A stretch of 38,848 bases of DNA from Parabacteroides sp. (GTDB lineage Bacteria; Bacteroidota; Bacteroidia; Bacteroidales; Tannerellaceae). This document shows, piece after piece, positions 1 through 38,848 of the stretch (position 1 is its first letter; each line of letters starts with the position of its first letter). The DNA lies in the NCBI GenBank assembly GCA_022775005.1, contig JALFJR010000109.1, positions 1 through 38,848 of the forward strand. Reading direction: 5' to 3'. The notes under the pieces are model-generated. The model saw only the letters and a list, made by a program, of their open reading frames with translations, was not told the origin of the DNA and ran no database searches. Position numbers and translations under genes: made by a program.

Positions 1-8
1 AAAAAGCA

Positions 9-1748
9 CTACCAGCCGGTATTTTGATCCAGATTCGTATTTCGATCCATCTCGACCAGCGGAATCGGCCATATCTCATGCCTCGGCTGATAACTCCGCT
101 CGTACATCAACTCACCAAAAATATCAGTCGCATTCTTGACAGTGGATTGCAAGATGCCCCAACGACGCAAGTCGAAATAACGTTGTCCTTCTCCAGCCAG
201 CTCACGTCCGCGCTCATCTCGAATGCGTTGTGTCATCTCATCCTTGTTGGAAACCTTCATCCATGCCGCACCACTGTTGATACCTGGCATCCCCACGCGG
301 GCACGAATCTTATTCACCTCTGCCACAGCCTTATCCAGATCTCCATTCTCATTGTAGGCCTCTGCCAACATCAAGAGCACATCACCCAGACGGATCAGCG
401 GAAACTCATAAGGTGTACGGCTGTACTCACCCCAATAACCATCCAGATTGCCAGTCGGAATCCATTTACGCCAGAAATAGGAATTCCAGCCCTCAGAATT
501 ACGAATAAAAGCCTGCGCCTCCATGGGAGATCCACCTTTCGTTGGATCGGCCAAGACAAACTGTTTGTCCATCGGAACAGATCCCGCATCCGTCCCCAAA
601 TAGTGCGTATAAGGAGTAATGATATTCCAATTCAACCGAGGATCGCGCTTACGATACGCATCCAACACTTTGGTCGTATCGCAATCCAACAGATCCGTGA
701 TGCAGGTACTACCCTGATCTATTGCCACACTCAACACTTTTCGTCTATATTGAGAATCACCATTATTAAACTCTGGATACATCGTAGTCCAATCAAACTT
801 AGAGCCATCCGGATTCTCATACAAATCTGCCAATGTCGTAGAAGGCACAATCAAGTTACTTGCGATCAAACGCATGGTGGACTTATTACCATAATAATCG
901 ACAATATTCAGTGCGTACCCTGCCACATTGCCGTCGATGGATTGGATGGAGAAGATCATCTCGTTGCTATGTTTTCCATTATACAGACGGAACAGATCCT
1001 CATAGTTGTCATGCAAAGTGTAGCCGTAGTTATTCGTTTTATTATAGACTACCTCCTCAAAATCGGAAATGGCTTTCGTCCACTCCTTGTTATACAAATA
1101 AACCTTGCCTCTCAAAGCATAGGCCGCACCTTTCGTCACTCGACCCAGGTCCGTACTTTCCCACGCAACCGGCAGCTTCTGAATCGCCTCTCCCAAATCC
1201 GCCAAGACATGTTGACGAATCTCCTCCTCACTGCTGCGCGGACTGGTCACGTTGGCAAACTCCTTGTTAATATCACAAGTCTCATCATAATAGGGCACGC
1301 CTCCCCATAACGTCATCAGACGGAAATAGGCCATCGCACGCAAAAACTTCGCCTCACCAGTGACCCTCTCAATGGTTTCCTGACTGATCTCCATGGTGGC
1401 CACATTACGAATCACCGTATTACAACGATGAACTAACTCATACAGATACTGCCAATGATTCTGCACACCTTCACTATTCGATGCAAAAGCGGTTCCACGA
1501 GAGACATCAGACCAAGGACTCACACCATCCGCCAAGTCTGTACACATCTCAAACGTAAACTCCATACCAAAGCACCAGGGCTCACGCATGGCGGCATAAA
1601 GACCCACAGCCGCCTGACGAGCATGATTTTCCGTCTTCCAAAAAGTCTCACTCGACATCTGTGTAGAAGGTACGTAGTCCAAACTCTCACAAGCCGTAAG
1701 CAAGAGAGCTGACCCTAACAGAATAGAAACTATATTTTTACTTTTCAT
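9..1748 (-). CDS. SusD/RagB-family outer-membrane glycan-binding lipoprotein
   Basis: This protein of 579 residues has a lipoprotein signal peptide with the lipobox Cys at about residue 20 (LLLTAC). It is followed by the SusD-type N-terminal region (SSETFWKTENHARQAAVGLY) and ends with the typical SusD C-terminal features: a DERGRELAGEGQRYFDLRRW segment and an EIWPIPLVEMDRN segment before the stop. SusD proteins sit on the cell surface, cap the SusC barrel and bind the glycan. The gene follows its susC partner by 12 bp, so the two are almost certainly co-transcribed. The substrate cannot be read from the sequence, because the glycosidases of this locus would lie beyond the left window edge. 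The stop codon is only 8 bases from that edge, so the gene is complete. Family assignment is firm. Confidence 0.95.
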   Translation of the reverse strand: MKSKNIVSILLGSALLLTACESLDYVPSTQMSSETFWKTENHARQAAVGLYAAMREPWCFGMEFTFEMCTDLADGVSPWSDVSRGTAFASNSEGVQNHWQYLYELVHRCNTVIRNVATMEISQETIERVTGEAKFLRAMAYFRLMTLWGGVPYYDETCDINKEFANVTSPRSSEEEIRQHVLADLGEAIQKLPVAWESTDLGRVTKGAAYALRGKVYLYNKEWTKAISDFEEVVYNKTNNYGYTLHDNYEDLFRLYNGKHSNEMIFSIQSIDGNVAGYALNIVDYYGNKSTMRLIASNLIVPSTTLADLYENPDGSKFDWTTMYPEFNNGDSQYRRKVLSVAIDQGSTCITDLLDCDTTKVLDAYRKRDPRLNWNIITPYTHYLGTDAGSVPMDKQFVLADPTKGGSPMEAQAFIRNSEGWNSYFWRKWIPTGNLDGYWGEYSRTPYEFPLIRLGDVLLMLAEAYNENGDLDKAVAEVNKIRARVGMPGINSGAAWMKVSNKDEMTQRIRDERGRELAGEGQRYFDLRRWGILQSTVKNATDIFGELMYERSYQPRHEIWPIPLVEMDRNTNLDQNTGW

Positions 1749-1760
1749 TGTTCGTTGATT

Positions 1761-4700
1761 TTAGAATGAAACATTAATACCCACAGAATACTGACGGATG
1801 GATGGATAGCCAACATTAGCAGCAATCTCTGGATCCAATCCCGGGAAACTGGTGATTGTAAATAGGTTATCAATACTGGTGTACACCTTCAGATTCTCCA
1901 CAAAGAATTTCTGAGAGATTCTCTTCGGCACCGTATATCCCAACTGCAAGTTCTTGCAACGCAAATAGGCTGCATTATGCACAAAGGCATCACTCGCCAC
2001 CTGGTTTTTACTATTCGCATTATTACGCAAGATTGGATATTTCGAGTTGTATGGATTCTCCGGAGTCCATGCATTATCCGTGATATCTTTGATCAACGAC
2101 TGACCCAAGACTGTCACAAAACGGAAAGCCTGGTTATTGTAGTACACCTGATAATTACCCACTCCTTGCAACAGCATACTCAAATCAAAACCATTCCAAG
2201 ATAAGCCTAAGTTAGCTCCATAGGTGAAGCGAGGCATATTTCCATGTCCAATCTCCACACGGTCATCCGCATCGAGTTTTCCATCATTGTTAGAGTCCTT
2301 GAACAAGAAATCGCCCAACTCAGGACGTTGATAGGTCGCAAAATAATCGGGATTCTGATCCACCAACGACTGCACATAGGCCATGTCTTGCTCGTCACGC
2401 ACGATCCGATCCACTTGCAACAGATAAAGTTGGTTGATAGGTTTTCCTTCCTGGATCTTATACACGCCATTGATAGAGGAGACATCTCCTTGGAATTTGG
2501 TCACCTTATTATTCACAAAACCAAAATTCAATCCCACAGAATAATTGACCTTACCAATCCTATCATTCCAATTCAACTCGAAATCAATACCTCTATTATT
2601 GACCTCTCCTGCATTCTGATTAGGCACCGTAGCAGTACCATGCTCCAAAGGAACAGGCAAAGAGATCAAGATACCTTTCGTATCTTTATTGAACCACTCC
2701 ATAGATCCACTCAGACGACTATTCAAAAAGCCAAAATCAATACCGATATTCGTCATATAGGTCGTCTCCCACGTCAGATTTGCGTTAGAAAGTGCGGTCT
2801 GCGCCATACCACTTGTGGCCGTGTTGTTCAGCACATGATTCACGGGAGAGAACAGAGATTGATACATATAGTAGCTTGTGGTGGCATTGTTACCCAATGA
2901 TCCATAGGAGGCGCGAAGTTTCAGCTGGCTCAACCAATCCTGATAATCCTCCATGAATTTCTCTTGTGAGATACGCCAACCCGCAGAGAGAGAAGGGAAC
3001 CAACCCCAGCGTTGATCTGGAGCAAACTTAGAAGAGCCATCTGAACGAAGATTGAATTCCAACAGATACTTGTCATCCCAAGCCAAATTGATACGTCCAA
3101 AATAGGAACGCATAGCCCACTCCGTATAATAACCTCCTTCCGGGCCTAACGTGGCTCCAGCATCCATGCCGGTTAGTGAATCATCAGCCAAATCATATCT
3201 GCGGAAATACTCGTATTCATATTTATTATACTCTTGGCTGGCACCGATCATGGCCGATGCATCCAGTTTATCCCACTGGAAATCATAACGAGCTGTTATG
3301 TCTGACGTGCGGAACGTATTACGATAATTATACTTACGGATATAGGTACGCACTACACCCTCACGCAACAAGACAGGACCATCCATAGTAAAACGATACA
3401 AATTGCGATCACAGAGATGATGCTCAATATTCCGGTTCCAATAATTATAGGAATAGGAAGCATCGATAGTCAGCCCCTTGATAGGCTTGAGTTGTCCATA
3501 TACTTTTGCTACAGCACGACGTGTACGGATGGGGAACTCGCTCTTATAAAACCACATACGACGATATGGATTGGCATTGCTGACGTTCACCTCTTCTGGA
3601 TTCTGGATTCCACCATAGAGCCCTGTTTCCGGATCATACAAAGTCATGCCAGGAACGGTGTTGAAAGCACCATAACCAAAAATCACATCACCACCCGCTG
3701 CCGCATTGTCAGCTGAAGGGTTATTTGTATCAACAAATCCATAAATATTGGTTCCGACCTTCAACCAAGGTTTAATATCGGCCTCAATATTACTACGCAA
3801 CTGATAGCGACGATAATTTGTATTATAAATCATACCCGGATTATTAATATAACCGAAGGACATATTATAACGCACCGTCTTTGATCCTCCGATAGCAGAA
3901 ACATTATGGTTCTGCACTACGGATGGACTACGATAGATATGATCCTGCCAATCGGTATTAGGATAGACTGTCGGATTCTTTCCCGCATCATTACGCCACT
4001 CGTCAATCTTTCCCTGCGAGAAACGAGGAGCCTGCCCATTCACCACAAGACCTGAATTCTGGATCTCCATGTAGTCAGCATAATCCGTCACTAAATTCAA
4101 ACGATTAGCGATCTTCTCGAAAGACACGTTACCACTATACGTAATGCGAGAAGAGCCCTCCGATCCTTTCTTTGTGGTAATCAAAATCACACCATTGGCC
4201 GCACGAGAACCATAAATAGCCGACGAAGCAGCATCCTTCAAGATCGATATGCTTTCAATATCCTGAGGATTGATATCGCTAATATTATTGCCTGTCATAC
4301 CATCAATGACTACCAACGGACTAGAATCGTTCAAAGTACCCTGACCTCGAATTCGAATCGTCTGCGCCTCAAATCCAGGAGTGTTACCTCCACTATTGGT
4401 CACGGAAAGACCTGCTGCCAAACCAGCCAATGCATCCGTTGCGTTCGTAATAGGACGATCTCCTAACGCATCAACCTTAACAGAAGCAACAGCACCCGTC
4501 ATATTTACTTTTTTCTGCGTGCCATAACCTACGACAACGACCTCATCCAAATTTTGGCTATCCTCAATCAGCTGTACATCAATTTTACGCTGCGCTCCCA
4601 CCGTTATCTCTTGCACATGATAGCCAATGTACGAAATCTTCAAGATCGCACCGTCGGGTATTGCAATAGAATAATGGCCATCCATATCCGTAATCGTACC

Positions 4701-5195
4701 TTGCGTAGTGCCTTTCACCACCACATTGGCACCAATGATAGGATCACCGTTCTTATCAACTACTGTACCCGTAATCGTACGATTGTTTTGCTGCGCTACA
4801 TTTACTTCAGTTTTAGTCAAGATAATCTTTTTATCCAACACTTTATAACTGACATCTGTTTCAGAGAATAGCTTATCCAACACATTAAACACATCGCTAT
4901 CTTTTACCACTACGGATACTCTCCGATTCAGATCAACATGGCGCACATTATAAAAGAATGAAAACTCTGATTGATTCTCAATCTTCCTCAACACGTTTTC
5001 AACGGTCTCATTATTCGCATTCAAGCTCACTTTGGCCTCTTGCGCATAACTTTCTGCAGACCAAGCAATGCCTGCGGAGCAGAACAATGCCAACATACTC
5101 AATTTCATACCTCTTGGAATTTGTCGCACGACTTGTTCAGGCAGTCGTAACGCCTTTATTGCCCAATTCTGTTGGGGAATAAGAATATTTGCCAT
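1761..5195 (-). CDS. SusC/RagA-family TonB-dependent transporter with STN domain
   Basis: This is the outer-membrane barrel partner of the downstream SusD. After a basic leader and a signal peptide ending near ESYAQ come an STN domain (VENVLRKIENQSEFSFFYN), a carboxypeptidase-regulatory-like beta sandwich (TGTVVDKNGDPIIGANVVVK), the plug (DEVVVVGYGTQKKVNMTGAV) and a long beta barrel ending in Phe. The STN domain is the periplasmic signalling module that contacts a FecR anti-sigma factor, which fits the fecR gene directly upstream. The start is uncertain. The frame stays open to 5282 (TTG), with ATG codons at 5273, 5264 and 5195. I chose 5195 (MANILIPQQN) because it leaves a leader of about 30 residues before the hydrophobic core, a layout I recall from related SusC proteins. 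Function as a glycan importer is secure; the substrate is unknown. Confidence 0.93.
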   Translation of the reverse strand: MANILIPQQNWAIKALRLPEQVVRQIPRGMKLSMLALFCSAGIAWSAESYAQEAKVSLNANNETVENVLRKIENQSEFSFFYNVRHVDLNRRVSVVVKDSDVFNVLDKLFSETDVSYKVLDKKIILTKTEVNVAQQNNRTITGTVVDKNGDPIIGANVVVKGTTQGTITDMDGHYSIAIPDGAILKISYIGYHVQEITVGAQRKIDVQLIEDSQNLDEVVVVGYGTQKKVNMTGAVASVKVDALGDRPITNATDALAGLAAGLSVTNSGGNTPGFEAQTIRIRGQGTLNDSSPLVVIDGMTGNNISDINPQDIESISILKDAASSAIYGSRAANGVILITTKKGSEGSSRITYSGNVSFEKIANRLNLVTDYADYMEIQNSGLVVNGQAPRFSQGKIDEWRNDAGKNPTVYPNTDWQDHIYRSPSVVQNHNVSAIGGSKTVRYNMSFGYINNPGMIYNTNYRRYQLRSNIEADIKPWLKVGTNIYGFVDTNNPSADNAAAGGDVIFGYGAFNTVPGMTLYDPETGLYGGIQNPEEVNVSNANPYRRMWFYKSEFPIRTRRAVAKVYGQLKPIKGLTIDASYSYNYWNRNIEHHLCDRNLYRFTMDGPVLLREGVVRTYIRKYNYRNTFRTSDITARYDFQWDKLDASAMIGASQEYNKYEYEYFRRYDLADDSLTGMDAGATLGPEGGYYTEWAMRSYFGRINLAWDDKYLLEFNLRSDGSSKFAPDQRWGWFPSLSAGWRISQEKFMEDYQDWLSQLKLRASYGSLGNNATTSYYMYQSLFSPVNHVLNNTATSGMAQTALSNANLTWETTYMTNIGIDFGFLNSRLSGSMEWFNKDTKGILISLPVPLEHGTATVPNQNAGEVNNRGIDFELNWNDRIGKVNYSVGLNFGFVNNKVTKFQGDVSSINGVYKIQEGKPINQLYLLQVDRIVRDEQDMAYVQSLVDQNPDYFATYQRPELGDFLFKDSNNDGKLDADDRVEIGHGNMPRFTYGANLGLSWNGFDLSMLLQGVGNYQVYYNNQAFRFVTVLGQSLIKDITDNAWTPENPYNSKYPILRNNANSKNQVASDAFVHNAAYLRCKNLQLGYTVPKRISQKFFVENLKVYTSIDNLFTITSFPGLDPEIAANVGYPSIRQYSVGINVSF

Positions 5196-5277
5196 ACTTT
5201 TGCTATGTTTTTGATTAAACTTAAAAAATGAAGGAAGGCTTGTCGCCAAACAAGCATTTCCCATTACATTCATTTCA

Positions 5278-5309
5278 TCCAACCGGGATGCGCCAACAGC
5301 TCGGTTGGA
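5278..5309 (-). promoter_or_regulatory. Hairpin in the fecR-susC intergenic leader
   Basis: An 8-bp perfect inverted repeat (TCCAACCG at 5278-5285, CGGTTGGA at 5302-5309) with a 16-nt loop lies between the fecR stop and the susC start. No T-tract follows on the minus strand, so it is not a classic terminator. It could be an RNA processing or stability site that lets susC accumulate apart from fecR. If translation of susC began at 5273, the hairpin would sit over the start region. The role is inferred only. Confidence 0.4.
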
Positions 5310-5355
5310 TGTTTTCCTTATTTACGGAGGTCTGTTTTTCATAATGATTATTGAT

Positions 5356-6387
5356 TTAATAAATTTCTATCGTTGTTTTCTCCTCTGCTTTATTGGGATT
5401 ACTTACGTAACGCCAACGGATGCCCGAGGAGAGTTCAAACACCTCTAAGATACGTTCCAGCCGTTGCGTGGTGAATGTACCTGTAAAGGCTTCTTTCCAT
5501 AAGCGAGGATTGCGAAGATTTAAACGTACATGAAAACGTTTCTCTAACATACGCAATGCCTCGGGTAACGGGGTGGCATCAAAGATGATTTTTCCATCCT
5601 TCCATGCCGCCTCTGCCTGTCCATTTGTAACAGATATGCGTGTACCAGATGTTGCCACATCATAGATTAGTTTATGACCTGGATTCAATTTCAAAGCATG
5701 CCTCGTTGCTCCTTGCGTAAAAACGAAACTGATTTTCCCGGTGAGCAATGTGGCATGTATTTCCGGTTGTGATTCATAAGCTTCCAAATTGAAAGTGGTG
5801 CCTGACACCTCTACTTGCGTTTTATGGGGTGTCTTCACCACAAAAGGACGCTCTGGTTCTTTCTTCACGTCAAAATAGGCCTCTCCTTCTAGCTCCACTC
5901 GACGGCCGGCCTTAGCAAAAGTGGCGGGATAGCGCAACACGGATTCTGAATTCAAATGTACTTTAGAGCCATCTGGCAGCTCAAACTGGGTAGTCATACC
6001 AGGATTCGTGCGTATCTCCACTAAACAAACGCTCTCTTCGGCAGGTTGCACAGCATCATAATAAAGAACACCGAAGGTCATCATCAAAGGAAAAATCAAG
6101 ATGGCCGCAACCAACTGGAATTTCATCCATAGTCGACGAGGCAAACTGATAGTCTTCCCTTGCAACTTCCGGTAAACCTGTTGCCAAGCCTTCTCCGTAT
6201 CGAGTTGTGGTACAACACGTAGTAGATCCGCATGCCAAGAGAGCGACATGAGCTGCCTCAAGAGTTGCTCATGCTCAACAGACTGAGCCACCCAGGCTTC
6301 TATCAGTGCACATTCCTGCTCAGTAGCTTGACCAGCGCAGTAGCGAATGAGCAACTGTTCTTCGATAGGTTGTTGTATTCTATCCAT
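5356..6387 (-). CDS. FecR-family anti-sigma factor
   Basis: The protein has about 343 residues. The cytoplasmic N-terminal part (residues 1-85) would bind the sigma factor, a single transmembrane helix follows at about 91-110 (QLVAAILIFPLMMTFGVLYY), then the periplasmic FecR domain (TTQFELPDGSKVHLNSES, EAYFDVKKEPERPFVVKT) and a C-terminal DUF4974-type domain (FDATPLPEALRMLEKRFHVR). The C-terminal domain normally contacts the STN domain of the cognate SusC, which is encoded immediately downstream. The start was set at the ATG at 6387 (MDRIQQPIEE); ATG 6402 and TTG 6414 are in frame but add no conserved sequence. Together with the divergent sigma gene it forms a trans-envelope signalling system for this SusCD locus. 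The divergent arrangement is less common than sigma and fecR in tandem. Confidence 0.92.
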   Translation of the reverse strand: MDRIQQPIEEQLLIRYCAGQATEQECALIEAWVAQSVEHEQLLRQLMSLSWHADLLRVVPQLDTEKAWQQVYRKLQGKTISLPRRLWMKFQLVAAILIFPLMMTFGVLYYDAVQPAEESVCLVEIRTNPGMTTQFELPDGSKVHLNSESVLRYPATFAKAGRRVELEGEAYFDVKKEPERPFVVKTPHKTQVEVSGTTFNLEAYESQPEIHATLLTGKISFVFTQGATRHALKLNPGHKLIYDVATSGTRISVTNGQAEAAWKDGKIIFDATPLPEALRMLEKRFHVRLNLRNPRLWKEAFTGTFTTQRLERILEVFELSSGIRWRYVSNPNKAEEKTTIEIY

Positions 6388-6580
6388 AATTACGAGTTGC
6401 ATTAACCGAAGCAAACATGCAAAAAGTCGGTCTTTATCGATAAGACAAACGAACTCGCTTCAATTCCTAAACAAAAGTCACACTTTTTTCAATTTCCAGA
6501 AACGATTTTTTGCGAAGATATTGTTACAATTCTATTGCAAAGATTGGAATGACTAAAAAATGTGTACATTTGCCTCTGTT
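6388..6580. promoter_or_regulatory. Divergent promoter region between fecR and the ECF sigma gene
   Basis: This spacer separates fecR (minus) from the sigma gene (plus). On the plus strand TACATTTG at 6565-6572 matches the Bacteroidetes -7 consensus TAnnTTTG exactly. ATTG at 6543-6546 is a three-of-four match to the -33 TTTG at a plausible 18-bp distance. This would place transcription start around 6576-6578. On the fecR side only a poor match is visible (CAAACATG at 6412-6419 read as the complement), as expected if fecR-susC-susD uses the ECF sigma rather than the housekeeping one. A 10-bp palindrome TTATCGATAA lies at 6434-6443 between the two and could be a regulator site; that is inference. 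Confidence 0.5.
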
Positions 6581-7177
6581 ATGACACACAAAAATGAACA
6601 TAAAAACCAAGAAAGCCAAATGCTCCAAGCCATTCGGGAGGGAGATAGGAAAATGTATCGGCTCTTGTTTGAACGCTACTATCCCTCTTTATGTGCTTAT
6701 GGTAACCGTTTCGTCCAGTTGGAGGAGGCAAAGGAAATTGCCCAAGATTCTTTGCTTTGGCTTTGGGAACATCGGGAAGAGGTGACCATTGAGAGTTCAT
6801 TGAGTGGCTATTTATTGTCGATGATCTATCATCGCTGTGTCAACCTGCTGTTGCAAAACCAAGCACGCTTGAAAGCGGAAAGCAGATACCTGAAGGCTGT
6901 TGAAGAAATGCTGAATAAGGAAGACCCCTTCCAATTCAATGAGTTACAGCGGCACATACAAGAAGCTCTTCGTTCGCTGCCCGACACCTACCGGGAGGCA
7001 TTTATGCTGCACCGTTTCAGTAACAAAAGCTATAAAGAGATCGCCGAGTTGCTGCAAGTCTCATCCAAAACTGTCGATTATCGCATCCAGCAAGCGTTGA
7101 AACAGTTGCGGATCCTCCTCAAAGATTACTCACCGCTCCTGATCTGGTTGATAGGTGAAACAACTCTTCCAGTGTAG
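6581..7177 (+). CDS. ECF RNA polymerase sigma-70 factor
   Basis: The protein has about 198 residues with the two ECF domains. Region 2 includes LFERYYPSLCAYGNRF and the downstream EIAQDSLLWLWEHR. Region 4 is a helix-turn-helix (LPDTYREAFMLHRFSNKSYK, then EIAELLQVSSKTVDYRIQQA) that binds the -35 region. In Bacteroidetes such factors are held by a membrane FecR and activate susCD operons when the SusC STN domain reports ligand. The divergent fecR-susC-susD genes are the obvious target. The start is debatable. The frame is open from an ATG at 6560, but the -7-like element at 6565-6572 would lie inside that longer gene, so 6581 (MTHKNE) is preferred, giving a nearly leaderless mRNA. ATG 6620 (MLQAIREGD) is a further option that still keeps the conserved domains. 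Confidence 0.92.
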   Translation: MTHKNEHKNQESQMLQAIREGDRKMYRLLFERYYPSLCAYGNRFVQLEEAKEIAQDSLLWLWEHREEVTIESSLSGYLLSMIYHRCVNLLLQNQARLKAESRYLKAVEEMLNKEDPFQFNELQRHIQEALRSLPDTYREAFMLHRFSNKSYKEIAELLQVSSKTVDYRIQQALKQLRILLKDYSPLLIWLIGETTLPV

Positions 7178-7185
7178 CAGTTCCC

Positions 7186-7310
7186 CTAAGGTAGCTCTAA
7201 GGTAAGGCTAATGTAACGCTAAAGTAACTCTAATCTTCCTCTAATCCTGGATTAGAGAATGATTAGAGAAATAGTAGAGAACGATTAGAGAAACCTTAGA
7301 GGTACTTGGG
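7186..7310. repeat. 11-bp phased repeat array forming a 125-bp imperfect palindrome
   Basis: CTAA occurs at 7186, 7197, 7208, 7219, 7230 and 7241, exactly 11 bp apart. The same 11-bp phase continues with the complement TTAG at 7252, 7263, 7285 and 7296 (GTAG at 7274). The orientation flips at position 7248, so the two arms pair. The best paired blocks are 7195-7203 with 7293-7301 and 7241-7247 with 7249-7255. The array lies 9 bp after the sigma stop codon and ends about 60 bp before the next start codon. In RNA it would fold into a long stem broken at regular intervals. It could terminate sigma-gene transcription or bind a phased protein array; neither is shown. It is not a CRISPR, because the units are contiguous. 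Confidence 0.85.
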
Positions 7311-7328
7311 AGTTTCAGTAAATGTTCG

Positions 7329-7336
7329 TAAGTTCG
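7329..7336 (+). promoter_or_regulatory. Possible -7 element for the oxidoreductase gene
   Basis: TAAGTTCG differs from TAnnTTTG at one fixed position, and CTTG at 7305-7308 could serve as the -33 element at 20-bp spacing. The ATG follows 32 bp downstream. The match is weak and is offered only because the upstream repeat array probably isolates this gene from the sigma gene. Confidence 0.3.
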
Positions 7337-7368
7337 CGGGGTAAGTTGAATCAAAAATAGGTAATATC

Positions 7369-8688
7369 ATGAATAGACGTGCATTTATGCAAAAAACAGG
7401 ACTGATCGTAGGCGGCTTGAGTGCTGCCCCGCTGATTGGCTCTTATAATTCCCTCTATGGACAAACCGCTCCCAGCAATAAAGTGAAAGTGGCTCTGATC
7501 GGGTGTCGCAGCATGGGTTATGCCGACCTCAGTACCTTCTTGGACTATCCAGAGGTAGAGTGCGTTGCGCTTTGCGACGTAGACGATGAGTGGCTCAACA
7601 AACGGGCTGCCGACGTGGAGAAGAAAAGTGGCAAACGGGTACCCAACTTGTATAAAGATTGGCGGCGAGTGATCGACAACAAGGATGTCGATGTGGTGAT
7701 CGTGGGCACACCGGATCACTGGCATTGCCTCCCGACCATCCACGCTTGCCAAGCAGGAAAGGATGTCTATGTGGAGAAGCCCCTCGCCAACACCATCGAG
7801 GAGTGTGACCTGATGGTGAAAGCTGCCCGGAAGTATAACCGCATCGTGCAGGTGGGGCAATGGCAACGCAGTGATCCGCATTGGGACGAGGCAGCGGCTT
7901 ATCTCCGCGCTGGCCACATCGGACGCATCCGTACGGTGAAGGTCTGGGCATATCAAGATGGTAAACCGACCCTGCCGGTCAAGCCTGATTCAGAGCCACC
8001 CGCAGGTGTGGATTACGACATGTGGTTAGGCCCGGCTCCGAAGCGTCCATTCAACCCTTACCGTTTCCACTATAATTTCCGTTTCTTCTGGGACTATGCC
8101 GGAGGCTTGATGTCGGATTGGGGCGTGCACCTGTTGGATTACGCCTTGGAGGGCATGGGGGCAGACCTGCCTACTCGTGTTTGTACGGGAGGCGGCAAAT
8201 TGGCCTACCCCGATGATGCCATGGAGACACCCGATACCTTGATGGCTACCTATGCCTATAAAGATTTCAACATCATTTGGGACCATGCTTGTGGCATCAA
8301 CCACGGCCTCTACAACCGCAAGGAGGGGTTGGCTTTCTTCGGAGAGAAGGGCACGATGGTGCTCGACCGAGCCGGTTGGGAGGTAATCCCGGAGGTGGCG
8401 AATAACGCACCTCGTATGGAGGCGGTACCTTTCAAGAAGGGTGAGGGCAAAGGACTCTACAACCATGTGGGCAACTTCCTCAGCTGCATCAAGAGCCGTG
8501 AGTTGCCTCATGCCGACGTAGCGATCGGTGCCCGGGTGGCTAAGATGGCGCATTTGGCGAACATCTCCTGCCGTGTGCAACGTGAGGTGCGCTGGGATGA
8601 CACCAACCATTGTTTCATCGGCGATGAGGAGGCTACCGCTTTGGCCAAGGCTTACTATCGGGCTCCGTGGACGTTACCGAAATTATAA
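7369..8688 (+). CDS. Tat-exported Gfo/Idh/MocA-family NAD(P)-dependent oxidoreductase
   Basis: The protein has 439 residues. The N-terminus NRRAFMQKTGLIVGG is a twin-arginine signal (R3-R4) followed by a hydrophobic segment, so the enzyme is probably exported already folded with its cofactor. The Rossmann domain starts at VKVALIGCRSMG (residues 39-50), an unusual variant of the GxGxxG loop. The family EKP motif is at residues 136-138, preceded by TPDHWH at 114-119. The C-terminal alpha/beta domain carries GLMSDWGVHLLDY. Family members oxidise or epimerise sugars and cyclitols; some exported ones act on glycans or glycosides in Bacteroidetes, but the substrate here cannot be assigned. It precedes the ABC substrate-binding gene by 21 bp, although a repeat fills that gap, so co-transcription is likely but not certain. 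Confidence 0.9.
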   Translation: MNRRAFMQKTGLIVGGLSAAPLIGSYNSLYGQTAPSNKVKVALIGCRSMGYADLSTFLDYPEVECVALCDVDDEWLNKRAADVEKKSGKRVPNLYKDWRRVIDNKDVDVVIVGTPDHWHCLPTIHACQAGKDVYVEKPLANTIEECDLMVKAARKYNRIVQVGQWQRSDPHWDEAAAYLRAGHIGRIRTVKVWAYQDGKPTLPVKPDSEPPAGVDYDMWLGPAPKRPFNPYRFHYNFRFFWDYAGGLMSDWGVHLLDYALEGMGADLPTRVCTGGGKLAYPDDAMETPDTLMATYAYKDFNIIWDHACGINHGLYNRKEGLAFFGEKGTMVLDRAGWEVIPEVANNAPRMEAVPFKKGEGKGLYNHVGNFLSCIKSRELPHADVAIGARVAKMAHLANISCRVQREVRWDDTNHCFIGDEEATALAKAYYRAPWTLPKL

Positions 8689-8720
8689 ATGAGGATTTTG
8701 GAGTGAGGAATGAGGAATTA
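8689..8720 (+). repeat. Stop-codon-associated dispersed repeat, copy 1
   Basis: Directly after the oxidoreductase stop codon lies a GA-rich element containing GGAGTGAGGAATGAGGA. The same 17-bp string follows the GH92 stop at 25046, and related versions follow the stops at 17825 and 27406, always in the same orientation relative to the upstream gene. Here the element also contains the ATG at 8710 that starts the next gene. Confidence 0.75.
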
Positions 8721-9657
8721 TTGGATAAATAGGCTGTATCTGCTGATTCTACTGATCATGGTGAGCATTTTAGGATGTAGAGACGTAGCGCGCTACGTCT
8801 CTACCAATGATTCTACCCCTCTTCAAGTGGCATTGTTACGTGGTCCCTCTGTAATTGCTATCTCTGACTGGTTAGTCAATCCACCACAGATTGGCGGGCA
8901 AGCCGTTTTCGTGCAGGTGTTCGACTCGCCAGATCGGGTGCAAGCGGCATTGATCAAAGGAGAGGCAGACGTGGCGATGCTACCCATGATCAGTGCCGCC
9001 AACCTCTACTCGAAGGGAGTAGCCCTGCAGCTGTTAGGCTGTCCTATCTGGGGTACATTGTATATAGTGGAGCGGCAATCTATTCCTGCTAACACACCCC
9101 TACATCTTTTTGGGAGTGGCACGACCCCCGATATTTTAGCCCGTCATTACCTGCAACAGCAGAAGTTAGATTATCCGTTGAACTATACCTTGCGTACCGC
9201 TCATGAAGTGGCGGAAGGATTATTGGCCGGCAGGGTGAATCGGGCCGTCCTGGGTGAACCCTTCCTGAGCCTTGTCTTACGCAAAGACAGCAGCCTGCAC
9301 ATCACGGCAGATTTGAACCGCCTTTCTCCGCAAGACAGTGTCGGGTTCGCCCAGACAGCCATTGTCTGCACTCCCAAAGCGGAAGCATATCGAAAGGAGC
9401 TCTGCGAGGCCTTGCGCCGGAGTTGTGCTGAAACCAACGCTTCCCCAGAACGAGCCATCCAGCGTTTGGAGGAGAAACAGCTGTTCGCACCCGGAGCCTT
9501 GACCACGGAGAGTGTGCGTCGCTGCCGCATCGACTTCCGGGAGGCGACAGCGGTGGCATCTTCGATCGAGGCTTTCCTCCAGCTGATCTATACGTACGAA
9601 CCTCGTGCGCTTGGTGGTAAACTGCCCGATTCCGGGTTTATCTGCCCCGCACCATGA
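8710..9657 (+). CDS. ABC transporter substrate-binding lipoprotein (SsuA/NMT1-like)
   Basis: The protein has 315 residues. A short hydrophobic signal ends in the lipobox ILGC (Cys23), predicting a lipid-anchored periplasmic binding protein. The body resembles the aliphatic-sulfonate/thiamine-precursor binding group: PLQVALLRGPSVIAISDW near the start, then ALIKGEADVAMLPMISAANL and AGRVNRAVLGEPFLS. The stop overlaps the start of the permease-ATPase gene by 4 bp (ATGA), so the two genes form one transporter. The 5' end is odd: the start codon lies in a dispersed GA-rich repeat, and codons from the lipobox Cys to the early linker are made of a 28-bp perfect palindrome. No riboswitch was seen upstream, so the ligand (sulfonate, pyrimidine or other) is open. 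The function class is confident, the substrate is not. Confidence 0.85.
   Translation: MRNYWINRLYLLILLIMVSILGCRDVARYVSTNDSTPLQVALLRGPSVIAISDWLVNPPQIGGQAVFVQVFDSPDRVQAALIKGEADVAMLPMISAANLYSKGVALQLLGCPIWGTLYIVERQSIPANTPLHLFGSGTTPDILARHYLQQQKLDYPLNYTLRTAHEVAEGLLAGRVNRAVLGEPFLSLVLRKDSSLHITADLNRLSPQDSVGFAQTAIVCTPKAEAYRKELCEALRRSCAETNASPERAIQRLEEKQLFAPGALTTESVRRCRIDFREATAVASSIEAFLQLIYTYEPRALGGKLPDSGFICPAP
8777..8804. repeat. Perfect 28-bp palindrome inside a coding region
   Basis: The left arm GTAGAGACGTAGCG is followed immediately by its exact reverse complement, with no loop. It starts within the lipobox Cys codon (8776-8778) of the binding-protein gene and encodes the first residues of the mature lipoprotein (RDVARYVST). 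A degenerate relative appears at 38184-38208. It resembles dispersed palindromic repeats with GTAGAGAC ends that I recall from some Bacteroidetes and cyanobacteria; that link is from memory and untested. Confidence 0.9.
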
Positions 9658-11009
9658 ATCTCCGCCGCCTATTGCCCACACTGCTCTCCATTGGGCTGCT
9701 CCTGGCTGGGTGGCAGGTGGTTGCCTTATCAGCCGACCTGCCGGAGCTAATTCCCCCCCTTCCCCGGCTGTTTCAAGCATTGGTGGAACTGTGCTGCACC
9801 GCCTCTTTCTACCAGGCGGTAGCGACCACCGTCGGGCGAGGCATCGCCGGGTTGCTCTGTGCCATGCTTTGTGCCGCACTGACCGCCCTGTTGCTGGCTC
9901 GTAGCCGCTGGATGGAACAACTTTTCCGTCCCTGGCTGACGCTGCTCCGCTCCGTGCCGGTCATCTCCTTCATCCTCTTAGCCTTGATCTTCCTTGATCC
10001 AGAGCAACTACCTCTACTGATCGCATTTCTGACGCTTTATCCCTTGCTGACCGAAAACCTGACCAAAGGGCTGCAATCACTTCGATCTGACCTGAGCCGA
10101 ATGACCCATCAGTTTCAAGTGTCACCCTACAACCGCCTGACACAACTCTACTATCCGCAGCTACATCCTTTCCTATTCAGCGGACTGATCTCAGCGGCGG
10201 GATTTGGCTGGCGAGCCATCATCATGGGCGAGGCGTTGGCTCAATGCGCCTCGGGCATTGGTAGTGCCATGAAGCAAGCGCAGAACTTTTTGGATGTACC
10301 TGCGCTATTAGCTTGGACGGGGGTAGCCATTAGCGTCAGTTTCCTTACCGACAAAGGCTTGCGCCGACTGGCTCGCCTACAACCGGCTATGCGCTTCGCT
10401 GCCTCCTCACAACCGGTCGCTTATGCCCCACTACCAGCTCTCCGGTTGGAACAGGTAAGCTATCGGTATGCTATCCATCGCTTTAGCTATCAGTTTAAGT
10501 CAGGCAAGACCTACGGTATCAGTGCCCCCTCCGGTAGAGGAAAGACGACGTTGCTCCAACTGATCAGTGGAGCCTTGCAGCCTACTGAGGGCACGATCAC
10601 CCCTCGCCCCGAGGCCGTATCACAGATGTTTGAATACCCACTGTTGCTACCTCAGTTAACTGCTTTAGAGAATGTATTACTGCCGCTTGCCTCTCGCTTT
10701 GCCCGTCCGGAGGCAGAGGCGATTGCCTTGGAGATCCTTGCCCAACTGCAACTTGCTGAGCAGGCTAAGCAACGCCCCTCCACACTCAGCTATGGGCAGC
10801 AGCAACGGGTGGCACTGGCCCGTGCGCTTGCCTACCCCGCCCCACTCCTTTTGCTGGATGAGCCATTTAAAGGATGGGATGAGACACTGCGAAAAGCGGT
10901 AATTCCTTATCTTCGCGACCGGAATCGGGCCGACCGCTCCTTAGTACTCTTGGTGTCACACCAATCAACAGAGTTAGCGGAACTGGCCGACGAGGTGATT
11001 CCGCTTTGA
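9654..11009 (+). CDS. ABC transporter permease fused to its ATPase
   Basis: The protein has 451 residues and combines two usual subunits. Residues 1 to about 250 are a BPD-type permease with about six hydrophobic segments and an EAA-like loop (GWRAIIMGEALAQCASGIGS). Residues from about 260 form the nucleotide-binding domain: Walker A GRGKTT near residue 293, signature LSYGQQQ near 378, Walker B LLLLDEP near 400, and the H-loop VSHQ. The gene overlaps the binding-protein gene by 4 bp, so the transporter is a two-gene system: one lipoprotein plus a fused half-transporter that would dimerise. The sulfonate/nitrate/taurine-type family usually has separate permease and ATPase genes. No frameshift is visible; the reading frame is continuous through the linker (MRFAASSQPVAYAPLPA). 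Confidence 0.9.
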   Translation: MNLRRLLPTLLSIGLLLAGWQVVALSADLPELIPPLPRLFQALVELCCTASFYQAVATTVGRGIAGLLCAMLCAALTALLLARSRWMEQLFRPWLTLLRSVPVISFILLALIFLDPEQLPLLIAFLTLYPLLTENLTKGLQSLRSDLSRMTHQFQVSPYNRLTQLYYPQLHPFLFSGLISAAGFGWRAIIMGEALAQCASGIGSAMKQAQNFLDVPALLAWTGVAISVSFLTDKGLRRLARLQPAMRFAASSQPVAYAPLPALRLEQVSYRYAIHRFSYQFKSGKTYGISAPSGRGKTTLLQLISGALQPTEGTITPRPEAVSQMFEYPLLLPQLTALENVLLPLASRFARPEAEAIALEILAQLQLAEQAKQRPSTLSYGQQQRVALARALAYPAPLLLLDEPFKGWDETLRKAVIPYLRDRNRADRSLVLLVSHQSTELAELADEVIPL

Positions 11010-11030
11010 AATGATAACGCAAAGTCAGAC

Positions 11031-13157
11031 ATGAATAAAAAGATTTATACCTTGATTGCCCAACTCACCGGCATCACGGGACAGCAGGTCGAACAGACTA
11101 TCCAACTCTTAGAAGAGGGTGCCACCATCCCTTTCATCAGTCGCTATCGCAAAGAACGCACGGGCGGATTGGACGAGCTGCAGATAGGGGCGATCAGTGG
11201 CCTATGGGACAAACTGAATGAACTGGATAAACGCAAACAAACGATCCTGAACGCCATCGAGGAGCAGGGAAAGCTGACACCCGAACTGCGGCAACGCATC
11301 ACTGACTCGTGGGACGCAACCGAGGTGGAGGATCTTTATCTGCCCTACAAGCCTAAGCGAGTGACCCGAGCGGAGATTGCTCGACGCCGCGGATTGGAGC
11401 CGTTAGCAAAGCGATTGATGCTGCAAACGGGTGAATCGCCCGATAAAAGCGCAAAGAAGTTTGTACAGGGTGAGGTGAAAAGTATTGAGGAGGCTTTGCA
11501 AGGTGCCAGAGACATCATCGCCGAATGGATCAACGAGCATGAGCAAGCCCGCAACATCGTGCGCAAATCCTTCCAGCTTACGGCTCAGCTAACCGCTAAA
11601 GTGGTAAAAGGCAAGGAGGAAGAGGGTGTTAAATACAAGGATTACTTCGCTTTTCATGAGCCGTTGAATCGCTGCTCTTCGCATCGGTTGTTGGCCCTGC
11701 GACGAGGCGAAACTGAAGGAATCCTGCGCGTAAGTATCTCACCGGATAACGAGGGTTGCCTCTCTCGATTGCACCGACGTTTTATCAAGGGGCATGGCGA
11801 GGATGCACAGCAGGTGACTATGGCTGTGGAGGACGCTTTCAAGCGACTACTCAAACCGGCTATCGAGACGGAGTTTGCCAACCAGAGCAAGGCGAAAGCG
11901 GATGCGGAGGCAATACGGGTCTTTTCGGCCAACCTCAGGCAGCTGTTGCTCGCTCCTCCTTTGGGACAAAAGCGAGTGTTAGGTATTGACCCGGGATTCC
12001 GCACCGGCTGCAAGGTGGTTTGCTTAGACGCACAGGGGACGCTGTTGCATTATGAGGCGATCTTCCCGCATGCCCCGCAGAACCAACAGGGTCGGGCAGC
12101 GGCCAAAGTGGCACAGTTCGTGGCCACTTACGACATCGAGGCGATAGCTATCGGCAACGGCACGGCCAGCCGGGAGACGGAGCAATTCATCACCTCTATC
12201 CGTTTCGATCGGAAGGTGCAGGTATTCGTGGTGAGTGAAAATGGCGCCTCGATCTATTCCGCCTCCAAGATCGCCCGAGAGGAGTTTCCGGATTATGACG
12301 TAACCGTGCGGGGAGCGGTCAGCATTGGCCGTCGTCTGATGGATCCATTGGCGGAGCTGGTCAAGATCGACCCGAAGAGCATCGGTGTCGGACAGTATCA
12401 ACATGACATAGATCAGACCGCACTGAAGAAGAGTCTTGACCAAACCGTGGAGCTGTGCGTCAACTTAGTTGGCGTAAACGTGAACACCGCCAGCAAGCAC
12501 CTGCTGACCTACGTTTCCGGATTGGGTCCAACCTTAGCACAGAATATTGTCAACTATCGAACGGAACATGGTCCGTTCCGCTCTCGCCGAGCGTTGATGG
12601 AAGTACCTCGCATGGGAGCGAAAGCTTTTGAGCAAAGCGCAGGCTTCCTACGCATCCCCAACGGAGAAAATCCCTTGGATAACTCCGCAGTGCATCCTGA
12701 GAGTTACCCGATTGTAGAGCGCATGGCCAAGGATTTGGGATGTACAGTAAAAGAGCTGATCGAGCAGAAGGAGCTGAAACGGAAACTGAATTTAGCGCAT
12801 TACCAAACGGCAGAGGTAGGCATGCCTACGCTCAACGACATCATGGCGGAGTTAGACAAACCGGGCCGTGACCCACGGCAAACCATCAAGGTATTCGCAT
12901 TCGATCCGAACGTGAAGCGCATTGAAGATTTGCATGAGGGACAAGTATTACCTGGCATCGTAACCAATATCACCGATTTCGGCTGTTTTGTGGATATCGG
13001 CATCAAGGAGAATGGTTTAGTGCACATCTCTGAGCTGGCTGATCAATATGTGAGCGACCCCTCGTCGGTAGTCTCGCTGCATCAGCATGTGGAGGTCAGA
13101 GTGTTGCATGTGGATCTTGCTCGCAAACGTATTCAATTATCCATGAAAGGAGTATAA
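11031..13157 (+). CDS. tex: Tex-family S1 RNA-binding transcription accessory protein
   Basis: The protein has 708 residues, close to the usual Tex length. In order: the N-terminal helical Tex region (IPFISRYRKERTGGLDELQI near residues 35-55), a YqgF/RNase H-like domain (RVLGIDPGFRTGCKVV from about 316), tandem helix-hairpin-helix segments (LLTYVSGLGPTLAQNIVNYR, about 485-555), and a C-terminal S1 domain (GQVLPGIVTNITDFGCFVDI to the end). Tex binds nucleic acid and affects transcription in bacteria; its exact role in Bacteroidetes is not established here. It starts 21 bp after the ABC gene and ends 5 bp before the deacylase gene, so it is probably transcribed with both. Confidence 0.97.
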   Translation: MNKKIYTLIAQLTGITGQQVEQTIQLLEEGATIPFISRYRKERTGGLDELQIGAISGLWDKLNELDKRKQTILNAIEEQGKLTPELRQRITDSWDATEVEDLYLPYKPKRVTRAEIARRRGLEPLAKRLMLQTGESPDKSAKKFVQGEVKSIEEALQGARDIIAEWINEHEQARNIVRKSFQLTAQLTAKVVKGKEEEGVKYKDYFAFHEPLNRCSSHRLLALRRGETEGILRVSISPDNEGCLSRLHRRFIKGHGEDAQQVTMAVEDAFKRLLKPAIETEFANQSKAKADAEAIRVFSANLRQLLLAPPLGQKRVLGIDPGFRTGCKVVCLDAQGTLLHYEAIFPHAPQNQQGRAAAKVAQFVATYDIEAIAIGNGTASRETEQFITSIRFDRKVQVFVVSENGASIYSASKIAREEFPDYDVTVRGAVSIGRRLMDPLAELVKIDPKSIGVGQYQHDIDQTALKKSLDQTVELCVNLVGVNVNTASKHLLTYVSGLGPTLAQNIVNYRTEHGPFRSRRALMEVPRMGAKAFEQSAGFLRIPNGENPLDNSAVHPESYPIVERMAKDLGCTVKELIEQKELKRKLNLAHYQTAEVGMPTLNDIMAELDKPGRDPRQTIKVFAFDPNVKRIEDLHEGQVLPGIVTNITDFGCFVDIGIKENGLVHISELADQYVSDPSSVVSLHQHVEVRVLHVDLARKRIQLSMKGV

Positions 13158-13162
13158 CCAAC

Positions 13163-13642
13163 ATGAAAGAAAAAATCAACAAAACCAATGTGGCTCGCCT
13201 GCTCGACAAGGCGAAAGTGCCCTATACATTAGTCCCCTACGAGGTGGACGAGAATGACTTGAGTGCTACCCATGTGGCAGAGCAATTAGGCGAGGACATC
13301 GCCCAAGTGTTCAAGACCCTGGTATTGCATGGCGAGAAGAGCGGCTATTTCGTCTGCGTCATTCCCGGCGGTGAGGAGGTCGATCTGAAGAAAGCGGCTA
13401 AGGTTTCTGGCAACAAGAAGTGTGAGTTGATTCCTATGAAGGAGCTACTTCCCTTGACCGGTTACATTCGGGGTGGCTGCTCTCCCATTGGCATGAAGAA
13501 ACATTTCCCCACCTACCTGCATAACACCGCTCCCACGTTCGAGCACATCTATGTCAGTGCTGGTCAGCGAGGCTTGCAAGTCAAGCTCTCCCCCACCGAT
13601 CTGATCCGGGAGGCACAAGCGGAAGTGGCAGATTTATGTTAA
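13163..13642 (+). CDS. ybaK: YbaK/EbsC-type Cys-tRNA(Pro) deacylase
   Basis: The protein has 159 residues, typical for the free-standing YbaK family, which hydrolyses cysteine mischarged on tRNA(Pro). Family features include the N-terminal helix NVARLLDKAKVPYTLVPYEV, the conserved QVFKTLVL segment, VCVIPGGEEVDLKKAAK with the lysine pair, and the GYIRGGCSPIGMKK loop. It follows tex by 5 bp, so it is almost certainly in the same transcript. No oddities were seen. Confidence 0.95.
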   Translation: MKEKINKTNVARLLDKAKVPYTLVPYEVDENDLSATHVAEQLGEDIAQVFKTLVLHGEKSGYFVCVIPGGEEVDLKKAAKVSGNKKCELIPMKELLPLTGYIRGGCSPIGMKKHFPTYLHNTAPTFEHIYVSAGQRGLQVKLSPTDLIREAQAEVADLC

Positions 13643-13669
13643 ACGAAGAATCACGGTAAACAGGTAAAT

Positions 13670-14503
13670 ATGAAAAAGATAGTAATGAGCGCTATGGCAG
13701 TGATAGCGCTAACTGGCTGCGTAAGCCAAAAGAAGTACATGATTGCGGAGAGTGGCCGATTGGACGCACTTAGTCAAGTGGCTGCTTTGGAAGGAAAACT
13801 GGAGGATTGCTACAGCAACTCCGATCAACTCAGCCAGCGGCTCACTGCCTTGCTGAAAGACACCACGCATCTGGGCAGTGAACTCAGGAACTACAAGAGC
13901 CTACTCAACTCCAACCTGGGGGAGCAGGACAAGCTCAACGCCTTGCTTGGCGAGAAGATGAAGGAGTTGGAGGAACGGGAGCAGACGATTAATGAGCTGC
14001 AAGACATGATCGCCAGTCAACAACGACGGGTACAGGAGATTCTGGGCAGCGTGAAAGACGCACTCCTGGGTTTCAGCAACGAGGAGCTAACCATCAGCGA
14101 GAAGAATGGAAAGATCTACATCGCCATGTCAGATAAACTGCTGTTCACCTCCGGCAGTGCCAAGGTGGACAAGCGTGGCGAGCAGGCTTTGGCCCAACTG
14201 GCCGAGGTGCTCAACAAGCAAACAGACATTGACATCTCCATCGAGGGGCACACGGACAGCAAGCCGATCCACACAGCCCAATTCAGCGACAACTGGGATT
14301 TGAGCGTGATCCGAGCCACCTCAGTAGTGCGGATCCTGACACAGAAATACAATGTCAGCCCCTTACAGATTCAGCCCTCCGGCCGTGGTGAGTTCATGCC
14401 TATCGCAGACAATGAGTCCGTAGAGGGTCGGGCGAAGAACCGCCGCACGGAGATCATCATCGCCCCGAAGCTGGATAAGCTCTACCAGATCCTCCAACAA
14501 TAG
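13670..14503 (+). CDS. OmpA-family lipoprotein with coiled-coil stalk
   Basis: The protein has 277 residues. A lipoprotein signal ends at Cys17 (ALTGC), which should anchor the protein in the outer membrane. Residues of about 25-130 form a heptad-rich coiled coil (ALEGKLEDCYSNSDQLSQRL to NELQDMIASQQRRVQEIL). Residues of about 150-265 are an OmpA peptidoglycan-binding domain (ISIEGHTDSKPIHTAQFSDN, then GRAKNRRTEIII). The likely role is tethering the outer membrane to peptidoglycan across the periplasm. It lies 27 bp after ybaK at the end of the plus-strand run and meets the EamA gene tail-to-tail with one base between the two stop codons. Confidence 0.93.
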   Translation: MKKIVMSAMAVIALTGCVSQKKYMIAESGRLDALSQVAALEGKLEDCYSNSDQLSQRLTALLKDTTHLGSELRNYKSLLNSNLGEQDKLNALLGEKMKELEEREQTINELQDMIASQQRRVQEILGSVKDALLGFSNEELTISEKNGKIYIAMSDKLLFTSGSAKVDKRGEQALAQLAEVLNKQTDIDISIEGHTDSKPIHTAQFSDNWDLSVIRATSVVRILTQKYNVSPLQIQPSGRGEFMPIADNESVEGRAKNRRTEIIIAPKLDKLYQILQQ

Positions 14504-14504
14504 C

Positions 14505-15431
14505 TCAGAGAAAGAAGAGCGAGACGCCAATCACGCTGATCACCGCTCCGATTACCTCCTTCCATGAGGCACGCTGATGGAACAGCCAATAAGCGGGCGC
14601 TATGATGAAGATAGGAGTCAGGGCCATCAGCGTGGAGGCGATTCCGGCCTCTGTATATTGCACCGCCATCAAGGAGAGCGAGACACCTATGAAAGGCCCT
14701 GTAATCGTGGCAAGCAACATGGCTCCCATTCCCTTTCGATCACGCATCACAACAGGCATCGTATGAAACTGCCGACGAATCGCCATCACGCAAAGGAATC
14801 CCACAGCCCCGGTAATCGCCCGGATGAAGGTAGAGGCAAATGGCAATAGCATCGCCTCCGTCTCGGTAGCTCTAACAGGCAAGATATAATAGTTCATGCC
14901 CACCTTGCTCAACACCAGGCCCACACCCTGCCCGATGCCGGCACCAATGCCAAAGAGCACACCCTGCCAAGGTAACTTCAAGGTCAGTTTATGATGTCCC
15001 CCTTTATTAAGTACCGAGATGCCTATACCGGTCAAGGTCACTGCCATGCCCAACACCGCTTGCAACGAGAGTTGCTCGCCCAGGATAAACCAACCCGCAA
15101 TGGCTGCGGCTACAGGTGCCAGCGTCATAAAGAGTTGACCAAAGCGGGCGCCAATCCACAGATAGGAATTGAAGAGGCAATAATCGCCCAGCACGTAACC
15201 TACGAAACCAGATAAGGAGAGCCAAAACCAGGCTTTACCTCCGGCACCAACCGGGAAGCAACAGCCCGTAAACGCCCATAGTGTCAGCGAGAGCATGACT
15301 AATGAGAGCACCATGCGGAAAACGTTCAGCTGCAACGAGCCGATACGCTTACTGGCCACCTCCGCACTTAAAGCGGTGACTGTCCAAGAGACAGCCACCG
15401 CCAAAGCTATTGTTTCACCTAAATAGTTCAT
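14505..15431 (-). CDS. EamA/DMT-family inner-membrane transporter
   Basis: The protein has 308 residues with about ten hydrophobic segments in two similar halves, the drug/metabolite transporter pattern. Recognisable parts are the N-terminal LGETIALAVAVSWTVTALSA, the first-half end GWFILGEQLSLQAVLGMAVT and the second-half end YWLFHQRASWKEVIGAVISV, which are the paired EamA repeat ends. The exported compound cannot be told. Its start codon overlaps the stop codon of the upstream GH3 gene by 4 bp, which suggests translational coupling, although the two functions have no obvious link. Confidence 0.92.
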   Translation of the reverse strand: MNYLGETIALAVAVSWTVTALSAEVASKRIGSLQLNVFRMVLSLVMLSLTLWAFTGCCFPVGAGGKAWFWLSLSGFVGYVLGDYCLFNSYLWIGARFGQLFMTLAPVAAAIAGWFILGEQLSLQAVLGMAVTLTGIGISVLNKGGHHKLTLKLPWQGVLFGIGAGIGQGVGLVLSKVGMNYYILPVRATETEAMLLPFASTFIRAITGAVGFLCVMAIRRQFHTMPVVMRDRKGMGAMLLATITGPFIGVSLSLMAVQYTEAGIASTLMALTPIFIIAPAYWLFHQRASWKEVIGAVISVIGVSLFFL

Positions 15432-17761
15432 TTGTATTTCGCCACACGCTCGTCGTCAATCTTGCCTTTCCAGTTCATGCCAAAGGCGAAGTCGTAAGTG
15501 TTGCCCTCGCTATCAGTGTAGCAACGCATATCGCGCGGCACATCCTCAGCCTGCTCTTCCACCGTGCGCATGTCAGCCGGCATCTGCAACGGCAGGAGCG
15601 CCGACGGTTCAGCCTTTCCGCTTACGATGTCGAGCACAGCCTGATTCTGCACGTTGAAGTTGACCAAAATGGCGTCAGCCACTCCCTCAAATTCAGAGAA
15701 GATTGTCGGCTTATCCATCTCCAAAGAAACAATCACCGGCTTGTTGCCCATCTTTGTCCGTGTCTCTAACACGCATTCCATATCCTTCTTGTTGAAGGTC
15801 TTGACGGTCTTGCCCTTGTAAGAACGGTTGGTGAAGTTCTCAAACGGGTCGCCTCCTGCCAAGCTGGTAGCTCGGGCATAGGTAGCCGTGTAATCGTTAT
15901 ACTGCAAACTGATCGGCATGTAGCCATTGCCACCCTTCTCCCGATCGGCCTTGTCATAACCTACACCGCTGTTCGGACTGCTCATGAATACCAAAGCGAA
16001 GTCAGCCGCATCAGGATTATCCACCGGCGTGAAATACTTACGCACCAGATCCAAGTTCACCGGATCCTCCATGTGTGCCTCGCTGGTCGTACCAAAGAAG
16101 CCCACCACTGCCGGATAGTAACGACGAGGAATATAGACCTTTTTCTTCTCAGCCATGGGCAACACGTTACCCTTGTTCTTCAGCATCACGATGGAAGCCA
16201 ACTGCGCCTCGTATGCCTCTTTCATGAACTCCGGGCAACCCACGGTTTTCGCTGTCTCCTCCGGATCGAGGTAAGGATTCTCGAAGAGTCCCGTACGGAA
16301 GATATTGGTTAACAGACGTACGGCAGAAGCCTCAAAACGCTCACGCATAGCCTCCTCGCCCATTTCCTTCACGCCCATCTGATAGGCTTCCAGCACCGGA
16401 CCTTTGTCATTATTTCCACCAAACTGATCCACGCCGGCCTGCAAGATGCGATAGTGACGCTCAGCCACGGAAAGTGTCTCCGCACCCCAAGGCTTTCCGG
16501 CGAAAGTCTCCACGCCAGTCTCATCGCCCGTAATGCCCCAGTCGGTACATACCACGCCGTCGTAACCATATTGCCCACGCAGCTGATCAGTGATCAAGTG
16601 ATGGTTGTAGCTATTAGCGATGTCCTCGCCATCCGGATTCATGCCGACAGAAATTGTATAGTAAGGCATAACGGCAGAGGCTTTCTGCGTAGCGCCATCG
16701 AGCTTGAAAGCGCCCTCTACGAAAGGTTTCTTCTGCATCTCGATGTTCTTGCCCGGATAAACCGCATATTTACCATAGCCATAGTGCGCGTCGCGTCCAC
16801 CCTCGCCTGAGCCACCGCCCGGCCAGTGCTTCACCATGGCGTTCACGCTCTGGAAGCCCCAGCCATCACGCAGCTCCTTGTCGCCTGAAGAGGTTTGAAA
16901 ACCATCCACATAAGCCCGAGCCATATCCGTAGCCAAATCAACATCCTCTCCAAACGTACCGTTCACACGGCTCCAACGGGGATCCGTAGCCATATCGACC
17001 TGCGGAGAGAGTGCCGTAGCAATACCTAACGCCCGATACTCGATGGAGGCAATCTCGCCAAAACGCTTCACCACTTCCGGACGGAAAGTCGCCGCCAAAC
17101 CTAAGCTACCCGGCCACAAAGAGATCTGTCCACCACTGCCGTAGTTATACTCCGTGTTGGCTTGCGTGCCATGACGAGGGTCAGAACTGTTATTGGCAGG
17201 AATGCCATGACCGATGCCCTCCACCAAAGCCTGCACATTGTTGTTCCAACGAGCAACCACTTCCGGGCTTTGCACACGCGTCACCAAGACGTGGCGCACG
17301 TTATCCTCTACCAAGAACTTCCGTTGAGCATCTGACAGATCTGACGGTGCCGCACCACTCTCGTCAAACGGTTTGCCATTATACGTGGAAGCACCAAAGC
17401 CTTTTGAGGCACCAGGAATAGACTGGTGAGCACTATACAGCATCAAACCTGCGATCTCATCTACGGAAAGTTGTGCTGCCAAGTCTGCCGAACGCTCCTC
17501 AGGGGTCAAACGCCAATCCTCATAAGGATCGAGTTTGCCATCACGGTTCAAATCCTTGAAAGCAAAGCCATCAACGGTTAACAACTGCACGCCCGAAGTA
17601 GCGGAATAACCCAACGTTGGACCGCCGGGCTGCGTGACGATACGGATGGAGTCTTTCTCCACTTCGCTCCATTTCTGGCCACCGCAAGCGGTAGCCGTGA
17701 GCAATAGGGCTCCCCCTAACAACAAGTGGGTTGGCCTAAAAGAATCAAGTTTATTACACAT
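15428..17761 (-). CDS. GH3 beta-glycosidase lipoprotein
   Basis: The protein has 777 residues with a lipobox Cys at residue 26 (LTATAC), so it is membrane-anchored. An EF-hand-like calcium loop is visible at residues 70-81 (DLNRDGKLDPYE). The GH3 TIM barrel contains the catalytic nucleophile Asp407 in the motif VVCTDWG, and HWPGGGSGEGGRDAHYG is the KH-type substrate loop variant. The C-terminal alpha/beta domain follows (YYPAVVGFFGTTSEA onward). GH3 enzymes retain configuration and release glucose, xylose or related sugars from non-reducing ends; the specificity is not readable. Upstream is a cytidylate-kinase-like gene, and the intervening hairpin repeat may reduce read-through. The downstream EamA gene overlaps by 4 bp. 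Confidence 0.93.
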   Translation of the reverse strand: MCNKLDSFRPTHLLLGGALLLTATACGGQKWSEVEKDSIRIVTQPGGPTLGYSATSGVQLLTVDGFAFKDLNRDGKLDPYEDWRLTPEERSADLAAQLSVDEIAGLMLYSAHQSIPGASKGFGASTYNGKPFDESGAAPSDLSDAQRKFLVEDNVRHVLVTRVQSPEVVARWNNNVQALVEGIGHGIPANNSSDPRHGTQANTEYNYGSGGQISLWPGSLGLAATFRPEVVKRFGEIASIEYRALGIATALSPQVDMATDPRWSRVNGTFGEDVDLATDMARAYVDGFQTSSGDKELRDGWGFQSVNAMVKHWPGGGSGEGGRDAHYGYGKYAVYPGKNIEMQKKPFVEGAFKLDGATQKASAVMPYYTISVGMNPDGEDIANSYNHHLITDQLRGQYGYDGVVCTDWGITGDETGVETFAGKPWGAETLSVAERHYRILQAGVDQFGGNNDKGPVLEAYQMGVKEMGEEAMRERFEASAVRLLTNIFRTGLFENPYLDPEETAKTVGCPEFMKEAYEAQLASIVMLKNKGNVLPMAEKKKVYIPRRYYPAVVGFFGTTSEAHMEDPVNLDLVRKYFTPVDNPDAADFALVFMSSPNSGVGYDKADREKGGNGYMPISLQYNDYTATYARATSLAGGDPFENFTNRSYKGKTVKTFNKKDMECVLETRTKMGNKPVIVSLEMDKPTIFSEFEGVADAILVNFNVQNQAVLDIVSGKAEPSALLPLQMPADMRTVEEQAEDVPRDMRCYTDSEGNTYDFAFGMNWKGKIDDERVAKYK

Positions 17762-17775
17762 ATATTTATTTTATT

Positions 17776-17820
17776 GAGGAATTAGGAATGAGGATTTTTT
17801 TAATTCCTCACTCCTAATTC
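17776..17820 (-). repeat. Stop-codon-associated dispersed repeat, copy 2 (hairpin form)
   Basis: Read on the minus strand, this element begins 4 nt after the cytidylate-kinase-like stop codon with GAATTAGGAGTGAGGAATT. An A-run and an inverted imperfect copy follow, so the RNA would form a long A/T-rich hairpin. It may act as a terminator between that gene and the GH3 gene. Related copies follow the stop codons at 8688, 25046 and 27406. Confidence 0.75.
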
Positions 17821-17824
17821 ATAA

Positions 17825-18493
17825 TTAACCAAAGTGTGGTGGACGTTCAGCTTCCTTGCGCTGCTGACGCAAAGCATTGCGTCGCTCGATGAAGCGTAAA
17901 ATGTATGCTACTGTCTCCTCCAACCCCAAGATCGAGGCATCAACGCAAAGGTCATAGGAGGCTGCCATGCCCCATGTCTTATTTGTATAATAATTATAGT
18001 AGGCCGCACGCTGCTTGTCTTTCTTCTCCATCCACTCACGTGCCTCTGCCTCCGTGCACCCCTGTCGAGACATGATACGTTGCAGACGATTCTCCGCCGA
18101 GCTATGGATAAAAATGCTTAGGCAAGCCGGATCGTCACGCAGGATATAATCAGCGCAACGCCCTACCATCACACATGAGCGCTCCGCTAAACGCCGGATC
18201 GCATCGCTCTGCAGCTTGAACAGCCCATCATTGGAGAGCACCGTGTTATAGGGTGTGAAAGCACCCCCCATGAAGGAGGAGAACCCCATCGTAAAAGCAT
18301 ACGACAACCCACTGGCTGCCCGCTCATCCGCCTGTTGAAACACCTCTTCACACAAGCCACTCTGCCGAGCCGCCTCAGTAATTAACTCGCTGTCATAGTA
18401 GGAAATGCCCAACTCCTGAGCCAAGCGTTGCCCTATCTCACGGCCACCGCTTCCGAATTGGCGACCGACGGTCAATGTGATCTTGTCTTCCAT
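17825..18493 (-). CDS. Cytidylate-kinase-like P-loop protein
   Basis: The protein has 222 residues. The N-terminus TLTVGRQFGSGGREIGQRLA (residues 7-26) is the P-loop signature of the cytidylate-kinase-like family found widely in Bacteroidetes and Firmicutes, distinct from canonical Cmk. Other family segments are ISYYDSELITEAARQSGL, VMVGRCADYILRDDP and SRQGCTEAEAREWMEKKDKQ. The likely activity is phosphorylation of a nucleoside monophosphate or related small molecule, but the substrate has not been shown by this sequence. A promoter-like TACTTTCG lies 27-34 bp upstream of the ATG. Confidence 0.88.
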   Translation of the reverse strand: MEDKITLTVGRQFGSGGREIGQRLAQELGISYYDSELITEAARQSGLCEEVFQQADERAASGLSYAFTMGFSSFMGGAFTPYNTVLSNDGLFKLQSDAIRRLAERSCVMVGRCADYILRDDPACLSIFIHSSAENRLQRIMSRQGCTEAEAREWMEKKDKQRAAYYNYYTNKTWGMAASYDLCVDASILGLEETVAYILRFIERRNALRQQRKEAERPPHFG

Positions 18494-18519
18494 GTTTTCC
18501 TTAGTATGAATTGATGCGA

Positions 18520-18527
18520 CGAAAGTA
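18520..18527 (-). promoter_or_regulatory. -7 promoter element upstream of the cytidylate-kinase-like gene
   Basis: On the minus strand TACTTTCG matches TAnnTTTG except at one position and sits 26 bp upstream of the ATG at 18493. It would give a leader of roughly 20 nt. No clear -33 TTTG is seen. Placement between two gene-dense stretches supports a promoter, but the call is modest. Confidence 0.45.
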
Positions 18528-18547
18528 CAAAATATTTATGAAATGAC

Positions 18548-20518
18548 TTACAAACGAATGCGATAGATTGTGAAACTCAACGGTTGAATCGTGATAGCCA
18601 TCTGATTGCCCTTATAGGTAAAGGCGCTCTCCTCCGGGTGAACCCGCTCAGGTTGCTCCAGCGTGTTCACTGCCTCTACGTCCATCGAGTGAAACTGGAT
18701 GCGCGTCCCTGTATGTGTACCGTCAGAAAGTCCATGCAGCTGGATCTGTGCCTGACGAGCTTGGATACCGGTATTCACCACTTTCAGGATCAATTCGTTC
18801 GTTCGCTCATCAAGCGCCGCCGTTGCGTAAAGCGACAGCTCACCCGTCAAAGGCTTCCCTGCACGCAGGAAGGGCACGACACGAGTACCCGCATGATGGC
18901 TATAAAGTTGTTGCACATAATAGTTCGGTGTTTTCATCACCCGCAGGTTGTCAAACCAAATCAGGTCGGGTCGCCATTGCCACGCCTCCACATGGGCAAA
19001 CAAAGGCGCATACGTAGAGAGGGGGACCACATCGGCATTGCGTTCCAAACCCGTCATGAAAGCGGCCTCACAAAGCGCTGTCAGGAAGCTATTCGCCTTG
19101 TTGTCCGCATGGCAGGCATACTCTCCGGCAAACACCTTCGGTCCCTTTCGATCATAGTTGTCGTAGCGATCCGCATTCGAAAGGAACCACTCCGGCGAGC
19201 GATAATAATGCTCGTCCACCAAATCGACGTTGAGGCGACGCATCTCCGGCCACAGGTACTCAAACTGCTCACCCTCTGCATTCGGACCCGCACTGCCCAC
19301 GATCTGGATCTCTGGATAACGAGCCCGGATCGCCTGCACAAAAGGGGCCAATCGCTCGGGATACAGCTCTCCCCATTGCTCGTTGCCGATAGCAATGTAT
19401 TTCAAGCCGAAAGGAGACGGATGCCCCATATCTGCCCGCAATTTGCCCCAGCGGGAAGTGACCGGTCCGTTGGCAAACTCGATCAAATCCAAGGCATCAT
19501 CGATGTAGGGTTGCAACTTCTCTACTGGCACATGCTGCTCCATGCCCTCGTTCTCAAACTGGCAGGAGAGCCCGCAATTCAAGACGGGCAGCGGCTCCGC
19601 GCCCAAATCCTCACTCAACTGAAAATATTCGAAGAAGCCCAAACCGTACGACTGGTAATAGTCGGGGAATTTCTTATGCGGGAAGGTGTAGTTCCAACGG
19701 TTGATGTTGAACGGACGATTCTCCACCGGCCCCACCGTGTTTTTCCATTGATAACGGGTCTCAATCGTCGTACCCTCCACGATACATCCACCGGGGAAAC
19801 GGAAAACGCCTGGTTTTAAAGCCTTCAATGCCTCCGCTAAATCGGCTCTCAATCCATTGGGGCGGTTATTAAACGTATGCCGAGGGAAAAGCGAAACGTG
19901 CTCCAAGTCCAACGTTCCCTTTGTCTCCATCGTCAGGCGCAGACGGGCTTCTGGTTCCGTCGTCTTGGACAGCAATGCCAACTGATAGTGCTTCCACGAC
20001 GACTCGGCGAGCGTGATACGCTGGGTCTCTATGATATCATTGGAAGCGCTCACCAGCTCCACCCGGAGCGTCAGCTCGTCTCCCTTCACCACCCGGCCAT
20101 AGAAGGTTAAGTCGTAGGGCTCATCGGCTTGGATGCCCATGCCCCGGAAGCCTTCGTTCTCCACACCGGCGTGGGTAATCTGTCCCACCTCAGTCAGCCG
20201 TACGTAATGCGGGTTGCGGTCGAAACAGGGCTTGTCGCTCCGCACCTCCACGGAACCAAACGGAGTCCACCCCATCAAGGGCTGCTCAAACTCAAAGGAG
20301 CGGTTCTTCACCAACTCGGCATACAGGCCGCCGTCGGCACCAAAGTTGATGTCCTCGAAAAAGATGCCATACATCGTGGAGGGAATCGAAGCACCCGGCT
20401 GATCCGCCCGCACCTCGAAGGAAAGTGTCTCGCGCACCTCTTGCGCCCAACCCGTCACGGAAGCCAGCCAAGCACTCGCAGCCAGCAGGAATAATCGCAC
20501 ACAGTTTTGTCTTTTCAT
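18548..20518 (-). CDS. GH51 alpha-L-arabinofuranosidase
   Basis: The protein has 656 residues with a cleavable signal peptide (cut near VTGWAQ). GH51 features are TMYGIFFEDINFGADGGLYA near the N-terminus, an inserted carbohydrate-binding-like beta domain at about residues 60-190, then the catalytic barrel with the acid/base Glu380 (IGNEQWG) and the nucleophile Glu466 (FAGEYAC). A beta-sandwich domain closes the protein. The enzyme should release terminal arabinofuranose from arabinan or arabinoxylan in the periplasm. No SusCD or other arabinan enzymes lie beside it; the divergent neighbour is the galactose operon, which would fit joint use of arabinogalactan-type material, but this is inference. 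Confidence 0.95.
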   Translation of the reverse strand: MKRQNCVRLFLLAASAWLASVTGWAQEVRETLSFEVRADQPGASIPSTMYGIFFEDINFGADGGLYAELVKNRSFEFEQPLMGWTPFGSVEVRSDKPCFDRNPHYVRLTEVGQITHAGVENEGFRGMGIQADEPYDLTFYGRVVKGDELTLRVELVSASNDIIETQRITLAESSWKHYQLALLSKTTEPEARLRLTMETKGTLDLEHVSLFPRHTFNNRPNGLRADLAEALKALKPGVFRFPGGCIVEGTTIETRYQWKNTVGPVENRPFNINRWNYTFPHKKFPDYYQSYGLGFFEYFQLSEDLGAEPLPVLNCGLSCQFENEGMEQHVPVEKLQPYIDDALDLIEFANGPVTSRWGKLRADMGHPSPFGLKYIAIGNEQWGELYPERLAPFVQAIRARYPEIQIVGSAGPNAEGEQFEYLWPEMRRLNVDLVDEHYYRSPEWFLSNADRYDNYDRKGPKVFAGEYACHADNKANSFLTALCEAAFMTGLERNADVVPLSTYAPLFAHVEAWQWRPDLIWFDNLRVMKTPNYYVQQLYSHHAGTRVVPFLRAGKPLTGELSLYATAALDERTNELILKVVNTGIQARQAQIQLHGLSDGTHTGTRIQFHSMDVEAVNTLEQPERVHPEESAFTYKGNQMAITIQPLSFTIYRIRL

Positions 20519-20705
20519 GCGTTTTTCAGTGTTATGTATTTTTTAACAATGCTGCAAAAATACACTTATTATCGTTTCTCATAAGCAGATATCCGGGCTT
20601 TTTTATCAATAAATCTGAAATGATGCTTTAAAACATGGATTGATTAGTGGAAGTTTGAAGAAGAAAAACTACTTTTACCCGCAATTTATAAACAATATTG
20701 TACAC
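20519..20705. promoter_or_regulatory. Divergent promoter region between GH51 and galM
   Basis: For the GH51 gene, CAAAAATA at 20555-20562 is an exact complement of TAnnTTTG (TATTTTTG on the minus strand), about 37 bp before the ATG. For galM no convincing element was found. TTTG at 20654-20657 is followed only 12 bp later by TACTTTTA, which is too close for standard spacing. The region is A/T-rich. Confidence 0.5.
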
Positions 20706-21782
20706 ATGAAAGACAACTATACATTGTCCGGCCTCTCAAAAGCCGATTTCTGCCAGCAAATTGACGGAAAAGAGACAGCCCTCTACGTGCTTAGTAATGC
20801 CTCAGGAGCGGAGCTCTGCGTCACCAATTACGGGGCGAAGATCGTCTCACTCATGGTGCCCGATCGAGACGGGAAGCTGACCGATGTCGTCACCGGACAT
20901 AAATCCATTGCCGATTACCTCACCTCCGAGGAGCCCTATTTCGGGGCAATTTGCGGACGTTATGGCAACCGCATCGCTAAGGGACGGTTTGAGATCGACG
21001 GCACGGTGTATGACCAATTGGCCATCAACAACGGCCCCAACAGCCTGCACGGTGGCTTGAAAGGTTTCAACGCCAAGGTATGGGATGCCACACAAAAAGA
21101 TGAACAAACCATTGAGTTGCAACTTATCTCACCTGATGGTGAAGAGGGGTTCCCCGGCGAGCTGCAAACGGCTGTCACCTATCAGCTGACAGAAGACAAC
21201 GAGGTGATTATCTCTTACAGAGCCGTCACCACAAAGCCGACCGTGCTAAACCTCACCAACCATTCCTATTTCAACCTATCTGGTGCAGGCGATCCCTATG
21301 TGGGCGACCATCTGTTGCAAATCAACGCAGATTATTACCTGCCGACCGACGAGACTGCTATCCCTTATGGTCCAAAAGAACCAGTGGAGGGCACACCGAT
21401 GGACTTCCGCACGCCGCACACAGTTGGCGAGCGTATCAACGACGATTTCGAACAACTGCACTTTGGCAAGGGCTACGATCATACCTATATATTAAATAAG
21501 GAGGGAGAGGAGCTTTCGTTCTGCGCTCGCTGCAACTCGCCAAAGACGGGCATCGTGATGGAGACCTTCACCACTGAGCCCGGCGTGCAGCTTTATACCG
21601 GTAACTGGATGACCGGCAATTTCGAGGGCAAACCGGGGCAACGCTATCCCGAGCGGGCAGCACTCTGCTTGGAGACGCAACACTTCCCAGACAGCCCCAA
21701 CAAGCCGGAGTACCCCTCCACCCTGCTTCGACCGGGTGAGACCTTCGTAAGCACAACAATCTATAAATTCAGTGTGGAATAA
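20706..21782 (+). CDS. galM: Aldose 1-epimerase (mutarotase)
   Basis: This enzyme interconverts alpha and beta anomers of galactose or glucose and supplies the alpha form to galactokinase. Starting at 20706 (MKDNYTLSGL) it has 358 residues, a normal GalM length. An upstream ATG at 20640 is in frame, but the added residues look non-coding. Catalytic residues are visible: His186 in LTNHSYFNL and Glu323 in CLETQHFPDSPNKPEYPSTL. Substrate-loop segments GRYGNRIAKGRF and NNGPNSLHGG are conserved. It leads the galM - MFS porter - galK operon with a 38-bp gap to the next gene. No signal peptide is evident, so it is cytoplasmic. Confidence 0.95.
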   Translation: MKDNYTLSGLSKADFCQQIDGKETALYVLSNASGAELCVTNYGAKIVSLMVPDRDGKLTDVVTGHKSIADYLTSEEPYFGAICGRYGNRIAKGRFEIDGTVYDQLAINNGPNSLHGGLKGFNAKVWDATQKDEQTIELQLISPDGEEGFPGELQTAVTYQLTEDNEVIISYRAVTTKPTVLNLTNHSYFNLSGAGDPYVGDHLLQINADYYLPTDETAIPYGPKEPVEGTPMDFRTPHTVGERINDDFEQLHFGKGYDHTYILNKEGEELSFCARCNSPKTGIVMETFTTEPGVQLYTGNWMTGNFEGKPGQRYPERAALCLETQHFPDSPNKPEYPSTLLRPGETFVSTTIYKFSVE

Positions 21783-21820
21783 ATTCAATCAAGTACTAAT
21801 TATAAAATTTTAAATCTTAA

Positions 21821-23071
21821 ATGGCACAACAAACAAAACAATGGGCTGCGATTATCATGATGATCGCGCTCTTCGCGATGATCGCGTTTGTAACGAATCT
21901 CTGTTCTCCGATGGCTGTCATCGTGCAGAACCAATTTGGCGCTTCCGAGCTGCAATCTCAGATCGGTAACTACGCGAATTTCATCGCTTATCTGGTGATG
22001 GGTATTCCCAGCGGTATGTTAATCGTGAAATTTGGTTACAAGAAAACAGCGTTGATCGCGTTGGGCGTCGGCATCGTCGGCATGTTATTAGAGTTGCTTT
22101 CCGGCTCAATGGGTAGCTACTGGATCTACCTGCTGGGTGCGTTCGTCAGCGGTTTTTGTATGTGTATGTTGAACACGGTGGTTAACCCGATGTTGAACGT
22201 GCTCGGTGGTGGTGGTAACACCGGTAACCAGCTGATTCAGATTGGTGGTGCGTTCAACAGTGCCGCAGCTGTAGCTGTGTACATCATCTTGGGCGCGCTG
22301 ATTGGCGAGGTAACGAAAGAGACTGGTATCGCTGACGCAGCTCCGGCTATGTACATTGCGTTGGCAATCTTCGTTTTGGCAGCTGTCGTGCTCTTCTTCA
22401 CGAAGATCGAGGAGCCGAAGCAGGAGCCGGTGAAGATGGAATTAGTGAAGGGCGCATTGAGCTACCGTCACTTCGCACTCGGCGCATTGGCTATCTTCTT
22501 GTATATGAGCGTTGAGGTAGGTACTCCGACCTACATGATCAAATATTTGATCGGCGAGGTAGGCATCTCTGCGGGTGTCGCTTCTTTGATCGCCGCTGTA
22601 TATTGGTTCGCGATGTTCATCGGTCGTTCGATCGGTGGTTCAATCGGTAGCAAGGTCTCCAGCCGCACGATGGTTAGCACCGTGGCTATTGCCGCTATCG
22701 CGCTCTTGGCGTTCGGTATTCTCTCTCCGGCCTCTTGGAAGGTAAACGTTCCGGGTGTTGACTGGGCTAACCTTTCCATGATCTGGGTTGAGGTTCCCAT
22801 TGGCGTAGCTGCATTCATCTGCGTAGGTCTCTGTACTTCCGTGATGTGGGGCGGTATCTTCAACATGGCTGTTGAGGGCTTGGGCAAGTACACTGCTGCT
22901 GCTTCCGGTATCTTCATGACGATGGTATTCGGTTGCGCTGTGATGGTTGCCGTTCAGGCATTTGTGATCGACATCACGGGTAGCATCCTGGGTAGCTACA
23001 TCATCCCGTTGGTTTGCGCCGGCTACATCCTGTTCTATGCGTTGGTAGGTAGCAAACCGGCTCAGAAATAA
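21821..23071 (+). CDS. FucP/GluP-type glucose/galactose MFS transporter
   Basis: The protein has 416 residues with about 12 transmembrane segments. The N-terminal part (FVTNLCSPMAVIVQNQFGAS, YLVMGIPSGMLIVKFGYKKT) matches the sugar:cation symporter branch of the MFS that includes FucP and GluP. It lies between galM and galK with short gaps of 38 and 15 bp, which makes galactose (or glucose/galactose) the likely substrate. It would import the monosaccharide across the inner membrane. A galP or gluP name is not certain from sequence alone. Confidence 0.93.
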   Translation: MAQQTKQWAAIIMMIALFAMIAFVTNLCSPMAVIVQNQFGASELQSQIGNYANFIAYLVMGIPSGMLIVKFGYKKTALIALGVGIVGMLLELLSGSMGSYWIYLLGAFVSGFCMCMLNTVVNPMLNVLGGGGNTGNQLIQIGGAFNSAAAVAVYIILGALIGEVTKETGIADAAPAMYIALAIFVLAAVVLFFTKIEEPKQEPVKMELVKGALSYRHFALGALAIFLYMSVEVGTPTYMIKYLIGEVGISAGVASLIAAVYWFAMFIGRSIGGSIGSKVSSRTMVSTVAIAAIALLAFGILSPASWKVNVPGVDWANLSMIWVEVPIGVAAFICVGLCTSVMWGGIFNMAVEGLGKYTAAASGIFMTMVFGCAVMVAVQAFVIDITGSILGSYIIPLVCAGYILFYALVGSKPAQK

Positions 23072-23086
23072 AAACAAGTTAGAAGC

Positions 23087-24238
23087 ATGAAAGCTATGCA
23101 AGAGCAAATCAGCATAAAATTCAAGGAGTTGTTTCAAACCGAGGGGAGCTTCTTCGCTTCCCCGGGGCGAATCAACCTGATCGGCGAGCACACCGATTAC
23201 AACGGTGGCTTCGTCTTCCCTGGCGCAGTGGACAAGGGCATGATCGCCGAGATCAAGCCGAACGGCACAGGCACGGTGCGTGCGTATGCGCTCGACCTGA
23301 GCGACTATGCCGAGTTCGGATTGACGGAGGAGGCTGCGCCGGAAGCCAGCTGGGCACGCTACATCTTCGGCGTTTGCCGCGAGATCATCAAGCGTGGTGG
23401 TAACATCCAAGGTTTTGACACTGTCTTCGCGGGCGACGTTCCCTTAGGAGCCGGCATGTCTTCCTCAGCGGCGTTGGAGAGCACCTTTGCCTTCGCGCTC
23501 AACGAATTGTTTGCCTTAGGCATCGACAAGTTCGAATTGGCCAAGATCGGTCAATCCACTGAGCATAACTATTGCGGCGTGAAATGTGGCATCATGGATC
23601 AGTTCGCCTCTGTCTTCGGTAAGGCAGGCAGTCTGATTCGCCTCGATTGCCGCTCGTTGGAGTATAAATATTATCCGTTCAACCCCGTTGGCTACAAGCT
23701 GGTGCTGGTGGATTCAGTCGTGAAGCATGAGCTGGCCTCTTCCGCTTACAACAAGCGTCGCCAGTCGTGCGAGAACGTCGTGGCGGCTATCCGTCGCAAC
23801 CACCCGCAGGTGGAGTTCCTGCGTGACGCTACCATGGAGATGCTCAGCGAGGTAAAGGCTGATATCAGCGCCGAGGACTACATGCGTGCCGAGTATGTAA
23901 TCGAGGAGATCCAGCGCGTCTTAGACGTATGCGACGCCTTGGAGCATGGCGACTACGAGACGGTGGGTGCCAAGATGTACGCAACGCACCACGGCATGAG
24001 CAAACTCTACGAGGTGAGCTGCGAAGAGCTCGACTTCTTGAACGACATCGCCAAGGAGTGCGGCGTAACCGGTTCGCGTGTGATGGGTGGCGGCTTCGGC
24101 GGTTGCACCATCAACCTCGTGAAAGAGGAGCTGTATGATCACTTCATCCAGACGGCCGTTAGCGCCTACAAGGAGAAGTATGGTCGTGAGCCGAAGATCT
24201 ATGATGTAGTGATCAGCGACGGCGCACGCCACTTATAA
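23087..24238 (+). CDS. galK: Galactokinase
   Basis: The protein has 383 residues and all GHMP-kinase motifs: the galactokinase signature GRINLIGEHTDYNGG (residues 27-41), the ATP-binding loop GDVPLGAGMSSSAA, the CGIMDQFAS segment with the catalytic Asp, and the C-terminal GSRVMGGGFGGCTI. It phosphorylates alpha-D-galactose at O1 with ATP. It is the last gene of the galactose operon and is followed by a strong terminator at 24272. No galT or galE lies in the window, so later Leloir steps must be encoded elsewhere. ATG 23096 is an alternative start three codons in. Confidence 0.97.
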   Translation: MKAMQEQISIKFKELFQTEGSFFASPGRINLIGEHTDYNGGFVFPGAVDKGMIAEIKPNGTGTVRAYALDLSDYAEFGLTEEAAPEASWARYIFGVCREIIKRGGNIQGFDTVFAGDVPLGAGMSSSAALESTFAFALNELFALGIDKFELAKIGQSTEHNYCGVKCGIMDQFASVFGKAGSLIRLDCRSLEYKYYPFNPVGYKLVLVDSVVKHELASSAYNKRRQSCENVVAAIRRNHPQVEFLRDATMEMLSEVKADISAEDYMRAEYVIEEIQRVLDVCDALEHGDYETVGAKMYATHHGMSKLYEVSCEELDFLNDIAKECGVTGSRVMGGGFGGCTINLVKEELYDHFIQTAVSAYKEKYGREPKIYDVVISDGARHL

Positions 24239-24271
24239 TCCAACAGGACTATCGCATCTATCCTATACAGG

Positions 24272-24336
24272 GCCCTCCCCGATATCTGTGTGAAGGTTTG
24301 ATATACACAAATCGTCGGGGAGGGCTATCTTTTCCC
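24272..24336 (+). terminator. Rho-independent terminator of the galactose operon
   Basis: A perfect 11-bp G/C-rich stem (GCCCTCCCCGA at 24272-24282, TCGGGGAGGGC at 24315-24325) is extended inward by TGTGT/ACACA. A short T-rich tail (ATCTTTT) follows. It starts 34 bp after the galK stop codon. Confidence 0.88.
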
Positions 24337-24532
24337 CTTCATCGCTCCGCTATCCCATAACAACATAATAATCAGCTTAATTCATTTAATTGGTTAATCA
24401 CTCCGCAAGGCCTAAAGCCCGCGCTAATAAACTCTCATTGCGCCTCGCTGCTACCCCTCAGCTTGGCTCCTCACCACGGGGGCAAAGATAGGGTGGCACG
24501 ATTGCGGTCTAAAGCGAAAGCCCATTTTTTTG

Positions 24533-24562
24533 TTCGCAAAAGAAAAATTTTTGATTCGCGAA
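24533..24562. repeat. Imperfect AT-rich palindrome in the gene-free region
   Basis: TTCGC at 24533-24537 pairs with GCGAA at 24558-24562 around the self-complementary centre AAAAATTTTT. It belongs to the 24338-25045 stretch, where I see no credible gene. Its role is unknown. Confidence 0.5.
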
Positions 24563-24599
24563 GCAGTACATTCCCCCTCTACATGCGCCAGAGCCATGC

Positions 24600-24632
24600 G
24601 GTCACGAAGGTCACGGTCACGAAGGTCACGAA
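24600..24632 (+). repeat. GGTCA tandem array A
   Basis: Two perfect 15-bp copies of GGTCACGAAGGTCAC (24600-24614 and 24615-24629) stand in tandem with a partial third unit. The sub-structure is a 9-bp plus 6-bp alternation of GGTCA. An inverted related array lies at 24714-24742 and a direct one at 24945-24972. A short frame through it only gives repetitive VTKVTVTKVT, so coding is unlikely. Confidence 0.85.
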
Positions 24633-24654
24633 CTATTCGGGCACATTTTGAGCC

Positions 24655-24686
24655 CAAAATAAATAATATATATATTATTTATTTTG
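24655..24686. repeat. Perfect 32-bp AT-rich palindrome
   Basis: The left half CAAAATAAATAATATA is followed by its exact reverse complement. It lies almost exactly midway between GGTCA array A and its inverted counterpart B, so the whole 24600-24742 segment is one compound inverted structure. It could extrude as a cruciform or act as a bidirectional terminator (the transcript would end in ATTTTG); both are inferences. Confidence 0.9.
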
Positions 24687-24713
24687 CCTTGATTTTGCAC
24701 CTTTTTTTCTTCA

Positions 24714-24742
24714 TGACCATAATGACCATGACCTTAATGACC
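24714..24742 (-). repeat. GGTCA array B (inverted)
   Basis: Read on the minus strand this is GGTCATTAAGGTCATGG followed by TCATTATGGTCA, the same 9-plus-6 pattern as array A but with TT in place of CG. It matches array C at 26 of 28 positions in inverted orientation. Confidence 0.85.
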
Positions 24743-24944
24743 ACCTTAAGGCCAATTAGGGCTATGATGCAAAATATTGTTAATGATATGCGATTTTTGG
24801 TCGAGAAACTTTAGCCAACGGATAGAAAAGGCTAACTTGCGGCAAAAATAAGCGGGAGGTCCAGCGTGATCGAGACTTCCTGTGATGCTCACCATAGCCT
24901 ACCCCAGACTCCACTACCCCGTGAAGAAGCGCGTAGGAACATCC

Positions 24945-24972
24945 GGTCACGAAGGTCATGGTCATTATGGTC
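24945..24972 (+). repeat. GGTCA array C
   Basis: GGTCACGAAGGTCATGG followed by TCATTATGGTC. Its first half resembles array A and its second half is the reverse complement of array B, so it looks like a hybrid of the two. It ends 10 bp before the stop-associated repeat of the GH92 gene. Confidence 0.85.
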
Positions 24973-24982
24973 GCAAAGGGTT

Positions 24983-25041
24983 GAGGAATTAGAAGTTAGG
25001 AATTAAATAAATCCTCATTCCTCACTCCTAATTCCTAATTC
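24983..25041 (-). repeat. Stop-codon-associated dispersed repeat, copy 3 (hairpin form)
   Basis: On the minus strand, 5 nt after the first GH92 stop codon, GAATTAGGAATTAG leads into GGAGTGAGGAATGAGGA and then an inverted partial copy (TTAATTCCTAACTTC). The RNA could fold into a hairpin and may serve as the terminator of the mannosidase operon. Confidence 0.75.
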
Positions 25042-25045
25042 ACAG

Positions 25046-27319
25046 TTACTTCATCACACCGGCAGAGAAGGGAGGTGTTTGTGTACCCCACTCCTTGTTG
25101 GCTTTCGGGCCCATCTCCAACTCCAAGAGTCCACCTTCAGCCAAGTCGCTGTGGTTGAACCAAGGCTGGTTCAAGGTCACGCCATTGAGTTTGGCGCTCT
25201 GGATGTACTTGTTCTCGTCGGAGGCGTTGTTGGCACGGATCTCGAAGGTCTTGCCGTTGCCCAAGTTCACCTTCACGTTGGTAAACATCGGGCTACCGAT
25301 ATTGTAAGTAGGCGAACCCGGTGTCACCGGATAGAAGCCCATCTGGCTGAATACCACGAATGAGGACATGCCACCGCCATCCTCGTCGCCCGGCACACCC
25401 ATCAAGTCGTTGCGGAACCACTGCTTCAACAGCGTGCGGATGCGCTTCTGCGTCATCCAAGGCTGACCCGCATAGTTGTAGAGGTAGGGCACGTGGAGAC
25501 TCGGCTCATTGGCCATGGAGTACATGCCGACGTTACCCGTATGATCGGGCAAGAAGCTGTAGAACTGCCACTTGGACATACCCAACGGGGTGTTGAACAT
25601 GGAGTCGAGCGCCGCCGTGAAGTTGGCGTTGCCCCCCATCAGATTGATTACGTCAGCGATGTTGTGCTGCACGTCCCAACGATAGACGTAGCCGTTGTTC
25701 TCGTCGTAGTAGTCACGTGCGCCCAAACCGCCGTCATAGCGATAATCGAGCGGATAGATGAACTGGCCCTCCTTGTCCTTAGGATGGAAGAAACGGGTGT
25801 CGGGGTTATAGACGTTGCGATAGTTGTAGGCGCAACGGAGGTAGTAAGCCGCCTCATCGCTCTTACCCAACTCCTGTGCGATCTGCGAGAGGCACCACTG
25901 GTCGTAAGCCGTTCCCAGCGTAACCGCGATCGGCTGACGCTTCTCCCAGATAGAAACATTAGGAACCGTCTCCTTCTCACCGGGACGCAAAGCCGGGATG
26001 TAGCCATGCTCCTTATAGAAAGCATCGAGCCATCCGGCAGGAGCCGCCGACCAAGGAATCAAGGTCTTCTCCTCAATGCCCTTCTTGCAAGCCTCATAGG
26101 CCTTCTCCAACTCGAAGCCACAGGCACCTTTGCGGTAAGCGTCGATCACGGTAGCCACGGCATGGTTGGAGTTCATACGGCGAGTATCGCCTGTCACCTC
26201 GGGGAAGGTCGGCATCCAGTTGTTGCCCATCTGCTCGGCCATCAAGAGGAAAGAGTGGATGATGTCGTTCTCACGCTGGTTATCGACCAAGAGGCGCAAC
26301 GGGTGAGCTGCCCGGTAGGTGTCCCAAATCCAGTCGTCGGTATAGAAGGGACGACCGCCATCCTCATGCACCTGTCCGTCGAAGGCGCTGTAATACTGGC
26401 CATCCTCGCTCAGGCAGATGGGGCGCTCGTAGCAGCGATAGAAAGAGGTGTAGAAGACCGTCTTCTCATCCTCCGTGCCGCCCTTCACCTGGATCTTGCC
26501 CAAAGCCTCGTTCCAAGCGTTGCGTCCGCTCTTGGCCACGACGTTCACGTCATAAGCCGCGATCTCACGCTCCAGGTTCTTCTTGGCCTGCTCGGCACTG
26601 ATCAAGGAAACGCCATAGCGCACGCCTACCTGCTTCACGCCGTCGCCATACGCCAAGGCAATCGCCACGTTCTTGCCCTCGACCGCACTCTTTCCTGCCT
26701 CTGCGCCTTCGGCAGTTACTGCCAGGCTCTTCACCGGCTGCTGATCAGTCTCAGCATAGAGATAGATCTTCGTCTTCCGGTCAATAAACTGGAAACCGCT
26801 CACGGCATTGCCCTCAGCTTTCAACTCACCGTTGCGAGTATTGAAGATCAAATAGGTAGGAGCCTGTTTCTCAAAGCTGAGCGCATAGACCGCACTCTGG
26901 TGCGAAGGGGCGTAATCGACGTTGATCTCCGCATTGTCTAAATAGACCTGATAACGATAGGGGCGCAACTGCTCCTGATCGTAGCTGAAATGCACCACCG
27001 GCTCCAAGCCTGCCTCGTCGCCCTGATAGGGAGAGAGGTTGAAAGCGGAACGCTCGCGGTGGTTGGTCACGATAATCGGCAGACCGCTCAAACGGTCGCC
27101 CGTAAAGTCGGCACGCTCCGGATAGACACGCAGCATACTATTCGGCAGCTGCACAGTCGGGAACGTGGGCACCAACAGGTGGCTGATGTTACCCATGTAG
27201 GGATTCACATAGTCCACCGGCTCTTTGGCAGACTCCCCGGCTCCGGAACCTCCCGCACAGGAGCTCCAACCAAAGAGGGCAGCCAAAAGCACCAATAAAG
27301 ATGAATAAATTGACTTCAT
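25046..27319 (-). CDS. GH92 alpha-mannosidase lipoprotein (distal of three)
   Basis: Starting at 27319 (MKSIYSSLLV) the protein has 757 residues. The frame is open to 27361, but the signal peptide fits the inner ATG. A lipobox Cys is at residue 21 (GWSSC). GH92 hallmarks: YVNPYMGNISHLLVPTFPTV near the N-terminus, WIWDTYRAAHPL, and the C-terminal catalytic region with Glu605 in MANEPSLH and the acidic motif GDEDGGGMSS. GH92 enzymes are calcium-dependent, inverting exo-alpha-mannosidases. The start deviates from the usual GT/GS at the N-terminal motif (MGNISHLL), so its linkage preference may differ from its neighbours. It is the last gene of the SusCD-GH92 locus, 86 bp after the second GH92. 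Confidence 0.93.
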   Translation of the reverse strand: MKSIYSSLLVLLAALFGWSSCAGGSGAGESAKEPVDYVNPYMGNISHLLVPTFPTVQLPNSMLRVYPERADFTGDRLSGLPIIVTNHRERSAFNLSPYQGDEAGLEPVVHFSYDQEQLRPYRYQVYLDNAEINVDYAPSHQSAVYALSFEKQAPTYLIFNTRNGELKAEGNAVSGFQFIDRKTKIYLYAETDQQPVKSLAVTAEGAEAGKSAVEGKNVAIALAYGDGVKQVGVRYGVSLISAEQAKKNLEREIAAYDVNVVAKSGRNAWNEALGKIQVKGGTEDEKTVFYTSFYRCYERPICLSEDGQYYSAFDGQVHEDGGRPFYTDDWIWDTYRAAHPLRLLVDNQRENDIIHSFLLMAEQMGNNWMPTFPEVTGDTRRMNSNHAVATVIDAYRKGACGFELEKAYEACKKGIEEKTLIPWSAAPAGWLDAFYKEHGYIPALRPGEKETVPNVSIWEKRQPIAVTLGTAYDQWCLSQIAQELGKSDEAAYYLRCAYNYRNVYNPDTRFFHPKDKEGQFIYPLDYRYDGGLGARDYYDENNGYVYRWDVQHNIADVINLMGGNANFTAALDSMFNTPLGMSKWQFYSFLPDHTGNVGMYSMANEPSLHVPYLYNYAGQPWMTQKRIRTLLKQWFRNDLMGVPGDEDGGGMSSFVVFSQMGFYPVTPGSPTYNIGSPMFTNVKVNLGNGKTFEIRANNASDENKYIQSAKLNGVTLNQPWFNHSDLAEGGLLELEMGPKANKEWGTQTPPFSAGVMK

Positions 27320-27374
27320 AATTAGTAGCGATAAAAAATGAATCACGACGGAATCCAGCATCAGGAACGCTTTC

Positions 27375-27405
27375 CATTCCTTATTCCGAACTCCTAATTC
27401 CTAAT
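27375..27405 (-). repeat. Stop-codon-associated dispersed repeat, copy 4
   Basis: Directly after the second GH92 stop codon the minus strand reads ATTAGGAATTAGGAGTTCGG and then AATAAGGAATGG. It is a diverged version of the element at 8689, 17776 and 24983, in the same orientation to the gene it follows. No inverted arm is present here. Confidence 0.65.
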
Positions 27406-29682
27406 TTACTCAGCTGTCTTCGGACGGCTCTCAGGAGCGGCGCCAAACGCCTTGTTGGGCGTGTTGCCCATGACGAAGGTCAGCGTGCCACCCTTCATGA
27501 TGTCCTCATACAGGATATAAGACTTGTCGTAAAGCTGGCCGTTGAGCGTAGCGGACTGAATGTAAATATTCTCCTTGCTATTGCCCTCGGCAACTACCTC
27601 AAACGTCTTGCCATTCTCCAGGCGCACCGTAGCCTTCGGGAAGAGCGGGCTACCGAATACGAACACACCGTTAGAGGGATTCACCTGGTAGAAGCCCAAC
27701 GCCGACATGATGTGCCATGCGGACATCTGGCCACAGTCCTCGTTGCCGATCACACCCTCCGGCTGGTCGGTGTAGAAGACATCCTGGATGTAGCGTACCT
27801 TCTCAGCGGTCTTCCACTGCTCACCGGCGTAGGGATAGAGGTAAGCCACGTGGTGGCTCGGCTCATTGCCATGCGCATACTGACCGATCAAACCGCTGAT
27901 ATCGGCAGAGGCACCCTCACCCATATCGCCCTCGACAATGAAGAGCGAGTCGAGCTTCGTGACGAAGTTAGCGTCGCCGCCCATCAAGGCGATCAAGCCC
28001 TCCGGGTGCTGCGGCACGAAGAAGGTGTACTGCCAACCGGTTCCCTCAGTGAAGTCACCCGTACCATGCACGGAGCGGAAAGGGCTGTACGGGGTACGCC
28101 AGCTGCCATCATCCATACGTGGACGCATATATTTCAACGACTTATCGAAATATTGCTCGTAGTATTTGCCTCGTTTCAAGAAGGTCTCATAATCCGCCTG
28201 CTTACCCATCTTCTTCGCTACTTGTGCGATGCCCCAGTCATCCGCGGCATACTCCAAGGCGATGGAGGTAGATTCGTGGATCTTGTCAGCCGGAATGTAA
28301 CCCCGCTCCATGACGTAGGTCACACCTTTCTGCTTGTCATAGGTTGCCGAAGAGACCATATTATTATAGGCACGCTCCGCATCAAAGCCTTGGATGCCTT
28401 TCAGGTAAGCATCGGCAATGATAGGCACGGCACTGCAACCCGGCATACACTCCGTCTCGCCGCCCACCAACGGCCAAATGGGCAATTTACCCTGCTGATC
28501 GAAGATGCTCAGGTAGGAGTTCACCATATCACCCACCATCTTCGGCTTCAAGATCGTGAAGAGTGGATTCAGGGTGCGATAGGTATCCCAGAGTGAGAAG
28601 GTGGAATAGTTCTTCCAGTTATTGTTGCTATAGACTTTATCGTCATGGCCACGGAACTCACCATTCACGTCACAATAGAGTGTCGGAGCGATGAAGGCAT
28701 GATACATAGCGGTGTAGAAAATCTTCTTCGCCCGCTCATCCGGCGTGTCGATAGCGATGCAAGCCAACTGGTCGTTCCACTTCTTGACTGCCTCGTTGCG
28801 CACAGCGTCGAAATCCCAATGCGCCAACTCCGCCTCCATGTTCGCCAAGGCATTCGCGCAGCTCACAGAGGAGATCGCAATCTTCACCAATGCCTGCTCT
28901 GCCTCGCCCTTGAAGGTAACCACACCCTTCACAGCCTTGCCGGTCAACTCATCGTTGCCCGCTGCCTCGTCATCATTGAACACGGCCAACGACTCAATCG
29001 GCTGGTCGCACTTCAACACGAAGAACACCTTGTGCGTGGGGCTCCAACCGTGTGAGAAGCGATAGCCCTCGATAGTGAAGTCGTCCACCTTCTTCAAGTA
29101 GGTGTCGAACGCCCGGTCGCCATTACCCTCTTTCAGGTTGATCAAAAGGCGATGCGCACCTGCCGGATAGCTGATGCGATGCAAGCCGACACGCTCCGTA
29201 GCGGTCATCTCGGCCTTCACGCCGTTGTCCATCAACAGGGAATAGTAGCCGGGAGCCACCTGCTCATTAGCATGTTTGTAGTAGGAAGAGGCCGTGCCCT
29301 CGATGTTGTCCTGCTCGCCACGTGCCGTGCGCACGTCGCCGGTGTAGGGCATCAACAGCACGTCTCCCAAGTCGGCACAACCCGTACCACTCAGGTGCGT
29401 ATGGCTGAAACCGATGATCACACTGTCGCTGTAGTGATAGCCGGAACACCAGTCCCAGCCCTTGTGAATGTTTTGCGGACCCACCTGAATCGCACCGAAG
29501 GGCACGTTCGCACCCACGAACACGTGGCCATGCTCACCCGATCCGATGTAGGGATCGACAAACTGGGTATAGTCGGCATCTGCTACCGAAGTGGCTTGCT
29601 GCGGCGTCGTCCCACAGGAAGCCACCCATGCTGCCAAGCTGATTGCCAAGCCCGGCAGCAGGATCTGCTTCTTGATATTCAT
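27406..29682 (-). CDS. GH92 alpha-mannosidase lipoprotein (middle of three)
   Basis: The protein has 758 residues with a lipobox Cys at residue 23 (WVASC). GH92 motifs are textbook: FVDPYIGSGEHGHVFVGANV with GAIQVGPQN near the N-terminus, FSLWDTYRTLNPLF, the proposed catalytic acid Glu607 in AHGNEPSHH, and the acidic motif GNEDCGQMSAWH. It resembles the alpha-1,2-type exo-mannosidases characterised from gut Bacteroides, though linkage cannot be assigned by eye. It follows the third GH92 with only 2 bp between stop and start, so the two are translated from one message. The lipid anchor suggests an outer-membrane or surface position. Confidence 0.95.
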   Translation of the reverse strand: MNIKKQILLPGLAISLAAWVASCGTTPQQATSVADADYTQFVDPYIGSGEHGHVFVGANVPFGAIQVGPQNIHKGWDWCSGYHYSDSVIIGFSHTHLSGTGCADLGDVLLMPYTGDVRTARGEQDNIEGTASSYYKHANEQVAPGYYSLLMDNGVKAEMTATERVGLHRISYPAGAHRLLINLKEGNGDRAFDTYLKKVDDFTIEGYRFSHGWSPTHKVFFVLKCDQPIESLAVFNDDEAAGNDELTGKAVKGVVTFKGEAEQALVKIAISSVSCANALANMEAELAHWDFDAVRNEAVKKWNDQLACIAIDTPDERAKKIFYTAMYHAFIAPTLYCDVNGEFRGHDDKVYSNNNWKNYSTFSLWDTYRTLNPLFTILKPKMVGDMVNSYLSIFDQQGKLPIWPLVGGETECMPGCSAVPIIADAYLKGIQGFDAERAYNNMVSSATYDKQKGVTYVMERGYIPADKIHESTSIALEYAADDWGIAQVAKKMGKQADYETFLKRGKYYEQYFDKSLKYMRPRMDDGSWRTPYSPFRSVHGTGDFTEGTGWQYTFFVPQHPEGLIALMGGDANFVTKLDSLFIVEGDMGEGASADISGLIGQYAHGNEPSHHVAYLYPYAGEQWKTAEKVRYIQDVFYTDQPEGVIGNEDCGQMSAWHIMSALGFYQVNPSNGVFVFGSPLFPKATVRLENGKTFEVVAEGNSKENIYIQSATLNGQLYDKSYILYEDIMKGGTLTFVMGNTPNKAFGAAPESRPKTAE

Positions 29683-29684
29683 GC

Positions 29685-32045
29685 TTATTTCTTTCCCTTC
29701 TTTTTACTTGGTTTCGCGCTGATCGGCTGCAACTTGCTGATGCCCTCCTCGTTCACGGAGAAAGAGTAAGGCAGGTCAGCCGCCTGCGTACCTCGTTGCA
29801 TATTCGGCTTGTCACCCATCTCGATCTCGATCTTACCACCCTTGAAGAGGTCGTTGTGCTCGTAGTAGTTCTTCGTGTAGTTCTGACCGTTGAACTTCAA
29901 CGACTGGATGTAACGGTTGGCGTCGCTGTTCTTCGGAGCCTCAATCACGAGGTTGTTGCCATTCTCGAAGTGGATGGTTGCCTTCTTGAAGAGCGGAGCA
30001 CCCAAAGCGTACTGCGTCGTACCCGGAGCGACCGGATAGAAGCCTAACGCCGTGAAGACATACCAAGCAGAGGTCTGACCATTATCCTCGTCACCGCAAT
30101 AACCATCCGCATCCGGCGTGTACATACGGTTCATTACCTCACGCAACCAATATTGTGCCTTCCAAGGCTCACCGGCCCAGTCGTAGAGATAAATCATGTG
30201 CTGGATTGGCTGGTTACCATGCGCATAGTTACCCATGTTCATCACCGTCATCTCGCGAATCTCGTGGATCACCTGACCATAGTAGCTATCGTCGAACAAA
30301 GGCGGAACGGAGAAGACAGAATCCAACATCTGCACGAATGTAGCCTTGCCACCCATCAGGTCGATCAAGCCCTGCGGATCGTGGAAGACACTCCATGAGT
30401 AGTGCCAGCTGTTGCCCTCGGTGAAGGCATCACCCCATTTCAACGGAGAGAAGGGGGCCATGAACTCGCCATTCTCCAAGCGGCCACGCATCAAGTTGGT
30501 CTCCTTGTCGAAGAGGTTGCGATAGTTCAACGCACGGCGTGCGAAGAGCTCCTGCTCCTTCTTCGGGCGGTTCAAGTCCTTCGCCAACTTCCAGATGCAC
30601 CAGTCGTTGTAGGCATACTCCAACGTGCGAGCAGCGTTCTCGTTGATCTTCACGTCGTAGGGCACATAACCCAGCGTGTTATAATACTCATGGCCCAGAC
30701 GACCCGTTGAGGAAACGGTCGGGTGCACATGCTCCGTGCCGTGGATCAATCCCTCATAGAGGGTCTGCAGATCCTCCACCTTCACGCCCTTCATGTAAGC
30801 GTCCACCAAAATAGAGGCAGAGTTGTTGCCGACCATGCAACCACGATGTCCCGGACTTGCCCACTCGGGGAAGAAACCACTCTCCTTGTAGGTGTTGATC
30901 AAACCCTCCTGCATCTCCTTATTGATAGAGGGGAACATCAAGTTCAAGAAGGGGAAGAGGCAACGGAACGTATCCCAGAAACCACTGTCCGTGTACATGT
31001 AACCCGGACGCACCTCGCCGTTGTAGGGGCTGTAATGCACGACTTGACCGTTTGCGTCAATCTCATAGAACTTACGCGGGAAGAGCAACGAGCGGTACAT
31101 ACAAGAATAGAAGGTACGGTATTGATCCAAATCGCCACCCTCAACCTCAATCTTGCCTAACAGCTCGTTCCAGCTCTGCTTACCCTTCTCCACCAAAGTA
31201 TCGAAAGAGTCGTTGCCCAGCTCCTTCAAGTTGATCACGGCCTGCTCAGGGCTGATGAAAGAGGAAGCCACCTTCGCATGCACAATCTCACCTTTCTTCG
31301 TCTGGAAACCAATGACAGCGCCGACGTGATCCGCCTGCTGCTCCTTTGCGCCCTCCTTCAAAGCCTTATCGGCGAAGGTAGCGGTATAGGTGAACGGCTT
31401 GTCGAACTCGATCACGAAATAGTTCTTGAAATTCTCGGGTACACCGCCACTGTTCTTCGTAGAATAGCCGATGATCTTACGCTCTTCCGGCAACACCTTC
31501 ACGTAAGAACCCTTATCCAAAGCGTCGATCACGACGTAGGAATGTTCGTGCTCGGGGAAGGTGAAACGGAACATCGCCGCACGCTCAGTCGGAGTCAACT
31601 CCGTCACGATGTCATGCTCTGCGAGATATACCTTATAATAATAGGCTTTGGCTACCTCTCCCTTATGAGAGAACCAGCTGGCCCGCTTGTCTTGATCAAA
31701 CTCCGGTGCCCCTACAATCGGCATGATGGCGAACTGTCCGTAGTCGTTGATCCAGGGGCTTGGCTGGTGTGTCTGCTTGAAACCACGAATCTTGTTCGCC
31801 GTATAGACATACTGCCATCCGTCACCCATCTTTCCGGTTTGCGGGGTCCAGAAGTTCATGCCCCAGGGACGTGCGATTGCCGGATAGGTGTTACCGGTGG
31901 ATAACTCAAAGGTAGATTGCGTACCCATCAACGGATTCACGTACTCTACCGGGTCGAAAGCCTCGCGCTCAGCAGCCTCCGCAGGTTGGCCAACCCACGA
32001 CAGCACAGCCGCTAACGCTAACGCCAAAAAACTCTTTTTCTTCAT
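29685..32045 (-). CDS. GH92-family mannosidase with Gln at the catalytic-acid position
   Basis: The protein has 786 residues with a Sec signal cleaved near PAEAA and no lipobox, so it should be a soluble periplasmic enzyme, unlike its two lipoprotein neighbours. GH92 features: EYVNPLMGTQSTFELSTGNT, WDTFRCLFPFLNL and the acidic motif GDEDNGQTSAWY. The motif that reads HGNEPSHH in the middle paralogue reads HGNQPIQH here, with Gln612 replacing Glu. A GH92 mannose-1-phospho-6-mannose uncapping enzyme is known to carry Gln at the acid position, so this protein may prefer a phosphodiester or other good leaving group, or may use another acid. The C-terminus is lysine-rich (KPSKKKGKK). It is the first enzyme gene after susD, behind its own promoter-like element. 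Confidence 0.93.
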   Translation of the reverse strand: MKKKSFLALALAAVLSWVGQPAEAAEREAFDPVEYVNPLMGTQSTFELSTGNTYPAIARPWGMNFWTPQTGKMGDGWQYVYTANKIRGFKQTHQPSPWINDYGQFAIMPIVGAPEFDQDKRASWFSHKGEVAKAYYYKVYLAEHDIVTELTPTERAAMFRFTFPEHEHSYVVIDALDKGSYVKVLPEERKIIGYSTKNSGGVPENFKNYFVIEFDKPFTYTATFADKALKEGAKEQQADHVGAVIGFQTKKGEIVHAKVASSFISPEQAVINLKELGNDSFDTLVEKGKQSWNELLGKIEVEGGDLDQYRTFYSCMYRSLLFPRKFYEIDANGQVVHYSPYNGEVRPGYMYTDSGFWDTFRCLFPFLNLMFPSINKEMQEGLINTYKESGFFPEWASPGHRGCMVGNNSASILVDAYMKGVKVEDLQTLYEGLIHGTEHVHPTVSSTGRLGHEYYNTLGYVPYDVKINENAARTLEYAYNDWCIWKLAKDLNRPKKEQELFARRALNYRNLFDKETNLMRGRLENGEFMAPFSPLKWGDAFTEGNSWHYSWSVFHDPQGLIDLMGGKATFVQMLDSVFSVPPLFDDSYYGQVIHEIREMTVMNMGNYAHGNQPIQHMIYLYDWAGEPWKAQYWLREVMNRMYTPDADGYCGDEDNGQTSAWYVFTALGFYPVAPGTTQYALGAPLFKKATIHFENGNNLVIEAPKNSDANRYIQSLKFNGQNYTKNYYEHNDLFKGGKIEIEMGDKPNMQRGTQAADLPYSFSVNEEGISKLQPISAKPSKKKGKK

Positions 32046-32092
32046 GATATAAATATTTTTAATCGATTAATAAATATCCTTCTCCATAGCGA

Positions 32093-32100
32093 CAAAGATA
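32093..32100 (-). promoter_or_regulatory. -7 promoter element for the GH92 genes
   Basis: The minus strand reads TATCTTTG, an exact TAnnTTTG match, 47 bp upstream of the third GH92 start codon. It lies just beyond the susD terminator, so the mannosidase genes can be transcribed separately from susCD. No clear -33 element was found. Confidence 0.55.
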
Positions 32101-32118
32101 ATGATTCTACAGAGAATA

Positions 32119-32154
32119 AAAAAGGGAAGAATGAATACACACCCTTCCCTTTTT
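32119..32154 (-). terminator. Terminator/attenuator between susD and the GH92 genes
   Basis: A perfect 11-bp stem (AAAAAGGGAAG and CTTCCCTTTTT) with a 14-nt loop ends in a T-run when read on the minus strand. It starts 27 bp after the susD stop codon. Such intergenic hairpins commonly set the higher level of susCD relative to the enzymes. Confidence 0.85.
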
Positions 32155-32180
32155 GGATATAATTCAGTTAGTTCAACTGA

Positions 32181-33755
32181 TTAGTTCAGCTGATAACCAT
32201 CGTTCTGTGTCAAGCTCGGGTTGCGCTGCATCTCGTTCAAAGAGATCGGCCACAACAGGTCAGATTGCTTGAAGGTAGCGCCGGAAGCATTCTGAGCACC
32301 TACCAAGTCCACATACTGAACCTTACCCTTCACCGTCTTAGAGATAACCGGGAACTTCTTCGTACGCAAGCAATCATCCCAGATCTTGAACTCGAACGGG
32401 AACTCACGCAGACGCTCGCTCCAGCACTCCTCGATGAAGGCCTGCTTGCCTAATTTCTGCAAGTCAGCAGCGATCGCAGAAGCGCTCTTGCCCTCCATGT
32501 TCGCACGAGCCTTAACCTGTGCCAAGTAGCCAGCAGCCTCAGCCGTTACGCCCTGAGATTGAGCGATTGCCTCAGCACCGTCGAGCAATGCCTCTGCATA
32601 GCGGAAGAAGTCGCGATCCTTCGTTGAACGACCAGAGTTCAACAAAGCGTCCTCGTCATAGAAGAACCAGCAACCGCAAGCGTCAGCCGGAGCTGTCCAA
32701 GTCTTGCCATTTTTGGGGTTCGTATAGTTCCAGTGATAGAACTGATTCGGCTGTACGCGCAAGTCGTTCGCCTCATATACATTCAAGAACTGGTTTGTCG
32801 GGCCATATACACGCTCGAAGATTGAGTATGTACCGAAGACAGATACAGCTGATGAGTTGAATGCGTAAGTCGGCCACCAACCACCGCTGCTAATCGTAGC
32901 GTTATACTCATAAGAATAGATAGACTCATCCAAACCATCTGTCGTACGGATCTTGTTGTAGGCAGAACCCAAAGCCAAGTCGTCGTTGGTTGCCAAAGCG
33001 TGCGGAGAGTCGATCACCATCTTTGCAGATGAAGCAGCATCTGCATACTTATTCTCCTGCATATAAACAGCCGTTAACAACATAGCGGCAGCATACTTCG
33101 TCACACGGTTGCCATTGCTATAGAACTTCTCAGCCGGCAAGTTGTTGACAGCATCCTTCAAGTCAGACTCGATCAAGCCATAAACGGTCTCGGCAGCCGT
33201 ACGCTCCAAATAGAGGTTCTCCATGCTCTCATACGGCTCAGTGGGCATCGGAACCGCACCGAAAGTCTTCACCAATGTGAAGTAGTTGAAGGCGCGGAAG
33301 AACTTTGCCTCACCAACCAAACGAGCAGCCACAGAACCATCCATAGCAATCTCCGGAATGTGCTTGATCGCACCATTCGCCACGTTGATTGCCTTGTAGC
33401 AGCCATCCCAAACACCGTCCATCGTGCCAGAAACGGTCATGGTGTTCTGCTGACGCGTCAACTCGCGAGAATACTTACAGGTCAACTCCTGACCCTCATA
33501 GCTATTAGTGAAATAACCGGTCAACTGACCCGTGATAGAGGCGAACGGACCAATGTAAGCACTACCAGCACCCGTCGTCACACTCGGTGCACCCGTACGA
33601 TACAGGTAGTTCACATTAGCCTCAGCCTGTGCCTGTGTCTGATAGTAATCTGGTGCAGTCAATGAAGACTTAGACTCCTCCGTCAAGAAATCGTTACAGG
33701 AGCTGAAGCCAACCAACATCGCGCACGCAGTTGCGATTGTCAATATATTTTTCAT
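32181..33755 (-). CDS. SusD/RagB-family outer-membrane glycan-binding lipoprotein (mannoside locus)
   Basis: The protein has 524 residues with a lipobox Cys at residue 20 (GFSSC). SusD features: FLTEESKSSLTAPDYYQTQA near the N-terminus, LVGEAKFFRAFNYFTLVKTF, the ECWSERLREFPFEFKIWDD segment, and a C-terminal DLLWPISLNEMQRNPSLTQN. It is the surface glycan-binding partner of the SusC encoded 33 bp upstream. The linked GH92 genes point to an alpha-mannose-containing ligand such as high-mannose N-glycan or mannan, which is inferred from context. Confidence 0.95.
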   Translation of the reverse strand: MKNILTIATACAMLVGFSSCNDFLTEESKSSLTAPDYYQTQAQAEANVNYLYRTGAPSVTTGAGSAYIGPFASITGQLTGYFTNSYEGQELTCKYSRELTRQQNTMTVSGTMDGVWDGCYKAINVANGAIKHIPEIAMDGSVAARLVGEAKFFRAFNYFTLVKTFGAVPMPTEPYESMENLYLERTAAETVYGLIESDLKDAVNNLPAEKFYSNGNRVTKYAAAMLLTAVYMQENKYADAASSAKMVIDSPHALATNDDLALGSAYNKIRTTDGLDESIYSYEYNATISSGGWWPTYAFNSSAVSVFGTYSIFERVYGPTNQFLNVYEANDLRVQPNQFYHWNYTNPKNGKTWTAPADACGCWFFYDEDALLNSGRSTKDRDFFRYAEALLDGAEAIAQSQGVTAEAAGYLAQVKARANMEGKSASAIAADLQKLGKQAFIEECWSERLREFPFEFKIWDDCLRTKKFPVISKTVKGKVQYVDLVGAQNASGATFKQSDLLWPISLNEMQRNPSLTQNDGYQLN

Positions 33756-33788
33756 CGTGATATATCCTTATAACTTTGAATTGATTAA

Positions 33789-36700
33789 TTAAAATGTAAC
33801 GTTAACACCGAATGTGTAAGTTCTCGCTCTTGGATAAGAGAAGAAGGTCATGTTCTGACCGAACTTGTTGTCACCCTGTGAAGTACCCTCAGGATCGTAA
33901 CCGTTGTAGTCCTTTGAAGTGATCAAGAACAGGTTGTTACCACTTGCATAGACACGCAAGCCAGCCAAACCAATCTTCTTAGCCACCGCAGAGTCGAAGG
34001 TATAACCCAACTGCAACATGTTCAGACGGAGGTAAGAACCGTTGGCGATCCATGAGTCATCAATCGTGGTATCCTGACCCGCATGACCTGAGTTACAGAG
34101 GTAGATAGCCTGCTGCATAGTCTCCGGGTTAGAACCGTTGTATGCGTCATAGAGGATGTTGCTCAAACCGTTGGTGATACCGAAACGGTCGTAGGTTGAG
34201 TGATAGAACTGCTGCATAGTCTCCACACCCCATACGAACTGGAAGTCCATCGTCAAATCGAAGTTCTTGTAAGAGAAGTTGTTGATCCAGCTACCGGTCC
34301 AATCAGGCATACCCTTACCGATAATCTCTTTCTTGTCCGTACGCTTCGCACGACCTACCTGGTTCAAATCGCACAAACCATTATTGTAGTCCTCCTGCGT
34401 ATAAACACCCAGACGACGATAACCGTAGAAGGCACTCATGTTCTCGCCTACACGCAAGATAGACTCAGAACCACCTACCCACCAGTTCATCTCAATGTCC
34501 TCGTCGTTCTCACCCAAGTGAAGGATCTTGTTCTTGTTGTAGTTCAAGTTCACCGTAGAGCTCCAAGAGAAGTCGTTCGTAGTCACCGGACGTGCGTTGA
34601 TCATCAAGTCCATACCAGAGTTACGCACAGAACCGATGTTCTTATATACCGTAGAGAAACCTGTTGAGTGAGGCAACGGACAGTCGAGCAACAAATCGGT
34701 TGTCTTCTTGTTATAGTAAGCGATGTCGAACGTCAACTTGTTCTGCCACAAACCAATCTCCATACCTACGTCGAACTGACCTGTCTTCTCCCACTTCAAA
34801 TCGGGGTTCGCCATGGAGCTTACATAAGAATAGGGATTACGAACGTCATTGATCAACAGCGTACCGGAAGATACACGTGCCAACGAACGATACATATCGA
34901 TCTCAGAGTTACCCGTCAAACCATAGCTGGTGTGCAGTTTCAAGTTGCTGATCGTATTGTTGTCTTTCAAGAAATCCTCCTGAGAGATGTTCCATGCCAA
35001 ACCAGCAGAGGGGAAGAACGCATACTTGTTGTTTTCACCAAACTTAGAAGAACCATCGACACGACCCGTAACGGTTGCTGAGTAACGATCCTTATAGGTG
35101 TAAGCGAAACGCAAGAAGTAAGAGTTCATTCTCCAACGGTTCCAAGAAGACTCGGGAGATGAAGGAGTCGTACCGGCAGACATGTTGTAATCCTCGAAGA
35201 AGTCATCTGAGAAGCCCTCCGTACGAGCCTTGTTCCAGTTCTGTGTACGCTCTGTCCAAGACAAACCGGCCATGGCGTTCAAACGATGATCACCGAACAC
35301 CTTGTTATAAGTCAAATAGGTCTCCTCCTGCCAGTAGAGCGTGTTCCAGTTCTGATACTCTGCCCAACCGTTCGGCATAGAGATGTTATTCAAGCCGATA
35401 GAAGAATAACCACGATAAGTCTGGTTGTGGTGGTCGATACCCAACTGGGTCTTCAGATCCAAGCCCTCAGCCAAGTGGAAAGTCAATGCCGCATTACCGA
35501 AGATCTGCGTGTTGTAGCGCATACGACGCTGCAAATCCAGGATCATCACGGGGTTAGACATACCCTCGAAACCGAGCACGTCGTTGATAGAAGAAGAGGT
35601 AGAAGTGGTATAGTTACCATTCTTATCCTTAACCGGCAACCAAGGCAACATCTCGATCATCGTACGACGTGCCTCCTGGCCACCACCATCCTCCGGTGTG
35701 TAACGGCCCCAAGTGTGGTTTACCAACACGTTCACTGCGGTTGACAACCAAGGTGTCGGATTCGCATCGTAAGTCATCTTGGCATTGATACGCTTGTTGT
35801 AGGTATTGTTCACGATACCCTGCTGATCCGTGTAGTTCAAGAAAGCACCCATTGAAGAGTTCTTGCCGGCCTGCTGGATATTCAACTGGTGGTTGTGAGA
35901 GACAGCCGTACGAGTTGCCTCATCCTGCCAGTTCGTATCATAAATAGGATTGCCATTCGTGAAATAATCCGGATCGTTGAACCAATCTGTACGGTTCAAT
36001 GACCAGTTCTTGCCCTGGTACTTATTCTCATTCTCCAAACCGATCATGAAGGCATCACACCACTCCTGTGCGGTCATTGTGTCCATCTTGCGGGCAATGT
36101 GGCTTGCGCTAACAGAACCTTGGTAGCTGATCTGTACACCCTCGCCATCCTTCTTACCACGCTTCGTCGTAACCATGATGACACCGTTCGCACCACGCGC
36201 ACCATAGATAGCAGCTGCGGAAGCATCCTTCAACACCTCCATAGACTCAATATCGTTCGGGTTCACCAAGTCGAAGTTCTCCATAACGACACCATCCACT
36301 ACATACAACGGGTTAGAAGATGCGTTGATAGTTGCCATACCACGGATCACAACACGGTTAGAATAAGCACCCGGCTGGCTGGAGTTAGAGAAGATGTTCA
36401 CACCAGACACCTTACCACGCAAGTTGTCCAATGCAGAGAAGTTCTGGTTCTTAGTCAACTCATCACCCTTAGCGACACCGATAGAACCAGTTACGTCTGA
36501 TTTACGCATCACACCATAACCAACGACTACGACCTCATCCAATGCCTGAGAGTCCTCGCTCAACGTTACGTTGATAGCCGCCTGATTGCCTACGGTGATT
36601 TCCTGAGAAAGGTAACCGATGTAAGAGAACACCAATACATCGCTGGCAGACACACCCTCGATAGTATAGTTACCGTCGAAATCGGTGATCGTACCGTTTG

Positions 36701-36926
36701 TCGTACCTTTAACAACTACGTTGGCGCCAATCACCGGCTCGCCGGTAGCGTCAACGACTACACCTGTCACCTTCTTGCCTTGCTGAACGACCATAGCGCT
36801 TGCGTCACCTGTTGTCACAGGGGCTGCCAACGCTCCGCTCACTGAGAACGCAGAAAGCAACAAACAGAACATAGAGGCTTTTGCTACTCCTTGTACGGAG
36901 AACAGCTTCGATTCATTCTTTGTCAT
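33789..36926 (-). CDS. SusC/RagA-family TonB-dependent transporter (mannoside locus)
   Basis: The protein has 1045 residues: a signal peptide (ends near GALAAP), a carboxypeptidase-regulatory-like domain (VTGVVVDATGEPVIGANVVV), the plug (ALDEVVVVGYGVMRKSDVTG) and a barrel ending in FGVNVTF. Unlike the SusC at 1761 it has no STN domain, so it should not be controlled by FecR/sigma. No hybrid two-component or other regulator gene is in the window, so its control must come from elsewhere or from the upstream repeat sites. A -7 element at 37073 gives a leader of about 140 nt. Confidence 0.96.
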   Translation of the reverse strand: MTKNESKLFSVQGVAKASMFCLLLSAFSVSGALAAPVTTGDASAMVVQQGKKVTGVVVDATGEPVIGANVVVKGTTNGTITDFDGNYTIEGVSASDVLVFSYIGYLSQEITVGNQAAINVTLSEDSQALDEVVVVGYGVMRKSDVTGSIGVAKGDELTKNQNFSALDNLRGKVSGVNIFSNSSQPGAYSNRVVIRGMATINASSNPLYVVDGVVMENFDLVNPNDIESMEVLKDASAAAIYGARGANGVIMVTTKRGKKDGEGVQISYQGSVSASHIARKMDTMTAQEWCDAFMIGLENENKYQGKNWSLNRTDWFNDPDYFTNGNPIYDTNWQDEATRTAVSHNHQLNIQQAGKNSSMGAFLNYTDQQGIVNNTYNKRINAKMTYDANPTPWLSTAVNVLVNHTWGRYTPEDGGGQEARRTMIEMLPWLPVKDKNGNYTTSTSSSINDVLGFEGMSNPVMILDLQRRMRYNTQIFGNAALTFHLAEGLDLKTQLGIDHHNQTYRGYSSIGLNNISMPNGWAEYQNWNTLYWQEETYLTYNKVFGDHRLNAMAGLSWTERTQNWNKARTEGFSDDFFEDYNMSAGTTPSSPESSWNRWRMNSYFLRFAYTYKDRYSATVTGRVDGSSKFGENNKYAFFPSAGLAWNISQEDFLKDNNTISNLKLHTSYGLTGNSEIDMYRSLARVSSGTLLINDVRNPYSYVSSMANPDLKWEKTGQFDVGMEIGLWQNKLTFDIAYYNKKTTDLLLDCPLPHSTGFSTVYKNIGSVRNSGMDLMINARPVTTNDFSWSSTVNLNYNKNKILHLGENDEDIEMNWWVGGSESILRVGENMSAFYGYRRLGVYTQEDYNNGLCDLNQVGRAKRTDKKEIIGKGMPDWTGSWINNFSYKNFDLTMDFQFVWGVETMQQFYHSTYDRFGITNGLSNILYDAYNGSNPETMQQAIYLCNSGHAGQDTTIDDSWIANGSYLRLNMLQLGYTFDSAVAKKIGLAGLRVYASGNNLFLITSKDYNGYDPEGTSQGDNKFGQNMTFFSYPRARTYTFGVNVTF

Positions 36927-37072
36927 CTTACTTTGTTTTTAAATTAAGTTTAGATTGATCTAAATATATCAATAATGATTCTCTTCTTATAAACCAATTT
37001 CTTCGCAGGTGTTTCATGGATCTGCGTAGCCATTTTGCACCTGGTTTTTACTTTGTTTGTCAAAAACTGCCG

Positions 37073-37080
37073 CAAATGTA
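37073..37080 (-). promoter_or_regulatory. -7 promoter element of the mannoside susC
   Basis: The minus strand reads TACATTTG, an exact match to the Bacteroidetes TAnnTTTG element. Only a poor -33 match (TGTT) lies at suitable spacing. Transcription would start near 37068, leaving a leader of about 140 nt, typical for susC genes. Confidence 0.65.
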
Positions 37081-37249
37081 GTGCTTTTTCCTCAATTAAA
37101 ACATTTTTCACCAAAATAATATTATCCTTTATCCTAAAAAAGCTCATCTGCGAACTCCCTCCTCCTCCGCCAAGCCTCCCCATGTCCACAGTTACCCCCC
37201 AATTTCTCCTCAGTTAGGAAAAAATATTTCTCCAGTTGGAAAAGATTTC

Positions 37250-37335
37250 ACTCATTACTTATGACCAAGCTCGGTCATTACTTATGACTAAGCACTGCCA
37301 TTATTAATGTCGAAGGTTGGTCATAGGTAATGACC
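37250..37335. repeat. Four 17-bp dyads at exact 23-bp spacing
   Basis: Dyad units start at 37250, 37273, 37296 and 37319. The sequences are ACTCATTACTTATGACC, GGTCATTACTTATGACT, TGCCATTATTAATGTCG and GGTCATAGGTAATGACC, each followed by a 6-bp A-rich spacer (AAGCTC, AAGCAC, AAGGTT, AAAAAA). The ideal unit is GGTCAT-N5-ATGACC. It looks like an operator array or iteron-like set for a dimeric DNA-binding protein. It is located between the GNAT stop codon and the susC promoter. Confidence 0.9.
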
Positions 37336-37348
37336 AAAAAAAACGAAA

Positions 37349-37885
37349 TCAGGAAAGCACGTCATTCAAATCGAAGTAGAGAAGACGTGTTCGATCATTT
37401 TTGTCATCATCATTAAGAGGGAAAAAGCCATTTTTCAAATAAAAGGGTACAGCTTCCGCATAGGCATCCACTGTAAGAAAACGACATCCGGTCTTATTAT
37501 CATTCGTAAAATACATCTTAATAAAATGCAGTATAAAACTACCCACATGCTGTCCTCTCGCCGCTATATCCACTCCTAACCGACAAATCTTAACGGCCGG
37601 ATAACTCTTCAACCTTTTTTCATTCACAAATCGACGTTTTCTGAAACGATTAAATTCAGTCTTGGTAACAAAATCGCCCAAAGAAATTCGATCATTGGCC
37701 AAGCTGAAGTAGCCAACAACCTTACTTTGCGTTTCATCCAACACTCCATAACTCATCGCTAACAAAGCTTTCCGATAAAGCTTCGCCTCGTTATGTATAA
37801 AGTCATTCAAATCCTCATCCCCGCAATCGAATGAAGCAATTGTCTCACCCTCATTCAATCTAAATATTCGCCATTGCGGATTCAT
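37349..37885 (-). CDS. GNAT acetyltransferase, probable toxin of a toxin-antitoxin pair
   Basis: The protein has 178 residues. It shows the fold pattern of the toxin-type GNATs (TacT/AtaT group): an N-terminal strand followed by FDCGDEDLNDFIHNEAKLYR, the central VVGYFSLAND strand, the acetyl-CoA loop in ICRLGVDIAARGQHVGSFIL, and LTVDAYAEAVPFYLKNGFFP with the conserved late Tyr. Known members acetylate aminoacyl-tRNA and stop translation. The upstream 70-residue gene ends 7 bp before it, which is the usual antitoxin-first order. However, that partner does not look like the ribbon-helix-helix antitoxin normally paired with this toxin type, so a different neutralising family, or a non-toxin role, must be considered. 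Confidence 0.82.
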   Translation of the reverse strand: MNPQWRIFRLNEGETIASFDCGDEDLNDFIHNEAKLYRKALLAMSYGVLDETQSKVVGYFSLANDRISLGDFVTKTEFNRFRKRRFVNEKRLKSYPAVKICRLGVDIAARGQHVGSFILHFIKMYFTNDNKTGCRFLTVDAYAEAVPFYLKNGFFPLNDDDKNDRTRLLYFDLNDVLS

Positions 37886-37892
37886 AGTTCAA

Positions 37893-38105
37893 TTAACAAT
37901 CAGCTTGTAACACTACTCCAGGAGGCAAAATTCCTCTCTTTCGCTCTTCCTCACTCCGATATAACGATTCAATGCCTATGCGATAGTGCTCAGCCATGAT
38001 CGCTTTTTCCGCAGCGGAGATCTTTCGCCTCTCTTGCATTCTCCTTTCAAAACGTTTTGCATCCTCTCCGAAAAGGATCGGAGTTTCTTTAATAGGTCTC
38101 GCCAT
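37893..38105 (-). CDS. Small charged protein, candidate antitoxin partner of the GNAT
   Basis: The protein has 70 residues, rich in Arg, Lys and Glu and predicted mostly helical. It begins MARPIKETPILFGEDAKRFE and continues with ERRKISAAEKAIMAEHYRIG, ending in a short tail with a Cys. I recognise the N-terminal ARPIKETP pattern as common among small uncharacterised Bacteroidales proteins next to acetyltransferases, from memory only. The 7-bp gap to the GNAT gene implies one message. A candidate -7 element (TATTCTTG, 38133-38140, one mismatch) lies 28 bp upstream of the ATG, with CTTG at 38161-38164 as a possible -33. Function as an antitoxin is inferred from position and size. Confidence 0.7.
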   Translation of the reverse strand: MARPIKETPILFGEDAKRFERRMQERRKISAAEKAIMAEHYRIGIESLYRSEEERKRGILPPGVVLQADC

Positions 38106-38183
38106 ATTCTTTCTTCATTTAAATAGAAAGTGCAAGAATACTACTTTTTACCGACATATCCAAGCCAACGACACAGAAACTCA

Positions 38184-38208
38184 AGACACCGTGATACGAT
38201 GTCTCTAC
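38184..38208. repeat. Degenerate GTCTCTAC palindrome
   Basis: AGACACCG at 38184-38191 and CGATGTCT at 38198-38205 are near-complementary, and the right end runs into GTCTCTAC (38201-38208), the same end as the perfect palindrome at 8777-8804. It lies in the 204-bp divergent spacer between the candidate antitoxin gene and the small-protein cassette. It may be a decayed copy of that repeat. Confidence 0.45.
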
Positions 38209-38271
38209 AATCAGCGGGCGACAGATTCACGAAATGGTCTTCCAAAGCTCAAACATTTCCAAGAATCTCAT

Positions 38272-38279
38272 TATCTTTG
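38272..38279 (+). promoter_or_regulatory. -7 promoter element of the small two-gene cassette
   Basis: TATCTTTG matches TAnnTTTG exactly and lies 30 bp before the ATG at 38310. No -33 TTTG is seen at the standard distance. It also supports 38310 as the true start, because the longer open frame from 38130 would be upstream of it. Confidence 0.55.
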
Positions 38280-38309
38280 CCCCAAGAAGATACCAAAGAA
38301 AATAGTTTT

Positions 38310-38438
38310 ATGGATACAAAGAAAGAAGAATTAATCAAAGCGATTAAACGAGCCATGCAACACAAGGAAGAGGCACGGAAGAAAACGGCGGAAGAGTGGA
38401 AACGAGAAGGCATTAAAGGCAAAGTCATTTTAATATGA
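38310..38438 (+). CDS. Small basic helical protein, first gene of a two-gene cassette
   Basis: The protein has 42 residues (MDTKKEELIKAIKRAMQHKE, then EARKKTAEEWKREGIKGKVI), strongly charged and probably one long helix. No family was recognised. The frame is open further upstream to 38130, but that part lies over the promoter element and has no coding look. Its stop overlaps the next start by 4 bp (ATGA, 38435-38438), so the two are translationally coupled. Size, order and coupling resemble toxin-antitoxin modules; that is inference only. Confidence 0.6.
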   Translation: MDTKKEELIKAIKRAMQHKEEARKKTAEEWKREGIKGKVILI

Positions 38439-38722
38439 TTCGTTTCTCACTCACTCGTTTGCAACAACAAGCGCCCTATGAACTGATTCTATCAGGGGAT
38501 ACTGAAATCATGCTTTATATGTGTGACACAAGCGATGGACGTGAAGAGATCAGAAACAGGTTATTTCTATCATGGTTTGAAAAACATGCCGATAAAAAGC
38601 GATTTACGATTTGTAAGGCTCATGCAAATATTGAAGGACAAGGCATCTTTTTTGTTATTGTCATTGAGAACAGCAACCCAAAGCTACATGCGATTACCGC
38701 TGAATTCGAGGATGTAAATTAA
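38435..38722 (+). CDS. Uncharacterised 95-residue protein, second gene of the cassette
   Basis: It starts MIRFSLTRLQQQAPYELILS and contains FTICKAHANIEGQGIFFVIV, suggesting a small alpha/beta fold with alternating strands. I do not recognise the family. There is no signal peptide or membrane segment. The stop codon (38720-38722) touches the left edge of a 17-bp hairpin that precedes the transposase start, so the C-terminus may have been set or cut by the insertion element. Comparison with an uninterrupted homologue would settle this. Confidence 0.65.
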   Translation: MIRFSLTRLQQQAPYELILSGDTEIMLYMCDTSDGREEIRNRLFLSWFEKHADKKRFTICKAHANIEGQGIFFVIVIENSNPKLHAITAEFEDVN

Positions 38723-38771
38723 ACTGTGTCAGCAAAGAATAAAATATTAACTTTGCTAACACAGTTTTTTT
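38721..38771 (+). terminator. Hairpin with T-tract at the probable IS left end
   Basis: A 17-bp stem with one mismatch (38721-38737 with 38751-38767; arms AACTGTGT and AGCAAAG, CTTTGCT and ACACAGTT) and a 13-nt loop is followed by seven Ts at 38765-38771. It should terminate the upstream cassette and may block read-through into the transposase. TAACTTTG at 38748-38755, inside the right arm, is an exact TAnnTTTG match with TGTG 19 bp upstream, so it may also be the transposase promoter. Confidence 0.75.
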
Positions 38772-38848
38772 ATGAAAGAAGAGTTTGATTTCGAGAGTAT
38801 CAAGAACAAGGCTATTGAACAGCTGAAAGCAGGTAAGCCCTTGTTAGG
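38722..38848 (+). mobile_element. Left end of a probable IS256-type insertion sequence
   Basis: The 17-bp hairpin at 38721-38767 probably includes the element's terminal inverted repeat, followed by the transposase start. The right end lies outside the window, so the target-site duplication cannot be checked and the exact boundary is uncertain by several bases. Confidence 0.4.
38772..38848 (+). CDS. IS256-family transposase, N-terminal fragment at the window edge
   Basis: Only 25 codons are visible (MKEEFDFESIKNKAIEQLKA, then GKPLLG...), running off the right edge. The sequence resembles the N-terminus of IS256/mutator-type transposases from Bacteroidales. The gene starts directly after a T-run and a long inverted repeat, as expected near an element end. 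The assignment rests on this short segment only. Confidence 0.5.
   Translation, partial: MKEEFDFESIKNKAIEQLKAGKPLL

Follow-up and report, generated by a model that had tools for sequence, protein, structure and literature searches.

Dispersed arrays of palindromic units at a 23-bp period in Bacteroidales genomes: candidate sites of a dimeric DNA-binding protein

The window, i.e. the whole stretch of 38,848 nucleotides that was analysed, is from a Parabacteroides genome termed G000 here. A 423-bp intergenic region between a susC gene and a GNAT acetyltransferase gene contains an array of four 17-bp dyads that start at positions 37250, 37273, 37296 and 37319, an exact period of 23 bp. The features at this locus are:

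33789–36926, minus strand: SusC-like TonB-dependent receptor, a neighbour of the array
37073–37080, minus strand: susC -7-like element, TACATTTG, about 170 bp from the array; a neighbour, not thought to be part of it
37201–37243, no strand: another dispersed repeat, of the TTTCTCC...GGAAA type, directly adjoining the array
37250–37266, no strand: dyad unit 1, ACTCATTACTTATGACC, from symmetry and comparison with the consensus
37273–37289, no strand: dyad unit 2, GGTCATTACTTATGACT, from symmetry and comparison with the consensus
37296–37312, no strand: dyad unit 3, degenerate, TGCCATTATTAATGTCG, with 6 of 8 symmetric pairs
37319–37335, no strand: dyad unit 4, GGTCATAGGTAATGACC, from symmetry and comparison with the consensus
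37349–37885, minus strand: GNAT acetyltransferase, a neighbour; in a related genome, G028, a different gene adjoins the array

The GNAT stop codon is 13 bp from the end of the array. An earlier note on this DNA had placed the array about 170 bp from a susC -7 element, and the -7-like sequence listed above is found at that distance. The same note described the units as dyads close to GGTCAT-N5-ATGACC with A-rich hexamers between them. Units 1, 2 and 4 show 2, 1 and 0 mismatches of 12 to this consensus, respectively, but unit 3 has more than three. The hexamers (AAGCTC, AAGCAC and AAGGTT) are A-rich in part only. The motif common to the window array and the other arrays described below is better written as ATTA-S-TAAT with short symmetric arms.

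The exact period is borne out by a comparison with shuffled sequences. In the 423-bp region, period 23 gives the best four-unit sum of symmetric pairs, 23, against 14–18 for the rest of the periods between 18 and 32; 500 dinucleotide shuffles of the region, allowed any of these periods, reach a maximum of 21. The 23-bp periodicity of the dyads exceeds chance. Tandem Repeats Finder reports period 23 over positions 37253–37303. In a CRISPR array, identical repeats alternate with unique spacers some 30 nt long; between the units of the dyad arrays the spacers are only 6–8 bp.

Two other sequences in the window may be mentioned. The adjoining TTTCTCC...GGAAA repeat (positions 37201–37243) has more short matches in G000 and in three genomes of the genus, G028, G033 and G034. 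Near the GNAT gene, which is paired with a 70-aa open reading frame, a DUF6169 gene overlaps a short upstream open reading frame (positions 38435–38722) in a layout that resembles a toxin-antitoxin locus.

The earlier note proposed a search of the host genome and its relatives for the dyad at 23-bp spacing. The query CATTANTAATG-N12-CATTANTAATG with up to three mismatches detects 31 unit pairs at exactly 23 bp in G000 and none with the reversed pattern, which served as the control. The pairs form 15 arrays on 15 contigs: ten have three units, four have four or five (the window array has four), and one, at a contig end, has two. None of the 15 is within an open reading frame of 120 aa or more, and 21 of 22 arrays in G028 are likewise outside (simple ORF caller). 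Together these are 37 arrays; for the 31 with both neighbours known, the neighbours are tandem in 16, divergent in eight and convergent in seven (raw counts).

Among 38 genomes of the genus, matches with three mismatches or fewer number 45 in G028, 31 in G000, 9 in G034 and 3 in G033. The remaining 34 genomes have 0–2, and reversed controls also give 0–2. The window array itself is kept as three units before the orthologous susC in two sister species, G028 and G034. In G028 another gene occupies the position of GNAT; in G034 the contig ends 50 bp past the array, and so the presence of GNAT beside it cannot be judged. The array at the window's own locus is therefore old, as it persists in three species. 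Adjoining the G034 copy, at about positions 1895–1960 of locus L025, are ACCCGGGT palindromes about 22 bp apart.

These data bear on the proposal that the array is an operator of the susC mannoside locus or is tied to the GNAT module. In favour of the former are the distance of about 170 bp by which it precedes the -7-like element and its retention before susC in G028 and G034. Against it, 14 other copies in the genome are beside unrelated genes, with neighbours in all orientations, and the replacement of GNAT in G028 leaves the tie to that module unsupported. The earlier note would have counted arrays unrelated to promoters against its own reading, and such is the placement of the G000 copies. 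As a general function of the family, a susC operator is thus rejected, and regulation of either the mannoside locus or the GNAT module is the least likely explanation of all, with very little probability. It is unlikely that the window array is a susC-specific operator, although some local effect on susC is possible.

Eight orthologous pairs of arrays from G000 and G028 were compared. Identity is 205/226 in the cores, 1566/1738 in the flanks, 184/222 in the arms and 94/126 in the spacers; the cores are no better conserved than the flanks, and the arms and spacers change faster. Covariation beyond that of shuffles is found at one of eight symmetric positions among 98 distinct units of the two genomes, and the central base is C or G in 89 of the 98. 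The arrays of G000 and G028 are degenerate. The lack of extra conservation in the cores, with a single covarying position of eight, argues that selection in this clade is not strong at present.

A wider search used the exact pattern SATTASTAATS-N12-SATTASTAATS against GTDB contigs and gave at least 118 stretches, of which 80 loci were examined. Many of these 80 come from a few Bacteroidales genomes. Within the order, 28 of 393 genomes show any match, many of them through arrays linked to an ATPase gene (see below). Unit pairs with no more than one mismatch were counted in 24 genomes; the top five have 103, 93, 78, 62 and 51, with controls of 0 in each of these and 0–1 across the 24.

In the array-rich genome CALUIR all 46 retrieved units read ACGATTASTAATCGT, a constancy of the core that is partly built in because the exact query fixes the core of two neighbouring units, while outer arm bases and further units are left free. 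The centre in CALUIR is only C or G. Its spacers carry 0.1–0.7 bits per position, with 23 distinct hexamers among 30, and the median identity of array flanks is 0.34. The arms differ by genome: JAFSXQ, ONDM and DGVD have mostly AAG-core-CTT, CASGED has ACG-core-CGT, and CACZJU a looser mix. Across six array-rich genomes, most spacers are distinct, and most flanks show no relation from one array to another (median identity 0.27–0.36 over 160 bp). The ends of the arrays are capped by clade-specific symmetric motifs, e.g. GGAAA-N3-TTC in CALUIR and CAGTTATATG in CASGED. Array-rich Bacteroidales genomes use genome-specific palindromes in which the dyad is nearly constant and the spacer variable.

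The loci of three array-rich genomes contain no isolated perfect dyads, and all spacings up to 60 bp are either 23 or 46 bp. An array overlaps an open reading frame of at least 100 aa in nine of the 80 listed loci, two of these being ATPase-linked. For the 66 listed loci with both neighbours, 32 are tandem, 16 divergent and 18 convergent; these are raw counts from a set that includes ATPase-linked arrays and has three arrays of one genome in common with the G000 and G028 set.

The strongest rival explanation is a mobile origin: the arrays would be selfish intergenic repeats of the REP or MITE kind, spread by a mobility protein that recognises the dyads, with the copies decaying afterwards. Binding at the dyads would then serve as the marking of transposition sites. 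The patchy distribution agrees with this, since more than two matches occur only in G000, G028, G034 and G033 of the 38 genus genomes and the matches in the order are also patchy. Some arrays are within larger copied repeats (the G000 copies on contigs C28, C96 and C105 have 131–285 bp in common at 85%–89% identity), many G028 copies have similar flanks by eye, and the clade-specific end motifs also count in its favour.

A described mobile-type element with 23-nt repeats is a further point in its favour. Porphyromonas gingivalis belongs to the same order, Bacteroidales. BrickBuilt is an intergenic 23-nt minisatellite within a MITE of this species, which has 19 copies in strain ATCC 33277, a varying number of units, small inverted-repeat ends, a leader of up to 285 nt, a tail of up to 318 nt and IS5-type terminal inverted repeats; nucleotide matches are reported there only in P. 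gingivalis (PMC4596501). Like BrickBuilt, the dyad arrays are tandem 23-nt units in multiple intergenic copies with conserved and variable positions. As regards a leader and tail, long common flanks are lacking in the six array-rich genomes and present in some copies of G000 and G028. By description, which is the basis of the comparison, BrickBuilt may be a cousin of the dyad arrays.

REP elements are marked by an unpaired tag, GTAG or CGTC, and their spacing varies (PMC3733652). They share with the arrays the form of short, dispersed extragenic palindromes in many copies, with a genome-specific sequence, a patchy distribution and clustering. However, the spacings in the arrays of three genomes are all 23 or 46 bp, and a GTAG or CGTC tag is found within 5 bp of the dyads in 0 of 46 cases in CALUIR, 3 of 34 in JAFSXQ and at most 2 of 22 in CASGED; REP identity was therefore rejected. 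Neither BrickBuilt nor REP fits the dyad arrays fully.

Several observations weigh against a mobile origin. Most flanks and spacers in the six array-rich genomes are unrelated, whole-array copying alone would not give constant dyads with variable spacers, and three species retain the window array. No empty site with a target duplication emerged from a search with one 7-kb query: G016 and G017 have another array type at the site, G001 and G010 have neither type by eye, and the alignment is too diverged for an insertion point to be placed. On balance, mobility is a serious possibility, though less likely than the explanation favoured below.

Units with a core and a spacing like these occur in a second setting. 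At 10 of the 80 listed GTDB loci and at 12 of 27 loci of another scan, a neighbouring gene encodes an ATPase of one family by tblastn. In 18 of these 22 loci, units that keep 7 or more of the 8 core bases are spaced 23 bp apart in the 100 bp before the start of the gene; the remaining four have fragments or weaker units. A -7-like TAnnTTTG then follows the array in 10 of the 18. The ATPase-linked array loci include L129, L136, L146, L150, L152, L153, L154, L156, L162 and L163, and further L104, L108, L109, L110, L114, L115, L118, L119 and L304. Their sources span several phyla, with Termititenax, Spirochaeta, Woesearchaeota and Chlorobiota records among them. Eight members of the ATPase family have AAA_14 and DUF4143 domains, and the three tested match PADLOC PDC-S01. 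A 2026 paper places PDC-S01 fourth among the commonest defences of prokaryotes and states that most candidates of this type await validation (PMC12988326).

The arrays before the AAA_14/DUF4143 ATPase genes look like operators and may serve autoregulation. They have the same ATTANTAAT core and the same 23-bp centre spacing as the dispersed arrays, mostly with two to three units. The settings differ, in that one array abuts the promoter of one gene, whereas in array-rich genomes many arrays are beside all kinds of genes. The genomes of loci L150, L162 and L152 are not array-rich, because their unit pairs number only 2, 2 and 5. The likeness of the ATPase operator to the dispersed arrays is possibly due to chance.

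The window array has no adjacent AAA_14/DUF4143 gene, its neighbours being SusC and GNAT. By eye, no ATTA-type array is upstream at any of the six DUF4143 loci of G000. Two of these loci have other dyads: TCCCTCAWTGAGGGA at 33 bp in L248 (about positions 721–800, from a scan) and TTGCACTTASAAAGTGCAA at about 32 bp in L250 (by eye). A DUF4143-type ATPase locus, L277, has a TGCACTYT-type dyad at 33 bp at about position 1332.

Runs of three palindromes at periods of 15 to 40 were sought de novo in 182 loci (1.1 Mb), a set that is enriched for arrays; this gave 54 triplets at period 23, two at 22, two at 33 and none at other periods. A mirror-repeat control gave 0 triplets. Five of the period-22/23 cases, in four loci, have other half-sites. 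In L127 (positions 1075–1273) there is a nine-unit 23-bp array along which the palindrome shifts while remaining largely symmetric throughout.

Only two regions with exchanged half-sites were seen. In the first, which is one of these five cases, G031 has an array of the TCTACTTASTAAGTAGA type before a gene, and the orthologues of this gene in G000 and G028 have ATTA/CTTA-type arrays at that place; the proteins are 87% identical over 480 residues and look like isoleucyl-tRNA synthetase. The second is an intergenic region with an ATTA array in G000 (contig C16) and G028, and TGCCA-N6-TGGCA units at 22 bp in G016 and G017. By eye, G001 and G010 have neither array type in the region orthologous to that of C16.

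The TGCCA-N6-TGGCA type is itself dispersed. Arrays at 22 bp give 59 matches in G024, 41 in G022, 37 in G017 and 33 in G016; a match is present in 18 of the 38 genus genomes, those beyond the top four having 12 or fewer and the controls 0–1. The TGCCA-N6-TGGCA scan gives 0 matches in G000, G028 and G034, and the ATTA-type scan 0 in G024, G022, G017 and G016. Sister species are thus largely without the ATTA family and carry dispersed TGCCA arrays instead. The 21 TGCCA arrays that were read have 3–5 units each, and a called open reading frame is overlapped in four. For the 19 with both neighbours, 12 are tandem, seven convergent and none divergent, and each of these arrays is therefore at the 3′ end of at least one gene. 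In G016, a single contig of 4,811,379 bp, ten arrays are on both chromosome arms with no clear position pattern; the GC skew, from 20 sampled pieces, changes near 1.4 and 3.5 Mb.

The orientation of the TGCCA arrays would suit an action at the RNA level, in which hairpins at transcript ends terminate or stabilise mRNA. On the minus strand the outer window units do form a single long hairpin (-33.7 kcal/mol, z -4.8), and the arrays on C23, C67, C70 and C94 of G000 fold likewise. Other G000 arrays, such as those on C4, C27, C56 and C105, do not fold as one hairpin. Moreover, the T-run on the minus strand of the window precedes the hairpin, in the reverse order of an intrinsic terminator, and Rfam at gathering thresholds gives no structured-RNA match in the window. 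The symmetry of the units runs through a centre that is nearly always C or G, which fits a DNA dimer site and not a loop, and ATTA arrays also have divergent neighbours, as counted above (16 of 66 and 8 of 31). RNA hairpins are possible for some arrays, that of the window included, but it is improbable that they explain the family.

A candidate for the binding protein was sought near the arrays. Clustering of 243 flanking open reading frames gave no convincing gene for such a protein. The clusters consist of the ATPase group, small open reading frames derived from repeats, orthologues between related genomes, HU-HIG (three loci), ATPase_2/DUF234 (two loci) and a 144-aa family of the MEEKLD...CPKADTCLR type. 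The last ends just before three TGCCA arrays (L384, L385 and L387), and two of its three members are paralogues in one genome.

The array-linked ATPase is not an obvious binder. In array-rich genomes, 30 loci from a longer list yielded the upstream regions of 23 DUF4143-type genes, and no such array is present in any of these regions. G019, with 12 TGCCA and two ATTA matches, pairs a dispersed TGCCA type with an ATTA type, both of whose matches are directly before a gene of the AAA_14/DUF4143 ATPase family. Carriage by viruses was also rejected. The bare core pattern is present in 21 viral contigs, in none of which tblastn detects the ATPase; the TGCCA pattern and GATTASTAATC-N12-GATTASTAATC are matched by 0 viral contigs.

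About 15 scattered arrays in one genome, and the same layout with a different palindrome in its relatives, make these sequences look like sites of a DNA-binding protein and not like a switch of susC only. The explanation we favour, and consider somewhat better than even, is that they are clade-specific dispersed dyad arrays bound cooperatively by a dimeric DNA-binding protein with a chromosomal rather than a susC role. The earlier note had suggested cooperative sites for a dimer, and the fixed period, the dyads, the variable spacers and the mostly C or G centres are consistent with this. Points against it are the degenerate arrays of G000 and G028, the arrays within larger copied repeats, the partly built-in constancy of the core, the small number of regions with exchanged half-sites, and the search near the arrays, which gave no convincing binding protein. 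Each array would offer 2–7 palindromic units with centres 23 bp, or about 2.2 helical turns, apart; a dimer would bind each unit, and neighbouring dimers would bind cooperatively. At tens of intergenic sites the bound dimers could assemble into a short nucleoprotein filament. From lineage to lineage the half-site preference of the protein would shift and the arrays would follow, with the 22–23-bp register unaltered. The role is likely to be organisation of the chromosome or insulation between genes, rather than control of a neighbouring susC.

The operators of phage lambda are 17-bp dyads about 23–24 bp apart that are bound cooperatively by dimers. Operator sets of the lambda type form a local switch, whereas the dyad arrays are a chromosome-wide family. 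More speculatively, the arrays might belong to an undescribed chromosome-organising system, with a fast-changing dimer, 22–23-bp arrays, a wholesale exchange of half-sites (GTCATTASTAATGAC versus TGCCA-N6-TGGCA) at conserved intergenic positions, and the architecture of the PDC-S01 operator; we hold this stronger form to be rather doubtful. No description of these arrays was found in the open-access literature.

The arrays point to a DNA-binding protein that may act over whole Bacteroidales chromosomes. As sister species have different half-sites, a differential pull-down from cultured strains could reveal the protein. The operator-like arrays before PDC-S01 genes would in addition offer a way to study how this very common candidate defence family is regulated.
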